A DNA stretch of 64,000 nucleotides from Reinekea blandensis MED297 (GTDB lineage: Bacteria; Pseudomonadota; Gammaproteobacteria; Pseudomonadales; Natronospirillaceae): assembly GCF_000153185.1 (NCBI RefSeq), contig NZ_CH724152.1, forward strand, positions 562,855 through 626,854, written 5' to 3'. Of this stretch, positions 1 through 64,000 are shown in pieces (the first letter of the stretch is position 1; each line of letters opens with the position of its first letter). The notes under the pieces were generated by a model. It ran no database searches, was not told where the DNA came from, and saw nothing but the letters and a program-made list of their open reading frames with translations. The translations under genes and the position numbers were made by a program.

Positions 1-797
1 GGGTACAAAAAAGTATCATTAACCGTAACTTTTCCATTTTTGCTGGAATTCATCGTGCATTAAAAGCCATGCATGAAGGCGATGAACTTCGGTTCCCAAC
101 CGAAGTGCCTGCGGAAGTTGCTGATTTAGTCTGGGAAATTGAGCAGACTCTGCAACGGTCGGCCAAGCAGTTACAGCGCAGTCGTACTGCCATTGGCAAC
201 CTGGCTCATGAGCTGAAGCGCCCGCTGCAAAACCTTCGCTGGCTATCTGAACATCATCATGGTGAGCATTCAGCAGAACTGAAACTTCTGTACGATCAAC
301 TCCAGACGCTGGTCATACGAGAGCTTCGTCGCGCGTCGATTTCAGGAACGCCAACGCCGGGCAAGCGGTTTCAGCCAAACGTCGACTTGCCTGTGTTGAA
401 GACACTGCTAAATCGGCAACATTCCCGCAATGTCTCGTTGACGCTGAACGTTCCTGACGGGGCCATGCCTTATGATCGGGATGACATGTTAGAGTTGATT
501 GGTAATTTGCTGGATAATGCCTGGCGTTTTGCTCATACCGATATCCGGTTATCCATTATTCAGTCATCTGATCAATGGATATTAACCGTTGAAGACGACG
601 GTCCTGGTCTTGCCAAAGACGAGTATGATGTCCTCAGCCAACGAGGGGTGACGCGTGATGAGTCCGGGTCAGACCACCAGGGTTTAGGATTACACATATG
701 CCAGGAAGTCGTGGCCAGTTACTCTGGACGGTGGTCTTTTCAACGCTCAACATTGGGAGGTCTGGCGGTACGTGTTGAGCTGCCTGTTCGGCAGTAG
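1..797 (+). CDS. sensor histidine kinase, C-terminal part (5' end outside window)
   Basis: The reading frame is open to the left edge, so the N-terminus (sensor and membrane part) is missing. What remains is a HAMP-like stretch, an H-box with the phospho-acceptor His (LAHELKRPLQNLR), an N-box (LIGNLLDNAWRFA), and G-boxes (EDDGPGL and GLGLHI) of a HATPase_c domain. The enzyme would autophosphorylate and pass phosphate to a response regulator, which would lie upstream of the window. The next ATG in frame, at 69, falls inside the conserved HAMP-like region and is not the true start. The architecture resembles PhoQ-type kinases, but the signal cannot be told from this fragment. Confidence 0.85.
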   Translation, partial: VQKSIINRNFSIFAGIHRALKAMHEGDELRFPTEVPAEVADLVWEIEQTLQRSAKQLQRSRTAIGNLAHELKRPLQNLRWLSEHHHGEHSAELKLLYDQLQTLVIRELRRASISGTPTPGKRFQPNVDLPVLKTLLNRQHSRNVSLTLNVPDGAMPYDRDDMLELIGNLLDNAWRFAHTDIRLSIIQSSDQWILTVEDDGPGLAKDEYDVLSQRGVTRDESGSDHQGLGLHICQEVVASYSGRWSFQRSTLGGLAVRVELPVRQ

Positions 798-854
798 TTT
801 GTGTTATCTGTTTTTGGATCTTTCGGAGTGTCGGTTAAACACAAGGAGCCAGTC

Positions 855-1568
855 ATGTTATACCCCCTATCTCTCATTGTTTTAGCCCCCATTTTAATAG
901 CCCAGGGAAAGTATGTACGGCGGGTTACGCCTCTCCTGCCGGAACCGGTCGGCCCACGGTTCGGACACTCGGGTCAAGGTGAATTGGTACGACTGTTGGT
1001 CATTGGCGACTCCGCGGCAGCAGGTGTTGGCGTCGAGCAGCAGGATCAGGCACTGTGCGGCCAGCTGGTGTCAACATTAGCAAAGACGCATGAGGTTGAA
1101 TGGCTATTGGAGGCGAAAACCGCGAACACCTCCGCACAGGTGTTATCTACCCTGAAGAGCTTACCCCGTAAACCCTGGGACGTGGCGGTGGTGTCGGTCG
1201 GAGTGAATGACGTGACGTCAATGACCCGCAGTGATGTCTGGGAACAGAATCTCACCGAATTGGTTTCTATCCTGTGTCATGAGTTTTGCTGTCGACATGT
1301 TTATCTTTCCAGTGTGCCGCCCATGCATTTGTTTCCGGCACTGCCGAACCCACTGCGTTGGTGGTTAGGGCTGCGGGCAAAGCAGTTCAACATCATTATG
1401 GATCGGGTGGCCCAAAGTGATACGCGCTGTAAGTTTGTTCAGGTGCCTTATCGGGGTGACGAAGAAGAGATTGCCGCCGATGGTTTTCATCCGGGCGCGC
1501 TTGCCTACCAAGCATGGAGTGAGCATCTCGCGGAGAAGATTCGTCGGCTGGATGTAGCATCGCAGTAG
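855..1568 (+). CDS. SGNH/GDSL-type hydrolase
   Basis: The protein has 237 residues and the SGNH esterase blocks in order: GDS (nucleophile Ser53), GVND (116-119) and DGFH (Asp209, His212). These form the Ser-Asp-His triad of GDSL lipases and esterases. The ATG at 855 is preferred over an upstream in-frame GTG at 801 because AAGGAG at 842-847 precedes it at good spacing. A hydrophobic N-terminus (about residues 3-16) suggests a membrane anchor or uncleaved signal. It follows the sensor kinase by 57 bases and may be co-transcribed with it. The substrate is unknown; family members cleave acyl esters of lipids, sugars or thioesters. Confidence 0.8.
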   Translation: MLYPLSLIVLAPILIAQGKYVRRVTPLLPEPVGPRFGHSGQGELVRLLVIGDSAAAGVGVEQQDQALCGQLVSTLAKTHEVEWLLEAKTANTSAQVLSTLKSLPRKPWDVAVVSVGVNDVTSMTRSDVWEQNLTELVSILCHEFCCRHVYLSSVPPMHLFPALPNPLRWWLGLRAKQFNIIMDRVAQSDTRCKFVQVPYRGDEEEIAADGFHPGALAYQAWSEHLAEKIRRLDVASQ

Positions 1569-1740
1569 TTAACAACCATTCTTGTTTTCCCAATCTTAGC
1601 AGGTCAAATACAACCGCTGGTGCTTTTAAGTCATAACACGAATGCGAGTAATTATCAGGCCGTTATCCCATTACCCATACCCCATTACGACATAAGAACG
1701 GGTGGGTTGTATTTAAGGACTTTAGGCACTTATTTACTGT

Positions 1741-1774
1741 GGTGATGTGACTAACATTAGGGTCAGTCATCACC
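1741..1774. other. imperfect hairpin in a 373-base gap
   Basis: The region 1569-1941 has no convincing gene. It contains this stem: GGTGAT (1741-1746) pairs with ATCACC (1769-1774) and GACT (1749-1752) with AGTC (1765-1768), with a GT bulge. No T-run follows. It could be a regulatory structure or chance. A 74-codon minus-strand frame across the gap looks non-coding. Confidence 0.3.
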
Positions 1775-1941
1775 AATGGATGGTTAATTTCGCCGCATCG
1801 GGTTTGTCGTTTTACTCCGGTTCGGAGCGGGTGAAGGCTGGCAACAGTGGACGGGTTTAACGACTGGAGTGAGCGCCAATGGAGCATTCGAGCTGAGATT
1901 TTATGAAAGGGTTCTTTGTCCTATCTCCGGATGAGGAAAGC

Positions 1942-2130
1942 ATGATGAAATTCGTTAATTGGGTCATTTTAATTACCATTATCGTTTCGGCTTTAGGGCT
2001 GGCATTGGGTGTCGCCGTCCCTGAAACTCGAAATTATGTTGCATCCATTGGTATGACGTTCGCCGTGGTCGCGGGATTTATGATTTACTCCTATCAAGCC
2101 AAGGATGACAATAACGACCCGGAATCGTAA
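1942..2130 (+). CDS. small membrane protein of unknown function
   Basis: This is a 62-residue protein with two hydrophobic segments (about residues 5-27 and 36-52) and a charged tail ending in acidic and Asn residues. The start at 1942 (MMKFVNW) follows GAGGAA at 1933-1938; an upstream in-frame ATG at 1903 lacks a clear ribosome site and would add a non-hydrophobic leader. A strong terminator follows directly, so it is probably a single-gene unit. The family was not recognised. Translation is supported mainly by the hydrophobic pattern, the ribosome site and the terminator. Confidence 0.6.
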   Translation: MMKFVNWVILITIIVSALGLALGVAVPETRNYVASIGMTFAVVAGFMIYSYQAKDDNNDPES

Positions 2131-2151
2131 GCCTACGGGTTTAACAGGATA

Positions 2152-2177
2152 AGCCGCTGAACTCAGCGGCTTTTTTT
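2152..2177 (+). terminator. intrinsic terminator
   Basis: AGCCGCTG (2152-2159), loop AACT, CAGCGGCT (2164-2171), then a run of seven T. It ends the small membrane gene and faces the convergent crystallin-protease gene. Confidence 0.9.
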
Positions 2178-2197
2178 GTGACTAAGAACGTTCAGAG

Positions 2198-4222
2198 TTA
2201 CTCAAACCGATCCTTAAGTTTTTCACGCGAGACCCGGTGCCAGACAAACAGATCCTGGTTCTGATAGTGGTCGTGCTTTTCGCCTGAGCACATCACGTAG
2301 CCCTGTATCGGGTCGCAGTGTGGCGCACCGAATAAGTGGCCGGATTCATGAATCATCACGATCTGCTGTCGGTCGAGATCATTGCCGATGAAGCCGCTGA
2401 TCTGTACGTTGATCCAACCGCAGGCAACACCGCCACCCCACTCAGGTGTCATGACGACCGCGTAGTCAAAACCATGGTGGTTGGTGTTGGTGCTGACTTT
2501 GCCGCCCCAGCGTTGAGCCAACCCCAAGGTTTTAGTGATATGCGCGGTCGCTTGCTCACAACCGCCTTCCGGATAATCGGGGTCAAAGTCGAAGCCCAGA
2601 ACCGGTGCCGACAGATGCTTCATATCGAGCATCTCATCGAGCCCGCCTGCGTGATAGGTGTAGCTGTTGTTAAGGTCATTGAACAACTCACTTGGCCGGG
2701 TAAATACTTCAGTAACGTAGTCACCAGGCTGGCTCGTCCAGTTCAGTCGGGCGAAGTAATCATCGTCATAGGCAATGGCCGGGAACACAGCATTGGACGT
2801 TGCGACGGTAAAGGTTTTACCCTGATAGTTTGTATCCTCGCGAGTCACTTGATGCGGGTTGGAAATCACCACCCGATTAAGCTCATAATCCCCCGAGCCG
2901 ATGGCGTAGCGTTTGCTGTTTCGCAGATCGGTAATAAACGGTCCCACCGCAATAGCAATGGTTTGTGTTTGCGCGCCGGTCAGTTTGACTTGGGTTGCCG
3001 GTAACTGCACATCCTGATAGTCATTAAAGCGTTGACTGGTCAGGTAGGGCGTCACGGTTATCCAGCCTTGTTGACCGGAGCTGTTGTTTAGCGTCGCCGA
3101 CAGACGAAGGGTATCGCCTTTCTTCGGCGTTTGTCCTTCCAGATTGGTTGCGGCGATGCCTGTCACGTCCGGTGTCAGATCGCAACGGAGTCCCGCCTCG
3201 CAACCATAGTCAACTTTACGGACTTTGAAGGATGTCAGGTCGTTGTTGTAACCCAGATCAGTCAGGTTTTCGAGCGAGCCGCTGAGCTGGGTGGTTTGTC
3301 CTTTAAAATTAATGTCCTGATAGATGTCGATGACGTAGCCTTCGGAGACCGAAATGGAACTGACTTTATCATTCCAGAAAGTGGGCACATTGAACTCACC
3401 GGTACCGACACAGAGTTCACCGCCGCCGAATCCCGGCAGATCGTACAGGCAAGCCGCAGCCGATTTTAAGTCGCGGGTGACTTTAAGTGAGGTCGCATCA
3501 TTGTTCCAATCATCGTCAGTTAAGCAGTCATCGTCGCTGGTGAACAGTTGGGCTTTACCGTTGTAATTGATGTGTTGAAACAACTCCAGCGCATAGCCCG
3601 GTTGTACACGAACAGATGAGATCGAATCGTTTGCCAGACCTAACACGGCAAGGTCGCGCATGTTGTAATCGGCGACACTCAAGCGGGCAACGCGGCCCTC
3701 GAAGTTGCACTGGTCGTAGACTTTGGCCACCCACGGTACTTCAGTGACTTTGAGTGAGGTTGCATCGTTGTCAAAGCTGACATCGGTTAAACAGCTGTTG
3801 TCCTCGGTCAGGTGGACACTGTTGCCTTTGAAGTCGATGTGCTGAAACAGATCGAGTTCGTAACCGGGCTGAACCCGGACGGAGGAAATGGTGTCGTTGC
3901 CGATACCAACGTTGCCCAAATCACCCATGTTGAAATCACCCAACGTCAGCTTTGCGGACGCGCCTTGATAGTCACAGCCTGCGAAGACTTCGACCATCCA
4001 ATCCGGTTCAACAACGGCTTCGGCGACCGGTACGTCCTGAGCGGCTTGTGCTTCCAGTGCGGCATAATCGTTTTCGGCGATTTCGTTCGTGTTGCTCGAC
4101 TCATCCGCCGGTGTTTCTATGCTGATGTCGTTGCAGGCGGATAGCTGCATGATCATCAGTAAGCTGCCGCAAGCCATGGCAAGCCTCGACGGTTTCAGGT
4201 TCAGTGGTGACGGTTTCTTCAT
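2198..4222 (-). CDS. lipoprotein with three beta/gamma-crystallin modules and a C-terminal metzincin-like protease motif
   Basis: This is a 674-residue lipoprotein: the signal peptide ends in a lipobox LSAC with Cys30. Residues about 72-345 hold three beta/gamma-crystallin domains, that is six Greek-key motifs. Each carries the Ca-binding signature (N/D)(N/D)xx(S/T)S, seen as NDTISS, NDATS, NDSISS, NDATS, NDKVSS and NDLTS. The C-terminal part has HESGHLFGAPH at 625-635, matching the zinc site HExxHxxGxxH, and a Met-turn-like YVMCSG (Met644), which together indicate a metzincin. It probably acts at the cell surface or outer membrane as a Ca-stabilised peptidase. The middle (about 350-600) was not assigned. 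GGGAG precedes the ATG. The gene stands alone on its strand behind a LacI-type operator. Confidence 0.8.
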   Translation of the reverse strand: MKKPSPLNLKPSRLAMACGSLLMIMQLSACNDISIETPADESSNTNEIAENDYAALEAQAAQDVPVAEAVVEPDWMVEVFAGCDYQGASAKLTLGDFNMGDLGNVGIGNDTISSVRVQPGYELDLFQHIDFKGNSVHLTEDNSCLTDVSFDNDATSLKVTEVPWVAKVYDQCNFEGRVARLSVADYNMRDLAVLGLANDSISSVRVQPGYALELFQHINYNGKAQLFTSDDDCLTDDDWNNDATSLKVTRDLKSAAACLYDLPGFGGGELCVGTGEFNVPTFWNDKVSSISVSEGYVIDIYQDINFKGQTTQLSGSLENLTDLGYNNDLTSFKVRKVDYGCEAGLRCDLTPDVTGIAATNLEGQTPKKGDTLRLSATLNNSSGQQGWITVTPYLTSQRFNDYQDVQLPATQVKLTGAQTQTIAIAVGPFITDLRNSKRYAIGSGDYELNRVVISNPHQVTREDTNYQGKTFTVATSNAVFPAIAYDDDYFARLNWTSQPGDYVTEVFTRPSELFNDLNNSYTYHAGGLDEMLDMKHLSAPVLGFDFDPDYPEGGCEQATAHITKTLGLAQRWGGKVSTNTNHHGFDYAVVMTPEWGGGVACGWINVQISGFIGNDLDRQQIVMIHESGHLFGAPHCDPIQGYVMCSGEKHDHYQNQDLFVWHRVSREKLKDRFE

Positions 4223-4246
4223 GTTCAGGTACTCCCTACCTTTTTT

Positions 4247-4262
4247 ATGTAAGCGTTTACAT
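4247..4262. promoter_or_regulatory. LacI-family-type operator before the crystallin-protease gene
   Basis: ATGTAAGCGTTTACAT fits the LacI/GalR/CcpA pattern TGNNANCGNTNNCA exactly. It lies 25-40 bases upstream of the start codon at 4222, where a repressor could block transcription. No LacI-family gene is in the window. Confidence 0.6.
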
Positions 4263-4372
4263 GATGGTATCCGGTTTCACCTCACCCATTTCGAAGCAGT
4301 TCACACCTTGGGCACTGTCTTTGTTCGAGTTAAATGTTTTGTGATCGGGCACGAAAAAACAGGGGCTTGCAG

Positions 4373-4389
4373 TGATTCATTTTGAATCA
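4373..4389. promoter_or_regulatory. inverted repeat in the 4223-4532 gap
   Basis: TGATTCA (4373-4379) and TGAATCA (4383-4389) are perfect arms with a 3-base spacer. The site lies about 150 bases upstream of the crystallin-protease gene and downstream of the response regulator gene. It could be a second operator. The rest of this 310-base gap holds nothing recognisable. Confidence 0.35.
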
Positions 4390-4532
4390 AAACAAGGTCA
4401 ATGGTTTGGTCTTTTAAATCCAAAGAGTTGCGTCTTAAAAGCTCAGCGCATGAAGAGCGGGGAAATAAAAATGCTGTGAGGCAGAGAACCGCGGTTGATC
4501 ATCGATAACTGTTAAGGACTGAACAGGTGCGT

Positions 4533-5237
4533 TCAGGCATTAATGCGATAGCGTCGTTCTGGTCGCCCGACGGTGCCGTAATTCACTTCGGCGCGCAGAC
4601 GTTCCTGACCGACCAGATATTCCAGATAACGACGCGCCGTGGTGCGAGACGACCCGATGGCCTGGCCCACTTCTTCGGCGGTCAGTGCCTCGCCGCTTTG
4701 CATTTGTTGCTCGATGGTTTCCAGAGTCAGGGCGTCGATGCCTTTCGGTAATCGCGTTGGGGACTTCGATGCTTTACCGGTTTGTGAGTCACCGGGTGGG
4801 ATGATCAGCGTATCCAATCCGCTTTGATCGAGGGTGTCGAGTTGTTCAAGCGTGGTCAGATGGCTGCGGAAACGTTCGATGGCATCGACGAGTCGTTGCA
4901 GCACTAACGGTTTTAAAATGAACTCAAAGACGCCCGCGTGTAATGCACTGCGCAGGGTATCAACTTCGTTGGCGGCGGTGATCAGAATCACATCAACATC
5001 GCGGTGATCGGCGCGCCACTGTCGTAACAGGTCGAGACCATTACCTTCAGGAAAATGCACGTCGAGCAGGGCGAGGTCGGGCTTGAAAATATCAACCAGA
5101 TCGTCCGCTTCGGCCATCGAATGAGCAATGCCCACCAGTTCGATGCCGTCGATTTTCTCCAAAAACCGGCGCTGAATTTCGGCGACCTGAGGGTCGTCTT
5201 CAACGATGATGGTACGGATGGTTCTCAGGGCATTCAT
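4533..5237 (-). CDS. response regulator of the CitB/DcuR type
   Basis: The protein has 234 residues. The N-terminal receiver domain shows the acidic pair in VEDD (14-15), the phospho-acceptor Asp59 (LALLDV) and the Lys in FILKP. The C-terminal part has a helix-turn-helix ([21 protein letters not shown]) typical of the CitB/DcuR/DctR group, not OmpR or NarL. Family members activate genes for uptake and use of citrate or C4-dicarboxylates. The start codon overlaps the 3' end of the sensor kinase gene by four bases, so the two are translationally coupled. The divergent tctCBA transporter operon is the likely target. Confidence 0.88.
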
Positions 5238-6856
5238 CGGTGATCCTGGCCTCGTTTCGGGATGTAACAGATAACGCGTGTACCGGTTGGCAGTACAGGC
5301 TCAAAGTGAATGGTGCCACCGCAATGGTCGATAATCGTCTGCACCAGATGCAGGCCCAGGCCATGATCACCATCGGCTTTACTGGTGAAGCCTTTTTGGA
5401 AAATCTGTTCGGCTTGCTCCGGCGGAATGCCGGGCCCCTGATCCTGAACTTCGATGATCAGGTCATGCCCCAGATCCGTCATACTGAGTTGCACCTCACC
5501 GCCTGCACCGCGCTCCTGACGCGTGGCTTCCAGCGCGTTATCGATCAGGTTGCCCAACAGCGAGACGAGTTGATCGGCGGACAGTGAGCCGGGTAGGTCC
5601 GACAGTTGACTGTCCGGATCGAAATTAAGCTTCAGCCCCATCTCTTTAGCGCGGCTGTGTTTACCCAGCAGGCAGCCGGCCACGACCGGGTTGTCGATAT
5701 TGCGCACAATCAGTTCCAGCACTTTCTGTTGATCGACCGCTTCGGCGCCGATCAAACGCAGTGCATCCTCTTTGGCGTTCAGCTGAATCAAGCCGGCGAT
5801 GGTGTGCAGTTTGTTGGAGTACTCGTGGGCCTGACTGCGCAGCGTATCCGCGTACTGCTCGATGCGGGTCAGCTGACGACTGACCAGATCGACTTCATTG
5901 CGCGGGCGGAAACTCGACACCGCGCCGACGATGACGTCGTTCTGCTTTAACGGAATCCGGTTCACAATCATTTGTGTTCCGTTTAGCCAAACTTCTTCAT
6001 CCAGTTGAGCGTCGCCGGTTTGCATGATGTCTTCCAGTGCGGAGTCGGGCAGTACCGATTGAATGGGCTGCCCAAGGACACTGCTGCCTTCGGCGAGACC
6101 CACCATGCGAATGGCCTGCGGATTAAAAGTGGTAATCCGGCCTTCACGGTTGATCGCAATAATGCCTTCGCGGACGGACTCCAGTGTGGCTTCCTGTTCT
6201 TTGAAACTGCGGGCAATTTCATCCGGTTCGAGCCCGAAAATTTCCCGCTTCAGGCGTCGGGTGATGACCATGGCAATGCCCATGCTGAACAGCAGAATGC
6301 CACCGGAGACCGCCAACAGCCAGACGGCGTACCGGGCGATGAGCGTACGGATTTGGTTCAGAGAGTAACCGACGGAGACCACGCCGATGATGTCTTCACC
6401 GGTGCTGTCGTAGACCGGCGCCCTGGCACGCATGGATGGCCCCAGACTGCCTTCGGCTTTGTTCACGTAGGCGATGCCACGTATGAGCGCGGTCTGCCCT
6501 TGGTCACCTTCGTCATCAGCCATCGACTTACCCAGCCGTTCCGGGTTCGGGTGCGCCAAACGGATCATGCCGCGATCGCCGACCACAATGAACAGCGCAT
6601 CGTTCTCGTCGGTCAGTCGTTCGGTCAGGGACGCCAACAAGGTCAGATCGCGCTGTTGAATGCCATCGATGATGGACGGCATTGCGGCTACGGTTTTGGC
6701 GACCACCAGAGCACGATGGCCGATCTCATCATCAAGCGAGCGACTGAGGTTGAACCAGGCGAAACCACCAATCAATACCGCCTGGGTGGTCGCCATGACC
6801 GCCATCGCCAGCATGAGTCGGGTGTTGAGTTTGAACTTCTGTGTTACGAACGGCAC
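5234..6856 (-). CDS. sensor histidine kinase of the CitA/DcuS type
   Basis: This 540-residue kinase has a first membrane helix (about 15-37), a periplasmic PAS-like sensor domain (about 40-175), a second membrane helix (about 178-200), a cytoplasmic PAS domain (about 215-320), an H-box with SQAHEYSNKLHTIAGL, and an ATPase domain with EVQDQGPGI and GLGLHLV. This order is that of CitA and DcuS, which sense citrate or C4-dicarboxylates directly through the periplasmic PAS. It is divergent from tctC, so it probably senses a substrate of the TctCBA carrier. The start at GTG 6856 is uncertain because no good ribosome site precedes it; an ATG 14 codons later is an alternative. Confidence 0.88.
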   Translation of the reverse strand: MPFVTQKFKLNTRLMLAMAVMATTQAVLIGGFAWFNLSRSLDDEIGHRALVVAKTVAAMPSIIDGIQQRDLTLLASLTERLTDENDALFIVVGDRGMIRLAHPNPERLGKSMADDEGDQGQTALIRGIAYVNKAEGSLGPSMRARAPVYDSTGEDIIGVVSVGYSLNQIRTLIARYAVWLLAVSGGILLFSMGIAMVITRRLKREIFGLEPDEIARSFKEQEATLESVREGIIAINREGRITTFNPQAIRMVGLAEGSSVLGQPIQSVLPDSALEDIMQTGDAQLDEEVWLNGTQMIVNRIPLKQNDVIVGAVSSFRPRNEVDLVSRQLTRIEQYADTLRSQAHEYSNKLHTIAGLIQLNAKEDALRLIGAEAVDQQKVLELIVRNIDNPVVAGCLLGKHSRAKEMGLKLNFDPDSQLSDLPGSLSADQLVSLLGNLIDNALEATRQERGAGGEVQLSMTDLGHDLIIEVQDQGPGIPPEQAEQIFQKGFTSKADGDHGLGLHLVQTIIDHCGGTIHFEPVLPTGTRVICYIPKRGQDHR

Positions 6857-7049
6857 AAAAAACGGCTTATTTGGACTTATTGTTGTCCGGTCAGTATAGC
6901 AGTCACCGGTTTTTCCTGTCCGTGAACAATATGAACTTAATTCCCTTTATGGCGTTTAAAGCCATTTTTTGCCTTTTCTGTTCAGGGCCATGAGCGATTC
7001 ATACAGTCAGCCTTGCAAATAACAACAACAGAACAAGAGGCATTTGCAT

Positions 7050-8033
7050 ATGTTTAAGCTCGATTTCCGTGCTGTCGCGATTGCGACCGCCGCCACCCTG
7101 TCACTCGGCCTGGCCACACAAACACTGGCCGATGATCACGCCATTGAGTCCATCCACTTTCTGATTCCCGGCGGTGCCGGCGGTGGTTGGGACGGTACGG
7201 CCCGTGGTACCGGTGAAGCCCTGACCGAATCTGGTCTAGTAGGCAAAGCCAGTTTCGAAAACATGTCCGGCGGTGGTGGTGGTAAAGCCATTGGCTATCT
7301 GATCGAAAATGCCGAGAGCAATAAAGACACGCTCATGGTCAACTCGACGCCGATCGTGATCCGCTCGCTGACTAAGGTGTTTCCGCAGAACTTTCGTGAC
7401 TTGACGATGGTCGCCGGCACCATTGGTGACTACGCCGCGCTGGTGGTCGCGAATGACAGCCCGTACCAGGACTTCAGTGATCTGGTTGATGCCTTTGCAG
7501 ACGACCCTCGCAGTGTCACGGTCGGTGGCGGATCCACTCCGGGGTCCATGGACCATCTGGTTCCGGCCATGGCGTTTGAAGCGGCAGGGCAAGAACCAAC
7601 CGCGGTCCGTTACGTGCCTTACGATGCTGGTGGTCAGGCGATGGCCGCATTGCTCGCCGGTGAAATCCAGATTCTTTCAACCGGCTTTTCCGAAGCGATT
7701 GGTCTGGCTGATGCCGGTGAAGTACGCATCATTGCCGTCACCTCACCTGAGCGAGTGCCCGCTTACGAGTCGGCACCGACCTTGGTTGAGCAAGGCTATG
7801 ACGTTACGTTCGTGAACTGGCGCGGGTTCTTCGGTGCGCCGGGCATGTCCGAAGAAAAACGTCAGCAATACATCGATGTGCTCGAAGCCATGTACGACAC
7901 CCCGGAATGGGAAACCGTTCGTGCTCGCAATGGCTGGGTGAACATCTTCAATCCGGGTGATGAGTTCACCGCTTACCTGACCGAGCAGGAACAGATCATT
8001 GGTGATCTGATGCGTAAGCTGGGCTTCCTGTAA
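7050..8033 (+). CDS. tctC: tripartite tricarboxylate transporter substrate-binding protein TctC
   Basis: A periplasmic binding protein of 327 residues with a Sec signal peptide (about 1-27, cleaved near TLADD). The Bug/TctC fold is recognisable from IPGGAGGGWDGTAR near the mature N-terminus and YVPYDAGGQAMAALLAGEI in the middle. It captures a tricarboxylate or similar carboxylate and delivers it to TctAB. The ATG at 7050 follows AAGAGG at 7035-7040; an upstream in-frame TTG at 7044 is less likely. First gene of tctCBA, divergent from a CitA/DcuS-type two-component system that probably controls it. A stem-loop follows the gene. Confidence 0.93.
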   Translation: MFKLDFRAVAIATAATLSLGLATQTLADDHAIESIHFLIPGGAGGGWDGTARGTGEALTESGLVGKASFENMSGGGGGKAIGYLIENAESNKDTLMVNSTPIVIRSLTKVFPQNFRDLTMVAGTIGDYAALVVANDSPYQDFSDLVDAFADDPRSVTVGGGSTPGSMDHLVPAMAFEAAGQEPTAVRYVPYDAGGQAMAALLAGEIQILSTGFSEAIGLADAGEVRIIAVTSPERVPAYESAPTLVEQGYDVTFVNWRGFFGAPGMSEEKRQQYIDVLEAMYDTPEWETVRARNGWVNIFNPGDEFTAYLTEQEQIIGDLMRKLGFL

Positions 8034-8041
8034 CACCTCTT

Positions 8042-8084
8042 GGGGAAACCGGAAAATCGCTTTGTGCGGTCCTCCGGTTCACCC
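8042..8084 (+). other. intercistronic stem-loop after tctC
   Basis: AACCGGA (8047-8053) pairs with TCCGGTT (8073-8079), and the pairing extends outward with two mismatches (GGG 8042-8044 with CCC 8082-8084). No T-run follows. It lies between the abundant binding-protein gene and tctB, where such structures often stabilise the upstream message. Confidence 0.5.
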
Positions 8085-8117
8085 GTTTGTGACTGATTGT
8101 TTTTGTAAGGGGGTGTT

Positions 8118-8600
8118 ATGACTCTTGAACGCTGGCTGTCATTGGCCTTTCTCGCTTTCTGTTTGGCGTACGGTTACGCCGCTTTTATTTCCATGGATGC
8201 CGCCTTGCCACCCTTTGCCAAGTTCAGCCCGGTGTGGCCGAGTTCGTTTCCGAAAATCCTGACGGTGATCGGTCTGATACTGGCGTTAGGACAATTAACG
8301 GTCTGGCACAAGAGTGAACCAGCCGGAGACATCGACCGACGTCAACTTGGCCAGTACGCCTGGAAAACCACCGCCATGATCATCGCCTTAATGGTGGCCT
8401 ATGCCCTGTTATTGCGAACCCTGGGCTTCGTGTTTGCCACCGTGTCGTTTCTGGTGCTGTCGGCCATGGTGCTCGGTGAACGCAACTGGTTGAAGGTGGC
8501 CATCATTGCGGCCATCGGTGCGTTCGGCATCTGGTACCTGGTGGATCCGGTTCTGGGTATTTTTCTGCGGCCCTGGCCGTTTGTGTTTTACGGAGGGTAG
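8118..8600 (+). CDS. tctB: tripartite tricarboxylate transporter small membrane subunit TctB
   Basis: A 160-residue integral membrane protein with four hydrophobic segments, at about residues 5-25, 45-60, 80-102 and 105-150 (the last probably a pair). Size and position between tctC and tctA are those of TctB, the small membrane subunit. Together with TctA it forms the ion-driven carrier that takes substrate from TctC. AAGGGGG at 8107-8113 precedes the ATG. The stop is followed by tctA after three bases, so translation is coupled. Confidence 0.9.
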   Translation: MTLERWLSLAFLAFCLAYGYAAFISMDAALPPFAKFSPVWPSSFPKILTVIGLILALGQLTVWHKSEPAGDIDRRQLGQYAWKTTAMIIALMVAYALLLRTLGFVFATVSFLVLSAMVLGERNWLKVAIIAAIGAFGIWYLVDPVLGIFLRPWPFVFYGG

Positions 8601-8603
8601 GCC

Positions 8604-10127
8604 ATGTTGGAAGGTATGCTTGCGGGGCTGACCACCATTCTGTCCCTGAAAATGATCATGATTGTGATTGGTGGCTGTCTGATCGGGACGTTTATCGGCA
8701 TGTTGCCGGGGCTTGGCCCGATGTCGATTATCGCCATCATGATTCCGGTGGCCATTACCTTAGGTGACCCATCTGCGGCACTGATCCTGTTAGCGGGTGT
8801 TTACTATGGCGCAATATTCGGCGGCTCCACGTCGTCCATTTTAATCAACGCGCCGGGTGTTGCCGGTACGGTCGCGACCTCATTCGATGGTTACCCGATG
8901 GCACGTGATGGTAAAGCGGGCAAGGCATTGACCATTGCGGCGATTGCGTCCTTTACCGGAGGCACTATCGGTGCGGTGTTGCTGATGGGCTTTGCACCGG
9001 CGTTGGTGCAGGTGGCCCTGTTATTTCACTCTGCGGAGTACTTTGCACTGATGGTGTTGGGCTTGTCGGCCATTGCGGCGTTTGCCGGCCGAGGTCAGGT
9101 CAGTAAAGCCTTAATGATGACGTGCTTGGGGCTTATGCTCGCTACAGTTGGTGAGTCCTCACTGTTCCAGATGCCCCGCTTCACGATGGGCTTGATGGAT
9201 CTGCAGTCGGGCATCGGGTTCATCACTCTGGCCATGGCGATGTTTGCCTTGCCTGAGGCTATCTTGCTGATTCTGGATAAGACACGGTCGAAAACGCCGG
9301 ATCAGCAACAGAACGAAATCAGTCAACTGCGCATCACCAAAGACGAAGCCAAAACCATGGCACCGGTGGTCGGTCGTCAGTCCATTCAGGGGTTTCTGAT
9401 TGGCGTTTTGCCGGGGGCGGGGGCCACCATTGCCTCGTTTCTCGGTTATGCGGTTGAGCGCAATATTTCCAGCCCCAAAGAGCAGGAAGAGTTTGGTAAG
9501 GGGTCGGTGAAAGGGTTGGCGGCACCGGAAACTGCCAATAACGCCGCCTGTACCGGTTCATTCGTTCCGCTGTTGACGTTGGGCATTCCCGGCAGCGGCA
9601 CCACTGCCATTCTGTTGGGTGCGCTGGTGGCTTTAAACGTCACGCCAGGTCCTCGTTTGATGACCGATCAGCCGGAGATTTTCTGGGGTGTGATCATGTC
9701 GATGTACATTGGTAACGTCGTGCTGTTGATTCTCAACCTGCCGTTGATTCCGTATATCGCCAAGCTGCTGACAGTACCGCGCAATTATCTGATTCCGTTC
9801 ATTCTGTTCTTCACCCTCATGGGTGTGTACATCGGACAGAACAATGCCACTGAGTTGTTGATTCTGGTCGGTCTTGGTGTTATGGCGACGGTGTTCCGTA
9901 TCGGCGGCTATCCGCTCGCGCCGCTGTTGATCGGGTTTATTCTCGGGCCGATGCTGGAGAACAATTTCGCTCGCTCCATTCAGTTGTATGACGGCATCAG
10001 CTTTTTGTGGGAACGCCCGATGACCGGCGTGTTACTGATTCTGTCGTTGTTGTTGGTGTGTTTGCCATCGGTCCGAGGGTTACTTCAACGGCGTCGACAA
10101 ACCAAAGCTGAAACCAAAACTGTTTAA
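8604..10127 (+). CDS. tctA: tripartite tricarboxylate transporter large membrane subunit TctA
   Basis: A 507-residue polytopic membrane protein of the TctA family, with the expected Gly- and Pro-rich blocks: GTFIGMLPGLGPMS near the N-terminus, GAIFGGSTSSILINAPG, GVLPGAGATIASFLGYAVE and LGIPGSGTTAILLGAL. It is the ion-coupled permease that moves tricarboxylates across the inner membrane. It is the last gene of the tct operon and is closed by a UUCG-loop terminator. The predicted regulator pair lies divergently upstream of tctC, and a second two-component pair ends convergently just downstream. Confidence 0.95.
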   Translation: MLEGMLAGLTTILSLKMIMIVIGGCLIGTFIGMLPGLGPMSIIAIMIPVAITLGDPSAALILLAGVYYGAIFGGSTSSILINAPGVAGTVATSFDGYPMARDGKAGKALTIAAIASFTGGTIGAVLLMGFAPALVQVALLFHSAEYFALMVLGLSAIAAFAGRGQVSKALMMTCLGLMLATVGESSLFQMPRFTMGLMDLQSGIGFITLAMAMFALPEAILLILDKTRSKTPDQQQNEISQLRITKDEAKTMAPVVGRQSIQGFLIGVLPGAGATIASFLGYAVERNISSPKEQEEFGKGSVKGLAAPETANNAACTGSFVPLLTLGIPGSGTTAILLGALVALNVTPGPRLMTDQPEIFWGVIMSMYIGNVVLLILNLPLIPYIAKLLTVPRNYLIPFILFFTLMGVYIGQNNATELLILVGLGVMATVFRIGGYPLAPLLIGFILGPMLENNFARSIQLYDGISFLWERPMTGVLLILSLLLVCLPSVRGLLQRRRQTKAETKTV

Positions 10128-10154
10128 CCGAGTCTTTTGCAGGGTTCGGGATTG

Positions 10155-10177
10155 GGGAACTTCGGTTCCCTTTTTTT
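10155..10177 (+). terminator. intrinsic terminator of tctCBA
   Basis: GGGAAC, the stable tetraloop TTCG, GTTCCC, then seven T (10171-10177). Confidence 0.93.
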
Positions 10178-10192
10178 CGGATGTAATGTGGA

Positions 10193-10882
10193 TCAGAGAT
10201 CGCAAGAATCGTCATTCGGCTCGGCTTTGTATCCGGCACCGTAAACCGATTGAATGGTCAGATTGATAGGCTCCGCCGCCAGCTTTTTCCGGATCTTTTT
10301 AATATGACTGTCGATGGTCCGTTCAGAGACGATTCGATGGTCGCTGTAAATAATAGCCGCCAGCCGGCTGCGAGAAAAAATCTTACCCGGGTGCGAGACC
10401 AACGCTTTGAGCAGTTCAAACTCCACGACGGTCAGTTCAATCTGCGTCGACGCCGTGGATACGCTCAGCGTGTCTTCATTGAACTGTAGTGCCGACTGCG
10501 CGCGTTCATAGTAGGTGGGTTCCTGACGACGCAGCACAGCCCGCACCCGAGCGACGACTTCCCGTGCACTGAACGGTTTGCAGATATAGTCATCAGCACC
10601 CTGTTCCAGACCCAGCAAGCGATCAATCTCATCGACCTTGGCAGTCACCATGATGATCGGCACGTTGGAAAACTGCCGCACTTCCTGACAAATCGTATGG
10701 CCGTCTTTGACGGGTAACATCAGATCGAGAAGGATCAGATCCGGAGTGTTGTCGCGGATCCACTCGACAGCTTGCGTTCCGTCATCCAGACAGGTGACTT
10801 CGTAGCCAGCGGCGTTCAGGTAGTCGCGATGGATCGCGGCAATTTGAAACTCGTCTTCGATAACCAGTATGTGTTGTGTCAT
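10193..10882 (-). CDS. OmpR-family response regulator, BaeR-like
   Basis: A 229-residue two-domain regulator. The receiver domain has the acidic pair IEDE (9-11), phospho-acceptor Asp53 (LILLDLMLP) and the Lys in YICKPF. The wing-helix DNA-binding domain carries RTIDSHIKKIRKKL. The stretch IIMVTAKVDEIDRLLGLEQGA closely resembles BaeR of enterobacteria, which controls envelope-stress and efflux genes. The ATG at 10882 overlaps the stop codon of the kinase gene (ATGA). A GTG-type upstream extension of 12 codons lies inside the kinase gene and is unlikely. Its targets cannot be read from the window. Confidence 0.9.
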   Translation of the reverse strand: MTQHILVIEDEFQIAAIHRDYLNAAGYEVTCLDDGTQAVEWIRDNTPDLILLDLMLPVKDGHTICQEVRQFSNVPIIMVTAKVDEIDRLLGLEQGADDYICKPFSAREVVARVRAVLRRQEPTYYERAQSALQFNEDTLSVSTASTQIELTVVEFELLKALVSHPGKIFSRSRLAAIIYSDHRIVSERTIDSHIKKIRKKLAAEPINLTIQSVYGAGYKAEPNDDSCDL

Positions 10883-12357
10883 AGTCCGCTGGTGACTCGT
10901 TGCAGGTGAATGGTCCATTTCAGTCCGCCTAAAGTTGAGGGTTCGGCCAGCAACTGACCGTTGTGAGCGTCGACAATCGTTTGGACGATGGCGAGTCCGA
11001 GCCCTGAACCACCGACGGTTCGGGATCGGGAACTTTCCGCTCGGTAAAGTGGTTGGGTCAGTTTACTGAGATCGTCTTCCTGAACGCCGGGCGCACTGTC
11101 TTCCCAGATCAGAGTGACCTGACTTTTGGTCACACGGAGGCTTATTGAAATGGAGCCGGGCACGTCGGTATAGCGTAAGGAGTTCTGCATCAGGTTATTG
11201 ATCAGCTGTGTCAGGCGTCGATCATCTCCCAGAACAAACACATCTAGATCTTGTGGTGGGTACCACGACAGCGTCAAACCCTCGGGCAAGGCCGTTTTCA
11301 GCTTAGCGAGTTCATCACCAACCAGTTCGACCAGATCAACATCGTCTTTTTGATAGTCCAGTGCGCCGACGTCAGACATGGACAACTGATGCAGGTCGTC
11401 GATCAATGCGTTCAGCCGATGAATGTCATGACTGAGATCATCCAGGTATGTCGGGGTGACCGGTCGAATGCCATCTTTGAGCGCGTCGATCTGGCCTTGC
11501 AGAATGGTGACTGGAGTGCGCAGTTCATGAGACGTACTGGCGATCCAGCGTCGGTGTGCTGTCCGGTTGGTGTCGAGCGTGTCTGCCAGCTCATTAAAAT
11601 CATCCCCTAGGCTGTCCAATACGTCTTTGCCCCGAACCTCCAAGCGGTGGTCATAACGCCCGCGAACCAACGCAGACGTGCCTTGTTTCAGCCGGAAAAT
11701 ACGGCGGGTAATCCAGGTGGTCAACCCAAGAGCGAGCAGACTCGAGACGGCCAGAAGCCCGAGGGCAATTAACAATAAGCGACGGTTGTTGTGGTTATCC
11801 ATGACCGCTTGCATGGCGATCAACAGTTCCGAGTCGGCACGAACGCCGATTTCACCGAGCGGTTGCCCGTCCTTTTCGATGGGAAAGCGGTAGATGGTAT
11901 CAGGGCTTTGCATATTGCCGAGTACGGTGTTGCCATCCTGATCGAACAGCAGAATGTGCGGGTTCATACCATGGCGCATGCGGGTAAATGTCGACCTTGG
12001 CGGCGGTCTCTGGACTGTCGAGTCATCGTTCTGAGGTGGTGGGTTGTTAAACGGGGCATTGTCTGACGACGGTCGCGGTCGGTCGGGCCGGTTGGTGTCC
12101 CCCGGTCGGACGATATACTCAGCCATCAGTTCACGCCAGCGATCGTGCTCTGAGAGCACCCATTGCCAGGATTGCTCGGTTTGATAGATCTCGGCCAGGG
12201 CGGTTGCCAATGGAGTGAACCTCTGGGCTTCCTGTTCTTTCAAGTAGTTGCGAAACGCGATCTCGAAGGTCAGCGTAAACCCCCAGTACAAGAGCAGTGC
12301 AAAGGCGATGTTAGCCAAGACCAACACCGAGAACAGCTTTACCCACAGGCGTCTCAT
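10879..12357 (-). CDS. sensor histidine kinase, BaeS-like
   Basis: The protein is about 492 residues: a membrane helix near the N-terminus (about 10-30), a periplasmic loop with a Pro- and Asn-rich segment (about 85-120), a second membrane helix (about 190-212), a HAMP domain, an H-box (STSHELRTPVTIL), an N-box (LINNLMQNSLRYT) and G-boxes (EDSAPGV and GSGLGLAIV). This fits BaeS-type envelope-stress sensors. The start is placed at ATG 12357 (MRRLWVK); a GTG three codons earlier (12366) is also possible. It heads the kinase-regulator pair, and the regulator follows with a four-base overlap. Confidence 0.88.
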   Translation of the reverse strand: MRRLWVKLFSVLVLANIAFALLLYWGFTLTFEIAFRNYLKEQEAQRFTPLATALAEIYQTEQSWQWVLSEHDRWRELMAEYIVRPGDTNRPDRPRPSSDNAPFNNPPPQNDDSTVQRPPPRSTFTRMRHGMNPHILLFDQDGNTVLGNMQSPDTIYRFPIEKDGQPLGEIGVRADSELLIAMQAVMDNHNNRRLLLIALGLLAVSSLLALGLTTWITRRIFRLKQGTSALVRGRYDHRLEVRGKDVLDSLGDDFNELADTLDTNRTAHRRWIASTSHELRTPVTILQGQIDALKDGIRPVTPTYLDDLSHDIHRLNALIDDLHQLSMSDVGALDYQKDDVDLVELVGDELAKLKTALPEGLTLSWYPPQDLDVFVLGDDRRLTQLINNLMQNSLRYTDVPGSISISLRVTKSQVTLIWEDSAPGVQEDDLSKLTQPLYRAESSRSRTVGGSGLGLAIVQTIVDAHNGQLLAEPSTLGGLKWTIHLQRVTSGL

Positions 12358-12425
12358 AATTCTCACTCATCAGATGTCGCGCGGAGTATACGATAAATGA
12401 CCGATCATTTTATTGGTCCGTTCGG

Positions 12426-12474
12426 GTTTCACGTTGTTTGCACATTTCGAGCGGAACTGTGAAACAAATGTGCA
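12426..12474. promoter_or_regulatory. two interlocked inverted repeats before the orphan gene pair
   Basis: GTTTCAC (12426-12432) pairs with GTGAAAC (12459-12465), and TGCACATTT (12439-12447) with AAATGTGCA (12466-12474). The order A-B-A'-B' means the stems could form an H-type pseudoknot in RNA, or the site could be overlapping DNA operators. It lies 78-126 bases upstream of the first orphan gene. Confidence 0.35.
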
Positions 12475-12551
12475 TGTTGGTCGGCAAGGGTGGTGTTAGG
12501 GCCGCGTTCACGCAGAATACTGAGCCAAAGCCATCAAGGATGTACCCGCCA

Positions 12552-12980
12552 ATGAAACTCATCATTATCAAGACCGAATCACCCACCGTCTGTCGAGCGT
12601 TTGCAGACCGGCTGGCTCTGGCCGGTTTTCATCGCCTGGATCGGCTCAGTCAGGTTCGAATGTTTCGACAGTTAAGCGAGATTGAGGATGGTCGTGGCGA
12701 GCCGATTGCTATACAACGCTTGAATCTGTTTGAGCAAGTGAGCGCGGGGCGATGGGCCATTCTCAGTTCACATAACCCCTCTGCTTATGGCGGTTGTATC
12801 GACCAGCCAGGGACCATGTCTGTTGAAGTGATCAGTGCGGAGCATCTGAAGTCTGCCAGCGTACTGGCGCGCATCCATTCTCTTGCGGATGAGCAGGAGC
12901 GACAGTTACGCCAGTTCCCGATCATTCGGTGGTTGTCTTCATGGTTTTCTCGAGGAAAAAGGAGTTGGGCATGGAATTGA
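12552..12980 (+). CDS. orphan protein, first of a tandem pair
   Basis: A 142-residue protein that was not assigned to a family. It opens with a hydrophobic strand (MKLIIIKTESP) where small P-loop kinases have their Walker A loop, but the Gly-Lys-Ser signature is absent (TESPTVCRA instead). The following order (LAGFHRLDRLSQVR, then FEQVSAGRWAILSSHN) runs parallel to the next gene's protein, so the two look like diverged paralogues. The ATG at 12552 has AAGG 12 bases upstream; ATG 12540 is an alternative. The 3' end overlaps the next gene by 10 bases. The function is unknown, and a nucleotide-binding ancestry is only a guess. Confidence 0.6.
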   Translation: MKLIIIKTESPTVCRAFADRLALAGFHRLDRLSQVRMFRQLSEIEDGRGEPIAIQRLNLFEQVSAGRWAILSSHNPSAYGGCIDQPGTMSVEVISAEHLKSASVLARIHSLADEQERQLRQFPIIRWLSSWFSRGKRSWAWN

Positions 12981-13363
12981 TGTTGGTCGATGACGAGGGG
13001 TCTTGTGTATTGGATGACGGTATTCGCTTTCGTTTGCAGGCGTCTGGTTATGTGTTTCTGGATCCGGATCAATATGTGCGTACCGACCTGCATACGGCAG
13101 CCCTGACGTTTGATGACATATATCGTGCCAAGCAATGGTGTCTAATGGATGCGTTGCAAACGGTTCAGGCGGGGATGGCCGTTGTTATGAACCGGGATTT
13201 TCTTGCGGATTTTGATATTGCGCGCTTTTATGCCATTGGCTGTCGCGTCACGACAGTAAGAGCGAATCGGGTGGTGCGGTTTTTACGGTCAAACCGGACG
13301 CCCCGCCAAAAGGAGGAGCGTCAAGTCAATGGACGTTACCTGAGAGCTGCAAGCGGAAGGTGA
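12971..13363 (+). CDS. orphan protein, second of a tandem pair
   Basis: A 130-residue protein. The ATG at 12971 follows AAAAAGGAG (12956-12964). The segment YVFLDPDQYVRTD, then WCLMDALQTVQAGMAVVMNRDF, resembles the post-P-loop half of AAA_33-type small ATPases and kinases, in which an Asp-rich strand is followed by A...L..G..VVVDNTN. However, no Walker A motif is present at the N-terminus. Matched blocks with the preceding gene's protein (LQASGYVFLD against LALAGFHRLD) suggest duplication. The tail is basic (NRTPRQKEERQ). It overlaps the upstream gene by 10 bases, so the pair is probably co-translated. The function is unknown. Confidence 0.6.
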   Translation: MELMLVDDEGSCVLDDGIRFRLQASGYVFLDPDQYVRTDLHTAALTFDDIYRAKQWCLMDALQTVQAGMAVVMNRDFLADFDIARFYAIGCRVTTVRANRVVRFLRSNRTPRQKEERQVNGRYLRAASGR

Positions 13364-13402
13364 TACCATCCGCAAGACCGGCTAGGGATGTTTTTCGGTG
13401 TC

Positions 13403-15934
13403 TCAGGGGACTACGGAACGGGTCAGATCCAGCCAGTTCAGGTTCCAGCTGCCACCCAGTACCTGAATCCTTAGTGTCTGTACGCCCGCCGCCAACCCGA
13501 CCGTGCCGGTGATGGTTTGCCAGTTCTGCCAATCGCCGGTATCGGGGACCGATTGCGTATCCAGAACGGTGCCATTTACCATGATCTGAAACGCCTGATC
13601 ACCGCTGCTGCCTCCGCCGCTGGCGACTCGGTACGCGATGTCATAGGTGCCGGCTTCGGCAACGTCGATGCTGTATTCAAGAAAGTCGTCCGGATCCATA
13701 TAACCGACATTCTCACCACCGCCAATATCACTGCAGGTTTCAATCTGAATGCCAAGCATGTTGGACATGTCTTCCGCTTCGATTAAACCCGGCACCGGAA
13801 TCGTCTTGAGCGCGGTATGCACCACGTCGCTGGCGAAGCTCTCGTCCTGTTCGTTCATAGCGTGGACACGGTAATAGTAGGTTTGTGTCGCGGACACATT
13901 GGTGTCGACATACACCAGCGCATCGAGATTGGTCGCGATCGGCTGATATCCCGACGCCAGACTGGTGGAGCGATAAACGTTATAGCCGGTGGTTTTTTCC
14001 GGGGTGGCACTGGCGTCCCAGGTGAGCGTGACCTGATCTGCGGTTTCCTGTAGCGCGACATTCAATGGCCGATCGGGCAGATCAAACAATGCCGAGCGCT
14101 GGTCCGCAGTCATGGCGTCACGCAAAGGTTCGTGGATGTCATAAGCCATGTCGCCAAAGGCGTTAAACAAGGTTTCGATGGTCTCTTTTGACGCGGTGTT
14201 GAAGTCGATCGCGGCAAAGGGACCTTCAACCAATACATCGATTCCGTTTACCGGCTGAGCTTCTACGAGATAAAACTCAGCCCAGGTATCCTGGCTGTCA
14301 TTGCGTTTAAAGGTACCGGCAAGTCGGTAAGTCGCTGAAGCGTCCAGCGAAATGCGCTGATAGATACCACCGTTCACATCCGAGCCGGTCATGTGCAGTG
14401 CGGTGCCATCGGAACCGGCCGGCAGTTTGGCCGGATCGGTTGCGGCAAAGTTCAGGGTCGGCAAGGTTGAGGCGGCCCAGGATGTCCAGCCGGTGCTGCT
14501 ACCAAACTCGCCGTTGATGAGCAGTTCCTCCCCGGTATCGACGTTTTTAATGCTGAGCCCATCGACCGTCACGTCCAACGCACCGGTGTTGGCAGAGGCG
14601 CCAAACTTGACGACAAAGTAGTAATCATTAATCCCACTGCGATCGGGCGTGAACTCGGTTGCGGGCGTGGTACAGGCATTGGCAAGGGTCGAGTCCCAGG
14701 CGTTGCAGTCCGCTGTCCAGGTGTCGGCTTTTGCTAGCAGTCCCAGGGTTTCTTTGTTGGTGACCATTCCCCAGCGTCCGGAACCCTGGCCGCCTTCATT
14801 GGTAATCAACTTATACGACCAGGCGGTGCTGGCCCAACCCAGATCGCCGTAATGGTCGTAGGTGGCTTGGGTAATCTCGGCCCCCAGTTCGAGACCCAAA
14901 CCGGTCCAGGGTTGCATTTCACCCACCAGGAAGGGGACGTTTTTCTCCTGCAAACGAGCGTCCCATTCGCAGATGCCGCCGTTGCCATCGACACCACATT
15001 TCAGCCAATCCCGATGCACGGCGTAGCCGATCTCGCCCCAGCCAAAAATGCCCGGATAGAAATGCATTTCCAGAGCGACGTTGGTCAGGCCGATGTCCTC
15101 GGGTTTTTCATAAGCATCAATGCCGGCGGAGTGACCCGGTAAAATAACAACTTTGTCAGCATCGACGTCGCGAATGGCGTCGTAGAGTTCGATCGACTCA
15201 GTTGCAAGGTTGGCTGGAGTGGTCCCCCAGGGCTCGTTGAGGACCCCATAGGCGGCAACAGCCGAACGGTCTCGATACCGCGTCGCAATCTGCTGCCACA
15301 ACCAGCGGGTTCGCGCCTGGTACTCTTCGTTATCCCAGTATTCGTTGAGTCCGGCGCAGCCACTGTGATGCTCCCAGCCCTGAGCGCCGACAGCTCCATG
15401 CAGATCCAGAATGACATAGATGTCTCGTTTCTCCGCTTCGTCGATGGCGTAATCCAGATATTGCCAGGCATCGTCGCGCAGCGTCATAGGGTTGTGTTCG
15501 TCTTCAATGAGGTTCCAGATAAACGGCAGGCGAACAACGTTGATGCCAAAGCTGTCTAACAGATCCCAATCCCGATCCGTGATCCAGTTGTCCCGGAACT
15601 GATCCATCAGTCGTTCACGTTCCGCAAACCCGAAGCGATCATCCAGCACGGCTTCCAGAGAACACTGATCGCCGATCTGATCCGTTTCCTGACCCATCAT
15701 CCAGAACTCCTGCAGCAACCAGTTGCCGAGGTTGACGCCTTTCAGCACGACAGGCTGGTTGTGGTTATCGACCCACTGAGTGCCTTGGGTATGAAGCGGG
15801 GCGAGAGTCGAGGGTTGCCCCGGGTCCGGATTATTGCCTTCGTCCTGGCAGCCAATGAACGTTGCGGCGACGGTCAAAATTGCCGGAAGTCCGACCGACT
15901 TCCAGCGAGACCATTTTTGAAAAGTCTTGTTCAA
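13403..15934 (-). CDS. GH5 family glycoside hydrolase lipoprotein with CBM4/9-like, Fn3-like and CBM6 modules
   Basis: Read from a TTG start at 15934, chosen because AGGAG lies seven bases upstream and a clean lipoprotein signal follows (lipobox TFIGC, Cys29), the protein has 843 residues. The N-terminal catalytic domain is GH5: LDLHGAVGAQGW, acid/base Glu234 (GVLNEPWG) and nucleophile Glu339 (LVGEMQPW). The opening blocks (GVNLGNWLLQE, DNWITDRDWDLL) resemble exo-beta-1,3-glucanases more than classical cellulases. Next come a CBM4/9-like beta-sandwich (about 420-560), an Fn3-like domain (TLTWDASATP, YNVYRS) and a C-terminal CBM6 (IEAEDM, DFLEYSIDV, NLNWLDL). It is probably a surface-anchored glucanase. 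An ATG-type longer start is unlikely. Confidence 0.85.
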   Translation of the reverse strand: MNKTFQKWSRWKSVGLPAILTVAATFIGCQDEGNNPDPGQPSTLAPLHTQGTQWVDNHNQPVVLKGVNLGNWLLQEFWMMGQETDQIGDQCSLEAVLDDRFGFAERERLMDQFRDNWITDRDWDLLDSFGINVVRLPFIWNLIEDEHNPMTLRDDAWQYLDYAIDEAEKRDIYVILDLHGAVGAQGWEHHSGCAGLNEYWDNEEYQARTRWLWQQIATRYRDRSAVAAYGVLNEPWGTTPANLATESIELYDAIRDVDADKVVILPGHSAGIDAYEKPEDIGLTNVALEMHFYPGIFGWGEIGYAVHRDWLKCGVDGNGGICEWDARLQEKNVPFLVGEMQPWTGLGLELGAEITQATYDHYGDLGWASTAWSYKLITNEGGQGSGRWGMVTNKETLGLLAKADTWTADCNAWDSTLANACTTPATEFTPDRSGINDYYFVVKFGASANTGALDVTVDGLSIKNVDTGEELLINGEFGSSTGWTSWAASTLPTLNFAATDPAKLPAGSDGTALHMTGSDVNGGIYQRISLDASATYRLAGTFKRNDSQDTWAEFYLVEAQPVNGIDVLVEGPFAAIDFNTASKETIETLFNAFGDMAYDIHEPLRDAMTADQRSALFDLPDRPLNVALQETADQVTLTWDASATPEKTTGYNVYRSTSLASGYQPIATNLDALVYVDTNVSATQTYYYRVHAMNEQDESFASDVVHTALKTIPVPGLIEAEDMSNMLGIQIETCSDIGGGENVGYMDPDDFLEYSIDVAEAGTYDIAYRVASGGGSSGDQAFQIMVNGTVLDTQSVPDTGDWQNWQTITGTVGLAAGVQTLRIQVLGGSWNLNWLDLTRSVVP

Positions 15935-16001
15935 TGCGTATCTCCTGTTTTTATTGTGATCGTCAAACAGGCGCAGTGTCGGCACTTTTACGAGGGTGTG
16001 T

Positions 16002-16025
16002 CGTTCGTTTACCGGCAAACGAACG
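16002..16025. promoter_or_regulatory. palindromic operator-like site before the GH5 lipoprotein gene
   Basis: CGTTCGTTT (16002-16010) and AAACGAACG (16017-16025) are perfect arms around ACCGGC. The centre GTTTACCGGCAAAC looks like a LacI-family operator. The site lies 68-91 bases upstream of the TTG start. Confidence 0.45.
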
Positions 16026-16134
16026 CCAAACCCGATGATTTTCGACTCGGTGGGTTAGAAATGTGAAACGATTGGCAAATCAGCTGTGCCGTCTAAAGGG
16101 GTCTCTTAAGAGGAGTGAGCATCGTTAACAGGCC

Positions 16135-16506
16135 CTAGTGGAAGGTCTGAACCATGGCTTGACCGTCGGTTGGCGTCACGATCACTTCATCCAGCTGCCA
16201 CTCATTCAGGTGCTTTGATGCTTTGACATGCACAGTCGCTTTCGACACGTCTCCTCGGATGGCGTAATAAATGTCGGAGTGGCCTGCTGTACCGCTGTTT
16301 GTAATCGATCCTAAGACAGGCCAACCCGGTTCGATGGATTGACCGATCATTTCAGCGACTTGGGTGTTTTCTTTAATATACTGCAGTGACAACTCATAGG
16401 GCTCACCCTTTAATAAGGTAATGACCCACAACGAGAATCCCGTTGAGAAAACAGCAACGAATATTATGCCAGGTACAATGAGTTTCCAGGGTGAGTCTTG
16501 CTTCAT
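16135..16506 (-). CDS. Coa1-like small membrane protein
   Basis: A 123-residue protein with one N-terminal membrane helix (about 9-31) and an exported domain. The pattern of a short acidic helix, then GWPVLGSITNSGTAGHSDIYYAIRGDVSKATVHVKAS and a W-x-L-x-x-V strand (EWQLDEVIV) resembles the cytochrome oxidase assembly factor 1 (Coa1) family. That family has many uncharacterised bacterial members. No cytochrome oxidase gene is near, so a role in oxidase assembly is not supported by context. It lies between the GH5 gene and a broken AraC gene, all on the minus strand but well spaced. Confidence 0.55.
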   Translation of the reverse strand: MKQDSPWKLIVPGIIFVAVFSTGFSLWVITLLKGEPYELSLQYIKENTQVAEMIGQSIEPGWPVLGSITNSGTAGHSDIYYAIRGDVSKATVHVKASKHLNEWQLDEVIVTPTDGQAMVQTFH

Positions 16507-16599
16507 GTGGTTCCGAACTTCCTGTGTATTTGAATGATTAAATCAGACCGAGTGTCTGCCGTTTTAACCAATGCCGTATAGGCTGTGAGTCGTTAACGG

Positions 16600-17786
16600 C
16601 TATGCCGTTTTAGTGACGGTGACCGGAATCGAGAGCCGTCGATACTGACTGGGAGTCATGTCGTGAGTTTTCTTAAACAGAGTATTAAACACCGACTTAC
16701 TGTTAAACCCGGACGCCAGATACACCTCGGTGATGGATTCGGTTTGATGCGCCGGATCAATCAGCCTGTCGGTGGCCTCCTGAATACGATAACTGTTCAC
16801 GAACTCGTAGAAGTTTTTACCGAAGTGCCGGTTAATCAATGTTGAAAACTCTTTCGTGCCATAGTCAAAGGCGTTTGCCAAGGTGTCGAGTTTTAAATCG
16901 GGATCGGTGAACAGTTTTGAGTGCGCATCCTACCGTCGATGTCGGCGATAATGCCAGGGTCGGATTCAAACGCAGGAAGTGCCGCCTTTTCATGTTGAGT
17001 ACTGGCTTCATTCACGGTTTCAAAACCGGAGAAGTAACGCACGCCGATGAATACCCACAGACTCATCAGCGCAAAGTTGAGGTAATAACCGGTCAGGCCT
17101 AATTGAACAAAGAGCTTGAAGTCCATCGGGTGAGACAGGTTGCGAACCTTAGCCACACTGAGCAGCCACTCCATGACCGAAACGCAGGTAAAGGCGATCA
17201 CCAAACCCCAAAGCCACTTCAAATCGCGTTGATTCAGCTGAGAAAAGCTTTGCAGTCGTGCCTGTCGATAGCGATACAATACCCACAAGCCAAGCAGGCC
17301 ATACACGACTCGCAATGCGCGCCCGAGAAAATCAGCATACACATAGCCGGTATCGTAGACGTACCGTTCGCTTTTGATCAGAAACATGCGCACTGGCGTC
17401 GATTCACTGTAAAAGGTAACGATGAGAAAGACGACAAATGCGCCGGCTGGAATCAGATGCCACAGCTGCATCGGATGAAAGCGAAAATCCTTAAAGACCA
17501 GACTGCGTAAACACAGGTACAGTAACGCTCCTTCAAGAAAATAGGCAGTGGCACCGATAAAATAGAGTTGTGGCCAATGCTCGCGAACATAGAGTTTGAA
17601 CTGTCCTCCCCACAGAATGAGCTCATGAAGAGGTATGCTGGCGTGCACGGCCAGGAAGGCTGCCAGCATAAAAACGCCACGGCTTCGGGCTTCGTTGGTT
17701 ATCGCAAGGATCAGGGCAAAAAACAGACATTGCATAGTCGTCATCAACAGGATGACGTCATGAAAGTTAAAGAGTATTTGCCCCAT
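16600..17786 (-). pseudogene. membrane-anchored AraC-family regulator split by a one-base frameshift
   Basis: Two adjacent frames together make a normal regulator. The N-terminal part (start ATG 17786, AAGGA upstream) has about seven membrane helices and runs out at 16893 after MRTQNCSPIPI. The C-terminal AraC DNA-binding domain continues in another frame (LANAFDYGTKEFSTLINRHFG, then TEVYLASGFNSKSVFNTLFKK, ending at 16600). Adding one A to the AAAA run near 16912-16915 restores a continuous reading (QKLFTDPDLKLDTLANAFDY), the usual linker of this family. The break is therefore a single-base deletion or a sequencing error in a short homopolymer. Intact relatives sense an unknown membrane or periplasmic signal. 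Confidence 0.75.
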
Positions 17787-18166
17787 GACGTGATTCCTTT
17801 TCTGCGTTAACACACGGTGGCTTAGGCCAGAATTCCATTTGAGAAGAACCTTACAACAAAATGCAAAAGAATGAGAACAGTAACTGTTCTGAGCGCCGCT
17901 GCATTTATCGGGTTGTTTGTGTCGCTTTTTACATAATGACCGTCATCGTTCTAACCGATCTATATCAAGAAAACGAGAAAAAGTGAGCTGTTTAGAAAAC
18001 AAACATTAAATTTCTGTAGTAATCAATTTGAATACATTGATAGGATGTTACCGCATAACGCAAAGGATGCTTGCTTGATTACCGTAACGACACAAATGCC
18101 GCCAGAAACTCGGTCGCGATTGAATCGGTTGGGCAATAAAAAATCTCAATAAAAAAGGATGCACAG
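17787..18166. other. 380-base non-coding, AT-rich divergent promoter region
   Basis: No gene was seen. The stretch about 17980-18060 is AT-rich and probably carries promoters for the AraC gene (minus) and the DUF2569 gene (plus). No clear operator was recognised. Confidence 0.4.
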
Positions 18167-18673
18167 ATGAATGAACGCAATGATCTGCAAGGATTGGGTG
18201 GTTGGCTGATATTGATCGGTATTGGTGTGGTGATTGGACCGTTTCGTACTTTGTTTACCTTTGGTCCTATCTATTACGGCATATTCACCGATGGCACCTT
18301 TGGATTGTTAACGAGTCAGTGGTCGGAGTTTTATCATCCGCTCTGGGCCCCGGTTCTCATTGGAGAAACCCTATATAACTCATTGATGTTGATCGTTTCG
18401 GTGGTGATGATTTATCTGTTCTTCACCAAACACTATCTGTTTCCAAAGGTATATATCGCTGTTGTTGTCGTGTCTTTGGTTTTTATTCCACTGGATTCGT
18501 GGCTGCTGTCCTTTATCTTGCCAGGCGAACCCATGTTTGGTCCGGAGGCGTTGGGGGAGTTTGCTCGCACGCTGGTGGTTGCATTGATCTGGATTCCTTA
18601 CATGCTCATCTCAAAAAGAGTCAAAGCGACGTTTGTGGAAAAGATGCCTCAAAAACCCATGAGTTTTGAGTAG
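18167..18673 (+). CDS. DUF2569 family membrane protein
   Basis: A 168-residue integral membrane protein with four hydrophobic segments (about 12-33, 65-85, 92-113 and 130-150). The opening LQGLGGWLILIGIGVVIGPFR is the hallmark of DUF2569, a family of small membrane proteins of unknown function found in many Gram-negative bacteria. AAAAAGGATG precedes the ATG. It is transcribed alone and divergently from the broken AraC gene. Confidence 0.75.
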   Translation: MNERNDLQGLGGWLILIGIGVVIGPFRTLFTFGPIYYGIFTDGTFGLLTSQWSEFYHPLWAPVLIGETLYNSLMLIVSVVMIYLFFTKHYLFPKVYIAVVVVSLVFIPLDSWLLSFILPGEPMFGPEALGEFARTLVVALIWIPYMLISKRVKATFVEKMPQKPMSFE

Positions 18674-18858
18674 ATCAAACTGAGACAACCGATCGAAGGT
18701 GATTCTACAAGCGGCTGTTTGTTTTCATGAATCAGCTTTATATCGTGCAAGGGTAGAGCACTGGTCGTTTCGGTCAGTTCAGCACAGCAGGAATGTCAGG
18801 TGGGTTCTTGACCATACAGGGTCACGATTTCTGAAGAGGGAGGTTATTGCCCGGGCAT

Positions 18859-18891
18859 GAAAGGAAAGGGTTCGCGTGTTAGGCGAACCCC
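18859..18891 (-). terminator. intrinsic terminator of the kdgR-like gene
   Basis: GGGTTCGC (18868-18875) and GCGAACCC (18883-18890) form a perfect 8-bp stem. Read on the minus strand it is followed by a T-rich tail (TTTCCTTT). It lies just past the stop codon at 18899. Confidence 0.75.
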
Positions 18892-18898
18892 GTTGGCC

Positions 18899-19684
18899 TT
18901 AGTCTTCTGAATGGAAACCCAGGTCTTCCGAAACAGCCAGTGACTTCTGCTTCAACAGCTCAATATAGTGCGCTTTCTTTTCTTCCGTATGGCGCAGTGT
19001 CGGATAAGAAATACTCATGCCGGCGATCACCCGTCCAAAGCGGTCAAAAATCGGGGTGGCGATGCAGCGCAGCCCGGTTTCCTGTTCCTCAACGTCTTCG
19101 CCAAAACCCTGTTCGCGGACGATGTCGAGCTCTTTGATCAGCGAGTCCACATCGTTATGGGTGTTTTCGGTATGCGGTAAAAACTCAGTGTCTTTCAGCA
19201 GCTCACGAACGTCCTGTTCGGTTCGGTCGGCCAGTAATACCTTACCGATTGCGGTACTGTACAGCGGGTTGCGACCGCCTACTTTCGACTGCATGCGCAG
19301 GTTGTATTGCGAGTCTACCTTGTGCACATAAACAATGTGGTCTTCATCAATGGTGCCCAGGTGAAGGGCTTCTTTTGATTCTTCACCGATCTCGCGCATA
19401 ACCCGGTCGGCACTGCCGATCAGGTCAACATATTCCAGGGCTTTGGCACTGAGTTCATAGAGTTTAAGCGAGAGCGAGTATTTGTCGGTTTCGCCTTCCT
19501 GATGCACATATCCGAGCATTTTCATGGTCTGCAGGAATCGATAAACGGTGCTTTTGGATGTCATCAGTTTGCCCGACAGTTCGGTCACACCGATGGATTG
19601 ATGTTCCGCCAGTTCAGACAAAATACTGAAGACTTTCATGACGGAGGAAACGGGTTCTACCTGAGTGTTTTTTGTCGTGTCCAT
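18899..19684 (-). CDS. kdgR: IclR-family regulator, KdgR-like
   Basis: A 261-residue IclR-family protein. The N-terminal winged helix-turn-helix contains GVTELSGKLMTSKSTVYRFLQTM, and the C-terminal effector domain has ALHLGTIDEDHIVYVHKVDS, NPLYSTAIGKVLLA and GLRCIATPIFD. It closely resembles enterobacterial KdgR, the repressor of pectin genes released by 2-keto-3-deoxygluconate. The gene lies just downstream of the uronide operon and on the same strand but separated from it by a stem-loop, so it probably has its own promoter. ATG 19684 (MDTTKNT) was chosen; an ATG 11 codons upstream is possible, and neither has a strong ribosome site. Confidence 0.88.
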   Translation of the reverse strand: MDTTKNTQVEPVSSVMKVFSILSELAEHQSIGVTELSGKLMTSKSTVYRFLQTMKMLGYVHQEGETDKYSLSLKLYELSAKALEYVDLIGSADRVMREIGEESKEALHLGTIDEDHIVYVHKVDSQYNLRMQSKVGGRNPLYSTAIGKVLLADRTEQDVRELLKDTEFLPHTENTHNDVDSLIKELDIVREQGFGEDVEEQETGLRCIATPIFDRFGRVIAGMSISYPTLRHTEEKKAHYIELLKQKSLAVSEDLGFHSED

Positions 19685-19688
19685 AATT

Positions 19689-19729
19689 GTTTTATAAATA
19701 GTGTAATTGTGTTTCAAAAATTATAAAAC
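19689..19729. promoter_or_regulatory. inverted repeat at the kdgR promoter
   Basis: GTTTTATAA (19689-19697) and TTATAAAAC (19721-19729) are perfect 9-bp arms 23 bases apart, immediately upstream of the chosen start. They could be operator half-sites for autoregulation. The sequence is very AT-rich, so chance pairing is possible. Confidence 0.3.
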
Positions 19730-19794
19730 TATGTCGAAAGAAATGCTATGTCTGTCGAAAACAATTATGAAACAAGTGGTTAATCGTTTAAGTC

Positions 19795-19825
19795 AGGGGT
19801 GGCCAAAACCGGTTTGGGCACCCCT
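19795..19825 (-). terminator. stem-loop at the end of the uronide operon
   Basis: AGGGGTG (19795-19801) pairs with CACCCCT (19819-19825), and inside it CCAAA (803-807 of 19 kb) pairs with TTTGG (19813-19817), with one G:G mismatch. It lies just past the stop codon of the RpiB-like gene. There is no T-run on the minus strand, so it may work as a weak terminator or an mRNA 3' stabiliser. Confidence 0.55.
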
Positions 19826-19832
19826 GAACACG

Positions 19833-20474
19833 TTAGGCGTCGAGAACCGAACGCACGTAGTTGGTGATCTCGTCGACCTGACTGTTTTCAAAAAAACAGG
19901 CCTGAAAACGCTCGCCTGACACGGCGGTTTTGACCAGCTCGGGGTCAATCGCGCGTAAGGTATCAAGATAGTTATCTTTCAGCACGGCCGCTTTGACATC
20001 ATTCAGAATGGCAGCGTTACGCACCTGCGGTTCACGGCGCTCAATCGGATAGCCCTGGCCACGTTCACCGGTCAGTGCTTTTTCGAAAATGTAGCGCACA
20101 TTCAGTTCTGCGCCCCAGCCATAGCCTTTGGCAAACGCCAGTGCCAGTGCATTGCCGTTATTGATCTGATTGAACAGGAAGGCATCGGACGGTTCCAGAC
20201 AATAGCCACAGACCACGCCAGGATGCGCGTTCAGTGACATCATAGCGCCCTGGCCCGTACCACAACCGGCGAATACAAAGTCCACAGCTTTTGAGTTCAA
20301 CAACAGGCTGGCCATGATGCCCAGATGGATGTAAGTCAGGTGATGGTCGTTTTCGCCATCCATGCCGACGTTAAACAGGGTGTGCCCCATTGGTTCAGCA
20401 ACCGTTTTAAGTTCGTTCAACACAGTCGGGTTTTTCGCCGCCTGGCTGTTTTCCATCATAAGCGCGATTTTCAT
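19833..20474 (-). CDS. RpiB/LacAB-family sugar isomerase, probable KduI replacement (DhuI-like)
   Basis: A 213-residue member of the RpiB/LacA/LacB family, recognisable from DFVFAGCGTGQGAMMSLNAHPGV, which carries the catalytic Cys and Gly-rich loop. It is longer than RpiB itself (about 150). In streptococci a family member, DhuI, isomerises 4-deoxy-L-threo-5-hexosulose uronate, the step done by KduI in enterobacteria. Here no kduI is present and this gene closes an operon that has every other step, so it most likely performs that isomerisation in the cytoplasm. The assignment of the reaction is inference; family membership is clear. The next upstream gene is kdgF. Confidence 0.8.
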   Translation of the reverse strand: MKIALMMENSQAAKNPTVLNELKTVAEPMGHTLFNVGMDGENDHHLTYIHLGIMASLLLNSKAVDFVFAGCGTGQGAMMSLNAHPGVVCGYCLEPSDAFLFNQINNGNALALAFAKGYGWGAELNVRYIFEKALTGERGQGYPIERREPQVRNAAILNDVKAAVLKDNYLDTLRAIDPELVKTAVSGERFQACFFENSQVDEITNYVRSVLDA

Positions 20475-20508
20475 AATAATCTCCGTAAGTGATTCGTGAT
20501 CGGGTGGC

Positions 20509-20838
20509 TCAGTCTAAAAAGTCTTTGCGCATAGGGGTGAAGTTATCCAACAGCACGCCGGGCTCAACGCAAACACAGCCATGCATGACATTCGGTTTTT
20601 TATACAGGGTATCACCGGCCTTAACGCGCTTGGTTTCGTCACCGATGGTGAAGTCAAACTCGCCTGACAGCACATAGGTCAGTTGCTCGTGCGGGTGGCT
20701 GTGCATCGGGCCCACTGCGCCTTTGTCGAAATGGACTTCGACGGTCATGATGTTGTCGCTGTACGCCATGATCTTTCGGGAAACCCCATCGCCAAGATCT
20801 TCCAGTGGAACATCTGAATTGTAAATAAACATTGGCAC
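20509..20838 (-). CDS. kdgF: KdgF, cupin that linearises unsaturated uronates
   Basis: A 109-residue single-domain cupin. The metal-binding motif shows as MHSHPHEQLTYVLSGEF followed by the second His in KPNVMHGC. It matches KdgF, which converts the 4,5-unsaturated galacturonate or glucuronate monomer released by lyases into the linear 5-keto-4-deoxyuronate. In this operon it stands between Ogl (monomer release) and the RpiB-type isomerase, exactly the two steps it connects. AGGAGAG precedes the ATG. It probably shares the operon promoter upstream of togM. Confidence 0.9.
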   Translation of the reverse strand: MPMFIYNSDVPLEDLGDGVSRKIMAYSDNIMTVEVHFDKGAVGPMHSHPHEQLTYVLSGEFDFTIGDETKRVKAGDTLYKKPNVMHGCVCVEPGVLLDNFTPMRKDFLD

Positions 20839-20858
20839 TCTCCTGGTCGGTGATTTTA

Positions 20859-21506
20859 TCAGTGTGTGGTCTGATCAACATCGGCGGCAATGATAAGCGC
20901 CGTCTTGATCAGATTAATTATGTCTTTTGCCTTGCGTGCCCGGATCAGTTCCGGTTTGACAAACCAGCTGCCACCACAGGCCATGACCTGTGGAATACTG
21001 AGGTAGCTTGACAGGTTGTCTGGATTAATTCCGCCGGTGGGCATCACGGACATCATTCCGTAAGGCGCCAGTACCGCCTTCAGGAACGCGACACCGCCGG
21101 AGGCTTCCGCTGGGAAGAACTTAACCGCGGTGATATCCATCGACAGGGCACGTTCGATTTCACTGGGCGTGCAGACGCCGGGAATCATTGGCAGATTGAT
21201 CTGCTGGGCGGTGCTGACTACGGCCGGATTCAACCCGGGGCTCACGGCAAAGTCAGCGCCGAGTGATTTAACCTGCCGGGCCTGGTCGGCGGTTAATACC
21301 GTGCCTGCGCCGATGCAAAGATCGGGTTGCCGTTGTTTCATCGCGGACAATACCGCTAAGGCGTTAGGTGAGCGCAGCGTGATTTCGGCAACGGGCAGGC
21401 CGGCATCAATCAGTTGATCCGCCAGCCATTCACCATCGGCGACGTCGTTCAGGTCCACCACGGGGATGATGCGAAAAGGCTTCAGTAAATCGAGGATGGT
21501 GTTCAT
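20859..21506 (-). CDS. eda: 2-keto-3-deoxy-6-phosphogluconate aldolase
   Basis: A 215-residue class I aldolase. EITLRS, GAGTVL, the Schiff-base Lys in ITAVKFFPAEASGG, and MPTGGI are the KDPG/KHG aldolase blocks. It splits KDPG into pyruvate and glyceraldehyde-3-phosphate, the last step of the uronide route. The start codon overlaps the stop of kdgK by four bases, so kinase and aldolase are coupled. It is 20 bases upstream of kdgF. Confidence 0.95.
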   Translation of the reverse strand: MNTILDLLKPFRIIPVVDLNDVADGEWLADQLIDAGLPVAEITLRSPNALAVLSAMKQRQPDLCIGAGTVLTADQARQVKSLGADFAVSPGLNPAVVSTAQQINLPMIPGVCTPSEIERALSMDITAVKFFPAEASGGVAFLKAVLAPYGMMSVMPTGGINPDNLSSYLSIPQVMACGGSWFVKPELIRARKAKDIINLIKTALIIAADVDQTTH

Positions 21507-22459
21507 GCCGACTGTCCTAATTTGAGATCGTTTGTCAGGTGCTTGCTGATGACGGCCCCCGGCGCTTGAATGACCCGGGAAGCGACCGTGTGTCCCCAGC
21601 TTGCAGCATCCATTGGTTCCGCGCCTAACAGGCGCTTAGCGAGGTAACCGGCCGCGAAAGAATCCCCAGCCGCGGTGGTATCAACGACGGTTTCAATCAC
21701 CTGGGCCGGCACCTCAGAGAGGTGTCCGTGAACGTTTAACAGGCAAGCTTTTGCGCCGCGTTTCAACACTATCTCGGTGCAGTTGGCGTGTTGGAAAATG
21801 GCCTCAGGACGATCGAAACCAAAATGGGTCTGTTCATCTTCTTCGGTTAACAGCGCCAGGTCCGTGACGGCCAGCATCATCCGATACGCCTGACGGCTTT
21901 CATCGGTTGATGACCAAAGCATGGGTCGGTAGTTGTTATCGAAAGCGATCTTACCGCCGTTCTCCCTATAGCGGGTCAGGGCATCAAACAAACATGCGCG
22001 ACCCTTGTGTGTCAGTATGGCAAGTGTGATGCCAGACAAATAAACCCAATCGAAACCGGCCAGTTTAGCCGTCAGTGAATCGGGTGTTTCATGGTCGAAC
22101 ATGTATTTAGCAGCCGAATCATTGCGCCAGTAGATGAATGAACGCTCGCCCTGATCATCCACCAGGATCTGATACAGCCCCGGGACTTTGTTGGGCAGGC
22201 GAGGGCACAGCTCTGTTCGAATGCCTTCCTGTGCCCAGGCGGTCACCAGCGCATCACTCAACGGATCTTCACCGATGGCCGTGAGGTAATGCACGGCCAC
22301 GGTATCCGGCAGACAGCGGCGCAGATAAACCGCCGTGTTGTAGGTGTCGCCACCGAAGCCCTGCTTCAACTCAGCAAACGGTGTACCGGACAGTTCCACC
22401 ATGCATTCACCGATGCAGGCGATGGAAAACATGGGAGGCTTGGCTGCAGTCATCTTCAT
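21503..22459 (-). CDS. kdgK: 2-keto-3-deoxygluconate kinase
   Basis: A 318-residue PfkB-family sugar kinase. GECMVELSG at the N-terminus, GGDTYNTAVYLRR as the first signature, and DTTAAGDSFAAGY as the second (with the catalytic Asp) identify it; the sequence fits KdgK. It phosphorylates KDG with ATP to KDPG, which Eda then cleaves. ATG 22459 (MKMTA) is preferred; an in-frame TTG at 22486 would overlap kduD by 16 bases. It follows kduD after 11 bases in the same operon. Confidence 0.93.
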   Translation of the reverse strand: MKMTAAKPPMFSIACIGECMVELSGTPFAELKQGFGGDTYNTAVYLRRCLPDTVAVHYLTAIGEDPLSDALVTAWAQEGIRTELCPRLPNKVPGLYQILVDDQGERSFIYWRNDSAAKYMFDHETPDSLTAKLAGFDWVYLSGITLAILTHKGRACLFDALTRYRENGGKIAFDNNYRPMLWSSTDESRQAYRMMLAVTDLALLTEEDEQTHFGFDRPEAIFQHANCTEIVLKRGAKACLLNVHGHLSEVPAQVIETVVDTTAAGDSFAAGYLAKRLLGAEPMDAASWGHTVASRVIQAPGAVISKHLTNDLKLGQSA

Positions 22460-22470
22460 TGGCTCTGTGA

Positions 22471-23229
22471 TTATCGTGCTAACCAACCGCCGTCGACGGC
22501 GATGGTATAGCCATTGATGTATCGCGACGCTTCAGACGCTAAGAATACGGCTGGGCCGCCAACATCGCTGGGCAATCCCCATCGACCGGCCGGGATTCGA
22601 TCAAGAATTTCTTTTGAGCGCTCGGCGTCATTGCGCAGCGCTTCGGTATTGTTGGTTGCCATGTAGCCCGGAGCAATCGCATTGACGTTGATGCCCTGAC
22701 CTGCCCATTCATTGGCCAGCAAGCGGGTGACCCCCATAACGGCACTTTTTGATGCGGTATAAGATGGCACACGGATACCACCCTGGAACGACAGCATGGA
22801 CGCGATGTTAATGATGTTGCCGCTGGTTTTTTGTTTCATGACCTGGCGGGCAAAGGCTTGTGACATAAAGAACACCGACTTGATGTTCACATTCATCACG
22901 TCGTCCCAATCTTTTTCGCTGAACTCAATGGCGTCGTTGCGGCGAATGATACCCGCGTTGTTGACCAGAATATCGACCTTACCGAATGCAGAAACGGCGT
23001 TATTGACGATCTGTTCGGGCGCGTTCATGTCACTCATGTCAGCCAAAACGCTGTGAAAGGTCAGACCTTTGCTTTCAAACAGTTCGATGGTTTCTGTGGG
23101 TTCAGCCAGATTAACGCCAACGATCACCGCGCCGGCTTCGGCCAGCGCCAGAGCCATTCCCTGACCCAGACCGGTGTTGCACCCGGTTACGATGGCCACT
23201 TTGCTGCTTAAACTGAAATTTTCTAACAT
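22471..23229 (-). CDS. kduD: 2-deoxy-D-gluconate 3-dehydrogenase / DKII reductase KduD
   Basis: A 252-residue classical short-chain dehydrogenase: NAD-binding TGCNTGLGQG, NNAG, the catalytic Ser in NIASMLSFQGG, and YTASK (Tyr-x-x-x-Lys). The overall sequence is that of KduD, which reduces 2,5-diketo-3-deoxygluconate to 2-keto-3-deoxygluconate using NADH. It stands between the Tog transporter genes and kdgK. A ribosome site (AAAGGTG) precedes the ATG. A hairpin in the 184-base gap upstream separates it from the abundant binding-protein gene. Confidence 0.93.
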   Translation of the reverse strand: MLENFSLSSKVAIVTGCNTGLGQGMALALAEAGAVIVGVNLAEPTETIELFESKGLTFHSVLADMSDMNAPEQIVNNAVSAFGKVDILVNNAGIIRRNDAIEFSEKDWDDVMNVNIKSVFFMSQAFARQVMKQKTSGNIINIASMLSFQGGIRVPSYTASKSAVMGVTRLLANEWAGQGINVNAIAPGYMATNNTEALRNDAERSKEILDRIPAGRWGLPSDVGGPAVFLASEASRYINGYTIAVDGGWLAR

Positions 23230-23377
23230 AGATGTTCACCTTTAACCCATCACGGATGTTTCGTTCGGGTACATAGCTCTGCTCGTATCGGTTGGCTGGA
23301 AGCGGCTTTGTTCAGACACAGCGCACCTCCACCAACCCGTTTATGGTCAGATTATTGCCAGTATTTAACGGTACTGG

Positions 23378-23406
23378 TCCGGCGATCTCGTACCAATCTC
23401 GCCGGA
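23378..23406 (-). other. intercistronic stem-loop after the togB-like gene
   Basis: TCCGGCGA (23378-23385) and TCGCCGGA (23399-23406) are perfect 8-bp arms with a 13-base loop. The hairpin begins just after the togB stop codon (23414), has no T-run, and lies in the gap to kduD. It probably protects or attenuates the upstream message so that the binding protein is made in excess. Confidence 0.65.
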
Positions 23407-23413
23407 GATCTGC

Positions 23414-24697
23414 TTACTTCTTAATGGCTCGTCGCAAGATGCGTTCGCCTTGCTTGTAAAAGCTCATTGCGGCTTCTTCAACGGTTTTCTGTCCGTGGTC
23501 CATCTGTTCGATGTTTTCCTGGAACAGGGCAACCAGTTGTGGGTTTTCGAAGTGGCCGGAGGTAGGTACTTGCTTCGGCAGTTCGTTGATTAACGCCAGG
23601 CCAGAAACGGACAGGTCGCTGTTGTTCAACGTGCCATTTTCAGCCAGCACTTCACGCGCGTATTTGTTCAATGGAACGCCACGCTGCAGACCCATCACTT
23701 CGATGCCTTCTTTCTCGTTCAACAGGAAGTTCAGCAACTTGGCGGCTTCTTCCGGCTGGTCGGAGTTTTTGGAAATCGAGAACATCAGACCGGGCTTGTA
23801 GAACAGACCGGAGCTGGCCGCACCGTCGAGGATCGGGTACTCACCCAGTGCCAGTGTCATCGGTGGCTGCAGGTTGTTGCCATACTTGTTAATGGCCGAG
23901 TTCCACATGTACAGGCCCGCCCATTCACCGTTGATCCAAGGCTTGTGTTCGTACAGGTTGGCGGCACCGAAGGACGCAATGTATTTACTGCTTGGCGTAA
24001 CATGGTTTTCAACCATGTCGGCGTACAGTTGGAAGAATTCCACCATCTGGTCTTCGGAATAAGCGAAGGTGCGGTTGGCTTCGTCAATCATCGGAATGCC
24101 ATATTTCTGCACCATGTAGGAGCGGTTCATGGCGATCACATCGCGGCCTTCCAGCACCAGCGGGAAGTATTTATCGCCCAGTTTTTCCTGGAACACGGGG
24201 CCGGCGGCCATCAGTTCATCCCAGGTGGTTGGGAAGTCGAGGCCGGCATCGGCCCAAACGGTTTCGTTAAAGTAGAAGATACGTGCCGCCATCGAGACAG
24301 GCAGTGAGTTCAGCTTGCCATCGATGGTGCCCAGCGCCAGCGCGGACTCATCAAACTGAGACAAATCCAGTTGCGCAGACAGTGTGCGCAGATCATGGAA
24401 GCCATCGCCTTTCGGAGAAAAGATCGGCAACCAGTTCCAGTTGGTTTGCATCAGGTCTGGTTCGGTCTTACCGGCGATTTGTGTGGTCAGACGTTCCAGG
24501 TGACCACCCCAACCGGTGTACTCGGTTTTGACGACGTTGCCGGATGCCGCTTCATAGACATCTACAGCCGCATTGGTGGCTTCGTGACGGGAGTTGCCAC
24601 CCCACCAGGAAAAGCGCAGTTCTTCAGCTTGGGCGACGGTGCTGCCGGCGGCCATTGCGAGGCCGATTGACAGGCAAAGTACGGATTTTCTTATCAT
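23414..24697 (-). CDS. togB: ABC transporter binding protein for oligogalacturonides, TogB-like
   Basis: A periplasmic extracellular solute-binding protein of 427 residues with a Sec signal peptide (about 1-23, cleaved after AQA). The mature start LRFSWWGGNSRHEATNAAVD and the block TEPDLMQTNWNWLPIFSP are characteristic of TogB of Dickeya, which binds oligogalacturonides. The ATG at 24697 has GAGG nine bases upstream; longer starts enter non-conserved sequence. It is fourth in a togMNAB-ordered transporter set and is next to the uronide genes. Confidence 0.85.
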   Translation of the reverse strand: MIRKSVLCLSIGLAMAAGSTVAQAEELRFSWWGGNSRHEATNAAVDVYEAASGNVVKTEYTGWGGHLERLTTQIAGKTEPDLMQTNWNWLPIFSPKGDGFHDLRTLSAQLDLSQFDESALALGTIDGKLNSLPVSMAARIFYFNETVWADAGLDFPTTWDELMAAGPVFQEKLGDKYFPLVLEGRDVIAMNRSYMVQKYGIPMIDEANRTFAYSEDQMVEFFQLYADMVENHVTPSSKYIASFGAANLYEHKPWINGEWAGLYMWNSAINKYGNNLQPPMTLALGEYPILDGAASSGLFYKPGLMFSISKNSDQPEEAAKLLNFLLNEKEGIEVMGLQRGVPLNKYAREVLAENGTLNNSDLSVSGLALINELPKQVPTSGHFENPQLVALFQENIEQMDHGQKTVEEAAMSFYKQGERILRRAIKK

Positions 24698-24716
24698 TGT
24701 TTTAACCTCATACGTT

Positions 24717-25850
24717 TTAGAGAGAGATGTTCTCTTCAGTTTCTTGATTGAAAATGTGACAGTGGCTGGTGTCGAAATAGAACGACACGTCACTGTCGAG
24801 AGACTGACTCAGCTGTTCTTCCACCACAGCGGCGGGTATCCGCGCACAGAACTGTTTATCGCCCAGCATCAGATAGACGTAAAACTCTGAGCCCATGTTC
24901 TCAAGCCGTACCACCTTGCCGGTGACGACCTGATCTTTTGGCGACTCGTCCGTGGCCAGGTGGATGAACTCAGGACGAATACCAAAGATGACCGACTCGT
25001 GATGAGCCGCGTTAATTTTTTCTGCTTTTTTCTGTTCAATGCTGATCGTCTGCCCGGCAAAACTGACCTGAACCAGACCGTCGTCGGTTTTAATCAGGTT
25101 GGCATCGATGAAGTTCATTTCCGGTGCCCCGATGAACCCGGCAACAAACAGGTTGGCCGGTGATTTATAAAGATTGGCCGGCGTATCAACTTGCATGATG
25201 TGGCCGTCTTTCATGACACAGATGCGATCGCCCATGGTCATGGCTTCGGTCTGATCGTGGGTGACGTAGACCGTAGTTGCCGACTGATTGGAGTCTTTCA
25301 GGCGCTTGTGCAAGTCAGAGATGCGTACCCGCATGGACGCGCGCAGTTTGGCGTCCAGGTTGGACAACGGTTCGTCAAACAGGAAGACGCTCGGTTTTTT
25401 CACAATCGCCCGGCCAACGGCAACACGTTGTGCCTGACCACCCGACAGCTGGCGGGGCAGACGATCGAGCAGCGGGGTAATTTCCAGCAGCTCGGCCGCT
25501 TCATTGACGTACTGGTCGATGGTGGCCTTGTCGAGGCGCGCCAGCTTCAGACCAAAACCAAGGTTTTCACGTACGGTCATGTGCGGGTAGAGCGCGTAGT
25601 TCTGGAACACCATCGCAATGCCGCGATCTTTCGGCGCCAGGTTGTTCACCGGCGTTTGCCCGATGTGGATTTTACCGCCGGAAATGCTTTCCAGACCGGC
25701 GAGCATGCGCAGCGTGGTCGACTTGGCACAGCCGGACGGACCGACCATGACCATGAACTCGCCGTCTTTGATTTCAAGGTCGATACCGTGTACCGCTTCG
25801 AAACCGTTGGAGTAAACTTTGGTGACTTTTTCTAAGGTTACGTTTGCCAT
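24717..25850 (-). CDS. togA: ABC transporter ATP-binding protein, TogA-like (MsmK/UgpC type)
   Basis: A 377-residue ATPase of the CUT1 sugar-importer type: Walker A GPSGCAKST (Gly-Lys-Ser core with an unusual Ala before Lys), Q-loop, signature LSGGQAQRVAVGRAI, Walker B VFLFDEPLSNLD, and a C-terminal regulatory TOBE domain (about 235-377). It energises uptake through the two permeases encoded just upstream. The order permease-permease-ATPase-binding protein is the same as in togMNAB. Confidence 0.9.
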   Translation of the reverse strand: MANVTLEKVTKVYSNGFEAVHGIDLEIKDGEFMVMVGPSGCAKSTTLRMLAGLESISGGKIHIGQTPVNNLAPKDRGIAMVFQNYALYPHMTVRENLGFGLKLARLDKATIDQYVNEAAELLEITPLLDRLPRQLSGGQAQRVAVGRAIVKKPSVFLFDEPLSNLDAKLRASMRVRISDLHKRLKDSNQSATTVYVTHDQTEAMTMGDRICVMKDGHIMQVDTPANLYKSPANLFVAGFIGAPEMNFIDANLIKTDDGLVQVSFAGQTISIEQKKAEKINAAHHESVIFGIRPEFIHLATDESPKDQVVTGKVVRLENMGSEFYVYLMLGDKQFCARIPAAVVEEQLSQSLDSDVSFYFDTSHCHIFNQETEENISL

Positions 25851-25857
25851 TTTATTT

Positions 25858-26772
25858 TTATCCTTTCACACCGCCGGCAGTGACTCCTTCAATGAAGTAG
25901 TTCTGCGCAATCAGGAACACAACTATGGAAGGCACAATGGCAATCGACGCCATGGCCAGAATTTCATTCCACTGAGCACCTTCAGTGACATCAATCGACA
26001 GTTTCAGTGCCAGGGCTATCGGATACTTCTCAACGCTGGAGATGTAGATCAGCGGACCGAGGAAGTCGTTGACTGACCACATGAACTGGAACAGCGCAAC
26101 CGAGATGATCGCCGGTTTCAGGATCGGCACGACGATGTACCACAGCAATTGAAAGGAGTTACAGCCGTCGATCATGGCCGCTTCTTCCATGTCGGTTGGC
26201 AGCCCGCGCAGGAACTGAATCAACATGAAGACAAAGAAGCCCTGGGTGGCAAAGGCCATAGGCAGATACAGCGGCATGTAGCTGTCGAGCATGCCCATCT
26301 CGCGGAACATCAGATATTGGGGAATCAGCAACACCGATTGCGGCAACAGAATGGTTGCGATCAGTGTGGTGAACCAGAACTTCTTGAACGGAATGTCAAA
26401 GCGTGCAAATCCAAAGGCAACAATCGTCGACGAAATAACCGTCAGGATCACCTTGGGAATGACGTACGCAAAGGTGTTCAGGAAGAACCGCGCGAAGGTG
26501 TATTCGGTACCGGTTTTCCAGCCGTTGATGAAACCGTCCCAGGAGAACTCTTTCGGGATCAGGCTCATTGAGGTAAAGATTTCATAGTTCGGTTTGAATG
26601 CTGCCGAGACCATCCAGGCCAACGGGTACAGCATGATCAATCCGGTCAGTAACAGGACGCCGTAGCGAATCGCTGCGTTAATGCGTTCTTTACGCAGCGT
26701 GCGTTTCACTTCCTGGTTAATCTGCATGGCTGTGTAATTCACAGTCTGGTTCTGAGTGGCCTGATCAGTCAT
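25858..26772 (-). CDS. togN: ABC transporter permease, TogN-like (MalG type)
   Basis: A 304-residue MalG-type permease with about six membrane helices and the EAA loop (EEAAMIDGCNSFQLLWYIVVPILKP) that docks on the ATPase. The start is ATG 26772 (MTDQATQ), which overlaps the 3' end of the first permease gene by eight bases; the longer open frame upstream lies within that gene. It is the second membrane subunit of the oligogalacturonide importer. Confidence 0.88.
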   Translation of the reverse strand: MTDQATQNQTVNYTAMQINQEVKRTLRKERINAAIRYGVLLLTGLIMLYPLAWMVSAAFKPNYEIFTSMSLIPKEFSWDGFINGWKTGTEYTFARFFLNTFAYVIPKVILTVISSTIVAFGFARFDIPFKKFWFTTLIATILLPQSVLLIPQYLMFREMGMLDSYMPLYLPMAFATQGFFVFMLIQFLRGLPTDMEEAAMIDGCNSFQLLWYIVVPILKPAIISVALFQFMWSVNDFLGPLIYISSVEKYPIALALKLSIDVTEGAQWNEILAMASIAIVPSIVVFLIAQNYFIEGVTAGGVKG

Positions 26773-27652
26773 TTTTGCCTCCCTTGTCACCGGAGTAGAA
26801 CACCCAGTATTTGGATGATTTAAAGGAAATTGAGGTGAAGATCGCGACAATGATGAACAGCACCCAGGCGAGCGCACTGCCGTAGCCCATGTCGAAGTAT
26901 TTGAAGGCGGTCTCATAGATGTACAGTGAGAACAGATACGTCGACTTAGCCGGACCGCCGGCCGTGATGACGTAAGGCGCCGTAAACTCCTGGAAGGCCT
27001 GTGTCGTTTGCATAATGAAGTTGAAGAAGATGACCGGCGTGATCAGCGGAATGGTGATCTTGGTAAACATGTGCCATTTCGATGCACCATCAATCATGGC
27101 CGCTTCGTATTGCGACTGCGGTACGCTTTGCAACGCCGCCAGGAAAATCACCATCGCCGACCCGAACTGCCACACGCGCAACAAGGTGACGGACAACATG
27201 GCAAAGTGCGGCTCTCCCAACCAGGCCACCGGTGGGATCCCGAGGTACCCGATAAAGGTATTCAGTAACCCGTCCAGTGAAAAGATGGCCCGCCATAACA
27301 CGGCGATCGCCACACTCGACCCAAGGATGGATGGAATGTAGTAAGCCGTCCGGAAGAACTTGATGCCGCGCAGTTTAAAGTTCAGAACAAACGCAATGAA
27401 CAGTGCGAAAGCGAGCTTCAGTGGAATGGTCAGAAACACATAAGCAAAGGTGACCCCTAAGGACTTATAAAAGGTTTCATCGCCGAGCATGTAAGCGTAA
27501 TTATCCACTCCAACAAAGGAGGGAGTACTGATCAGGTCATAGTCAGTAAAACTGATGATCAGGGAAGAAATAAACGGAAAAGCCGTAAATACAACCAGTC
27601 CGATGATATAAGGACTGATATAAGCCAATCCTAACTTGCGATTTTCGTACAT
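26765..27652 (-). CDS. togM: ABC transporter permease, TogM-like (MalF type)
   Basis: A 295-residue MalF-type permease with about six membrane helices and the EAA loop (YEAAMIDGASKWHMFTKITIPLI). ATG 27652 (MYENRKLG) is used; the open frame extends upstream into the promoter region. It is the first gene of the nine-gene operon running to 19833. The KdgR box at 27740-27758 lies 88-106 bases upstream of the start, between this gene and the divergent ogl. Confidence 0.88.
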   Translation of the reverse strand: MYENRKLGLAYISPYIIGLVVFTAFPFISSLIISFTDYDLISTPSFVGVDNYAYMLGDETFYKSLGVTFAYVFLTIPLKLAFALFIAFVLNFKLRGIKFFRTAYYIPSILGSSVAIAVLWRAIFSLDGLLNTFIGYLGIPPVAWLGEPHFAMLSVTLLRVWQFGSAMVIFLAALQSVPQSQYEAAMIDGASKWHMFTKITIPLITPVIFFNFIMQTTQAFQEFTAPYVITAGGPAKSTYLFSLYIYETAFKYFDMGYGSALAWVLFIIVAIFTSISFKSSKYWVFYSGDKGGKND

Positions 27653-27739
27653 AGTCTGCCGTCTCAAGTGTTGTTTTTGTGGACAACCTGAAATCATGGT
27701 ATCCGGTTTAGATATTATTGCAACGGTCAAATCTAAAAA

Positions 27740-27758
27740 AATGAAACAAGATTTTATT
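27740..27758. promoter_or_regulatory. KdgR-type operator between togM and ogl
   Basis: AATGAAACAAGATTTTATT is an imperfect palindrome that agrees at 18 of 19 positions with the remembered enterobacterial KdgR-box consensus AATRAAAYRNYRTTTYATT. It lies in the divergent promoter region, so one operator could control both the Tog/Kdu operon and ogl through the KdgR-like protein. Confidence 0.75.
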
Positions 27759-27911
27759 TTTTTGATCCAGGACATGTGGTATTTTGAAATCATAAACGGG
27801 ATCGGGTTGGCGCTATGGTTGAACGCCCGCTGTTGAGCGGGTTAACACGGTGTTAGCCCAAATCGTAAAAAGACCCGAAAAAACAATGAGTTAACGAAGA
27901 GGACTGTTTAC

Positions 27912-29060
27912 ATGGGGATAGGATCGATCGTGCCGATGGCCTTTCAGACGCAGGAAGACCCGGATACCGGCGCCCGACTGACGCGACTGACACCCAAGGG
28001 TGCTATCTGCCACCGCACCTACTTTTATCAGAAAAGCTTTACCCGGGACGGCTCACATCTGTTGTTTGCCGGTAACTTTGATCAGCATTGGAACTATTAC
28101 CTGCTGGACATGACCAAACAGACCGCGCGACAGCTGACCGAAGGCGAGGGCGATAACTCCTTTGGCGGTTTTCTGTCGACCGATGATACGGTCTTCTATT
28201 ACGTGAAGCACAACCGCGACCTGATGCGGGTTCGCTTAAGCGATGGTGAACACACCACGGTCTACGAAGTCCCGGACGGTTGGGTCGGCTATGGCACCTG
28301 GGTGCCCAATAGTGAATGCACCAAGGTGGTCGGTATTGAGATCGACGCCGACGACTATATTGAGCTTACCGACTGGAAAAAGTTTGCTGAACTATACCAC
28401 CGCAACCCACACTGCCGGCTGATCTCCATCGATCTGAGTACGGGTGAGCGCACGGTGATTTCCGATCAGAACACCTGGCTGGGTCACCCGATCTATCGGC
28501 CTTTTGACGACTCGACCGTCGCATTTTGTCACGAAGGGCCGCACGACCTGGTGACCACGCGCATGTGGATGGTCAATGAAGACGGGACCAATATTCGTAA
28601 AGTGCATGAGCAGGCGCCCGGAGAGAGCTGCACCCACGAGTTCTGGGTGCCGGACGGTTCGCGTATGATTTTTGTGTCATACCTGCGTGGTGAATCGGAT
28701 CGCTGGATCTGCTCCGTCGATCCGGACGGTGCCGGCTCGTCACGGCTGATGCAGATGCCACCTTGCAGTCACATCATGAGTAATTACGATGGCACGCTGC
28801 TGGTGGGAGACGGCTCTGACACGCCGGTCGATGTTGCCAATGCCGACGGGCACGAGTTGGAAAACGACCCCTACCTGTATGTGTTCGATCTGACTCGTAA
28901 AGAGACCCGAAAACTGTGTCGTCATGACACCAGCTGGGAAGTTCTGGATGGCAGCCGACAGGTGAACCACCCACATCCGTCCTTTACCCCGGATGAAAAA
29001 CAAGTGATGTTTGGGTCCGATAAAGAGGGAACACCAGCCATTTATTTGGCGGATTTGTAG
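27912..29060 (+). CDS. ogl: oligogalacturonate lyase (PL22)
   Basis: A 382-residue protein without a signal peptide and with the repeated beta-propeller blades of Ogl: FTRDGSHLLFAGNFDQHWNYYLLD, FCHEGPHDLVTTRMWMVN, CTHEFWVPDGSRMIFVSYLRG, NHPHPSFTPDEKQVMFGSDKEG. The several His residues include those that bind Mn in PL22 enzymes. It acts in the cytoplasm, splitting short oligogalacturonides imported by TogMNAB into unsaturated monomers. GAAGAGGA precedes the ATG; an internal ATG eight codons on is possible. It is divergent from togM across a shared KdgR box. Confidence 0.93.
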   Translation: MGIGSIVPMAFQTQEDPDTGARLTRLTPKGAICHRTYFYQKSFTRDGSHLLFAGNFDQHWNYYLLDMTKQTARQLTEGEGDNSFGGFLSTDDTVFYYVKHNRDLMRVRLSDGEHTTVYEVPDGWVGYGTWVPNSECTKVVGIEIDADDYIELTDWKKFAELYHRNPHCRLISIDLSTGERTVISDQNTWLGHPIYRPFDDSTVAFCHEGPHDLVTTRMWMVNEDGTNIRKVHEQAPGESCTHEFWVPDGSRMIFVSYLRGESDRWICSVDPDGAGSSRLMQMPPCSHIMSNYDGTLLVGDGSDTPVDVANADGHELENDPYLYVFDLTRKETRKLCRHDTSWEVLDGSRQVNHPHPSFTPDEKQVMFGSDKEGTPAIYLADL

Positions 29061-29106
29061 CGTTTTCAGGATCTGGCGTGTCACGCGTCGCAGTCACTGT
29101 CGCCAT

Positions 29107-29148
29107 CAGGGAGCAACGGAACGGATGCTCCCTGGCCCTGCTTTTTTT
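29107..29148 (+). terminator. terminator downstream of ogl
   Basis: CAGGGAGC (29107-29114) and GCTCCCTG (29127-29134) form a perfect 8-bp stem with a 12-base loop, followed after a few bases by seven T (29142-29148). Confidence 0.7.
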
Positions 29149-29265
29149 CGATCTCCGTTGCTCTGTGTTTAAAAATCGCGTATCAGTGTGCAGAAAATGC
29201 CCGGTTGATGCCGTAGGTTCTTGGAACGTTCTATATAAAAATAAAGCAAACAGGGAGAGTGAAGC

Positions 29266-29880
29266 ATGAAAAAAACAAGTTGGTGGCTACTGTTGTTTCT
29301 GTCAATCAGCGTCGTCGGATACGCACTGTTTGCTTATTCGGTATTACCGCTGGGCAATGTCGTCCACCCGGATATGAAAGCTGTGTATCAGCAAAAGCCG
29401 CTGCTGATTTACACTCACGTTTTCGGGGCAGTGGTGGCCTTAGCACTCGGACCGTTCCAGTTTTCTTCAAAGCTGCGCCAACGCTATCTGACCGCTCATC
29501 GTTGGAGTGGCCGCGCCTACCTTTTGTTTGGTGTGTTATTTGGCGGTCTGGCCGGATTATTTTTGGCGCAGCACGCCTTTGGTGGGTTGATTTCGCAAGT
29601 CGGTTTCAGCTTGTCCGCGTTGGTTTGGTTATTTACCGGCAGCATGGCGTTGGTCTCGATCCTCAGTGGCGATACTCAGGCGCACCGGCGCTGGATGGTG
29701 CGCAACTTTGCGCTGACTTTTTCAGCCGTGACGCTGCGAATGTACCTGGGTGCCTTTACTGCAGCCGGTGTCCCTTTTGCCGAGTTTTATCCGTTACTGG
29801 CCTGGATCAGTTGGGTGCCCAATATTCTGTTGGCGGAATGGATTTTTAACCGCCAGGAGTCGCAGGCCGTAACTTCCTGA
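29266..29880 (+). CDS. DUF2306 family membrane protein
   Basis: A 204-residue integral membrane protein with about six hydrophobic segments. The blocks LLIYTHVFGAVVALALGPFQF, HRWSGRAYLLFGVLFGGLAG and DTQAHRRWMVRNFALTFSAVTLRMYLG carry the conserved His and Arg residues of DUF2306. The family is uncharacterised and probably binds a cofactor in the membrane. GGGAG precedes the ATG. It is a single-gene unit between the pectin and ugp clusters and ends in a stem-loop. Confidence 0.75.
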   Translation: MKKTSWWLLLFLSISVVGYALFAYSVLPLGNVVHPDMKAVYQQKPLLIYTHVFGAVVALALGPFQFSSKLRQRYLTAHRWSGRAYLLFGVLFGGLAGLFLAQHAFGGLISQVGFSLSALVWLFTGSMALVSILSGDTQAHRRWMVRNFALTFSAVTLRMYLGAFTAAGVPFAEFYPLLAWISWVPNILLAEWIFNRQESQAVTS

Positions 29881-29910
29881 ATAAGTCGCTGACTCCAGAC
29901 TTTTCACCTT

Positions 29911-29934
29911 AACCGGCCAGTTGCATGGCCGGTT
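29911..29934 (+). terminator. stem-loop downstream of the DUF2306 gene
   Basis: AACCGGCCA (29911-29919) and TGGCCGGTT (29926-29934) are perfect 9-bp arms with a 6-base loop. The T content after it is modest. Confidence 0.6.
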
Positions 29935-30030
29935 CGCTGCTTTCATTCGAACCTTTTGAATTTCCATTCGACACACATCATTCCTAAAAACGTTCATATG
30001 AAATAAAACTGACTTTCAAACGAAACAATA

Positions 30031-30049
30031 CTGTCATCTGACAGTGCTT
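30031..30049. promoter_or_regulatory. possible PhoB box / palindromic operator before ugpB
   Basis: ACTGTCA (30031-30037), TC, TGACAGT (30040-30046) is a perfect inverted repeat. CTGTCAT within it equals the first half of a PhoB box, while the second half at 30043-30049 fits poorly. The ugp genes of E. coli are PhoB-regulated. The repeat could instead serve the DeoR-type regulator encoded in the operon. Confidence 0.4.
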
Positions 30050-30111
30050 AACTGGCTCCTCGTTCAAATCAGTCCACACAATAAACCAAAGACTACAGAC
30101 GAGGGATGATC

Positions 30112-31404
30112 ATGTTTAAGAAGACATTGGCGGCAGCGGCGTTGAGCACACTGTCTCTGCAAGGCTTTGCTGCGACAGAAATCGAATGGTGGCACGCCAT
30201 GGGTGGCGCACTGGGTGAAACGGTGAATGCGATGGCTGAAGAATTTAACGCGTCGCAGAACGATTACCAAATCACGCCGGTATTCAAAGGCAGTTACGAA
30301 GAAACCATGACGGCTGGTATTTCAGCGTTCCGTGCGGGCGAAGCGCCTCATATTATCCAGATCTTTGATGCAGGCGCCGCGACCATCATCAATGCTCGCG
30401 GTGCAGCCGTGGCTGTTCAGGACGTGATGAGCGACGCCGGTTACAACTTCGACATCAACGATTACATCTCTGGTGTGCGCTATTTCTATGCCGATGAAAA
30501 CGGCAAAATGGTTGGCATGCCGTTTAACTCCTCCACGCCGGTGCTCTATTACAATAAAGAAGCCCTGGCGGCGGCGGGTGTTCAACCGCCAGCTACCTGG
30601 GAAGAGTTTGAAGACGTCGCGCAAGCGCTGAAAGACGCCGGTTACATTGCGTTGTCTCAGTCGCACACCCCTTGGATCTTCTTCGAAAACTTCCATTCGC
30701 GTCACAACCTGCAATTGGCCGATGCCGACAACGGTTTTTCAGGTCTGCCTGAAAAAGTCATGTACGACAACGATGCCCTGGCGGCGCACCTGACGGCTGT
30801 TAAGGAATGGAAAGACAACGGTTACTACGGCTATTACGGTCGTGCCTGGGGCGACAACCAGGCGGCCTTTGAGCAGGGCGAAGTGGCGATGTGGTTGGGC
30901 TCTTCCGGTTCATTCGGCGGTCTGAAACAGTCAACCGATTTCGATTTCGGTACTACCTACCTGCCGTATTGGGAGTCGGTTTATGAAGACGCTGGCTCTA
31001 CCTTCATTGGCGGTGCTGCGCTGTTCACCATGGCCGGTCACTCCGATGAGGAATATGAAGCGGTTGCGGCCTTCTTCGATTATCTGACACTGCCGGAGAC
31101 TCAGTACTTCTGGCATCGCGAAACCGGTTATGTGCCCATCACCAATGCCGCGTATGAACTGGCTAAAGACGATGGCTACTACGACCTGAACCCAGACGCT
31201 GAAGTGGGTATCAAACAGTTGAGCCTGCCCGGTGCCGAGTGGACGAAGGGCTATCGCATGGGCTTCTACGTGCAGACTCGCGAAGTGATCTATAACGAAA
31301 TGGATCGCCTGATGGCCGGTGATACGACCGTTAAGAAAGCACTGCGCACCATTGAGAAAGAAGGTAATGCCAATCTGAAGCGATTTGCGCGAACTGTTCA
31401 GTAA
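30112..31404 (+). CDS. ugpB: glycerol-3-phosphate / glycerophosphodiester binding protein UgpB
   Basis: A 430-residue periplasmic binding protein with a short Sec signal (MFKKTLAAAALSTLSLQGFA). The mature start EIEWWHAMGGALGETVN, the block AGISAFRAGEAPHIIQIFDAG, PFNSSTPVLYYNK and the C-terminal WHRETGYVPIT match UgpB of E. coli along their length. It binds sn-glycerol-3-phosphate and glycerophosphodiesters. ATG 30112 follows GAGGG at good spacing; ATG 30106 is also in frame. First gene of a tight seven-gene operon; two hairpins follow it. Confidence 0.93.
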   Translation: MFKKTLAAAALSTLSLQGFAATEIEWWHAMGGALGETVNAMAEEFNASQNDYQITPVFKGSYEETMTAGISAFRAGEAPHIIQIFDAGAATIINARGAAVAVQDVMSDAGYNFDINDYISGVRYFYADENGKMVGMPFNSSTPVLYYNKEALAAAGVQPPATWEEFEDVAQALKDAGYIALSQSHTPWIFFENFHSRHNLQLADADNGFSGLPEKVMYDNDALAAHLTAVKEWKDNGYYGYYGRAWGDNQAAFEQGEVAMWLGSSGSFGGLKQSTDFDFGTTYLPYWESVYEDAGSTFIGGAALFTMAGHSDEEYEAVAAFFDYLTLPETQYFWHRETGYVPITNAAYELAKDDGYYDLNPDAEVGIKQLSLPGAEWTKGYRMGFYVQTREVIYNEMDRLMAGDTTVKKALRTIEKEGNANLKRFARTVQ

Positions 31405-31428
31405 GCGTGAGTTCAGGGACGTTAAATA

Positions 31429-31461
31429 AGCACAGGCCCAAGGACAGGGCCGCTTTGTGCT
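31429..31461 (+). other. first intercistronic stem-loop after ugpB
   Basis: AGCACA (31429-31434) pairs with TGTGCT (31456-31461), and GGCCC (31435-31439) with GGGCC (31447-31451), giving a two-part stem. It is not followed by a T-run. Confidence 0.55.
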
Positions 31462-31484
31462 CAGGCATCAAACAATCAGCGACG

Positions 31485-31521
31485 GCTTTTTTCAGACCAA
31501 CCTCAGCGCTCTGAAAAAAGC
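31485..31521 (+). other. second intercistronic stem-loop after ugpB
   Basis: GCTTTTTTCAGA (31485-31496) and TCTGAAAAAAGC (31510-31521) are perfect 12-bp arms with a 13-base loop. It lies in the 168-base ugpB-ugpA gap and could stabilise the ugpB message or partly terminate transcription. Confidence 0.65.
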
Positions 31522-31572
31522 GGCCACTGATTCATGTTGACTTCGTAATACTCGATTCAGGCAGGTTACCTC

Positions 31573-32454
31573 ATGGCCAAAAAGGTCCAATTCGCCCATA
31601 CCTGGGTGCCCTATGTGTTTATAGCGCCACAACTGCTCATCATTGGCGTGTTCTTTTTCTGGCCGGCTTTACAGGCCCTCTATTTAAGTTTCATGCTTGA
31701 AGATCCTTGGGGACTCTCCAGCACGTTCGTCTGGTTTGAAAATTACCAGACGCTTTTTACATCCGCCGATTACCTGTCGACGACACTGTTCACGCTGGGA
31801 TACTCCTTTGCCGTGGTGGTGTTGTCTTTGGGTATTGCCTTGATCTTAGCGGTGAAAGCCAACGCGGTGTTGCACGGGCAGAAAACCTATCGGCTGTTGC
31901 TGACGTGGGTGTATGCCGTGGCACCGGCCGTGGCTGGTATCACAGCCTATTTTTTGTTTAACCGCCACATTGGTGTGTTTTACGACGCGATTGTATCCAC
32001 TGGCTGGTTGTTTGCCCCGGAAACCAGCACGTTCGATGCGACCGTCTTGTTGATTTTAGTCTCGGTTTGGAAACAGATACCCGTCAACTTTGTGTTCTTT
32101 CTGGCCGGTTTACAGAGCATCCCCGTCACGGTGCGCGAAGCCGCACAGATGGATTGCGAAAGCCCGACGCGGCGATTCTGGACCATTACCTTTCCGTTGC
32201 TGGCACCAACCGCGTTTTTCCTGATGGTGATTAATATCACGTACGCGTTCTTCGACACCTTCGGGTTGATCGATACCTTAACTCAAGGGCGCCCGGCCGG
32301 GTCAACCAGCACCATGGTGTACAAGGTGTATCAGGATGGCTTCCTCGGCGCGGATCTGGGCCTGAGCTCGGCGCAGTCGGTGGTGTTGATGATTCTGGTT
32401 ATGGCACTGGTCATGGTCCAGTTCCGCTTTGTTGAACGACGAATTCATTACTGA
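31573..32454 (+). CDS. ugpA: glycerol-3-phosphate ABC transporter permease UgpA
   Basis: A 293-residue MalF-type permease with about six membrane helices and an EAA loop (VREAAQMDCESPTRRFWTITFPLLAP). The N-terminal LLIIGVFFFWPALQALYLSF and TWVYAVAPAVAGITAYFLFN are UgpA blocks. It pairs with UgpE in the inner membrane. It is separated from ugpB by a hairpin-rich gap and is followed closely by ugpE. Confidence 0.92.
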   Translation: MAKKVQFAHTWVPYVFIAPQLLIIGVFFFWPALQALYLSFMLEDPWGLSSTFVWFENYQTLFTSADYLSTTLFTLGYSFAVVVLSLGIALILAVKANAVLHGQKTYRLLLTWVYAVAPAVAGITAYFLFNRHIGVFYDAIVSTGWLFAPETSTFDATVLLILVSVWKQIPVNFVFFLAGLQSIPVTVREAAQMDCESPTRRFWTITFPLLAPTAFFLMVINITYAFFDTFGLIDTLTQGRPAGSTSTMVYKVYQDGFLGADLGLSSAQSVVLMILVMALVMVQFRFVERRIHY

Positions 32455-32462
32455 GGCCGATT

Positions 32463-33305
32463 ATGCAACGTGCAACATTTTTTGATCATTTGATTCTCTG
32501 GGCCGGTGTGATTTTTTTGGTAGCGCCGATCTGGTTATTGCTGGCGAGTTCAACGCACTCGGTCGACACTCTGATTAAAGAGGGGCTGCAATGGCTGCCG
32601 GGCAGTGAAGGGTTGTCCGCCTATAAAACGGCCTTGATGACCGCCAGCGGTTTTACCGATACCGCGACCGGACTGCGAATGTTGGTGAACTCAACCATCA
32701 TGGGGCTGGGTTTTGCGGTCGGTAAAATCATCATTGCAATGACGGCGGCTTATACCCTGGTGTACTTTCGGGTGCCGATGGCTCAGTTCCTGTTCTGGTT
32801 GATTTTCAGCACGCTGTTGCTGCCTCTGGAAGTGCGCATTGTGCCGTCGTATGAGGTGGTCAGTCAGCTTGGATTGCTGAACAGTTATACCGGTTTGATC
32901 CTGCCACTGATTGCGTCAGCCACGGCGACTTTTTACTTCCGCCAGTTTTATAAAACCATTCCCGAAGAGCTGCTGGAAGCGGCGCAACTCGACAACGCCA
33001 ATGCCTGGCTATTCTTTAAAGACATTCTGATTCCGCTGTCGCGTACGATGATGGCCGCGATGTTCATCATCATGTTTGTGGTGGGCTGGAACCAGTATCT
33101 GTGGCCGCTGATGATGACCACGGAAGAGTCGTACTACACGATTGTGATGGGCATTAAAAACATCCTCAGCGTGGTGCGTGAAGGTCGGGTACCGGAATAC
33201 AACGTGGCTTTTGCCCTGGTGATTCTGGCCATGCTGCCACCGGTTTTGATTGTGATTATTTTCCAGCGTTGGTTCATCCAGGGTCTGGTCGAAAGTGAAA
33301 AGTAG
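32463..33305 (+). CDS. ugpE: glycerol-3-phosphate ABC transporter permease UgpE
   Basis: A 280-residue MalG-type permease with about six membrane helices and an EAA loop (EELLEAAQLDNANAWLFFKDILIPLSR). WNQYLWPLMMT and the C-terminal LPPVLIVIIFQRWFIQGLVESEK are UgpE features. It forms the channel with UgpA. The gene starts eight bases after ugpA and is followed nine bases later by ugpC. Confidence 0.92.
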   Translation: MQRATFFDHLILWAGVIFLVAPIWLLLASSTHSVDTLIKEGLQWLPGSEGLSAYKTALMTASGFTDTATGLRMLVNSTIMGLGFAVGKIIIAMTAAYTLVYFRVPMAQFLFWLIFSTLLLPLEVRIVPSYEVVSQLGLLNSYTGLILPLIASATATFYFRQFYKTIPEELLEAAQLDNANAWLFFKDILIPLSRTMMAAMFIIMFVVGWNQYLWPLMMTTEESYYTIVMGIKNILSVVREGRVPEYNVAFALVILAMLPPVLIVIIFQRWFIQGLVESEK

Positions 33306-33314
33306 GAGAGTGCC

Positions 33315-34382
33315 ATGGGCGCGATAACACTGAACAACATAGAAAAAACGTATCCCAATGGTCATCACGCGATCAAAGGCATCAGTCTTGATATTCAGCC
33401 GGGTGAGTTCCTGGTGTTGGTCGGGCCGTCTGGCTGTGGCAAGTCCACGCTGCTGCGCACCATTGCCGGGTTGGAATCCGTCACCGAGGGTGAGATTCAC
33501 ATCGGTGATCGGCAGGTGAACTCGTTGGCACCGGCCAAGCGCGACATTGCCATGGTGTTTCAGAACTACGCCCTGTACCCGCACATGACGGTATATAAAA
33601 ATATGGCTTACGGACTGAAAAACCGTGGCGTCGATAAAGCGCAGATCGATCAGAAAGTTCAGGACACGGCCAAGCTGCTTCATTTGCAGGATTATCTGGA
33701 TCGTAAGCCCGGTCAGCTTTCCGGAGGTCAGCGTCAACGGGTCGCCATGGGGCGAGCCATTGTTCGCGATCCAAAAGCCTTTCTGTTTGATGAACCGTTG
33801 TCGAACCTCGATGCCAAGCTGCGCGTACAGATGCGTAATGAAATTAAGTCGCTGCAGCGCACCCTGAAAACCACCTCGGTTTATGTAACGCACGATCAAA
33901 CCGAAGCGATGACATTGGCTGATCGCCTCGCGGTGGTCAATGCCGGCGTAGTCGAGCAGATCGGCTCCCCGATAGAAATTTATGAGCGACCAGAGAGCTT
34001 GTTTGTGGCGAGCTTTATCGGATCGCCGGCGATGAATTTTATGACCGGCGAACTGGCAAATGGTCAGTTGATATTGGGAGGGGAGTCCTTTGCGTTGCAA
34101 AACGCGCCCGAGTTCACCGGGTCAGTAACGGTCGGGTTGCGACCGGAACACCTGTATCGCAAAAACGAGCATCCGTTTTGCCTGAATTTCTCGATTAATA
34201 TGCTCGAACCGCTCGGGGCCGATACGTTGGTTCATGGTCGGCTGGGCGAGGGATCTGAAGAGGTCACCGCGCGACTGAGCCGCACCTACCCCGCTGATGG
34301 TCCGATGATCTTGCCCTTGTATTTCAATGAGCAAGAGCTGCACTTTTTTGATCCGGCAACCGGCCAGCGGATCGACGGATGA
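33315..34382 (+). CDS. ugpC: glycerol-3-phosphate ABC transporter ATPase UgpC
   Basis: A 355-residue CUT1 ATPase: Walker A GPSGCGKST, signature LSGGQRQRVAMGRAI, Walker B AFLFDEPLSNLD, H-loop VTHDQTEAM and a C-terminal TOBE domain in which UgpC is regulated. AGGAGAG precedes the ATG. The 3' end overlaps ugpQ by four bases (ATGA). In E. coli UgpC also contacts regulators; here the operon carries its own DeoR-type gene. Confidence 0.93.
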   Translation: MGAITLNNIEKTYPNGHHAIKGISLDIQPGEFLVLVGPSGCGKSTLLRTIAGLESVTEGEIHIGDRQVNSLAPAKRDIAMVFQNYALYPHMTVYKNMAYGLKNRGVDKAQIDQKVQDTAKLLHLQDYLDRKPGQLSGGQRQRVAMGRAIVRDPKAFLFDEPLSNLDAKLRVQMRNEIKSLQRTLKTTSVYVTHDQTEAMTLADRLAVVNAGVVEQIGSPIEIYERPESLFVASFIGSPAMNFMTGELANGQLILGGESFALQNAPEFTGSVTVGLRPEHLYRKNEHPFCLNFSINMLEPLGADTLVHGRLGEGSEEVTARLSRTYPADGPMILPLYFNEQELHFFDPATGQRIDG

Positions 34383-35107
34383 ACGTGCCTGTGAAACCGA
34401 AGATTGTTGGTCATCGCGGCGCGGCCGGCTTAGCGATCGAAAACACCCTGGCGGCCGTTGAGATAGCCGCCCGATGCGGTGCACAGGGCATTGAAATCGA
34501 TGCTCAGGTGCTGGGTGATGGAACCGTCGTTGTGCATCACGATGCTCAGCTCGGTCGGGTCATGAGTGGTCATCTGCCGTTGCAGCAACTGACGCTCCCC
34601 GATCTTGACAAAATCCATCCGCTGGGTCTGGTGGCGTCAACACATAAAGAGCGAATACCGACATTGCGGGACCTGCTCGCTCATGCCGATGCGGTCGGCC
34701 TGGCGGTGAACATCGAAGTGAAAAATGACGGTCATAACCCTGAGTGGCTGGCTCGTCAGGTGTTGTCTGTCCTGGCCGATTGGCCCCGACACGACTCCGC
34801 GCTGATCTCGTCATTTGACATTGAGCTGTTGGCTGCGATTGCGTTGCTGGCGCCGACCTGGTCGTTGGGGTGGATCGTCGCTGACTTGCCGTCAAGTTGG
34901 GTCGAGACACTGAAAGGCATTCGTGCAACCAGCCTGAACCTTCATGAGGCGGCGGTCACGGAAGCCGTCGTACGCGAGGCGCACACGCACGGCTGGTTAG
35001 TGCAAAGCTGGACGGTAAACGAACCGGATGTCGCTGAGCGCCTTTCCGGGTGGGGCGTCGATGCGCTCATTACCGATTATCCCGACCGGTTGGCGGATCG
35101 CCTGTGA
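34379..35107 (+). CDS. ugpQ: cytoplasmic glycerophosphodiester phosphodiesterase UgpQ
   Basis: A 242-residue GDPD-family enzyme without a signal peptide. HRGAAGLAIENTLAA and GIEIDAQVLGDGTVVVHHDAQLGR hold the His-Arg, Glu-x-Asp and second His that form the metal and catalytic site; EVKNDG and VQSWTVNEP follow. It hydrolyses imported glycerophosphodiesters to glycerol-3-phosphate and an alcohol. It overlaps ugpC by ATGA and the next gene by GTGA, so translation is coupled on both sides. Confidence 0.92.
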   Translation: MNVPVKPKIVGHRGAAGLAIENTLAAVEIAARCGAQGIEIDAQVLGDGTVVVHHDAQLGRVMSGHLPLQQLTLPDLDKIHPLGLVASTHKERIPTLRDLLAHADAVGLAVNIEVKNDGHNPEWLARQVLSVLADWPRHDSALISSFDIELLAAIALLAPTWSLGWIVADLPSSWVETLKGIRATSLNLHEAAVTEAVVREAHTHGWLVQSWTVNEPDVAERLSGWGVDALITDYPDRLADRL

Positions 35108-35874
35108 CGCTGTTTAATCACCGACAGGAACGGATTCTGGCGCAGTTACAGACAACCGATTTGCTGCAGGTTGACGCATTGGCCGATCAGTTTCAGGTCA
35201 GTCAGCAGACTGTTCGCAAAGACATCAATCAGCTCAGCGAGCAGGGACTGGTTCGGCGCGTACATGGGGGCGTGTCGTTACCGGCGCCTTTGCACAATGC
35301 GTCGTTTGAATCGCGTCAGGCCACCAATGCCCCCCTGAAGCAACAGATTGCCCGCAAGGTTGCCGAGGTGATTCCGGACGGTGCCTGTGTGTTTTTAGGT
35401 ATTGGGACGACGGTGTCTTATGCGGCACGGGCGCTGAGTGAACACCAAGACATGCGCATCCTGACGAACAATTTGCGCGCTGCTGAGCATCTGTCTGAAT
35501 CGCCACATCACGAGGTGTTTGTCAGTGGGGGACGGTTACGTCCGGCGGATCAAGACGTGGTCGGCGAACTGACGACACGATTTTTTGATGGCTTTTACGC
35601 CGACTATGGCGTGATTGGCGTGGGCGCGTTACATCGCACCTTTGGACTGATGGAATACAATCCATTCGAAGCCGATGTCTCGAAAGCGATTGCCCGGAAC
35701 TGCCGGCAACTGGTGCTGGTGGCGGACGACTCCAAATGGCAACGCAATGCGACGGTAAAAACCCTACCCATGACCTCGGTCGATGTACTCGTGACCAATC
35801 GCTTATCGCCGGCGCAACGGGGCACTATACCCGCGGAATGTCGGGTCTTTTATCCGGACGGTAACGATGCCTGA
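35104..35874 (+). CDS. DeoR/GlpR-family transcriptional regulator
   Basis: A 256-residue protein starting at GTG 35104, inside the stop of ugpQ. The N-terminal DeoR helix-turn-helix reads LQVDALADQFQVSQQTVRKDINQLSEQGLVRRVHGG, followed by the sugar-phosphate-sensing domain (FLGIGTTVSYAARAL, LTNNLRAAEHL, DFGVIG-like YGVIGVGAL, VADDSKW). It resembles GlpR, the glycerol-3-phosphate-responsive repressor of glycerol genes. Its place in the ugp operon suggests local control of glycerol-phosphate use. It overlaps the HAD gene by eight bases. Confidence 0.88.
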   Translation: MTLFNHRQERILAQLQTTDLLQVDALADQFQVSQQTVRKDINQLSEQGLVRRVHGGVSLPAPLHNASFESRQATNAPLKQQIARKVAEVIPDGACVFLGIGTTVSYAARALSEHQDMRILTNNLRAAEHLSESPHHEVFVSGGRLRPADQDVVGELTTRFFDGFYADYGVIGVGALHRTFGLMEYNPFEADVSKAIARNCRQLVLVADDSKWQRNATVKTLPMTSVDVLVTNRLSPAQRGTIPAECRVFYPDGNDA

Positions 35875-36643
35875 ACAAACCGAAATTCGGTTTTTACTGA
35901 CCGATGTTGATGACACCCTGACCACCGACGGGAAGTTATTGCCCGAAACTCTGGCGGCATTGGTGCGGCTTCAAAACCAGGGCATTCGAACGATTGCCGT
36001 GACCGGTGCCTGTGCCGGCTGGTGCGATCAGATGATTCGTCTGTGGCCTTTGGATGCGGTTATTGGTGAGAACGGCGCCTTTGTGTTTTATCGGGACGAA
36101 GCCGGCCGGGTTCGGACTGACTTTTACGCGGACCGGGAACAGATGGCTCAGCAACAGCGCGAGCTACGGCAACGTACCGAGTCCTACCTGACAACGGAAC
36201 CGACACTCGTACTGGCTCACGATCAGGCTTTCCGCTACTGCGACGTTGCCGTGGATTTTGCACCGTCGCCACAATCGCCTGCATCACCGTTGGTGGTCCA
36301 AGCTTTTATGGACACGCTACAACGCGAAGGTTATCAAACGCTGCGCAGTTCCATTCACATCAATTGCTGGTCGGGCGAGCATAACAAACGCCGAATGACT
36401 GAGCGTTTTTTAATGCAGCAGTATGGTCTGTCGGCAACGGACATGCTCGTTCAGTGCGCCTTTATTGGGGATGCACCCAACGATGAGCCGATGTTTGCCT
36501 GGCTACCAGCGACCTATGGCGTTGCCAATATCCGACCCTACATAGACGTTTTAACTACTCCGCCCGCGACAATCCTGGATCGCCGCGGGGGATTGGGCTT
36601 TGTTGATCTGGTTGATCATTTACTACAGCCACTGCACGGTTAA
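35867..36643 (+). CDS. HAD-superfamily (type IIB) phosphatase
   Basis: A 258-residue HAD hydrolase with motif I DVDDTLT (nucleophile Asp and acid/base Asp), motif II TGACAGW, motif III Lys in SGEHNKRR, and motif IV GDAPNDEPMF. The cap between motifs II and III is of the Cof (IIB) type. The substrate is not known. As the last gene of the ugp-ugpQ-deoR operon it may dephosphorylate a glycerol-phosphate-type product, but that is inferred from position only. It overlaps the DeoR gene by eight bases. Confidence 0.82.
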   Translation: MPEQTEIRFLLTDVDDTLTTDGKLLPETLAALVRLQNQGIRTIAVTGACAGWCDQMIRLWPLDAVIGENGAFVFYRDEAGRVRTDFYADREQMAQQQRELRQRTESYLTTEPTLVLAHDQAFRYCDVAVDFAPSPQSPASPLVVQAFMDTLQREGYQTLRSSIHINCWSGEHNKRRMTERFLMQQYGLSATDMLVQCAFIGDAPNDEPMFAWLPATYGVANIRPYIDVLTTPPATILDRRGGLGFVDLVDHLLQPLHG

Positions 36644-36662
36644 ATCTTCGGGCTCTAATCCG

Positions 36663-37640
36663 TTATTCGTCCGCATCCGGTGTCGGCAGCACGATGGTTG
36701 AGTAGTGGTGACTGTAATCGCCAACGATCGGTTGCGTATTGTCGTCACCGGCCAGTTCGCCAATGATGTAGGTGTCTTGCTTGGCAATACCCGCACGTTC
36801 GTAAGCCTCGATGTCGGTATCGGCATTGCCATATACCCGAATCAGATTCAGTCCGCCATCGATCAGCCAGTTCAGGTAATCGGTTTTGTACTGCGCCGTG
36901 TCTTTTTTCGTAAAGAGTTCGCCATCCGGGTTGCTGTGGATGTGCCACAACGGCAGAGACCGGTGAGTCATCCATTCGCGGGTGTCTTTCATCAACCAGT
37001 AAGGGCGTGCGGTCAGGTAGGTAATGCAATACCCTTTGTCGGCGTAGGCGCGGACGGTTTCAGGCGCAAAGGCATGGGCACGTGCCGTGCGAATGCCGAG
37101 GTAGTCTTTGACCGCTTCAAAGTCGTTTAAGGTGAGCGTTCCATCGATATCAAACAGAACCGCTTTGGTGCCCGGTGCAACAACGGTCAGAAATCCCTGA
37201 GCTTCGGTTTTATCGCCTTCGACAATCATCCGAACCTGATAGTGGCCGACCGGTCGGTTACCAAGCGCTGCATAGATCTTGCCATCGGAATCGGTACGAT
37301 ACTCACCTAAGTATTCCCAGTCGGTCATGCCGGTGCCGTAGAGGAAGACATGCACGTCTTCATCTTCAAGGTCCTTATGGAAGGTGAGATCGTAGTCGAA
37401 CTTACCGGCCATGATGGCAAACTCGCCTTCGCCAACCAAAACATCGTGCACCATGTGGTAGGGCTCATACCAGGCCGACAACCACGCATTGCCCCAGTGG
37501 TTAAATCCCTGATCATCGGTGATGGGGACCGCCGGAGGTTGATTGGCGGCCGTTGAATCCGGACAGGACGCGGCAAATGCCGGTGCGACATGCGAGGTCA
37601 ACACAAGCATCAGGATGGTTAGGGTCGTTCGGACAGTCAT
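36663..37640 (-). CDS. exported LNS2-domain (lipin/Smp2-like) HAD protein
   Basis: A 325-residue protein with a Sec signal (about 1-23, cleaved after AFA). The N-terminal part (about 30-165) is an Ig-like or beta-sandwich domain (GHYQVRMIVEG). The C-terminal part shows an LNS2 HAD domain: AVLFDIDGTLTLNDFE (DxDGT), CITYLTARPYWLMKDTREWM, and YKTDYLNWL. In eukaryotic lipins this domain is a Mg-dependent phosphatidate phosphatase. This would be a periplasmic phosphohydrolase, perhaps lipid- or phosphate-ester-directed. It converges with the ugp operon. The exact substrate is inference. Confidence 0.75.
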   Translation of the reverse strand: MTVRTTLTILMLVLTSHVAPAFAASCPDSTAANQPPAVPITDDQGFNHWGNAWLSAWYEPYHMVHDVLVGEGEFAIMAGKFDYDLTFHKDLEDEDVHVFLYGTGMTDWEYLGEYRTDSDGKIYAALGNRPVGHYQVRMIVEGDKTEAQGFLTVVAPGTKAVLFDIDGTLTLNDFEAVKDYLGIRTARAHAFAPETVRAYADKGYCITYLTARPYWLMKDTREWMTHRSLPLWHIHSNPDGELFTKKDTAQYKTDYLNWLIDGGLNLIRVYGNADTDIEAYERAGIAKQDTYIIGELAGDDNTQPIVGDYSHHYSTIVLPTPDADE

Positions 37641-37820
37641 GAGGGTCAGTCTCCTTAGTGGGTAAAACAGCGATCACTGACCCTAGAGTTGTGTTGTGAC
37701 GTTCACATGACCCTTCGATGACAAGCGCGATGGTTTAGAGCGAGTTAACAGAAAGTGCCTGTTACGATGGCTCATCGGATTGGCGTTATTATCCGGTGAG
37801 CCATTGATCGCACGAAACGA

Positions 37821-38720
37821 TCAGTGAGAGGTTGGCGTCAAAGGTTGGGGGTGCGGACACGACAGATAGTCCGGCCGACGCTTCAACCCGCTGTATGGTG
37901 CTTGCACTTCGTTTTCGATGCTGTTGTACACAAACATCAGAATTTCCCGGGACCACGGCGACAGATTGTCCGGCGAGCCGTGCAGCAGATTGCAATCGTG
38001 AATCACCAGCGTTCCGGGCTTGCCGTAAATACCGGTAATGCCCTGTTCTTTCACCAGTGAGTCGATACTATCGGGGCGCGGTACGCCCGCAATCTGTTTG
38101 CGCAACGAACGTTTGTGGTTGTCGACTTCGGTGGTGCCTTCACAGGAAACGTATTTTTTATGAGAGCCGGGCACCACATAGAGGGGACCATTGTGTTCGT
38201 TGTTTTCCGTGAGCATGATCCAGGCGGTCACGGCGCGCATTCGCGGCATGCCGTCTTCCACGTGCCAGGTTTCAAAGTCGGAATGCCATGGGAAAGATTT
38301 ACCCTTATAGGCCGGCTTGATGTTTAACCGGGATTGCATCAGATAAGCCTGCGATCCGAGTAGCTGTTGCACCGGCTCCAGAATTTTCGGCGACCGTGAC
38401 AGTTGATCAATGTCGTTGCTGAAATTATGTAAGGCAAAGATGCTGCGCAGATCGTCGCTGTCCGGCTCCAGCACCAACTCTTCGCGGCCACGGAGAGCTT
38501 GCTTCAAGCGCAGCGCTTCCGCATTAATGTCGTCAACATGGTCGGTCATGTAATCCGGGATGATCAGATACCCGTTGTCGTTAAAAAACTCCAGATCCTG
38601 TTGCGACAATGCATGAGGAGAATCGGGGATGTGTGTGTCATACACGACCGGGTCCTGCCGATCCATGATGGTTTCGTTTTTCCCTACTCTGGATGGGTAA
38701 ATATCCTGAGCAGTTGTCAT
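37821..38720 (-). CDS. ectD: ectoine hydroxylase EctD
   Basis: A 299-residue Fe(II)/2-oxoglutarate dioxygenase of the phytanoyl-CoA hydroxylase type. FPWHSDFETWHVEDGMPRM holds the HxD iron ligands and is the EctD signature block; the distal His is in HDCNLLHGSPDN. It converts the compatible solute ectoine to 5-hydroxyectoine, protecting against salt and heat. ATG 38720 (MTTAQD) has GGGAGGA upstream and the usual IYPSR start. No ectABC genes are in the window, so ectoine is made elsewhere or imported. Confidence 0.92.
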   Translation of the reverse strand: MTTAQDIYPSRVGKNETIMDRQDPVVYDTHIPDSPHALSQQDLEFFNDNGYLIIPDYMTDHVDDINAEALRLKQALRGREELVLEPDSDDLRSIFALHNFSNDIDQLSRSPKILEPVQQLLGSQAYLMQSRLNIKPAYKGKSFPWHSDFETWHVEDGMPRMRAVTAWIMLTENNEHNGPLYVVPGSHKKYVSCEGTTEVDNHKRSLRKQIAGVPRPDSIDSLVKEQGITGIYGKPGTLVIHDCNLLHGSPDNLSPWSREILMFVYNSIENEVQAPYSGLKRRPDYLSCPHPQPLTPTSH

Positions 38721-39175
38721 GATGTTGTCCTCCCATTCGTTGTTAGTCCAGTTCGCTGCACGATACGCCGAACAGTCTGCCAGCCGGGTTTGAACCCTTC
38801 GCTTGAAAAGCGACATTCATCGTCAGCGCTATCGGTTGTGTTGATTCGACATCCGAGTCGGCTTGCGGTCACTGAGCTGACCGTCATGAATCGTTGTCTG
38901 TTGTGTGCTGAGAGGATCGGGGCCTGACCGTTTTTTTTTTCAACGTGTCGGGCGCTTTTACTGAGCTGCGTTTTTAGGTTCGCGATGCTTCAGTCTCCCG
39001 CCCCCCGGTTTGGCGTTCGCCATTGACTGATGGTTTGCCCGAATGACCTGTGCTGATTGACAGATGTTGATAGTCCGGGAAACCGTGCCGACTTATGGTC
39101 GGATGCCTACAGAGTAGGGATGTTTGTGTGACTTTCAACCCATCAACGCGTTACGCATTAAAATCGCATTACCTA
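38721..39175. other. non-coding gap between ectD and the MFS gene
   Basis: No gene was found in this stretch of 455 bases. It has a small hairpin (CGGTCA 38866-38871 with TGACCG 38878-38883) and a run of about ten T near 38932-38941 after a weak stem. A small RNA is possible but not supported enough to call. Confidence 0.3.
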
Positions 39176-39206
39176 TTGACCTAAACTTAAGTTTAGGTTT
39201 TAGCAT
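39176..39206 (+). promoter_or_regulatory. MerR/SoxR-type promoter of the MFS gene
   Basis: A perfect 20-bp palindrome ACCTAAACTTAAGTTTAGGT (39179-39198) overlaps -35 TTGACC (39176-39181), and -10 TAGCAT (39201-39206) follows a 19-base spacer. Overlong spacing with the palindrome between the hexamers is the classical MerR-family design. The sequence resembles the SoxR box (CCTCAAGTTAACTTGAGG). Confidence 0.7.
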
Positions 39207-39230
39207 TCCGTCATTGTCCTTGATCAGAGA

Positions 39231-40454
39231 ATGAAAACCGTCATGACCCTGTTGAAAAAACCACGCGTGCATCGCTACCTCGCTGGTCGCGCAACCGATA
39301 TGCTCAGCGCCAGCCTGTTTACCCTGGCGCTGAGCTGGAAAATGTTGGAAGGTGGCGTCAGCGGAACCGTGGTGGCGCTGCTGGCACTTGTCTGTACGGT
39401 ATCCAGTACGTTGCTTACCCCGTTTGCATCTACCTGGATGGATCGTTATTCACGTCGGCAGATTCTGGTTCAGGTTAAACTGGTATCGACCGCGTCGGCG
39501 GTCAGTCTGATTCTTCTGCCAGAATCGCATACGTTGACCATTCCGGCGATGATGGTGGTCCAGTGGGTTTATTGGGTTTGTAATGACCTTTCCTGGACCT
39601 GCGGCAATGCGTTTGTTCAGGAGAATTATCGGGCCGACGAGTATGCGCCACTGAGCTCACTACAGGAAATGATCCTACAGGGGTTCACCCTGTTGTCCGG
39701 TGCTCTCGGGTTGTGGTTTCTGAGCGTTTGGCGGTTGGACCAGTTTGCCTGGTTTGCGGTGATCACTGGGTCGGTGTCGGCGTTGCTTTATCAACTCACA
39801 CCCTATCGTATGCAACCGCGCGATCTTAACCAGGAAAGCTTTGCGCAGTCGTTACGGTCGACCGCCGATATTTTCCGGGCCCGTCGGGAGTTCTTTTTGT
39901 TCGTGGCGTTGAGTTGCCTGTCCTACCCGATGCTGACTTATCTGGCCAAACTGGTGCCCGTTTATCTGTCTGAAGGCAGCTATGGCGGAGGTTGGTTGGC
40001 GTCGTGGAACCTCGGCTATGGCCTGGGCGCATTATTGTGTGGCGCAGGCATTGCCGTGTTATTACGCCGGTTTAATTTAAAAACTTTAATGCAATCGACT
40101 CTGTTGGGGCTTTCGGTGCTACTGTTTGTCATGGGAGCTGTGTTGCGACCGGAAACGCTGGTTGTGGGTGCACTGCTGATTGGGTTGTTGAATCCGATTG
40201 CGCGTATTGCACGGGCCAACCTGCTGCACCATGAAGTGCCTGTGGCCCAGCGAGGCCGAATTGAAGGGGGCCTGAAAATCTTTTCGACGGTACTGCAGAG
40301 TATCAGCTATCTGTTGATTGCGGGTTTGGCCGCCATCGATCGCATTGAATGGGGCTTTACCCTGTTTGCCGGCGTGTTGATGGCGTTTTATCTGGCGATG
40401 GTATGGGTCCGCTGGCGTATGTCATCAGACTCTACAGCAAACGCATTGCTTTAG
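39231..40454 (+). CDS. MFS transporter
   Basis: A 407-residue major facilitator with about 11-12 membrane helices. The cytoplasmic loop ASTWMDRYSRRQIL is the conserved MFS motif A between helices 2 and 3. The substrate is unknown. Transcription is predicted from a MerR-type promoter just upstream, which points to efflux induced by a toxic or redox-active compound. The start at 39231 or at ATG 39243 is not resolved; ribosome sites are weak for both. No regulator gene of the MerR family is adjacent. Confidence 0.8.
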   Translation: MKTVMTLLKKPRVHRYLAGRATDMLSASLFTLALSWKMLEGGVSGTVVALLALVCTVSSTLLTPFASTWMDRYSRRQILVQVKLVSTASAVSLILLPESHTLTIPAMMVVQWVYWVCNDLSWTCGNAFVQENYRADEYAPLSSLQEMILQGFTLLSGALGLWFLSVWRLDQFAWFAVITGSVSALLYQLTPYRMQPRDLNQESFAQSLRSTADIFRARREFFLFVALSCLSYPMLTYLAKLVPVYLSEGSYGGGWLASWNLGYGLGALLCGAGIAVLLRRFNLKTLMQSTLLGLSVLLFVMGAVLRPETLVVGALLIGLLNPIARIARANLLHHEVPVAQRGRIEGGLKIFSTVLQSISYLLIAGLAAIDRIEWGFTLFAGVLMAFYLAMVWVRWRMSSDSTANALL

Positions 40455-40548
40455 CGTTTTAATGGTCAGAAATTGACAGCTTTCAACAACCGGGGGATGA
40501 TGCCGGAAAGGAAAATCACCCCGATGTATTATACGATTGGAGTCAATG

Positions 40549-40965
40549 ATGGACGATATAACCTACCCTATTTCCGGCGCTTGCCAATGTGGCGGTGTGA
40601 CCTACGAGCTACTTGGGCCGCCGTCAATGGTCGTGGCCTGTCATTGCCGAGAGTGCCAGAAACTGTCAACCAGTGCCTTCAGTATTACCGCCATGGTGAG
40701 TGCTGAAAGTGTCAGATTTCGTGGCCTGATGAAGGATTGGAGTCGCGTTGCTGACAGTGGCAATGTCAGTGCTGCCAAGTTTTGTCCGACCTGCGGAAAT
40801 CGGATTTACCATTACGATCCGAATGAGCCTGATAAGTTGAAGCTGAAACCCAGTAACCTGTCGGATACCCGCTTGATTCAGCCAACAGCGCATGTTTGGG
40901 TGAGTGAGAAACAGGATTGGTTTCAGCTTCCAGCCGGGGTCAAAACATTTGAGCGGCAACCCTAG
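40549..40965 (+). CDS. GFA / CENP-V family zinc protein
   Basis: A 138-residue protein with the GFA (glutathione-dependent formaldehyde-activating enzyme-like) zinc ligands: CQCGG, CHCRECQ and CPTCG. These Cys residues bind two zinc ions in the family. The start at 40549 follows GGAG at 40539-40542 by six bases. Most family members have no proven role and are not true formaldehyde enzymes. It is followed after 21 bases by a small orphan gene, probably in the same transcript. A second, distant family member is encoded at 61156. Confidence 0.82.
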   Translation: MDDITYPISGACQCGGVTYELLGPPSMVVACHCRECQKLSTSAFSITAMVSAESVRFRGLMKDWSRVADSGNVSAAKFCPTCGNRIYHYDPNEPDKLKLKPSNLSDTRLIQPTAHVWVSEKQDWFQLPAGVKTFERQP

Positions 40966-40986
40966 TTTAATAGAGAGTTTGGAATA

Positions 40987-41220
40987 ATGGCAATGGAAAC
41001 GGATTTAGGCTTTACCTACAAAACAAAAAATGGCGAAGTCACCATTTATCATCATGGCAGAAAAGCAACGACGCTGCGTGGTATGAAGGCGGCGGAGTTC
41101 ATCGAAGATGCGGAGTTGGAAGACAGCGACTCAATGCAACAGCTCATGGCTCGGCTGACCGGAAATTATAAACACGGTAACGAGCGAACGGCGAAGAACC
41201 ACCCTCGAAACCGACGATAA
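40987..41220 (+). CDS. small conserved-looking hypothetical protein
   Basis: A 77-residue protein beginning MAMETDLGFTYKTKNGEVTIYHHGRKATTLRG, with a beta-rich start, an acidic middle (FIEDAELEDSDS) and a basic, disordered tail. The reading frame lies close behind the GFA gene, which supports co-expression. ATG 40987 or 40993 could start it. The family was not recognised with confidence, though the start looks like that of small soluble proteins of other marine Gammaproteobacteria. Confidence 0.6.
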   Translation: MAMETDLGFTYKTKNGEVTIYHHGRKATTLRGMKAAEFIEDAELEDSDSMQQLMARLTGNYKHGNERTAKNHPRNRR

Positions 41221-41366
41221 AGGCACTTTAGCGGTCAAAACGTTAAGCCGCTCTTTCTCATCGGGCGAGAGTTGACCTGTTCACAAAGCTCTGTTTTTCC
41301 GTTCAGGCCTAACTGTGGTTTGCCTTCAGTCGTAATGCTTGCTAACCCTATCAAGGCCTTAAAAAA

Positions 41367-41429
41367 GTAAGAGCGAGCCTGCTCGCGAACGAAACAGGTA
41401 ACTGGCTTTGCCAGCAGGCTGGCCCTAAC
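41367..41429. repeat. REP doublet (REPIN-like), two inverted copies
   Basis: Copy 1 at 41367-41390 contains GCGAGC-CT-GCTCGC; copy 2 at 41406-41429, inverted, contains GCCAGC-AG-GCTGGC. Read in the same direction both follow the pattern GTNAGNGCNAGCCTGCTNGC. Copy 1 resembles Pseudomonas REP elements. The doublet lies in a 230-base gap between convergent genes. Confidence 0.65.
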
Positions 41430-41450
41430 ATCAATAGCGAAAAAACGGTG

Positions 41451-42401
41451 TCATATCGGTTGTTTACTCGTTTTTTTTAGCCAATCCAAGATGACGCGTA
41501 TTGTTTCCTCCGGCTCTTCCTGTGGTATCCAGTGACCGCAATCGAGACTGACTTCTTCGATGTTCGGTACAAAATCGCGAATAATCTCAAGCTTGGGAAT
41601 CACATCCCGGTCACCATAAATCATCATCGCCGGATGATGAATCACCGGGTCAACCTCGCCAAGAATTTCCCAGTTTCGATCGAGGTTCCGGTACCAGTTG
41701 ATGCTGGGTGTGAAACCGTTTTTCTTAAAGGCATCGCTGAATACTTTCAGGTCTTCGTCGTTTAAAATCGGATCGCCCAGTGCAATCTCAGAGCGGGCCA
41801 GATTCATCATCATCTGTCCGGGTTGAGGTGGCATCTCAGGCAGATTTTTCCGGAACAGGTTTGTTAAGAACTGCTCAGTGTTGGCGTTGAGCACGGCATC
41901 GGCCACACCCGGTTGTCGGCAAAAGTGCACCATGTAGTAATCGCTCCCCAGTATGGCTTCAAGGAACTCAGTCCACGGTTGGTCTCCGCGTATCTGATAG
42001 GGCAGGGCCAGGTTGATCAGGCGGTCAATCCGGCTAGGGTGCAGAAGAGCGAGACTCCACACGACGTTCGCACCCCAGTCATGTCCGACGAAAGTTGCTT
42101 TGCTGTAACCAAAGTGGTCGAGAAGGGCGACGAGATCGCCGGTCAAATAATGAATGTCGTAGTCGTTGACCGCCTCCGGTGCCGTTGAGTGACCGTAGCC
42201 GCGTTGGTTCGGAACAATGACATGATAACCGGCCTCGGCAAAGGCATGAATCTGATGCCGCCAGGTGTAGGCATGTTCCGGCCAGCCATGACACAAAACC
42301 AGTGGGTTGCCCCTGTGTTCTCGCCCGGCTTCAAAGACTTCCAGTTGAATACCATTGACGTCTATCAGTGTGGGGGTTGGAAAGGGTGGTAAAGCTGACA
42401 T
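41451..42401 (-). CDS. alpha/beta hydrolase, epoxide hydrolase / haloalkane dehalogenase type
   Basis: A 316-residue alpha/beta hydrolase. LCHGWPEHAYTWRHQI is the HGWP-type oxyanion motif, FVGHDWGANVVWSL carries the nucleophilic Asp, and CGHWIPQEEP the catalytic His. An Asp nucleophile in this context points to an epoxide hydrolase or haloalkane dehalogenase, not an esterase. A YafY-like WYL regulator gene lies 192 bases upstream on the same strand and may control it. The substrate is not known. Confidence 0.82.
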   Translation of the reverse strand: MSALPPFPTPTLIDVNGIQLEVFEAGREHRGNPLVLCHGWPEHAYTWRHQIHAFAEAGYHVIVPNQRGYGHSTAPEAVNDYDIHYLTGDLVALLDHFGYSKATFVGHDWGANVVWSLALLHPSRIDRLINLALPYQIRGDQPWTEFLEAILGSDYYMVHFCRQPGVADAVLNANTEQFLTNLFRKNLPEMPPQPGQMMMNLARSEIALGDPILNDEDLKVFSDAFKKNGFTPSINWYRNLDRNWEILGEVDPVIHHPAMMIYGDRDVIPKLEIIRDFVPNIEEVSLDCGHWIPQEEPEETIRVILDWLKKTSKQPI

Positions 42402-42593
42402 CGTTGCTCCTCAGCGTTTGCTTGTGGGGTGAGCCAGCGGTATCGTTCATTGAGCCGAACTCGACACTGGCGTTTGTCACACACCAAGGTAAAGCTAAAT
42501 ATGCCATTAACTGGCACATTAAATCTGAGCGCGTTGAACTGCATCCGTATGGATGGGGCTCGATAAAGAGATCAAGCTGTCGAGCGGCAGCGG

Positions 42594-43328
42594 TCAGATC
42601 GATTGAAAGTAAGGTTCGTAACGTTCGTGAAACTGAGGCTTGGGTTTCAGGCGAAAGGTTTTTTCTAACACCTGAGCTTTTCGGATGCGGTCGATGCGAA
42701 ACAGCCGGTCAGCTTCACGTAGATGATCATAAGAAAGGATGTACCAGGTGGGCCAGTTCAGCACAATGTAGTGCGGCTCGATCACCCGGCTTGTGCGCTC
42801 ACCTGATTGCGATTCATAGTCAATCTCGACAAGCTGTTGCTTTAAAAATGCTTCAGAGATTTTTGCTGTTGCCTGGCGTGGTTTCAGTAATGGGTCGTCG
42901 TCGGCTGAAGGGTTGACCTTATCGCCAATGAAAATCCGTTTGCGAATACCGGAGACCGATTTCCGTTGGTTTTCGGGGAACGCCTGAAAGAGTTTCTGGC
43001 GGATGGCCTTCAAGTGACTGGTTAAAAGTGGCGACTGCAGTCTTTCCATAATGGACAGGGCCAGTACCAACTCAATAACTTCCTGATGAGACAGATGTAA
43101 GCGTTCAATGCCCCAATGTCCATTTAAGCGAATACCTCCGCCTCGCCCCCGGTCGGAATCGATCGGGTAGCCCATGGATTTCAGCTCAGCCAGCTCGCGC
43201 ATCAGAGTTCGCTGGCTTACCTCAAGTTGTTCGCGCAAGTCCGCGGTGGTCCAGTAGCCTTCAGACCGCAAAAGGGCGAGCAAGCGTTGGCGTCGGTCTA
43301 AACGTTGTGAGAAGTTCGTGTTTGACAT
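42594..43328 (-). CDS. YafY-like HTH-WYL transcriptional regulator
   Basis: A 244-residue protein with an N-terminal HTH_11 winged helix (RRQRLLALLRSEGYWTTADLREQLEVSQRTLMRELAELKSMGY, region 10-55) and a C-terminal WYL domain (about 150-230, containing the WYILSYDHLREADRLFRIDRIRKAQ block). WYL regulators sense ligands, often nucleic acid or small molecules, and act as repressors or activators. It is divergent from the YdeI-like gene and upstream of the hydrolase gene. Which of the two it controls is unclear. Confidence 0.85.
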   Translation of the reverse strand: MSNTNFSQRLDRRQRLLALLRSEGYWTTADLREQLEVSQRTLMRELAELKSMGYPIDSDRGRGGGIRLNGHWGIERLHLSHQEVIELVLALSIMERLQSPLLTSHLKAIRQKLFQAFPENQRKSVSGIRKRIFIGDKVNPSADDDPLLKPRQATAKISEAFLKQQLVEIDYESQSGERTSRVIEPHYIVLNWPTWYILSYDHLREADRLFRIDRIRKAQVLEKTFRLKPKPQFHERYEPYFQSI

Positions 43329-43452
43329 TGCATTAATGTGCCAGTAGTTGACATATTTTAAAATAGACTAAGAATGAGCAGGTTTTCAAGCAACAATCGC
43401 TCAGCGTGACCGAATGCGGCTCAAACATCGCGATAACACAGTGAACCCAATC

Positions 43453-44034
43453 ATGAAGACCCCAACGCCAGATGAAACCCAATCCTTCGCATCGACCAGC
43501 GAGTTACAACAGTGGTTCCAGAATAACCACTTCCAGACGACCGAACTTTGGGTAAAGATCTATAAAAAAGCCTCCGGCATCGACAGCGTGACCTGGGACG
43601 ACCTCGTCGAGGAATGCCTGTGCTGGGGTTGGATTGACGGCTTGAAAAAGTCGCTCGATGACGTGTCTTACCTGCAACGAGTGACACCGCGAAAGCCCAA
43701 AAGCCTCTGGTCAAAACGGAATCGCCACTTGGTAGAGGCGATGATTGCCAATGGTCGTATGCAGGATGCGGGCCTGAGCGAAGTGATCGCGGCCAAAGCC
43801 GATGGTCGCTGGGAGCAAGCTTATCGGGTCAGCGAAAACACAGTGCCAGACGATTTCCTCGCGGCGTTAGCAAAGCGGCCTGAGGCAAAGCGGACCTTTG
43901 ACCGGATGACCAAATCGGGCCGATTGGTGATTGCGCATGGGCTCGGCAATGCGAAGCGGGAAGACACCCGAGCCAGAAGGTTTGCGAAATATATAGATTT
44001 GCTGAACCGAGGAGAAAAGCCAGACCGCGTCTGA
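43453..44034 (+). CDS. YdeI/OmdA-like protein
   Basis: A 193-residue protein of the YdeI/OmpD-associated (OmdA) family: ELWVKIYKKASGIDSVTWDDLVEECLCWGWIDG, YLQRVTPRKPKSLWSKRNRHLVEAM and the C-terminal RLVIAHGLGNAKREDTRARRFAKYIDLL. In enterobacteria related proteins are linked to peptide resistance and OmpD; the biochemistry is not known. ATG 43453 was chosen; an ATG 13 codons upstream (43414) is possible. It is divergent from the WYL regulator, which may control it. Confidence 0.75.
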   Translation: MKTPTPDETQSFASTSELQQWFQNNHFQTTELWVKIYKKASGIDSVTWDDLVEECLCWGWIDGLKKSLDDVSYLQRVTPRKPKSLWSKRNRHLVEAMIANGRMQDAGLSEVIAAKADGRWEQAYRVSENTVPDDFLAALAKRPEAKRTFDRMTKSGRLVIAHGLGNAKREDTRARRFAKYIDLLNRGEKPDRV

Positions 44035-44479
44035 ATGCTCGCCACTTGTTTAGACTCCGTCGTTGCGTCTGCCTGATGGCTTACCGGATGGCTTGAGCTT
44101 TGGAGTGGATGCCATCGATTAAAAATCTGATAACCCGGTTCCAATAAATTGTTTCATTTTTTTTGAAAAACCGGGAAATTGAAGTGGGTCGAAACTCTCT
44201 GTAAAGACCGGAAGAATAACGCATCAAACAAGGGCCGTTGGTGTTGTTCGTTACCTGATCGCGCAATACTTATCTGACGCTGAGGATTAAAGCCGTTCCC
44301 GGCTAAGCCGCAAACGAGTCTGTGCTCTGATTCCTGATAATCGCACTCATACACCAACCGGCGTTCTCTCGTCATTGCCGCCTGGATAGCGGTTGATCGG
44401 TTCGGTTGAGAACAGAGTAAAGGGTATGACCGTTTGCTGGGTTGAAACGCGTTAAAACAAGAATTCGAGGAATCACAGT
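44035..44479. other. 445-base gap with no recognisable gene
   Basis: Only short, unconvincing minus-strand frames of 61-73 codons occur here. A poly-T/poly-A stretch near 44155-44170 is present, and an AACGCGTT palindrome (44446-44453) lies 26 bases before the cellulase start. The stretch 44376-44479 probably holds the cellulase promoter. Confidence 0.35.
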
Positions 44480-45955
44480 ATGCGACATACCTATCTCAGC
44501 CGTCCGCTCGGTTCGGCACTGTTATTACTTTCATTAGTCATACCGTTTAAAGCCTTAGCACTGGAGTGTGAATACATCGTCCTCAATAACTGGGGCAGTG
44601 GCTTCACGGCGGAAGTTGTGTTGACCAACAGCACCGAGGCGGCGGTCACCGATTGGGAAGTGGTTTGGCAGTATCAGGGTTCGACAACCATTTCACACAT
44701 CTGGAATGCCGAATTGCTGTCAGAGAGTCCGATCCGGGCCTCGCACGCCGGCTGGAACGCAACCATTGCACCCGGCAGCTCGACGTCTTTTGGGTTTCAG
44801 GCAACCGGTTCTGATTCGGATGGCGTGATTACCCAGTGTGGACTTTCCGATGATGGGTCTGGCGGAGATGATGGCTCCGGCGGAGACGACAACGGTGGCG
44901 GTCACGATGGCGGTGACGGTGATGCCCTAAGTTCGGTCGAGCTGACCCAGCAGATGGGTGTCGGCTGGAACGCCGGCAACAGTCTGGATGCCATCGGCGG
45001 CGAAACGGCCTGGGGCAATCCATTATTGACGCAGGAACTCTTTGATGCCGTCAAAGATGCGGGATTCGATAACGTTCGTTTGCCCGTGGCCTGGAGTCAG
45101 TTTTCCGATGCCGAAAACTTTGTGATCAAAGAAAGTTGGTTGGCGCGTGTCGAAGAAGTCGTCAATTATGCGCTCGACGCGGATCTGTATGTGATGATTA
45201 ATATTCACTGGGATGAAGGTTGGATGCAGCCTACTTATGATCAACAGGCCTATGTGAATAATCGTCTGAGCATTATGTGGGAGCAGATTGCAACACACTT
45301 TAAAGACTATGATGACCGGTTACTGTTCGCCGGAACCAACGAAGTGATGGTCGAAGGTGACTATGGTACCCCCACCTACGAGTACTACACGGTGCAAAAC
45401 GGATTTAACCAAACCTTTGTGGACACCGTTCGTCAGACCGGTGGTAATAATGATGACCGATTCCTGATCGTTCAGGGCTTTAATACCAACATCGATCATG
45501 CGGTTAATTTCGCGCAGATGCCGACCGATACTGTCGATGATCGATTGTTGATGGAAGTGCATTACTACGACCCATACAACTTTACGCTGAATGGTGACAG
45601 CAATATAACTCAGTGGGGCGCCATAGCGACGGATCCGGATAAATCGGAAACCTGGGCCAATGAAACCTACGTAGACGCGCAGTTCCAGAAGATGAAGTCG
45701 CGGTTTATTGATGAGGGTATCGGCGTCATCCTTGGTGAATATGGTGTGATCTCGCGCCCCTCCGTGCCGGACCACGAAACCTATCGTGTTTACTGGAATC
45801 AATACATCACTGAATCGGCGCTTGCACACGGTCTGGTACCGGTCTATTGGGACAATGGCTACAGCGCCGAGCACGGCCTGGCCATTTTCGATCGCCACAC
45901 CACGCAGCCTCTGTACCCGGCGATCATTGAAGCCATCACCGGTGCAGTAGAGTGA
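44480..45955 (+). CDS. secreted cellulase: CBM2, Gly/Asp-rich linker, GH5 domain
   Basis: A 491-residue exoenzyme with a Sec signal (about 1-27), an N-terminal CBM2 carbohydrate-binding module (about 29-118, conserved Trp residues and CxxSDD end), a Gly/Asp/Ser linker (about 120-147) and a GH5 catalytic domain (about 150-490). The catalytic Glu residues are in FAGTNEVMVEG (acid/base) and ILGEYGV (nucleophile). CBM2 binds crystalline cellulose or chitin, so an endo-beta-1,4-glucanase is likely. GAGGAA precedes the ATG. Type II secretion would be needed for export. It is a single-gene unit. Confidence 0.9.
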   Translation: MRHTYLSRPLGSALLLLSLVIPFKALALECEYIVLNNWGSGFTAEVVLTNSTEAAVTDWEVVWQYQGSTTISHIWNAELLSESPIRASHAGWNATIAPGSSTSFGFQATGSDSDGVITQCGLSDDGSGGDDGSGGDDNGGGHDGGDGDALSSVELTQQMGVGWNAGNSLDAIGGETAWGNPLLTQELFDAVKDAGFDNVRLPVAWSQFSDAENFVIKESWLARVEEVVNYALDADLYVMINIHWDEGWMQPTYDQQAYVNNRLSIMWEQIATHFKDYDDRLLFAGTNEVMVEGDYGTPTYEYYTVQNGFNQTFVDTVRQTGGNNDDRFLIVQGFNTNIDHAVNFAQMPTDTVDDRLLMEVHYYDPYNFTLNGDSNITQWGAIATDPDKSETWANETYVDAQFQKMKSRFIDEGIGVILGEYGVISRPSVPDHETYRVYWNQYITESALAHGLVPVYWDNGYSAEHGLAIFDRHTTQPLYPAIIEAITGAVE

Positions 45956-45967
45956 GCTAGATTCGCG

Positions 45968-46003
45968 AGGCACTTCTGAGCACAGCGCCTCAGAGGTGCC
46001 TTC
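45968..46003 (+). terminator. terminator-like stem-loop after the cellulase gene
   Basis: AGGCACTTCTGAG (45968-45980) pairs with CTCAGAGGTGCCT (45989-46001) with one G:T wobble. The T tail is short. Confidence 0.65.
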
Positions 46004-46086
46004 TGCGGGTTCCCGGGGTTGTTTAACCGCTCTCTGTCCCCATCGTTATAGACTGTTGTTTTTTGCTGTTAATTCATGAGGTTTCT

Positions 46087-46809
46087 ATGACGCCGGTTGT
46101 TGAATGCGCCAAAGCTCACCGTTCGATCCGAAAATTTACCGATCAGCCCATCACACCTGACCAGCTCGATGCGATTCTGCAATCCGGGATTGCCGCGTCG
46201 TCGTCCAGCCTGTTGCAGGCAGTATCGGTGATTCGAGTCACCGATCCTGAGAAACGGACGCGCTTGGCGCAACTGGCTGGGAATCAGCAGTATGTGGCAA
46301 CGGCGGCAGAATTTTTGGTATTCATTATCGACTATCAGCGTCACAAAACCCTCAACCCAGAAGTTCAAACCGGGTTCACTGAACTGACCATTATCGGCGC
46401 GGTGGATGCGGGCATCATGGCGCAGAACTGCATGCTGGCGGCGGAGTCTTTGGGTCTGGGTGGTGTGTATATCGGCGGATTGCGAAACAACCCGGACGGC
46501 GTCGACGATGTACTTGAACTGCCTGAAGGCACGGCCGTCCTGTTTGGCATGTGCCTGGGGCATCCGGATCAGAATCCGGAACTGAAACCGCGCTTGCCAC
46601 AGCAGGTGTTGGTGCATCAGGATCGATACCAGCCACTCGATACCGACGCGGTCGCGCGTTACGACGACGTCACCCGCGCTTATTACGCGGCGCGTTCAGG
46701 CAACAACAAAGACAGCGGCTGGTCGGAACAGATCACCACGAAGCTGGCCGGGGAATCCCGACCGCATATGAAACTTTACCTCAACCGCAAAGGTCTGGCG
46801 CTGAAGTAG
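46087..46809 (+). CDS. nfsA: oxygen-insensitive NADPH nitroreductase NfsA
   Basis: A 240-residue FMN flavoprotein of the NfsA branch: HRSIRKFTDQPI and the Ser-rich SGIAASSSSLLQ bind FMN phosphate, YIGGLRNNPD follows in the middle, LFGMCLGHPDQNPELKPRLP and the C-terminal basic region bind NADPH. It reduces nitroaromatics, quinones and related electrophiles by two-electron steps. GAGG precedes the ATG at 46087. It is flanked by the cellulase and a convergent GST gene. Confidence 0.9.
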   Translation: MTPVVECAKAHRSIRKFTDQPITPDQLDAILQSGIAASSSSLLQAVSVIRVTDPEKRTRLAQLAGNQQYVATAAEFLVFIIDYQRHKTLNPEVQTGFTELTIIGAVDAGIMAQNCMLAAESLGLGGVYIGGLRNNPDGVDDVLELPEGTAVLFGMCLGHPDQNPELKPRLPQQVLVHQDRYQPLDTDAVARYDDVTRAYYAARSGNNKDSGWSEQITTKLAGESRPHMKLYLNRKGLALK

Positions 46810-46897
46810 ACCTCTCACGAGTGGACCATGCGGGGAGTTCGGTTGCTCATGGCCTCAGTGACGTTGAGCTGTGTGACTTAACTTCCCGTATGGTCCG

Positions 46898-47512
46898 CTA
46901 TTGCTTCAGACTGCTGAAAAACTCGGCTTTCTGGGCCGCTTCCCGCGCCATCAGTGGTTCCAGATAGCCGGCAACGTCGGCAAACTCAATCAAGCCAGCC
47001 CCAATCGCCAGGCGCAGGCTGTAAGCCAGCGTGATGTCGGCCAGAGTAAAGCGGTCTGCGACGATAAACCCTTGCTTCGGCATCTGCTCCAACGTAATTC
47101 TCAGTTTGAACTGCAACGTGCGTTCATGCAGGGCTTTGTATTCCGGCGGCATGATGCCTTCCGAGGCCAACGTGGTTTCCACCAGACGGTTTTCCAGGGT
47201 ATCGCTGCAGATCGCCATCCACTTCAGATAATCCGCCCGGGCAGGCTCCTCTGGCGCGACGACGAGCTTGCGTTCCGGGTAGGCTTCCGCGAGTAACGTG
47301 CAGATGGCCGTCGACTCGATCAGCGTCTGGTCTCGCCATTGCACGGTCGGGATGGCGGCAAAGGGGTTCAGATCCCGGTACGGGAACTGGCGATGTTCCC
47401 CGAGCTTGACCCGGGCTTCGGTAATCTCCAGCCCCAGTTCATTAGCCAGCCAGCGCACCTTGCCGGAACGGTCATTGGTACCAAAGCTGTGAAGGGTGAT
47501 GGTTTCAGACAT
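46898..47512 (-). CDS. glutathione S-transferase
   Basis: A 204-residue GST. The N-terminal thioredoxin-like domain shows TLHSFGTNDRSGKVRWLANELGLE and the glutathione-binding AIPTVQWRDQTLIESTAICTLLAEAYP (cis-Pro, Glu-Ser). The C-terminal helical domain carries GFIVADRFTLADITLAYSLRLA, with the conserved Asp. ATG 47512 has GGAGAGAG upstream. It is the last gene of the LysR-DUF2200-GST group on the minus strand, all closely spaced. Confidence 0.88.
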   Translation of the reverse strand: MSETITLHSFGTNDRSGKVRWLANELGLEITEARVKLGEHRQFPYRDLNPFAAIPTVQWRDQTLIESTAICTLLAEAYPERKLVVAPEEPARADYLKWMAICSDTLENRLVETTLASEGIMPPEYKALHERTLQFKLRITLEQMPKQGFIVADRFTLADITLAYSLRLAIGAGLIEFADVAGYLEPLMAREAAQKAEFFSSLKQ

Positions 47513-47546
47513 GGGCTCTCTCCTTGCTTTTTGTTTTTCCCCAACA

Positions 47547-47900
47547 TTACCCGGTACGCAGGATTTTCGCCATCGCTTTGCCCTTGGCCAGTTCATCAAT
47601 GAGTTTGTCGAGGTAACGGATTTTCTGCATTAACGGGTCTTCGACGTCTTCGACCCGAATGCCGCAGACCACGCCTTTGATTAATGTCGCGTTCGGGTTC
47701 AACACCGGCGCCTCATCAAAGAACGTTCGGAAGTCTGTTTCCTGTTCGAGCACCCGTTGCATGGCGTCGATGTCATAACCGGTCAGCCATTCGATGATCT
47801 GATCGACCTCGGCCTGTGTGCGTTGCTTGCGCTCGGCCTTGGCCACATAGGCGGAATAAACCTTGGCAATGGGCATCGAGAATATTTTATGTTCGCTCAT
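47547..47900 (-). CDS. DUF2200 family protein
   Basis: A 117-residue protein with the conserved start [39 protein letters not shown] and the C-terminal [22 protein letters not shown] of DUF2200. Function unknown. It begins one base after the LysR stop codon and is followed after 34 bases by the GST gene, so it is in the same transcript. Confidence 0.85.
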
Positions 47901-47901
47901 G

Positions 47902-48819
47902 CTAACTCCGGTCGTGAGGTAAAGGGTGCATTAAAAAGCCTGGTTTGGTCTGAGGTAACGAGTCGGCGAGGTAGTCCATCAACAGCCGTATGCGCCGGTT
48001 GTGAACCACATCGCGGTGGCAGCACAGGTAGACGGGCAGGTCAGGTAGCTTAACGCCGACATCGATCTCGATCAGCCCCAGGCTTTCTGCCAGTTCTTTA
48101 TGCGTGCCGACAATACCACCATCCTGGGCTGCCAGAGCAATGTGTAATGGCATGTAGTCGGTGCGCAGAAAAAAGTCTTCATTGCGGACCGTCCAACCCA
48201 GTTGTGCGGCACCGAGTTCAAACTGTTTATCCCGGTCGTAACCCATAATTCGGTGCTCCAACAGAGCTTCCGGCGTGGTTGGGGTGCCAAAGCGGTCGAG
48301 ATAGCCTTGGCTGGCATAGAACCCGAGTGGGATGTCATAGAGGTGGCGGGCAATCAGATCGAGTTGGGTCGGCGGAAACATCCGCACGGCGATGTCGGCG
48401 TCTCGTTTGTCCAGACTGGACGCACGATTGGTGACTTCAATTTCAACCGACAGCTGTGGGTTGGCGTCCATGAAGGCTGGCAGGATATTGGGCAGGTAAT
48501 ACTGGGCAATCATTTCGTTGACCGACAAGCGAACCCGTCCGCTCAGCGCCTGGTCCTGTCCGGATGCCCGCCGCTCCAAAGCCTGCGCCGTCTGCTCCAT
48601 CTGCTGACAGCCTTCCATTAGGGAAGCGCCAAAAGCCGTTAACGTTAAACCGCGGGTACTGCGGTCGAAAAGATTCTGCCCCAAGCGCGCTTCCAGCGAT
48701 TGCAGGTGACGCGAGAGGGTGGGTTGAGACACACCCAGCGCGTCGGCGGCCTGATTAAGACTGCCGGTGCGCGCGATGACAGTAAAGAAATGCCATTGTT
48801 GCCAATCAGTGTTATTCAT
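47902..48819 (-). CDS. LysR-family transcriptional regulator
   Basis: A 305-residue regulator with the LysR helix-turn-helix ([37 protein letters not shown], region 17-53) and a periplasmic-binding-protein-like effector domain (about 90-295). It is divergent from the epimerase gene at 48913 and co-directional with DUF2200 and GST, so either group could be its target. The 93-base intergenic region is AT-rich and contains TTGAATAATAGAATG-type promoter-like sequence. Confidence 0.9.
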
Positions 48820-48912
48820 AAGTGAATATCTAATGCCATTTTATGTCGATTCTATATTTTAATTTGAATAATAGAATGGTCCTGACTGACTCAGATGACA
48901 AGGACATTTTTT

Positions 48913-49863
48913 ATGAAAACGGCACTGATTATTGGCATTAACGGCAATTTTGGCCGACACATGGCGTCTGCGTTAAGGGCGCAGGGGTGGCAGATTCGCG
49001 CCCTGATGCGCACACCGTCTAAGGCACCAGACTGGCTTGACGTCCAATCCATTATCGCAGGTGATGCGCGTGACGCATCGTCGGTGGAGCGAGCGGCCGA
49101 AGGGGTTGATCTGCTGGTGTATGCCGCCAATCCGCCATATCACCGTTGGCACCAGGACGCGATGGCGATGTTGGAACCTGCCGTTCAGGCGGCGGAAACA
49201 CGCAAGTTGCAGCTTCTGTTCCCGGGCAATGTGTATGCCTATGCGCCGCAGACCAACCCGATTGACGAAGGCACCACGGTGAACCCACCAACGGATAAAG
49301 GTGCGATTCGCGTGCAGATGGAAGCACGCCTGCAGCAAGCCGCGTCACGCGGGGCACGGGTGCTGATACTCCGGGCCGGTGATTTTATCGGGCCCGATAC
49401 CGAATGGACCTGGTTGGATCTGACCGCCAAAGTGGGCGCGCGTGCAGTTCAGATGCGCTTTCCGCATAACGAGGAACATCACCACTATTGGTCGTATCTT
49501 CCGGATCTGTGCGCCAATGCGGCTTTGTTGTTGAAGGAACCCTTGGGTGATTTTGAGGTGTTTCACGATCCGGGACTGAGTCTGACCCGGGCCGACTGGC
49601 GACAAGCCTTTGCTGAACGGCAGATTTCCGTTCGGGAATCGTCGTTTCCATGGTGGGGGTTGTGGCTGGCACGACTGGCCAGCCCGCTGATGCGAGAAGT
49701 CTGGAAGATGCGCTATCTTTGGCAGCAACCGGTGCTGATGGATGGCCGTCGTTTAATCACCACGCTGGGTGATCGCCGACAACAAACCCGGTTAGCCGAC
49801 GTAATCGATCAGTGCGGTCTGCGACCGAACGTGGTTGTTTCGGTCGCGTCCGAAACTCATTAA
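48913..49863 (+). CDS. NAD(P)-binding epimerase / atypical SDR
   Basis: A 316-residue NAD(P)-dependent epimerase-type protein: ALIIGINGNFGRHMASALRAQG (Gly-x-x-Gly-x-x-Gly variant) and LLVYAANPPYHRW, then FPGNVYAYAP in the place of the usual Tyr-x-x-x-Lys region. The substrate is unknown. It is divergent from the LysR regulator, a pattern common for LysR-controlled enzymes. Its stop codon overlaps that of the convergent PA4642-like gene (TTAA). Confidence 0.85.
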   Translation: MKTALIIGINGNFGRHMASALRAQGWQIRALMRTPSKAPDWLDVQSIIAGDARDASSVERAAEGVDLLVYAANPPYHRWHQDAMAMLEPAVQAAETRKLQLLFPGNVYAYAPQTNPIDEGTTVNPPTDKGAIRVQMEARLQQAASRGARVLILRAGDFIGPDTEWTWLDLTAKVGARAVQMRFPHNEEHHHYWSYLPDLCANAALLLKEPLGDFEVFHDPGLSLTRADWRQAFAERQISVRESSFPWWGLWLARLASPLMREVWKMRYLWQQPVLMDGRRLITTLGDRRQQTRLADVIDQCGLRPNVVVSVASETH

Positions 49864-50135
49864 ACCAGACTGTTAAGATAGTCCTGACTTTGACGATGCT
49901 GGCGGATCAGATCCGCCAGTGTCTGCCCCTCTTTGTTGGTCGCGTTAAGATTGCGGCCTTCGCGTTTGAACAGTTCCACAAACTGCGCAAACGTTGTTTC
50001 ATTCATCCGCGTATAAGCCCGGTAAAGGCAATGAAAGTCGCGGTCTGTGCCATCGTATGTGTTAAAATCCAGATATTCGCGAAGTTTTTCTTCGCTCCAC
50101 TGTTCGCCTTCGACCCGCTGTTTATCTCGTTTCAT
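49860..50135 (-). CDS. PA4642-like small protein
   Basis: A 91-residue, highly charged protein: KRDKQRVEGEQWSEEKLREYLDF, LYRAYTRMNETTFAQFVELFKREG, then NLNATNKEGQTLADLIRQHRQSQDYLNSL. This matches the small, uncharacterised PA4642 family of Pseudomonas. The C-terminal part resembles an ankyrin-like unit. It converges with the epimerase gene, and their stop codons overlap by three to four bases. Confidence 0.75.
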   Translation of the reverse strand: MKRDKQRVEGEQWSEEKLREYLDFNTYDGTDRDFHCLYRAYTRMNETTFAQFVELFKREGRNLNATNKEGQTLADLIRQHRQSQDYLNSLV

Positions 50136-50365
50136 ATTCCTGACGTTTGCCTTAATGATAAAGTGCCGAATGATAACGGCCTTATGCTAGGCGGTGAAAT
50201 AAACAGATGGCATAGTAGGCGGTGCTTTGTGCATAAGTCACCGTGGACAACTGTTCAACGGGTTCAGGCTTGGTTCAGGTCGATCCGTTATTAAGGTTTA
50301 ACGATAAACGTCTGTCGAATGAAAGACAGCGACAGTAAAGAGGGTGTTCCACACTGAAGTTCTGC

Positions 50366-52129
50366 ATGAGTAGCTATTTGAAACAACTGATCGCATTGGT
50401 GTGGATGCTTGGCTCGGTAATGGTGTTGGCTGAAGAACTGCCTTCGGCGAGTCGTTGGGATTTGAGCCTGAAACCTTACAAGTACGATCTCCAGGGCGAT
50501 CTGGTTCGGGCCATCGACGACTATCGGACGGCGGTGAATCAGACCGGCATCCAACCGAGCCGGGATCGTCAGTTACGCGCCGAAACGGATCGTCTGCGAC
50601 AGTTATTAGATAGTCGGGGCTATTATCAGGCACAGATTACCCCGGCATTTGATGATGATCGGGACAAACCCCGATATCGCATTGTGTTGGGCAATCGTTT
50701 TCGCATTGCCGCCATCGAGTTGCAGGGTGAACCCTTACCGGAAGATGACCGGTGGCAGTCTCTTGAGGTTGGCGACCCGCTCAGCGCGGCACAGGTTTTA
50801 GCCCAGCAGGCTCGCTTGCGTGCTCGCCTGTTGGCGCAGAACTGCTTTTACCAATTAGACGTTCGTCACGAAGTCGTGCTTAACGACGACACTCAAAGTG
50901 CCGACATCACCTTTTTAATCTCAGCGTCCATGCCGTCGACCTTTGGTGACGTGGAGTTTGAAGGGGCCGACAGTGTAAACGATGAGTTTCTTTCCCGGGT
51001 CACCGGTCTGCGAAAAGATCGCTGCTATCAGCGCGCCGACATTGACTCCGCCGTCATCAGTCTGTTCGACACCGGGCTTTTTCAGCAGGTGCGTCCAACC
51101 TTTGCGCGAGACTCACAAGGTCGGGTCCCGGTGACCTTTAATCTGGTGACCCGTAAAAGCCGCACCGTTAATGCGTCATTGGGCTGGAAAAGCGAGCAGG
51201 GCTTCGGCGTTGGTGCTGGTTGGCAGCATCGCAATCTGTTCTCCCGTGCCCAGTCGTTGTCTTTGCAAAGTCAGGTACAGGCCGAAGAGCAGTCTTTGTC
51301 AGCCCAGATTGTGATTCCGAGCTTTTTTGATCGCCGTAACCGGCTTACCTGGCGGAATGAACTGCAACATCAATCGGCGGTGGCACCGGAGTATGTGCGT
51401 TATCAGAGTACGGCAACGCTGGAGCGCAAAGCGTCGAATGACGACTATTTTGAGTACGGCATCGGGTACGATCAGGTGCATCAGGTCACCGACGACGGTT
51501 GGGAACTGTATCAGCAGTTGCGATTTCCAGCCCGCTATCGATTTGATTCGGTGACTGACCCGTTTAATCCGACGGATGGGTGGCGCTGGTCGGCACGGGT
51601 GGAACCCGTTTTTGATATTCGCCGTGATTTCTCTCCGTTCTTTAACGTGGGCACCGGTATTCAACTGTTTTTGTCGCTGGACGATTCACTGACTCTGGCA
51701 TCGCGTGCACGCACCGATGCGCTGGTCATCGGCGGGGCTCTGGATTCAACACTGGCCAATGTACCGGCCAGCGAGCTGTTTAATGCCGGTGGTTCGAGCT
51801 CGATTCGTGGGTATCCCTATCAGAGTATTCGCTCCGGGCGTTTTGACAGTGACGGCGTCGAACTTGGGGGTGTCACCCGGACGCTGCTGATTAATGAACT
51901 CCGCCTGCAGTTCAACGAAAGCTGGGGCGCGGTTGCCTTTTTCGACGCGGGCCAGGTTGGGCCAACCATCGACCTGACTGGGGGTAATGAATGGTTCCGT
52001 GGTTATGGCGGCGGTATCCGCTACTACACCCGGTTTGCGCCGATTCGCCTGGACGTTGCTTTCCCGCTCGACGCTCGGGAGAGTGACGATCGGTTTCAGA
52101 TTTACGTCAGTCTTGGGCAGGCATTCTGA
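50366..52129 (+). CDS. tamA: TamA, outer membrane translocation and assembly factor
   Basis: A 587-residue Omp85-family protein with a Sec signal (about 1-22). Three POTRA domains (about 25-270) are followed by a 16-stranded beta-barrel (about 275-587). The L6-loop motif of the family appears as GGSSSIRGYPYQSIR, and the protein ends with an aromatic residue (AF). TamA with TamB helps insert autotransporters and moves phospholipid to the outer membrane. tamB follows with a one-base overlap, the standard order. There is a weak ribosome site at the ATG. Confidence 0.92.
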   Translation: MSSYLKQLIALVWMLGSVMVLAEELPSASRWDLSLKPYKYDLQGDLVRAIDDYRTAVNQTGIQPSRDRQLRAETDRLRQLLDSRGYYQAQITPAFDDDRDKPRYRIVLGNRFRIAAIELQGEPLPEDDRWQSLEVGDPLSAAQVLAQQARLRARLLAQNCFYQLDVRHEVVLNDDTQSADITFLISASMPSTFGDVEFEGADSVNDEFLSRVTGLRKDRCYQRADIDSAVISLFDTGLFQQVRPTFARDSQGRVPVTFNLVTRKSRTVNASLGWKSEQGFGVGAGWQHRNLFSRAQSLSLQSQVQAEEQSLSAQIVIPSFFDRRNRLTWRNELQHQSAVAPEYVRYQSTATLERKASNDDYFEYGIGYDQVHQVTDDGWELYQQLRFPARYRFDSVTDPFNPTDGWRWSARVEPVFDIRRDFSPFFNVGTGIQLFLSLDDSLTLASRARTDALVIGGALDSTLANVPASELFNAGGSSSIRGYPYQSIRSGRFDSDGVELGGVTRTLLINELRLQFNESWGAVAFFDAGQVGPTIDLTGGNEWFRGYGGGIRYYTRFAPIRLDVAFPLDARESDDRFQIYVSLGQAF

Positions 52130-55100
52130 TGGCGATTCATCTTCGTACCGTCGCCCGTCATACCTGGATTACCATCCTTCGGGTAACCCTGATGTTGTTG
52201 ATCCTGTTGGCGATTGCTGTTGCTGTGTTGGTTGGCACCGAAGGTGGGCGAATCACTTTGCTTCAGCAGGGGGTGAAGATTACGCAACTGGTGGCCGGTC
52301 AGGGCGTAACGGCCACAGGCATCCGATCGCCGTCGCTGGGTGATTGGCGGGTGGGCGAGTTGACCTGGCAGGATCGTGTGAACGGGCACCAGGTTCAGGT
52401 TCAGGATCTCCGTCTCAGCTGGCAGTGGTTTTACGCCTTGCAGAATCGTTGGTGGCTCGAAAACCTGCAGGCCAAGCGAGTGACGGTAGCGATTGGCGAG
52501 GGGTCCGAGTCCGCGGCTGACTCGGGTAATGGTTTGGCGGCTCTATACGATTTGTGGCCGCGTATTCCGGCGATCCGTATCGAACGTCTGCATGTCGATT
52601 CCCTGAGGGTGGAACGTCCGCGCTATTCCACACTGGAGGCGCAAGTCGATGCTCAGGGTGAAATCAACTGGGGCGCTCTGCCGCTGCGGTTGTTGTTATC
52701 GATGGAGCATGCCGACACTGGAAACAGCTACGCTCTGCAGGTATCGGCGGACGCCATTGATCGGGTCCGTCTGCAGGGCGCGTTGAACGCACAACCGGAT
52801 ACCGTCTGGTCTCAGTGGTTACTGTGGGATCTTTCAGAAGCCGCGCGTGCCAGCTGGAACATAAACATCGATTACAGCGAAGCCGGTCAGTTAACCGTGG
52901 ACATCGATGACTGGAAGGTGCCCTGGCAGAACGATCTTCTGGCCGGGCAGGGGCAGGTGCGTTACGACATCGATTCGCGCCAGTTGAACTTTAATCCACT
53001 GGCATTCCGCCTTAATGGTAAACCCGCTGAACTGAGTGGTTGGATACAACCGGAGGCTTCTGAACTGTCTGTGCAGGTATCGCAGTGGCCGCTGGCACCC
53101 TTCTCTCAGGTGGCGGGTCTGAACGATGATTTGCAGGGCCGGTTGTCGATCTCGGCCCAATGGCTGGGCGGTTGGCGCGAACCGCGGCTGGACGGTGAGT
53201 TCAGTGCGACCGGCCAGTGGCGGGAATACCCGTTTTCATTGTTAATGAGCAGTCTGGCGGAGCGCTCTGCACTGCGGATTGCGGACGGCGAGCTGGCACT
53301 GGCCGAGAACCGGCTGAATCTTAACGGGGTGGTGGATTGGATAACCGACGAAGTAGACCTGGTGGTCGACGGTCAGCTCACGACGGACACCCTGATCCGG
53401 GAACTGTTGCCGCCCGCACTCGCTGAGTTGTCGGCACAGGGTTCGGTGAATGCGACGATTCAGGGGCCGGTTGCGGACCCCAATGTGGATTTTAACGCGC
53501 GTGTAAACGGCCAATGGCAATCCGACCCGGTTGATGCGGTGGTCAGCGGGCAGTGGCGGCGGCCGAATCTGATCATTGATGATGCCATGGTCTACTCGTC
53601 GTTGCTGCAGGCGGACGGTAACCTGCAGTGGCAAACGGCCGAGCAAAGCCTGACCAGCGAGTGGCAGGTTTCCGAGTGGCGTACGGAACTGCTGGATCGT
53701 CTGAACATTCGTTTCCCGGTGGTTTTTGAGGGGAGCGGGAACGGCGACCTTCAGGTCAACCTGAATGAAGGCGATCTGCAAATGGCCGGCGCGGTGAATG
53801 TGCAGGGGCGTTGGCAGGACTGGCCCCTCAACGCTGATGTTAACATTGCTGAACTGACCGCTCAGGGATTGTCGTTGGGCGATTCCCGTGTGTCTCTTGG
53901 CGAGCGGTCAACGACCGTGAGCGGGGACATTCGCTGGTCTGAACAGCGCCTGGCGCTGGCGTTTGATCATCAGGATTGGCCTCTGTCGACGCTGCCTCCG
54001 TGGTTTGGCTTTTGGCCAGACATTCTGTCGACGTTGGAGGGCGATTGGACCGGTCAGACCCGACTGGATGGACTCTGGACCCGACCGCAGATCCGTTCGG
54101 ACAGTACGCTGGTCGGTCAGTGGTTCGGCGACCCGCTGTCACTCACCTTAGAGACCGACCCGCAAACGTCTGAGTTATGGGCCGTCCCGGAGCTGTCATT
54201 GACCTGGCTGGATGCGCAATGGCAATACTCAGGCGACTTCCGTCCCTGGCAGTTGGAAATGGACGGTCAGGCGCAGGTTGAGGGTTTGCATGCTCGTCAT
54301 TTACCGGCGCTGTCCGAACGCTTTACCGGGCAGCCGCGCGGTCTGCCGGAACGGATGGACGTGTCGCTTGATGCCGATATGGCCATACGCGGTCGCATCG
54401 TGTCGCCGAACCTGTCAGGACAGGCTGCAGTTTATGGTGCGCTCGATGGTGAACCTTTTGAGCTGGAGGCCGATATTGGCTACGTCGATGTCAGTTACAT
54501 CGACATCGATCAGGCAACCGGGACCTGGTCCGACGGTCAATGGTCACTGGACGGATTGGTTGACTGGCGACTGGGGCAAGCGGCGTTATTGGTCGAAACC
54601 GAGTCTCCGGATGTCGATTACCTCATTCCCTGGTTGCAACTTGCGCTGGAAAATCACCCGGCATTTCAGTGGCTGACCGGATGGCAGGGGTCGCTGAATG
54701 GCCAGATAATGATTGATAACCGGACTCAGGATTGGCTGATCAATGGCGATCTGAGCAGTGAGGGTGTGCTGAAAGGTGACGACTATACCCTGCAATGGCA
54801 GGGTCAGGGGCGTTTGCGCCAGGCACTGGACCACGAGTTCTCGGCAACCTGGGCGGATGCGGAGGCAACGGCTTCTCTGAGCAGTACGGCGCAGGCGATT
54901 GAAGGTGACATCAATCTGCAACGATTGGATTACGAGCAGCTCTCGACGTTTTTGCCGGTGGTGCCGGACTGGTTAGCCGGGGTTGTGAATGGCGACTTTA
55001 CCATTCGCGGACCCTGGGGACGGCCAGACATCCGCGCTCGACTCTCCAGTACCGGGCAAATGACGCTTAACGCACCTCACGCCTTTACGGCACACGCTGA

Positions 55101-56838
55101 ATTGTCCGCTCAGGACGGGGAATGGGCGATTGGCCAGGGGGTGTTGGAGTTCCCCGGCGTACTGGAAATGACATTGGACGGTTCGGGTGTCGGCACCGAG
55201 GGCCAGCTGGCGTTTGAAGGCTTGTTGCCGGAAACCCGATACGTCACTCAATCGGATGAGATCGGCTCTGGCGAGGCGTTTTTCCGGTTGAATGCCCAGG
55301 GTGATCTGTTACGGCCGTCATTGGACGGGGAAGTGGAGTGGCGCGCCGAGAACCAGCCCATCGCCCTGACGTCCCAGTTGCAGACGGAGGATGATCATTA
55401 CCAGTTAAGTAGTGTGTTCTATGCCGATGGTCTGACCCGGATTAAAACCAATCTGCAAGTGCCCGTTCAGGCCTTGAACGAGTGGGCCGAGCAATGGACG
55501 CAGACCCCATTGGATCTGACGGTTGCCTTGAACACCCCTTTGAGCGTTCTCGACCCCTTTATTGAAGATCAGCCGGACCTGCGGATTGACGGTGATATCC
55601 AAGGTGAACTGACCCTTAGCGGAACACTGCAGGCACCGCAATGGCGAGGTCAGTTGGATTGGATTAACGGTCAGTTTGAACACGCCGGCTTTGGTAGCCT
55701 GGTGGATGATATTCAGTTGTCGCTGACCGGTGAACAGACCCTTTGGACCGTGCAGGCGCAGGCGACCGATGGCGATGATGGGCAGGTGTCTATCGACGGC
55801 GATATCCGATTCGTTCCCGGCGACACCCTCTTTGGTCACGAACTGTCGGTTGATCTGTCGTTCGCCGACGCAGCTCTGCTCAATCAGGCGCAAATGGATG
55901 CGGCGGTCGATGGTCAAATTCAGGCGACCGGTTCTTATCGGAATCTGTTATTGGCCGGCGAACTGCAGCTGGACCCGCTGAACATTCAGTCCGACACCTT
56001 CCTATGGGAAGGGGCGCCGCAATTGAACATCGTGCAAGCGCAACAAGATGAAACCCCTCAGATAGCTGAGCGTCCCGGCTACTGGCCGGAAGGCGAATGG
56101 GATCTGGATCTGGTCGTCGCCAATCGCGCCAGCCTCTATGGTCAGGGCATCAGTGCCGAGCTGGCCGGCGCTCTGAGCGTGACGGACAGTCTGTACGAGC
56201 CGGTATTGGCCGGTCGGTTTGAACTGGTCCGCGGCAGCTATACCGGTCTCGGACGGGTGTTCCAGCTCACCTCTGGGTCGGTCCAGATTCAGAACAGCCA
56301 GGTTGTGTTGGACATTCGTGGTGAACATCAGACACAGATTCAACTCGACGGGCAGTTGCGGCCCACGTTGATCAACCTTCGGATATCCGGCACGCAAGAC
56401 GCTCTGAGTCTGACGCTGACGTCCGATTCCGGCCTCGAACAGGATGAACTGCTCGCCCAGTTGTTGTTTGGCAAGATTGTTTCGGAACTGGATGTTTTCC
56501 AGGCCATTCAGTTAGCTAATGTGGTCAACAAACTGCGTACCGGCAACAGCGGGTTTGATCTGATTGGCGCCACGCGTGACAGCTTTGATCTGGACTCGCT
56601 GGTGTTCGATACCGAGTCCGATGAGCAGGGGAATCTGCAGTTTAACGTCAGTGCCGGTAAGTATCTGACGAACTTCCTCTATCTCGAAGTGGAGCAGAAT
56701 GTCGGTACAGAACAGGAGTTCCGGGGCAGTATTCAGTATCAGGTTACGCCGAACACCAATCTGGAACTCTACACTCAGGGAGAGGGTGGTGATTTGAACG
56801 ACAACGGTATTGAGTTGAACTGGTCTTGGGATTATTAG
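52129..56838 (+). CDS. tamB: TamB, inner-membrane AsmA-like transport protein
   Basis: A 1569-residue AsmA-like protein with one N-terminal membrane helix (about 12-33) and a long periplasmic, repeated beta-strand region (beta-taco groove). It ends with the conserved TamB/DUF490 domain: LRISGTQDALSLTLTSDSGLEQDELLAQLLFGK and FNVSAGKYLTNFLYLEVEQ. The very end NGIELNWSWDY docks on the TamA barrel. It bridges the inner and outer membranes and is linked to lipid transport. The ATG overlaps the tamA stop (TGATG). Confidence 0.93.
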   Translation: MAIHLRTVARHTWITILRVTLMLLILLAIAVAVLVGTEGGRITLLQQGVKITQLVAGQGVTATGIRSPSLGDWRVGELTWQDRVNGHQVQVQDLRLSWQWFYALQNRWWLENLQAKRVTVAIGEGSESAADSGNGLAALYDLWPRIPAIRIERLHVDSLRVERPRYSTLEAQVDAQGEINWGALPLRLLLSMEHADTGNSYALQVSADAIDRVRLQGALNAQPDTVWSQWLLWDLSEAARASWNINIDYSEAGQLTVDIDDWKVPWQNDLLAGQGQVRYDIDSRQLNFNPLAFRLNGKPAELSGWIQPEASELSVQVSQWPLAPFSQVAGLNDDLQGRLSISAQWLGGWREPRLDGEFSATGQWREYPFSLLMSSLAERSALRIADGELALAENRLNLNGVVDWITDEVDLVVDGQLTTDTLIRELLPPALAELSAQGSVNATIQGPVADPNVDFNARVNGQWQSDPVDAVVSGQWRRPNLIIDDAMVYSSLLQADGNLQWQTAEQSLTSEWQVSEWRTELLDRLNIRFPVVFEGSGNGDLQVNLNEGDLQMAGAVNVQGRWQDWPLNADVNIAELTAQGLSLGDSRVSLGERSTTVSGDIRWSEQRLALAFDHQDWPLSTLPPWFGFWPDILSTLEGDWTGQTRLDGLWTRPQIRSDSTLVGQWFGDPLSLTLETDPQTSELWAVPELSLTWLDAQWQYSGDFRPWQLEMDGQAQVEGLHARHLPALSERFTGQPRGLPERMDVSLDADMAIRGRIVSPNLSGQAAVYGALDGEPFELEADIGYVDVSYIDIDQATGTWSDGQWSLDGLVDWRLGQAALLVETESPDVDYLIPWLQLALENHPAFQWLTGWQGSLNGQIMIDNRTQDWLINGDLSSEGVLKGDDYTLQWQGQGRLRQALDHEFSATWADAEATASLSSTAQAIEGDINLQRLDYEQLSTFLPVVPDWLAGVVNGDFTIRGPWGRPDIRARLSSTGQMTLNAPHAFTAHAELSAQDGEWAIGQGVLEFPGVLEMTLDGSGVGTEGQLAFEGLLPETRYVTQSDEIGSGEAFFRLNAQGDLLRPSLDGEVEWRAENQPIALTSQLQTEDDHYQLSSVFYADGLTRIKTNLQVPVQALNEWAEQWTQTPLDLTVALNTPLSVLDPFIEDQPDLRIDGDIQGELTLSGTLQAPQWRGQLDWINGQFEHAGFGSLVDDIQLSLTGEQTLWTVQAQATDGDDGQVSIDGDIRFVPGDTLFGHELSVDLSFADAALLNQAQMDAAVDGQIQATGSYRNLLLAGELQLDPLNIQSDTFLWEGAPQLNIVQAQQDETPQIAERPGYWPEGEWDLDLVVANRASLYGQGISAELAGALSVTDSLYEPVLAGRFELVRGSYTGLGRVFQLTSGSVQIQNSQVVLDIRGEHQTQIQLDGQLRPTLINLRISGTQDALSLTLTSDSGLEQDELLAQLLFGKIVSELDVFQAIQLANVVNKLRTGNSGFDLIGATRDSFDLDSLVFDTESDEQGNLQFNVSAGKYLTNFLYLEVEQNVGTEQEFRGSIQYQVTPNTNLELYTQGEGGDLNDNGIELNWSWDY

Positions 56839-56852
56839 TGAAACTGCCATCG

Positions 56853-56884
56853 ACTTGCCGGCCGTGATTCGCTGACCGGCAAGT
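56853..56884. terminator. bidirectional stem-loop between tamB and uspA
   Basis: ACTTGCCGG (56853-56861) and CCGGCAAGT (56876-56884) are perfect 9-bp arms between convergent genes. A good T-run is missing on both strands. Confidence 0.65.
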
Positions 56885-56897
56885 TACGAGTCATCGT

Positions 56898-57305
56898 TTA
56901 GCTCGCCTTCACGACCACGACATCGCATTCAGCCTGTGAACAGATTTTCGCAGCTGTGCTGCCGAGGGTGGGTCGACCCAGTTGAGAGCCTCCGCCACGG
57001 TGACTGCCAATGAAGATGGCACCGGCCTGAATGTCCGTCGCGGTTTTCAGGACCTGATCGCTTGGTAATCCCTGGCTGACCTTCAGATGAATACGACCTT
57101 CATTGGCGGCGATATGATGCTCGGCGAAGGCCATGAGCTGGCTGCGTATTTCATCGATGGCGTTTTCATCGGCTTTAACCGGAGCTACCGCCAGCAGCGT
57201 GATGTCGGCGTTACCGTAACGCAGATGAAACAGCGCCTTCTCCAGTATTTGCTCGCCAATCGTCGGGACAGAGACATCAATCGGTGCGAGAATATGTTGA
57301 TACAT
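56898..57305 (-). CDS. universal stress protein (UspA family)
   Basis: A 135-residue Usp-fold protein. ILAPIDVS at the N-terminus, DITLLAVAPV in the middle and the ATP-loop GSHRGGGSQLGRPTLGSTAAKIC, then CDVVVV, fit an ATP-binding universal stress protein. It probably dimerises in the cytoplasm and is made in stationary phase or under stress. It converges with tamB and is divergent from the mdlA gene. Confidence 0.9.
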   Translation of the reverse strand: MYQHILAPIDVSVPTIGEQILEKALFHLRYGNADITLLAVAPVKADENAIDEIRSQLMAFAEHHIAANEGRIHLKVSQGLPSDQVLKTATDIQAGAIFIGSHRGGGSQLGRPTLGSTAAKICSQAECDVVVVKAS

Positions 57306-57386
57306 AATCGTTCCTGATCCGGGTTAACTTTACGGCCTGATGTCCCTGGCTCTCGATTCAGCGAGCGCCGGAACCGGCGATAATGC

Positions 57387-57410
57387 CCTGACAGTCGGAG
57401 AACTGTCAGG
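57387..57410. promoter_or_regulatory. inverted repeat in the uspA-mdlA region
   Basis: CCTGACAGT (57387-57395) and ACTGTCAGG (57402-57410) are perfect 9-bp arms with a 6-base spacer in the 237-base divergent region. A second short repeat, CGCCGG-AA-CCGGCG, lies at 57366-57379. They could be operators for uspA or mdlAB. Confidence 0.5.
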
Positions 57411-57542
57411 TCTACGACTTTACAGTTTAGGCGTTGAGCCGCGGAAATCCACAGTCGTTCAACTAAGCTCTGGAAACTTTCTGGAACCACCCCCATACAG
57501 TGGACTTTCTCTGAAATCGTTAACTAAGGAAAATCGTAAACC

Positions 57543-59288
57543 ATGCAGGTTTTCTGGCAACTCCGTTGGTTTTTCCGTCAACAGTGGCGGCGTTACACCA
57601 TTGCTTTGGTCGCGTTAGTGATCGTGGCCTTTGCGACCATGTTGCCGCCATGGATGATTGGTCAGATTGTTGATTCTATCGGCCAGGGCACCATCACGCG
57701 CGAGAGCCTGTTTGTTCAGATTGGTTGGATACTCGCCGCGGCGGTGATCAGTTATGCCATGCGGGTAACCTGGCGGATTGCGTTGTTTGGGGCCAGTTAC
57801 GATCTGGCCAATGTACTCCGCCAACGCATCTTCCTGCATTTGTCTGTGCAACCACCGTCGTTTTTCCAGAAAATGAAGACCGGTGACCTGATGGCCCGCG
57901 CCACCAATGACGTGCAGGCGATTGAAATGACCGCCGGAGAAGCAGTTTTGGCACTTTTCGACGGCGCCTTGACCGGTTTGATGGTACTGCTGGTCATGAC
58001 GTTGTTCATTTCGTTTCCCTTGACGCTGATTGCGCTGCTACCGTGGCCGATTGTCGGGTTTTTTATGTGGAAGTTTGGCAAAGAACTGCACGCGTCTTTT
58101 CATACGGCACAGGCCAAGTTCAGTGAACTGAATGATGATGTTCAGGAGAGTATTTCGGCGTTGCGGCTGACCCGGGCGTTTGGTCGGGAATTGGTTGAGC
58201 AAGCCCAGTTTGATGCCATTGCTATGGACGCTAATGCGGCCAATCAGCGCGTGGCGCGAACCGACAGCAAATATGACCCGGTCATTCAGATGGGTGTCGG
58301 TTTTTCCTTCTTACTCAGCGTGGCGGGCGGCGCCTGGCTGATTGTTCGTGGTGATCTGACCTTGGGTCAGTTGACCAGCTTTACCCTGTACTTAGGTTAT
58401 ATGATCTGGCCGATGTTTGCCGTTGGCTGGCTGTTGAACCTGGTCGAACGTGGTCAGGCGGCGTATCAGCGTATTGATGAATTATTGAACATGACGCCAG
58501 CCATTGCCGATCAGGGCACCGATGAGTCGACTCATCAGCCAACCCTGTCCATGGCCATTAACGAGTTCCGGTATTCCCCGCAGGGTGAACCGGCGCTGCA
58601 GGACATTCATCTGACGGTGCCGAAGGGGCATCTGTTAGGGATTGTCGGACATACCGGTGCGGGTAAATCGACCCTTATCCAACTGTTAACCCGTGCCGAT
58701 GAAGGACCCGATTGCCGCATTGAACTGGATGGTGTGGCTATCGACCAGTTAACGCTCCATAACCTGCGTCGTCATCTGGCCTGTGTTCCACAGACCCCGT
58801 TTCTGTTCTCGACCACCATTGCGGAAAACATTGCTATGGCTCGCCCGGACGCCACTCAGGCCGAGATTGAAGCCGCAGCCAATGTGGCACAGGTGCATGA
58901 AGACATTCTGCGTTTTCCGGATGGCTACCGAACCGAAGTTGGCGAACGTGGGGTGACGCTGTCGGGAGGGCAGAAGCAACGCATCGCCATTGCCCGGGCG
59001 TTGTTGCAGGACGCCCCGATCCTGATTCTTGACGATGCGCTGTCGGCTGTGGATGTGAAAACTGAGCAGAGCATTCTGGAGCATTTACGCGATGCGCGTC
59101 AGGGTAAAACGACACTGATCATCTGCCACCGATTGTCGGCGGTAGAGACGGCCGATCACATCATCGTTTTGAATCACGGGGAAATTGAGGAGCAGGGAAC
59201 CCATCGGGAACTGCTCGCTGCCGGTGGTAGCTATCGACGTACGTTCGATTACCAGCAGTTGGAGCAGGTAGTGGAGGCCGGACAATGA
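57543..59288 (+). CDS. mdlA: ABC exporter half-transporter MdlA
   Basis: A 581-residue fusion of a six-helix exporter domain (about 15-300) and an ATPase domain (about 335-575). The exporter start and the block WRIALFGASYDLANVLRQ, GDLMARATNDVQAIEMTAGE match MdlA of E. coli. ATPase: Walker A GHTGAGKST, signature LSGGQKQ, Walker B ILILDDALSAVD, where the usual catalytic Glu is Asp, as in the degenerate half of heterodimeric exporters. It pairs with MdlB, whose gene overlaps by four bases (ATGA). Substrate unknown (drug or lipid-like). Confidence 0.9.
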   Translation: MQVFWQLRWFFRQQWRRYTIALVALVIVAFATMLPPWMIGQIVDSIGQGTITRESLFVQIGWILAAAVISYAMRVTWRIALFGASYDLANVLRQRIFLHLSVQPPSFFQKMKTGDLMARATNDVQAIEMTAGEAVLALFDGALTGLMVLLVMTLFISFPLTLIALLPWPIVGFFMWKFGKELHASFHTAQAKFSELNDDVQESISALRLTRAFGRELVEQAQFDAIAMDANAANQRVARTDSKYDPVIQMGVGFSFLLSVAGGAWLIVRGDLTLGQLTSFTLYLGYMIWPMFAVGWLLNLVERGQAAYQRIDELLNMTPAIADQGTDESTHQPTLSMAINEFRYSPQGEPALQDIHLTVPKGHLLGIVGHTGAGKSTLIQLLTRADEGPDCRIELDGVAIDQLTLHNLRRHLACVPQTPFLFSTTIAENIAMARPDATQAEIEAAANVAQVHEDILRFPDGYRTEVGERGVTLSGGQKQRIAIARALLQDAPILILDDALSAVDVKTEQSILEHLRDARQGKTTLIICHRLSAVETADHIIVLNHGEIEEQGTHRELLAAGGSYRRTFDYQQLEQVVEAGQ

Positions 59289-61036
59289 AGACAACCTTTG
59301 TACGGTTACTGACTTACGCGACGGCTTACAAGCGCACGCTGATTTCGGCGTTCCTGCTGTTGTTCCTGGCCACCGGTGCCAGTGTGCTGGGACCTTACCT
59401 GATCAAAGTCTTCATTGACGATTATCTGACTCCCGGGCACTTTGACTGGCCGGATATCGGGGCGCTGACGGCGTTGTATGTTGCCGCACAGCTGATTGCG
59501 GCCGGTGCCTTCTTTATGCAGGCCGTGCGTTTTAATCGCATTGCGCTGGACGTCATTCAGCGCATTCGCCAGCAGGTCTTTGCGCATGTGATGACCCTGC
59601 CGATGGCCTATTTTGACCGGACGGCCACCGGAAGTCTGATCAGTCGGATTACCAACGACACGGAGGCGATCAAGGACCTGTACGTTAACGTCATTTCGGT
59701 GTTTGCACAGAACATTGTCCGGGTGCTGGGTATTCTCATTGCCATGGCGTTTCTGGACATCCGGCTGATGTGGATTTGTGCCACGCTGATTCCGGTGGTG
59801 ATGACGGTGATGTTTCTTTATCAGCGTCTGTCGACACCGATCTTTCAGCGGGTGCGCAGTCTGCTCAGTGACATCAACGCCCGTCTGAATGAAAGCATTG
59901 AAGGTATGAGTGTGATTCAGTTGATGAATCAGCAAAAAGCCTTTGGCGCGGCATTCCGTCGAACCAGTACCGATCATTATCGCGCGAAAATCCGCAACAT
60001 CATCGTCGATGGTTTTCTGTTGCGGGCGTTGGTGGATTTCATCTATACGTTGTTGCTGGCGGCATTGTTGTTCGGGTTTGGCTGGATGGAGTTAAACGCG
60101 ACCGGTGCGGTTCAGATCGGTGTGATTTACGCCTTCATGAACTACCTGGGCAATATTACGGAACCGCTGATTGATATGACCTCCCGATTGAACATGGCGC
60201 AGCAGGCGCTGGTATCTGCCAGCCGCGTATTTGATCTGATGGCTGAAACGTCGGCCCTGACACCAGATACGGCACAGGTGCCGGCGTCTATTGATATTGA
60301 GTTCGATCTGCAACGGTTCAGCTACGATGGACAGAAAGATGTGTTAACGGACATTCAGTTTCACGTGGCCCCGGGTGAGTTTGTTGGCATTGTCGGTCAC
60401 ACCGGCTCGGGCAAGAGCACCCTGATGTCGCTGTTGATGAACTTTTACCCGGTCGAGCAGGGTCGTGTCACTATCGGCGGCTGCGACATCGGTCAGTTGT
60501 CAAAAACCGACCGGACCCGGCTGATCGGTTTTGTACAGCAGGACGCCTTTATCTTCTCCGGTACCATTGCCGATAACATCCGTCTGGATCTGGATCTGAC
60601 CATGGATGAAGTCATCGAAGCCAGCCAGAAGGCGCAGTTGCATGAGGCCATCATGGCCATGCCAAATGGCTATCTGACCGAGCTGACCGAGCGTGGCAAG
60701 AACCTGAGTACCGGCCAGCGTCAGTTGCTCAGTCTGGCCCGGACTCTGGCGCGTCGCCCGGAAATCCTGATTCTCGATGAAACCACTGCGAACATCGATA
60801 GTCATACCGAAGCGCTCATACAACAATCGCTGATGGCGTTGCGCGGCGAAGTGACGCTCATCGCCATTGCCCACCGGCTCAGCACCGTAAAAGACGCAGA
60901 CAAGCTGCTGGTGTTGCACCAGGGGCACATTCAGCAACAGGGTCGACATGCCGAACTGATGCGGGTTGACGGGCTGTACCGGCACCTATACCAGCTTCAA
61001 CAGCAGAAAGACCCACTGACTGAGGCCGAAGCCTGA
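59285..61036 (+). CDS. mdlB: ABC exporter half-transporter MdlB
   Basis: A 583-residue exporter half: six membrane helices (about 15-310) and an ATPase domain (about 340-580) with Walker A GHTGSGKST, an altered signature LSTGQRQ, Walker B ILILDETTANID (catalytic Glu present) and H-loop AHRLSTV. MdlA carries the canonical signature and MdlB the catalytic Glu, so together they make one competent and one degenerate ATP site, as in known heterodimers. It is coupled to mdlA by an ATGA overlap. Confidence 0.9.
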   Translation: MKTTFVRLLTYATAYKRTLISAFLLLFLATGASVLGPYLIKVFIDDYLTPGHFDWPDIGALTALYVAAQLIAAGAFFMQAVRFNRIALDVIQRIRQQVFAHVMTLPMAYFDRTATGSLISRITNDTEAIKDLYVNVISVFAQNIVRVLGILIAMAFLDIRLMWICATLIPVVMTVMFLYQRLSTPIFQRVRSLLSDINARLNESIEGMSVIQLMNQQKAFGAAFRRTSTDHYRAKIRNIIVDGFLLRALVDFIYTLLLAALLFGFGWMELNATGAVQIGVIYAFMNYLGNITEPLIDMTSRLNMAQQALVSASRVFDLMAETSALTPDTAQVPASIDIEFDLQRFSYDGQKDVLTDIQFHVAPGEFVGIVGHTGSGKSTLMSLLMNFYPVEQGRVTIGGCDIGQLSKTDRTRLIGFVQQDAFIFSGTIADNIRLDLDLTMDEVIEASQKAQLHEAIMAMPNGYLTELTERGKNLSTGQRQLLSLARTLARRPEILILDETTANIDSHTEALIQQSLMALRGEVTLIAIAHRLSTVKDADKLLVLHQGHIQQQGRHAELMRVDGLYRHLYQLQQQKDPLTEAEA

Positions 61037-61155
61037 TCGCGACGGGCGCCCAAGCGCGTCCGCAGTCTAATCTGATCCGACATTGTTGTTGGAACAACGC
61101 GATGGCGCTATGGTCTAAGCACATTCGAGTCATAACAACAAAAAAGGAGAGAGCG

Positions 61156-61515
61156 ATGCTGACGTATCAGGGGAAATGTCATTGTGGTGCGGTCACCTTT
61201 GAAGTCACCGCTGAGGAACCTTTAACGGCGGGAGCCCGCTGCAACTGTTCACTGTGCCGCCGCAAAGGGTTCGTGATGGCGCTGCTGCCGAGCGAGAACT
61301 TCCGCTTGACCGGCGGGGCGTCGGAACTGACCGACTATCAGTGGAACACTCAACAGGCGCATCATTATTTTTGCCGTCACTGCGGCATTTACACGCACCA
61401 TCAACCGCGCACGGCACCGGATAAAATCGGCGTCAATGTCGGCTGTATTGATGAGCTGGAACCACTGACCTTTGATGTGGAGCTGAGAAACGGTCAGGCC
61501 CTGTCCATCGAGTAA
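61156..61515 (+). CDS. GFA / CENP-V family zinc protein
   Basis: A 119-residue protein with GFA zinc ligands CHCGAV, CNCSLCRRKG and CRHCGIYTHH. ATG 61156 follows AAAAAGGAGAG at 61141-61151. It is shorter than the family member at 40549 and not closely similar to it. Function unknown; some GFA-like proteins act on glutathione adducts. A 279-bp mobile element starts 15 bases after its stop codon. Confidence 0.82.
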   Translation: MLTYQGKCHCGAVTFEVTAEEPLTAGARCNCSLCRRKGFVMALLPSENFRLTGGASELTDYQWNTQQAHHYFCRHCGIYTHHQPRTAPDKIGVNVGCIDELEPLTFDVELRNGQALSIE

Positions 61516-61530
61516 ACCGCTCCTACTTCA

Positions 61531-61809
61531 GGGCACCTCTAATAAGTCTGATGGTGCTATGGCTTTTCAGAAAAAGTGGCTGTCTAGGCGCGGTTTGCAG
61601 TGAATGTCGGGACTTTTGCAAAAACCGGAACAACGACAGGCGCTTTTTCTGAAAGTCGGGATGCCGCACCACCCTCCGGGCGGGCCTGAACAGCCCAGTG
61701 GGCATCGTAATCAATAGCCGGATATAGAATATCTATGATCCAGCTATCAAATCTCGCCACTGAACCGTTCAGGCTCCGCAGAGTTCCCTCAGACTTATTA
61801 GAGGTGCCC
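61531..61809. mobile_element. MITE-like element with 21-bp perfect terminal inverted repeats
   Basis: The ends 61531-61551 and 61789-61809 are perfect inverted repeats of 21 bp that begin GGGCACCTCTAATAAG. They are flanked by the 4-bp direct repeat TTCA (61527-61530 and 61810-61813), as expected of a target-site duplication. The 279-bp body has no transposase and holds an internal 12-bp inverted repeat (61565-61576 with 61643-61654). It is a non-autonomous element, perhaps mobilised by an IS in the genome. Confidence 0.85.
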
Positions 61810-61810
61810 T

Positions 61811-62695
61811 TCAATAAAGCGTCTGTTCTTCCAGCTGCGCTTCGCCGCCTGCCGCGTTTTCGCGCAGCCAACCCCAGATCCGCCGGGTGGTTCGGTCGAT
61901 CGATGGCTTGCCATAGGTGCTCTGGCGCAGTGCGTCGTGGATCTGTTGGTAGTCTTCGTTTTCTGCTCTGGCGGCCGAGGCTTTGCGTTCTTTGGCCCGA
62001 CGGTGGGCGTAATCGCTGTCGGTCATGTACAGATCCAGCATCGGAATGGGCAGCTCCCCGATAAATCCATCCAGGTCCGGATACTGTCCAGGCGCTTCCA
62101 CCAGAATGAGCCCATAGCCGTCCTGCTCGGCTTCCGTCAGGTTCTCAGCGAGGTATCGGGCGCCCCAGTAACCGCCGTCACCAAAACCTAAAATGACGAT
62201 ATTGAAATCGCCCAGACTGTTCAGCCGCGCCAGCCCTGCTCGGATGCGAGCCAGCACGCGTTCATCAGGCGTTTGTTGTGGTGTCTGAGCACTGGCCGTA
62301 TCCGTGTCGTCCAGCGGTAGTACGCCAACGGCGTCACGCGCTGGCGTTGGTAAGTCGATAGCGAGCGTGTTCCAGCCAACATCCGGCAAGTACTCACGGG
62401 CTTGCTGCAGCAGGAAAGGCCAGTTCGGGGTATGGCCGACATCGTGCAGAATCAGCAGGCCGCCCTGGGGGGTGGCAGTGCGTTGTTGCAGGCTCAGGGC
62501 AATAAAGCGTTCGGTGTCGGTACTCAGTTCGATCACTTCCTCGCCGCGCAGTGCGTTGCGGTAATGCTGCTGTATATCCAGTGATTGTTGCAGTTTTGGC
62601 ATGGGTATCGGTGCGGCCAGCGCCGACGCGCCACTCAGGGTGACGAATACGGTTGTCAGAACGGCGCATGCCGCCAATGCAAATTGACCTCTCAT
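61811..62695 (-). CDS. DUF3530 family exported alpha/beta-hydrolase-like protein
   Basis: A 294-residue protein with a Sec signal (about 1-27, cleaved after ALA). It has an alpha/beta-hydrolase-like core: GLLILHDVGHTPNWP near the oxyanion region and NIVILGFGDGGYWGARYL at the nucleophile elbow, where the usual Gly-x-Ser-x-Gly has an Asp (GFGDGG). This is the DUF3530 pattern. The function is unknown. Its stop codon (TGA, 61813-61811) is part of the MITE target duplication, so the element inserted exactly at the gene's end without changing the protein. Confidence 0.78.
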   Translation of the reverse strand: MRGQFALAACAVLTTVFVTLSGASALAAPIPMPKLQQSLDIQQHYRNALRGEEVIELSTDTERFIALSLQQRTATPQGGLLILHDVGHTPNWPFLLQQAREYLPDVGWNTLAIDLPTPARDAVGVLPLDDTDTASAQTPQQTPDERVLARIRAGLARLNSLGDFNIVILGFGDGGYWGARYLAENLTEAEQDGYGLILVEAPGQYPDLDGFIGELPIPMLDLYMTDSDYAHRRAKERKASAARAENEDYQQIHDALRQSTYGKPSIDRTTRRIWGWLRENAAGGEAQLEEQTLY

Positions 62696-62743
62696 TCAGA
62701 ACCCCTAGAATGTCCGCTCCCGTCAAAGTGAGGTAGCTGTCCG

Positions 62744-63412
62744 ATGTCTGAGTTTATCATTGCCCCGTCCATATTATCGGCCGACTTTGCCCGTTTGGGT
62801 GAAGAAGTGGATCAGGTCATCGCCGCTGGTGCGGATTGGGTGCATTTCGACGTGATGGATAATCATTACGTCCCGAATCTGACCATCGGACCCATGGTCT
62901 GTAAAGCCTTGCGTAACCATGGTGTTAACGCGCCCATCGATGTGCATCTGATGGTTTCTCCAGTAGATCGGCTGATTGGCGATTTTGTTGAGGCCGGTGC
63001 CTCCATGATTACCTTTCATCCGGAAGGCAGTGAACACATCGATCGTTCCCTGCAGTTGATTAAAGACGCCGGATTGAAAGCCGGGCTGGTGTTTAATCCG
63101 GCGACGCCTTTGCACCACCTGGATTACGTGATGGATCGGATCGATATGATTCTGATCATGTCGGTAAACCCGGGCTTTGGTGGCCAGTCCTTCATTCCGT
63201 CGGCCCTTGATAAACTGCGCGAAGCCCGCCAGCGTATTGAAGCCAGTGGCCGGGATATTCGCCTGGAAGTCGACGGCGGGGTGAAGGTCGACAATATTCG
63301 CGAGATCGCGCAAGCCGGTGCAGATGCCTTTGTGGCGGGGTCTGCTATTTTTAATGCGTCAGATTATGCCGGCGTCATTCAGGACATGCGCGCGGAACTT
63401 GCTCGCCTTTAA
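62744..63412 (+). CDS. rpe: ribulose-phosphate 3-epimerase
   Basis: A 222-residue TIM-barrel epimerase: [16 protein letters not shown], the metal site [34 protein letters not shown] and the catalytic Asp in LEVDGGV. It interconverts ribulose-5-phosphate and xylulose-5-phosphate in the pentose phosphate pathway. Divergent from the DUF3530 gene. In many Gammaproteobacteria rpe is followed by gph; here a type-IIB HAD gene follows instead. Confidence 0.96.
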
Positions 63413-63481
63413 CCACTTATTTATCGCGCCTGGGTGTTCGCGCCCGGGCCGGGTACTTTACCGTCAACAGAAGGATTTCCC

Positions 63482-64000
63482 TTGGAAGAATTATTGGTTT
63501 TTGATCTCGACGGCACCATCCTCAACGAACACGAGCAACTGTCCGATGTGACTCGTCATGCCTTATCCGAACTCGATCGTCTTGGTATCAACTGGACCGT
63601 GGCGACCGGACGCATGCCTCAGGGCGCACGTGAAGCCTTACCCAACATCGCCTTTCAACATCCGCAGGTGTACAAAAATGGCGTGCTGATTTGGGATCTC
63701 AACGAAGATAAGGTGATCAGTAAGATACCGATGGATCGCGATGAGGTGCTGGAAGCCTGCAGGCGCCTGCACCAGCATGGTATTAACCCGTGGCTCAATA
63801 CGCTCGATCATGAAGATAACATCGGCGCGGTCATCAGCGGGATTTCAAGCGATCGTGAACAACAATGGGCCGATTACATGGCCGGGGAAGGCATCGTGGT
63901 TCAGACCCGGTCGGATTATGCGGAAGTAACCGACCACATTCTCAACATCTTTGCCGTGACTGACAATCCGGCGGTGATGCAGATGGCTGAGGAGTTGGCC
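63482..64000 (+). CDS. HAD-superfamily (Cof-type) phosphatase, N-terminal part
   Basis: An open frame of 173 codons continues past the right edge. It starts with TTG at 63482, six bases after AAGGA (63471-63475). Motif I is VFDLDGTILNE (nucleophile Asp and Asp+2), motif II is VATGRMPQGA, and the following cap (IAFQHPQVYKNGVLIWD) is of the type-IIB Cof fold, not the Gph type. Sugar-phosphate or FMN phosphatase activity is typical of the family. It follows rpe by 69 bases and is probably in the same transcript. Confidence 0.82.
   Translation, partial: MEELLVFDLDGTILNEHEQLSDVTRHALSELDRLGINWTVATGRMPQGAREALPNIAFQHPQVYKNGVLIWDLNEDKVISKIPMDRDEVLEACRRLHQHGINPWLNTLDHEDNIGAVISGISSDREQQWADYMAGEGIVVQTRSDYAEVTDHILNIFAVTDNPAVMQMAEELA

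What the first reader, a model, noticed from the sequence alone, without database searches (positions are those of the whole stretch)
2198..4222. Beta/gamma-crystallin modules fused to a metzincin-type protease in one lipoprotein
Six Greek-key motifs with Ca-binding N/D-N/D-x-x-S/T-S signatures (three crystallin modules) precede HESGHLFGAPH and a Met-turn-like YVMCSG. Crystallin modules are known in bacterial surface proteins, and metzincins use HExxHxxGxxH, but I do not recall this combination. A Ca-stabilised surface protease with crystallin stalks is plausible. The 350-600 region may hold a further domain.
Basis: partly seen in the sequence, partly recalled or inferred. Interest (0 to 1): 0.7.

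Follow-up and report, generated by a model that had tools for sequence, protein, structure and literature searches.

The report
Crystallin-bearing metalloprotease in a glucan regulon
A bacterium encodes a surface lipoprotein in which three calcium-binding crystallin modules are joined to a probable zinc protease, and its gene carries the same control site as genes for digesting beta-1,3-glucan, so it is probably the protein-cutting tool of a cell-wall digestion kit.

Summary
On the minus strand, 2198-4222 encodes a 674-aa lipoprotein: lipobox LSAC, three beta/gamma-crystallin modules (Pfam Crystall 84.7 bits), an Ig-like sandwich and a C-terminal domain with HESGHLFGAPH and a Met-turn-like YVMCSG. 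The metzincin call rests on the motif: the metzincin models that match score below their cut-offs, profile support beyond the motif is modest, and AlphaFold2 could not model the domain. One relative was found (a Gammaproteobacteria MAG; catalytic part 47% identical). Crystallin-metzincin fusions are not unique: the same order holds reprolysin-crystallin-CBM6 (two genomes) and astacin-ricin-crystallin proteins; the catalytic domain here is of a different, unnamed kind. TGTAARCGYTTACA occurs at three places in 4.53 Mb; the other two precede GH16 lipoprotein genes, one in a cluster with a GH149 beta-1,3-glucan phosphorylase and a LacI regulator. In a same-genus genome all four exact sites sit at GH16, GH81 and transporter genes. 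Best reading: the protease arm of a beta-1,3-glucan regulon, stripping protein from glucan-rich walls with crystallin modules as calcium-set tethers. New variant of a known kind.

The parts
2198..4222 (-). whole gene: 674-aa lipoprotein, crystallin x3 - Ig-like - metzincin-like
4248..4261 (.). LacI-type operator-like palindrome TGTAAGCGTTTACA, 26 nt before the ATG
   Evidence: TGTAARCGYTTACA at 3 places in the genome, reversed-pattern control 0; the other 2 precede GH16 genes
4133..4222 (-). signal peptide with lipobox LSAC (Cys30), residues 1-30
   Evidence: sequence
3740..4000 (-). beta/gamma-crystallin module 1, residues 75-161 (Ca motifs 109, 151)
3473..3730 (-). beta/gamma-crystallin module 2, residues 165-250 (Ca motifs 198, 240)
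3212..3463 (-). beta/gamma-crystallin module 3, residues 254-337 (Ca motifs 284, 326)
2798..3172 (-). Ig-like beta-sandwich, residues 351-475
   Evidence: AlphaFold2 block means 54-80 there; VIA Z up to 9.6 to Wzt carbohydrate-binding domain, GH2 and transglutaminase Ig-like domains
2201..2794 (-). metzincin-like catalytic domain, residues 477-674
   Evidence: motif; hhalign against 29 Reprolysin_5 sequences; not modelled
2318..2350 (-). HESGHLFGAPH, residues 625-635 (predicted zinc site)
2285..2299 (-). Met-turn-like YVMCS, residues 642-646
   Evidence: identical in the finding and its one relative

Best explanation
A lipid-anchored surface zinc metalloprotease of metzincin type, made together with the cell's beta-1,3-glucan digestion system. 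The N-terminal Cys30 is lipidated; three Ca-binding crystallin modules and an Ig-like domain hold the C-terminal protease away from the membrane and probably against glucan-rich wall material; the protease cuts wall (glyco)proteins so that the co-induced GH16 and GH81 glucanases reach the glucan, whose oligosaccharides are imported and phosphorolysed by GH149. A LacI-family repressor releases the gene when beta-glucan oligosaccharides arrive. Shown by computation: architecture, motifs, a palindrome shared with glucan genes. Inferred: protease activity, repression and inducer, the wall-protein substrate, and the binding role of the crystallin modules.
For: Crystallin modules above cut-off. HExxHxxGxxH plus Met at +9, conserved with the relative; hhalign probability 95.5 over 126 columns against 29 Reprolysin_5 sequences, against 45.0 over 36 columns for an M48 control. 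The palindrome pattern was taken from this gene's upstream region and then searched: 3 places in 4.53 Mb (about 0.05 expected for independent bases; reversed control 0); the 2 others lie 26 and 28 nt before GH16 lipoprotein genes, the finding's at 26 nt. With up to 1 mismatch, 11 places (about 0.6 expected) before 9 units, assigned by nearest downstream ORF, among them GH16 x3, GH81-CBM56, a CBM56-CBM6 protein and an ABC transporter. One GH16 cluster holds GH149 (1367.6 bits, cut-off 1150) and a LacI regulator. In G005 of the same genus 4 of 4 exact sites sit at genes like GH16 (60% id), GH81 (51%, two sites) and the transporter protein (77%). The three other crystallin proteins found in this genome carry GH76, GH16-CBM56 or thaumatin-CBM6 parts. 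LacI sites are mostly even palindromes with a central CG pair (PMC4052901, passages).
Against: Catalytic fold not modelled; metzincin models that match are below cut-off; with the 11-residue motif kept and the rest shuffled, 3 of 200 reach the hhalign score, and with the motif masked the probability falls to 0.9%. Two of the other 8 units with the palindrome (a metallophosphoesterase; a Mep72-like protease pair) have no direct glucan link, and the transporter's binding protein scores best with oligopeptide-type models, all below cut-off. The relative in UBA6940 has no such site within 3 mismatches in 10.3 kb, so the link is not conserved with the gene. No place in the list (up to 2 mismatches) lies at the other three crystallin genes of this genome. 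In the order survey G005 has sites but no relative of this gene. No binding data for these crystallin modules.
Confidence: 0.45

Rival explanations
1. The crystallin modules are only Ca-stabilised spacers, and the protease is a general nutrient-scavenging surface enzyme that is merely under sugar-responsive control, perhaps feeding a co-regulated peptide transporter.
For: Six canonical Ca motifs; no binding site can be shown by sequence; crystallin modules sit on many unrelated catalytic domains. The ABC transporter with two one-mismatch sites has a family-5 binding protein (237.7 bits), a family that by recall takes oligopeptides as well as oligosaccharides; its best NCBIfam model is oligopeptide Opp4A (133.9, cut-off 650).
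Against: Of 12 crystallin proteins scanned with Pfam, 8 also carry a carbohydrate-binding module or lectin (L002, L003, L004, L009, L060, L100, L102, L107); the finding, its relative, L006 and L007 do not. Most units with the palindrome carry beta-glucan enzymes or CBM56.
Confidence: 0.27
2. The modules act as a built-in inhibitor of the attached protease: Pfam Inhibitor_I36 (Streptomyces metalloproteinase inhibitor, itself a crystallin fold by recall) matches modules 2 and 3, so the protein would be a self-inhibited zymogen.
For: I36 57.5 bits over the whole protein, cut-off 21.1; modules 2 and 3 score 33.4 and 35.4, module 1 18.9.
Against: I36 also passes its cut-off in a GH76 protein (27.5), a GH16 protein (29.0), a PI-PLC-like protein (55.4) and a stand-alone crystallin protein (66.3), so the match is not specific to proteases.
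Confidence: 0.06
3. The C-terminal domain is not an active protease but a metal-binding or dead zincin used for adhesion or binding.
For: Metzincin models that match are below cut-off; low-confidence structure.
Against: His, Glu, His, His, Met all kept in a relative only 47-49% identical over the domain.
Confidence: 0.12

Closest known systems
Uncharacterised 572-aa lipoprotein of Gammaproteobacteria bacterium UBA6940 (L013 5269-6987)
   Same: lipobox-like IAAC, crystallin modules, same C-terminal region (41% over 337 aa)
   Different: about two crystallin modules instead of three, 2 instead of 6 canonical Ca motifs, no operator
Reprolysin-crystallin-CBM6 proteins of two genomes of the order (L102, L107)
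   Same: metzincin plus beta/gamma-crystallin in one protein, each over cut-off
   Different: protease N-terminal, CBM6 added; BLASTP between the catalytic domains covers only about 15 residues at the motif
Astacin-RicinB-crystallin protein (L009)
   Same: metzincin plus crystallin
   Different: M12A astacin, ricin-type lectin, crystallin C-terminal
Andreprevotia ripae IGB42_03011 (PMC8802321, passages read)
   Same: crystallin + Fn3-like + a domain resembling basic secretory proteins, in a secreted protein with raised expression on chitin
   Different: CBM5/12; other catalytic family; the paper saw no association of its homologues with chitinolytic bacteria; that the basic-secretory domain is a zincin is recalled, not tested
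Yeast-lytic proteases such as Rarobacter Protease I and the Cellulosimicrobium protease (PMC1458353, passages read)
   Same: proposed role: a protease opens the mannoprotein layer for beta-1,3-glucanase
   Different: Rarobacter enzyme is a serine protease with a CBM13-type mannose-binding domain; sequence relation not tested

Membership tests
beta/gamma-crystallin (PF00030) | profile score over curated cut-off | tested here: met
   84.7 against 25 bits
beta/gamma-crystallin (PF00030) | N/D-N/D-x-x-S/T-S Ca motif in each Greek key | tested here: met
   six motifs, two per module
beta/gamma-crystallin (PF00030) | double Greek-key fold and Ca binding | not tested
   no structure job spent on this part; Ca binding needs the bench
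metzincin clan | HExxHxxGxxH | tested here: met
   residues 625-635; same motif in the relative
metzincin clan | Met-turn after the third His | tested here: inconclusive
   Met644 nine residues on, conserved, but no structure shows a turn
metzincin clan | fold with three His on one zinc | tested here: inconclusive
   pLDDT 29.5
M12B-like Reprolysin_5 (PF13688) | score over curated cut-off | tested here: not met
   17.7-17.8 against 27
Inhibitor_I36 (PF03995) | score over curated cut-off | tested here: met
   57.5 against 21.1, but unspecific: passes in crystallin proteins without a protease
Inhibitor_I36 (PF03995) | inhibits metalloproteases | not testable with these tools
   needs the bench
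LacI-controlled beta-1,3-glucan regulon | shared palindrome upstream | tested here: met
LacI-controlled beta-1,3-glucan regulon | regulator binds and glucan induces | not testable with these tools
   needs the bench

The most novel reading that the evidence does not exclude
The C-terminal domain founds a new metzincin family (third His to Met in nine residues, four conserved Cys, no Pfam or NCBIfam model reached), and beta/gamma-crystallin modules are a general class of Ca-set wall-binding modules that bacteria place on glycosidases and proteases alike; here the protease is part of a beta-1,3-glucan utilisation regulon, so some glucan systems carry a built-in protein-stripping arm.
Probability: 0.3. 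Interest if true: 0.58.

Novelty: new variant of a known kind. Interest (0 to 1): 0.42.

Why it matters
To my knowledge (recall) the role of bacterial beta/gamma-crystallin modules is largely open. Here they recur, in one genome and its order, on enzymes that by family act on wall polymers and on several protease types, and one such protease shares an operator-like site with a beta-1,3-glucan system. That gives a direct test: do these modules bind glucan or mannan with calcium, and do polysaccharide systems induce their own proteases?

Tried and rejected
Structure: the C-terminal 337 aa with 2 sequences gave a usable Ig-like part but pLDDT of 22-33 for the catalytic part; the catalytic domain alone gave 29.5. 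The VIA search tests only the Ig-like part; it gives a fold, no function.

Relatives: 0 in plasmids, 0 in phages, 0 in viral contigs, 0 with the single sequence in genome contigs, 1 locus with the pair profile. In sampled genomes the C-terminal domain was in 2 of 390 of the order (own and G038) and 1 of 369 of the class (own); 8 of 398 of the phylum at E up to 0.1, of which the seven other than the own genome are weak (E 0.014-0.07, three with stops inside) and were set aside as chance. The G038 copy (L005) and L013 are the same protein.

NCBIfam hit to an ATP phosphoribosyltransferase subunit (19 bits, cut-off 693): taken as chance. PHROGs: one match at E 0.085. Profile test: 95.5% probability looked decisive, but the shuffle control shows that most of it is the motif; the M48 control also exceeds its own shuffles (1 of 200 reach it), so the extra support is for zincins in general as much as for metzincins. 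One of 30 reprolysin loci (L037, no motif found by the script) and one of 30 M48 loci were dropped before alignment. The terminator-like hairpin near the gene's end is one of 4 found against 4.4 expected by chance.

Literature: searches (open-licence PMC only; listings) showed me no paper on a crystallin-metzincin fusion; the nearest was PMC8802321. PMC3551895 (one passage) describes a Vibrio crystallin protein without a protease. Most subscription papers are not held.

Full report
What is there. The gene lies on the minus strand, 2198-4222, 674 residues, uninterrupted. It stands between a 75-aa plus-strand ORF (1903-2130) and a two-component pair on its own strand (response regulator 4533-5237, sCache sensor kinase 5234-6856), beyond which a Tct-type transporter runs on the plus strand (TctC scanned, the next two ORFs taken as TctB and TctA by eye). 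Residues 1-30 form a lipoprotein signal ending LSAC. Residues 75-337 hold three beta/gamma-crystallin modules: Crystall 84.7 bits against a cut-off of 25, nearest solved chains protein S and two others, one deposited as 'Carbohydrate binding protein', and six canonical Ca motifs where shuffles give 0.08 on average. Residues 351-475 model as an Ig-like sandwich. Residues 477-674 hold HESGHLFGAPH and, nine residues after the third His, Met644 in YVMCS.

Is it a metzincin? The motif is clear and unlikely by chance (6 of 200,000 shuffles). It is conserved in the one relative found, whose catalytic domain is 47-49% identical, together with four cysteines (555, 601, 636, 645) and HHGFD, WGGGVACGWIN and FVWH blocks. 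But the metzincin models that match do not reach their cut-offs (Reprolysin_5 17.7-17.8 of 27), the pair profile matches no PDB chain at E up to 10, and AlphaFold2 fails on this part. A profile comparison with 29 reprolysin-type sequences of the order gave 95.5% probability over 126 columns against 45.0% over 36 columns for 29 M48 sequences. The control tempers this: keeping the motif and shuffling the rest gives a mean score of 43.0 (sd 4.5) against 56.7 observed, with 3 of 200 as high; masking the motif leaves 0.9%. I read it as a probable, divergent metzincin, not as a member of any named family.

Is the fusion unique? No. A Crystall scan found matches in 16 of 390 genomes of the order, 13 over the cut-off. 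I checked 24 loci from it (L094-L117; 16 distinct genes by my count) for HExxH in the crystallin frame: three genes had it, the UBA6940 gene, L102 and L107. With flanks of 1500 bases this is a lower bound, and the scan did not list L009 or L060. L102 and L107 are reprolysin-crystallin-CBM6 proteins, all three parts over cut-off. From the earlier search, L009 is astacin-ricin-crystallin (153.9, 76.4, 27.9 bits) and L060 is ricin-crystallin-peptidase M60 (60.7, 30.5, 201.9 bits). In print, Andreprevotia IGB42_03011 joins CBM5/12, crystallin, Fn3 and a basic-secretory-protein-like domain and has raised expression on chitin, though its homologues were not tied to chitinolytic bacteria (PMC8802321, passages). 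The catalytic family of the finding is separate from L102, L107, L056 and L009: by BLASTP it matches them only weakly (best E 0.052, to L056). It was seen in just two genomes, and in none of the six other same-genus genomes.

What do crystallin modules sit on here? In the window's own genome the search returned three other places: a GH76 protein with crystallin, ricin and CBM6 parts (about 8 kb from the finding, outside the window), CBM6-crystallin-thaumatin, and GH16-crystallin-CBM56 (in the last two the Crystall score is below cut-off, 12.7 and 15.9, and the call rests on similarity to the finding, E 7e-11 and 5e-10, and on intact Ca motifs). By family these act on or bind mannan and beta-glucan. 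Of 12 crystallin proteins scanned, 8 carry a carbohydrate-binding module or lectin as well; the finding, its relative, L006 and L007 do not. The pattern suggests an accessory module of wall-attacking enzymes; binding is not shown.

The operator. At 4248-4261 is TGTAAGCGTTTACA, a near-perfect palindrome with central CG, 26 nt before the ATG. TGTAARCGYTTACA occurs at three places in the 4,526,761-base genome; the reversed control has none, and about 0.05 are expected for independent bases. The pattern was drawn from this gene before the other places were known. The other two precede GH16 lipoprotein genes at 26 and 28 nt. One of them heads a cluster GH16 - solute-binding protein - GH149 beta-1,3-glucan phosphorylase (1367.6 bits, cut-off 1150) - LacI regulator, just downstream of an ABC transporter (binding protein scanned, the rest by eye) with two one-mismatch sites. 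Up to one mismatch gives 11 places before 9 units, named by the nearest downstream ORF: the finding, GH16, the GH16-GH149-LacI cluster, the transporter, a CBM56-CBM6-DHOR lipoprotein, CBM6-CBM6-GH16, GH81-CBM56, a CpaB/BamI-like plus Mep72-like metzincin-ricin pair, and a metallophosphoesterase; about 0.6 are expected. The last two have no direct glucan link. Up to two mismatches: 30 against 8 for the control. Among 7 genomes of the genus, 3 have exact sites: the own genome; G005 with four, at relatives of GH16 (60%), GH81 (51%, two sites) and the transporter protein (77%); and G006 with one variant beside another LacI gene, 45% identical to the own one. Four have none. G005's reversed-pattern control count is 2, so its background is not zero. 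LacI-family sites are mostly even palindromes with a central CG pair, more than 75% of them 30-140 bp before the start codon (PMC4052901, passages); the site here is at the near edge of that range. The UBA6940 relative has no such site.

Mechanism. Shown: architecture, motif, shared palindrome. Inferred: that LacI binds, that glucan oligosaccharides induce, that the enzyme cuts proteins, and that the substrate is wall protein. The model has a precedent in function, not in family: in Cellulosimicrobium a yeast-lytic protease restores lysis by a glucanase lacking its binding domain, explained by removal of the mannoprotein layer, and Rarobacter Protease I carries a mannose-binding domain (PMC1458353, passages). 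The GH76 and GH16 crystallin proteins in this genome point to fungal-type walls, but laminarin-bearing algae fit the glucan genes as well. A second metzincin, the Mep72-like one, behind the same type of site supports a protease arm. Against it, the transporter's binding protein belongs to a family that by recall also takes oligopeptides, so that a plain protein-feeding role is not excluded.

Verdict. The combination itself is one of several in the order, so the finding is a new variant of a known kind with moderate interest.

Noticed in passing
G000:C5 273169-274732 (L056, L120): A Mep72-like metzincin with ricin-type repeats behind a CpaB/BamI-like secretion chaperone or inhibitor gene, with TGAAAGCGCTTACA upstream; the Mep72, CpaB and BamI NCBIfam scores are below cut-off.
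   Followed up: partly
G000:C4 544487-548003 (L118, L132): About 1100-aa lipoprotein-like protein joining CBM56, CBM6, Lipoprotein_15 repeats and a di-haem oxidoreductase (DHOR), with an operator-like site upstream: a redox domain on a glucan-binding protein.
   Followed up: partly
L060 907-4200: Ricin-crystallin-M60 peptidase of 1098 aa in another genome of the order.
   Followed up: partly
L102 613-2007, L107 1159-2541: Reprolysin-crystallin-CBM6 proteins in two genomes.
   Followed up: yes
L006 1516-2535: Stand-alone protein with three crystallin modules and six Ca motifs, function unknown.
   Followed up: no
L007 364-2094: Crystallin modules ahead of a PI-PLC-X-like domain just below its cut-off (21.1 of 23.1).
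   Followed up: no
L138 9229-11730; L013 8765-10033: The UBA6940 contig that holds the relative also encodes an F-box-like and a protein-kinase-like protein (by eye only), hinting at a host-associated life.
   Followed up: no
window 1903-2130: 75-aa ORF with a sub-threshold match to S_4TM (19.5 of 26.9 bits).
   Followed up: no
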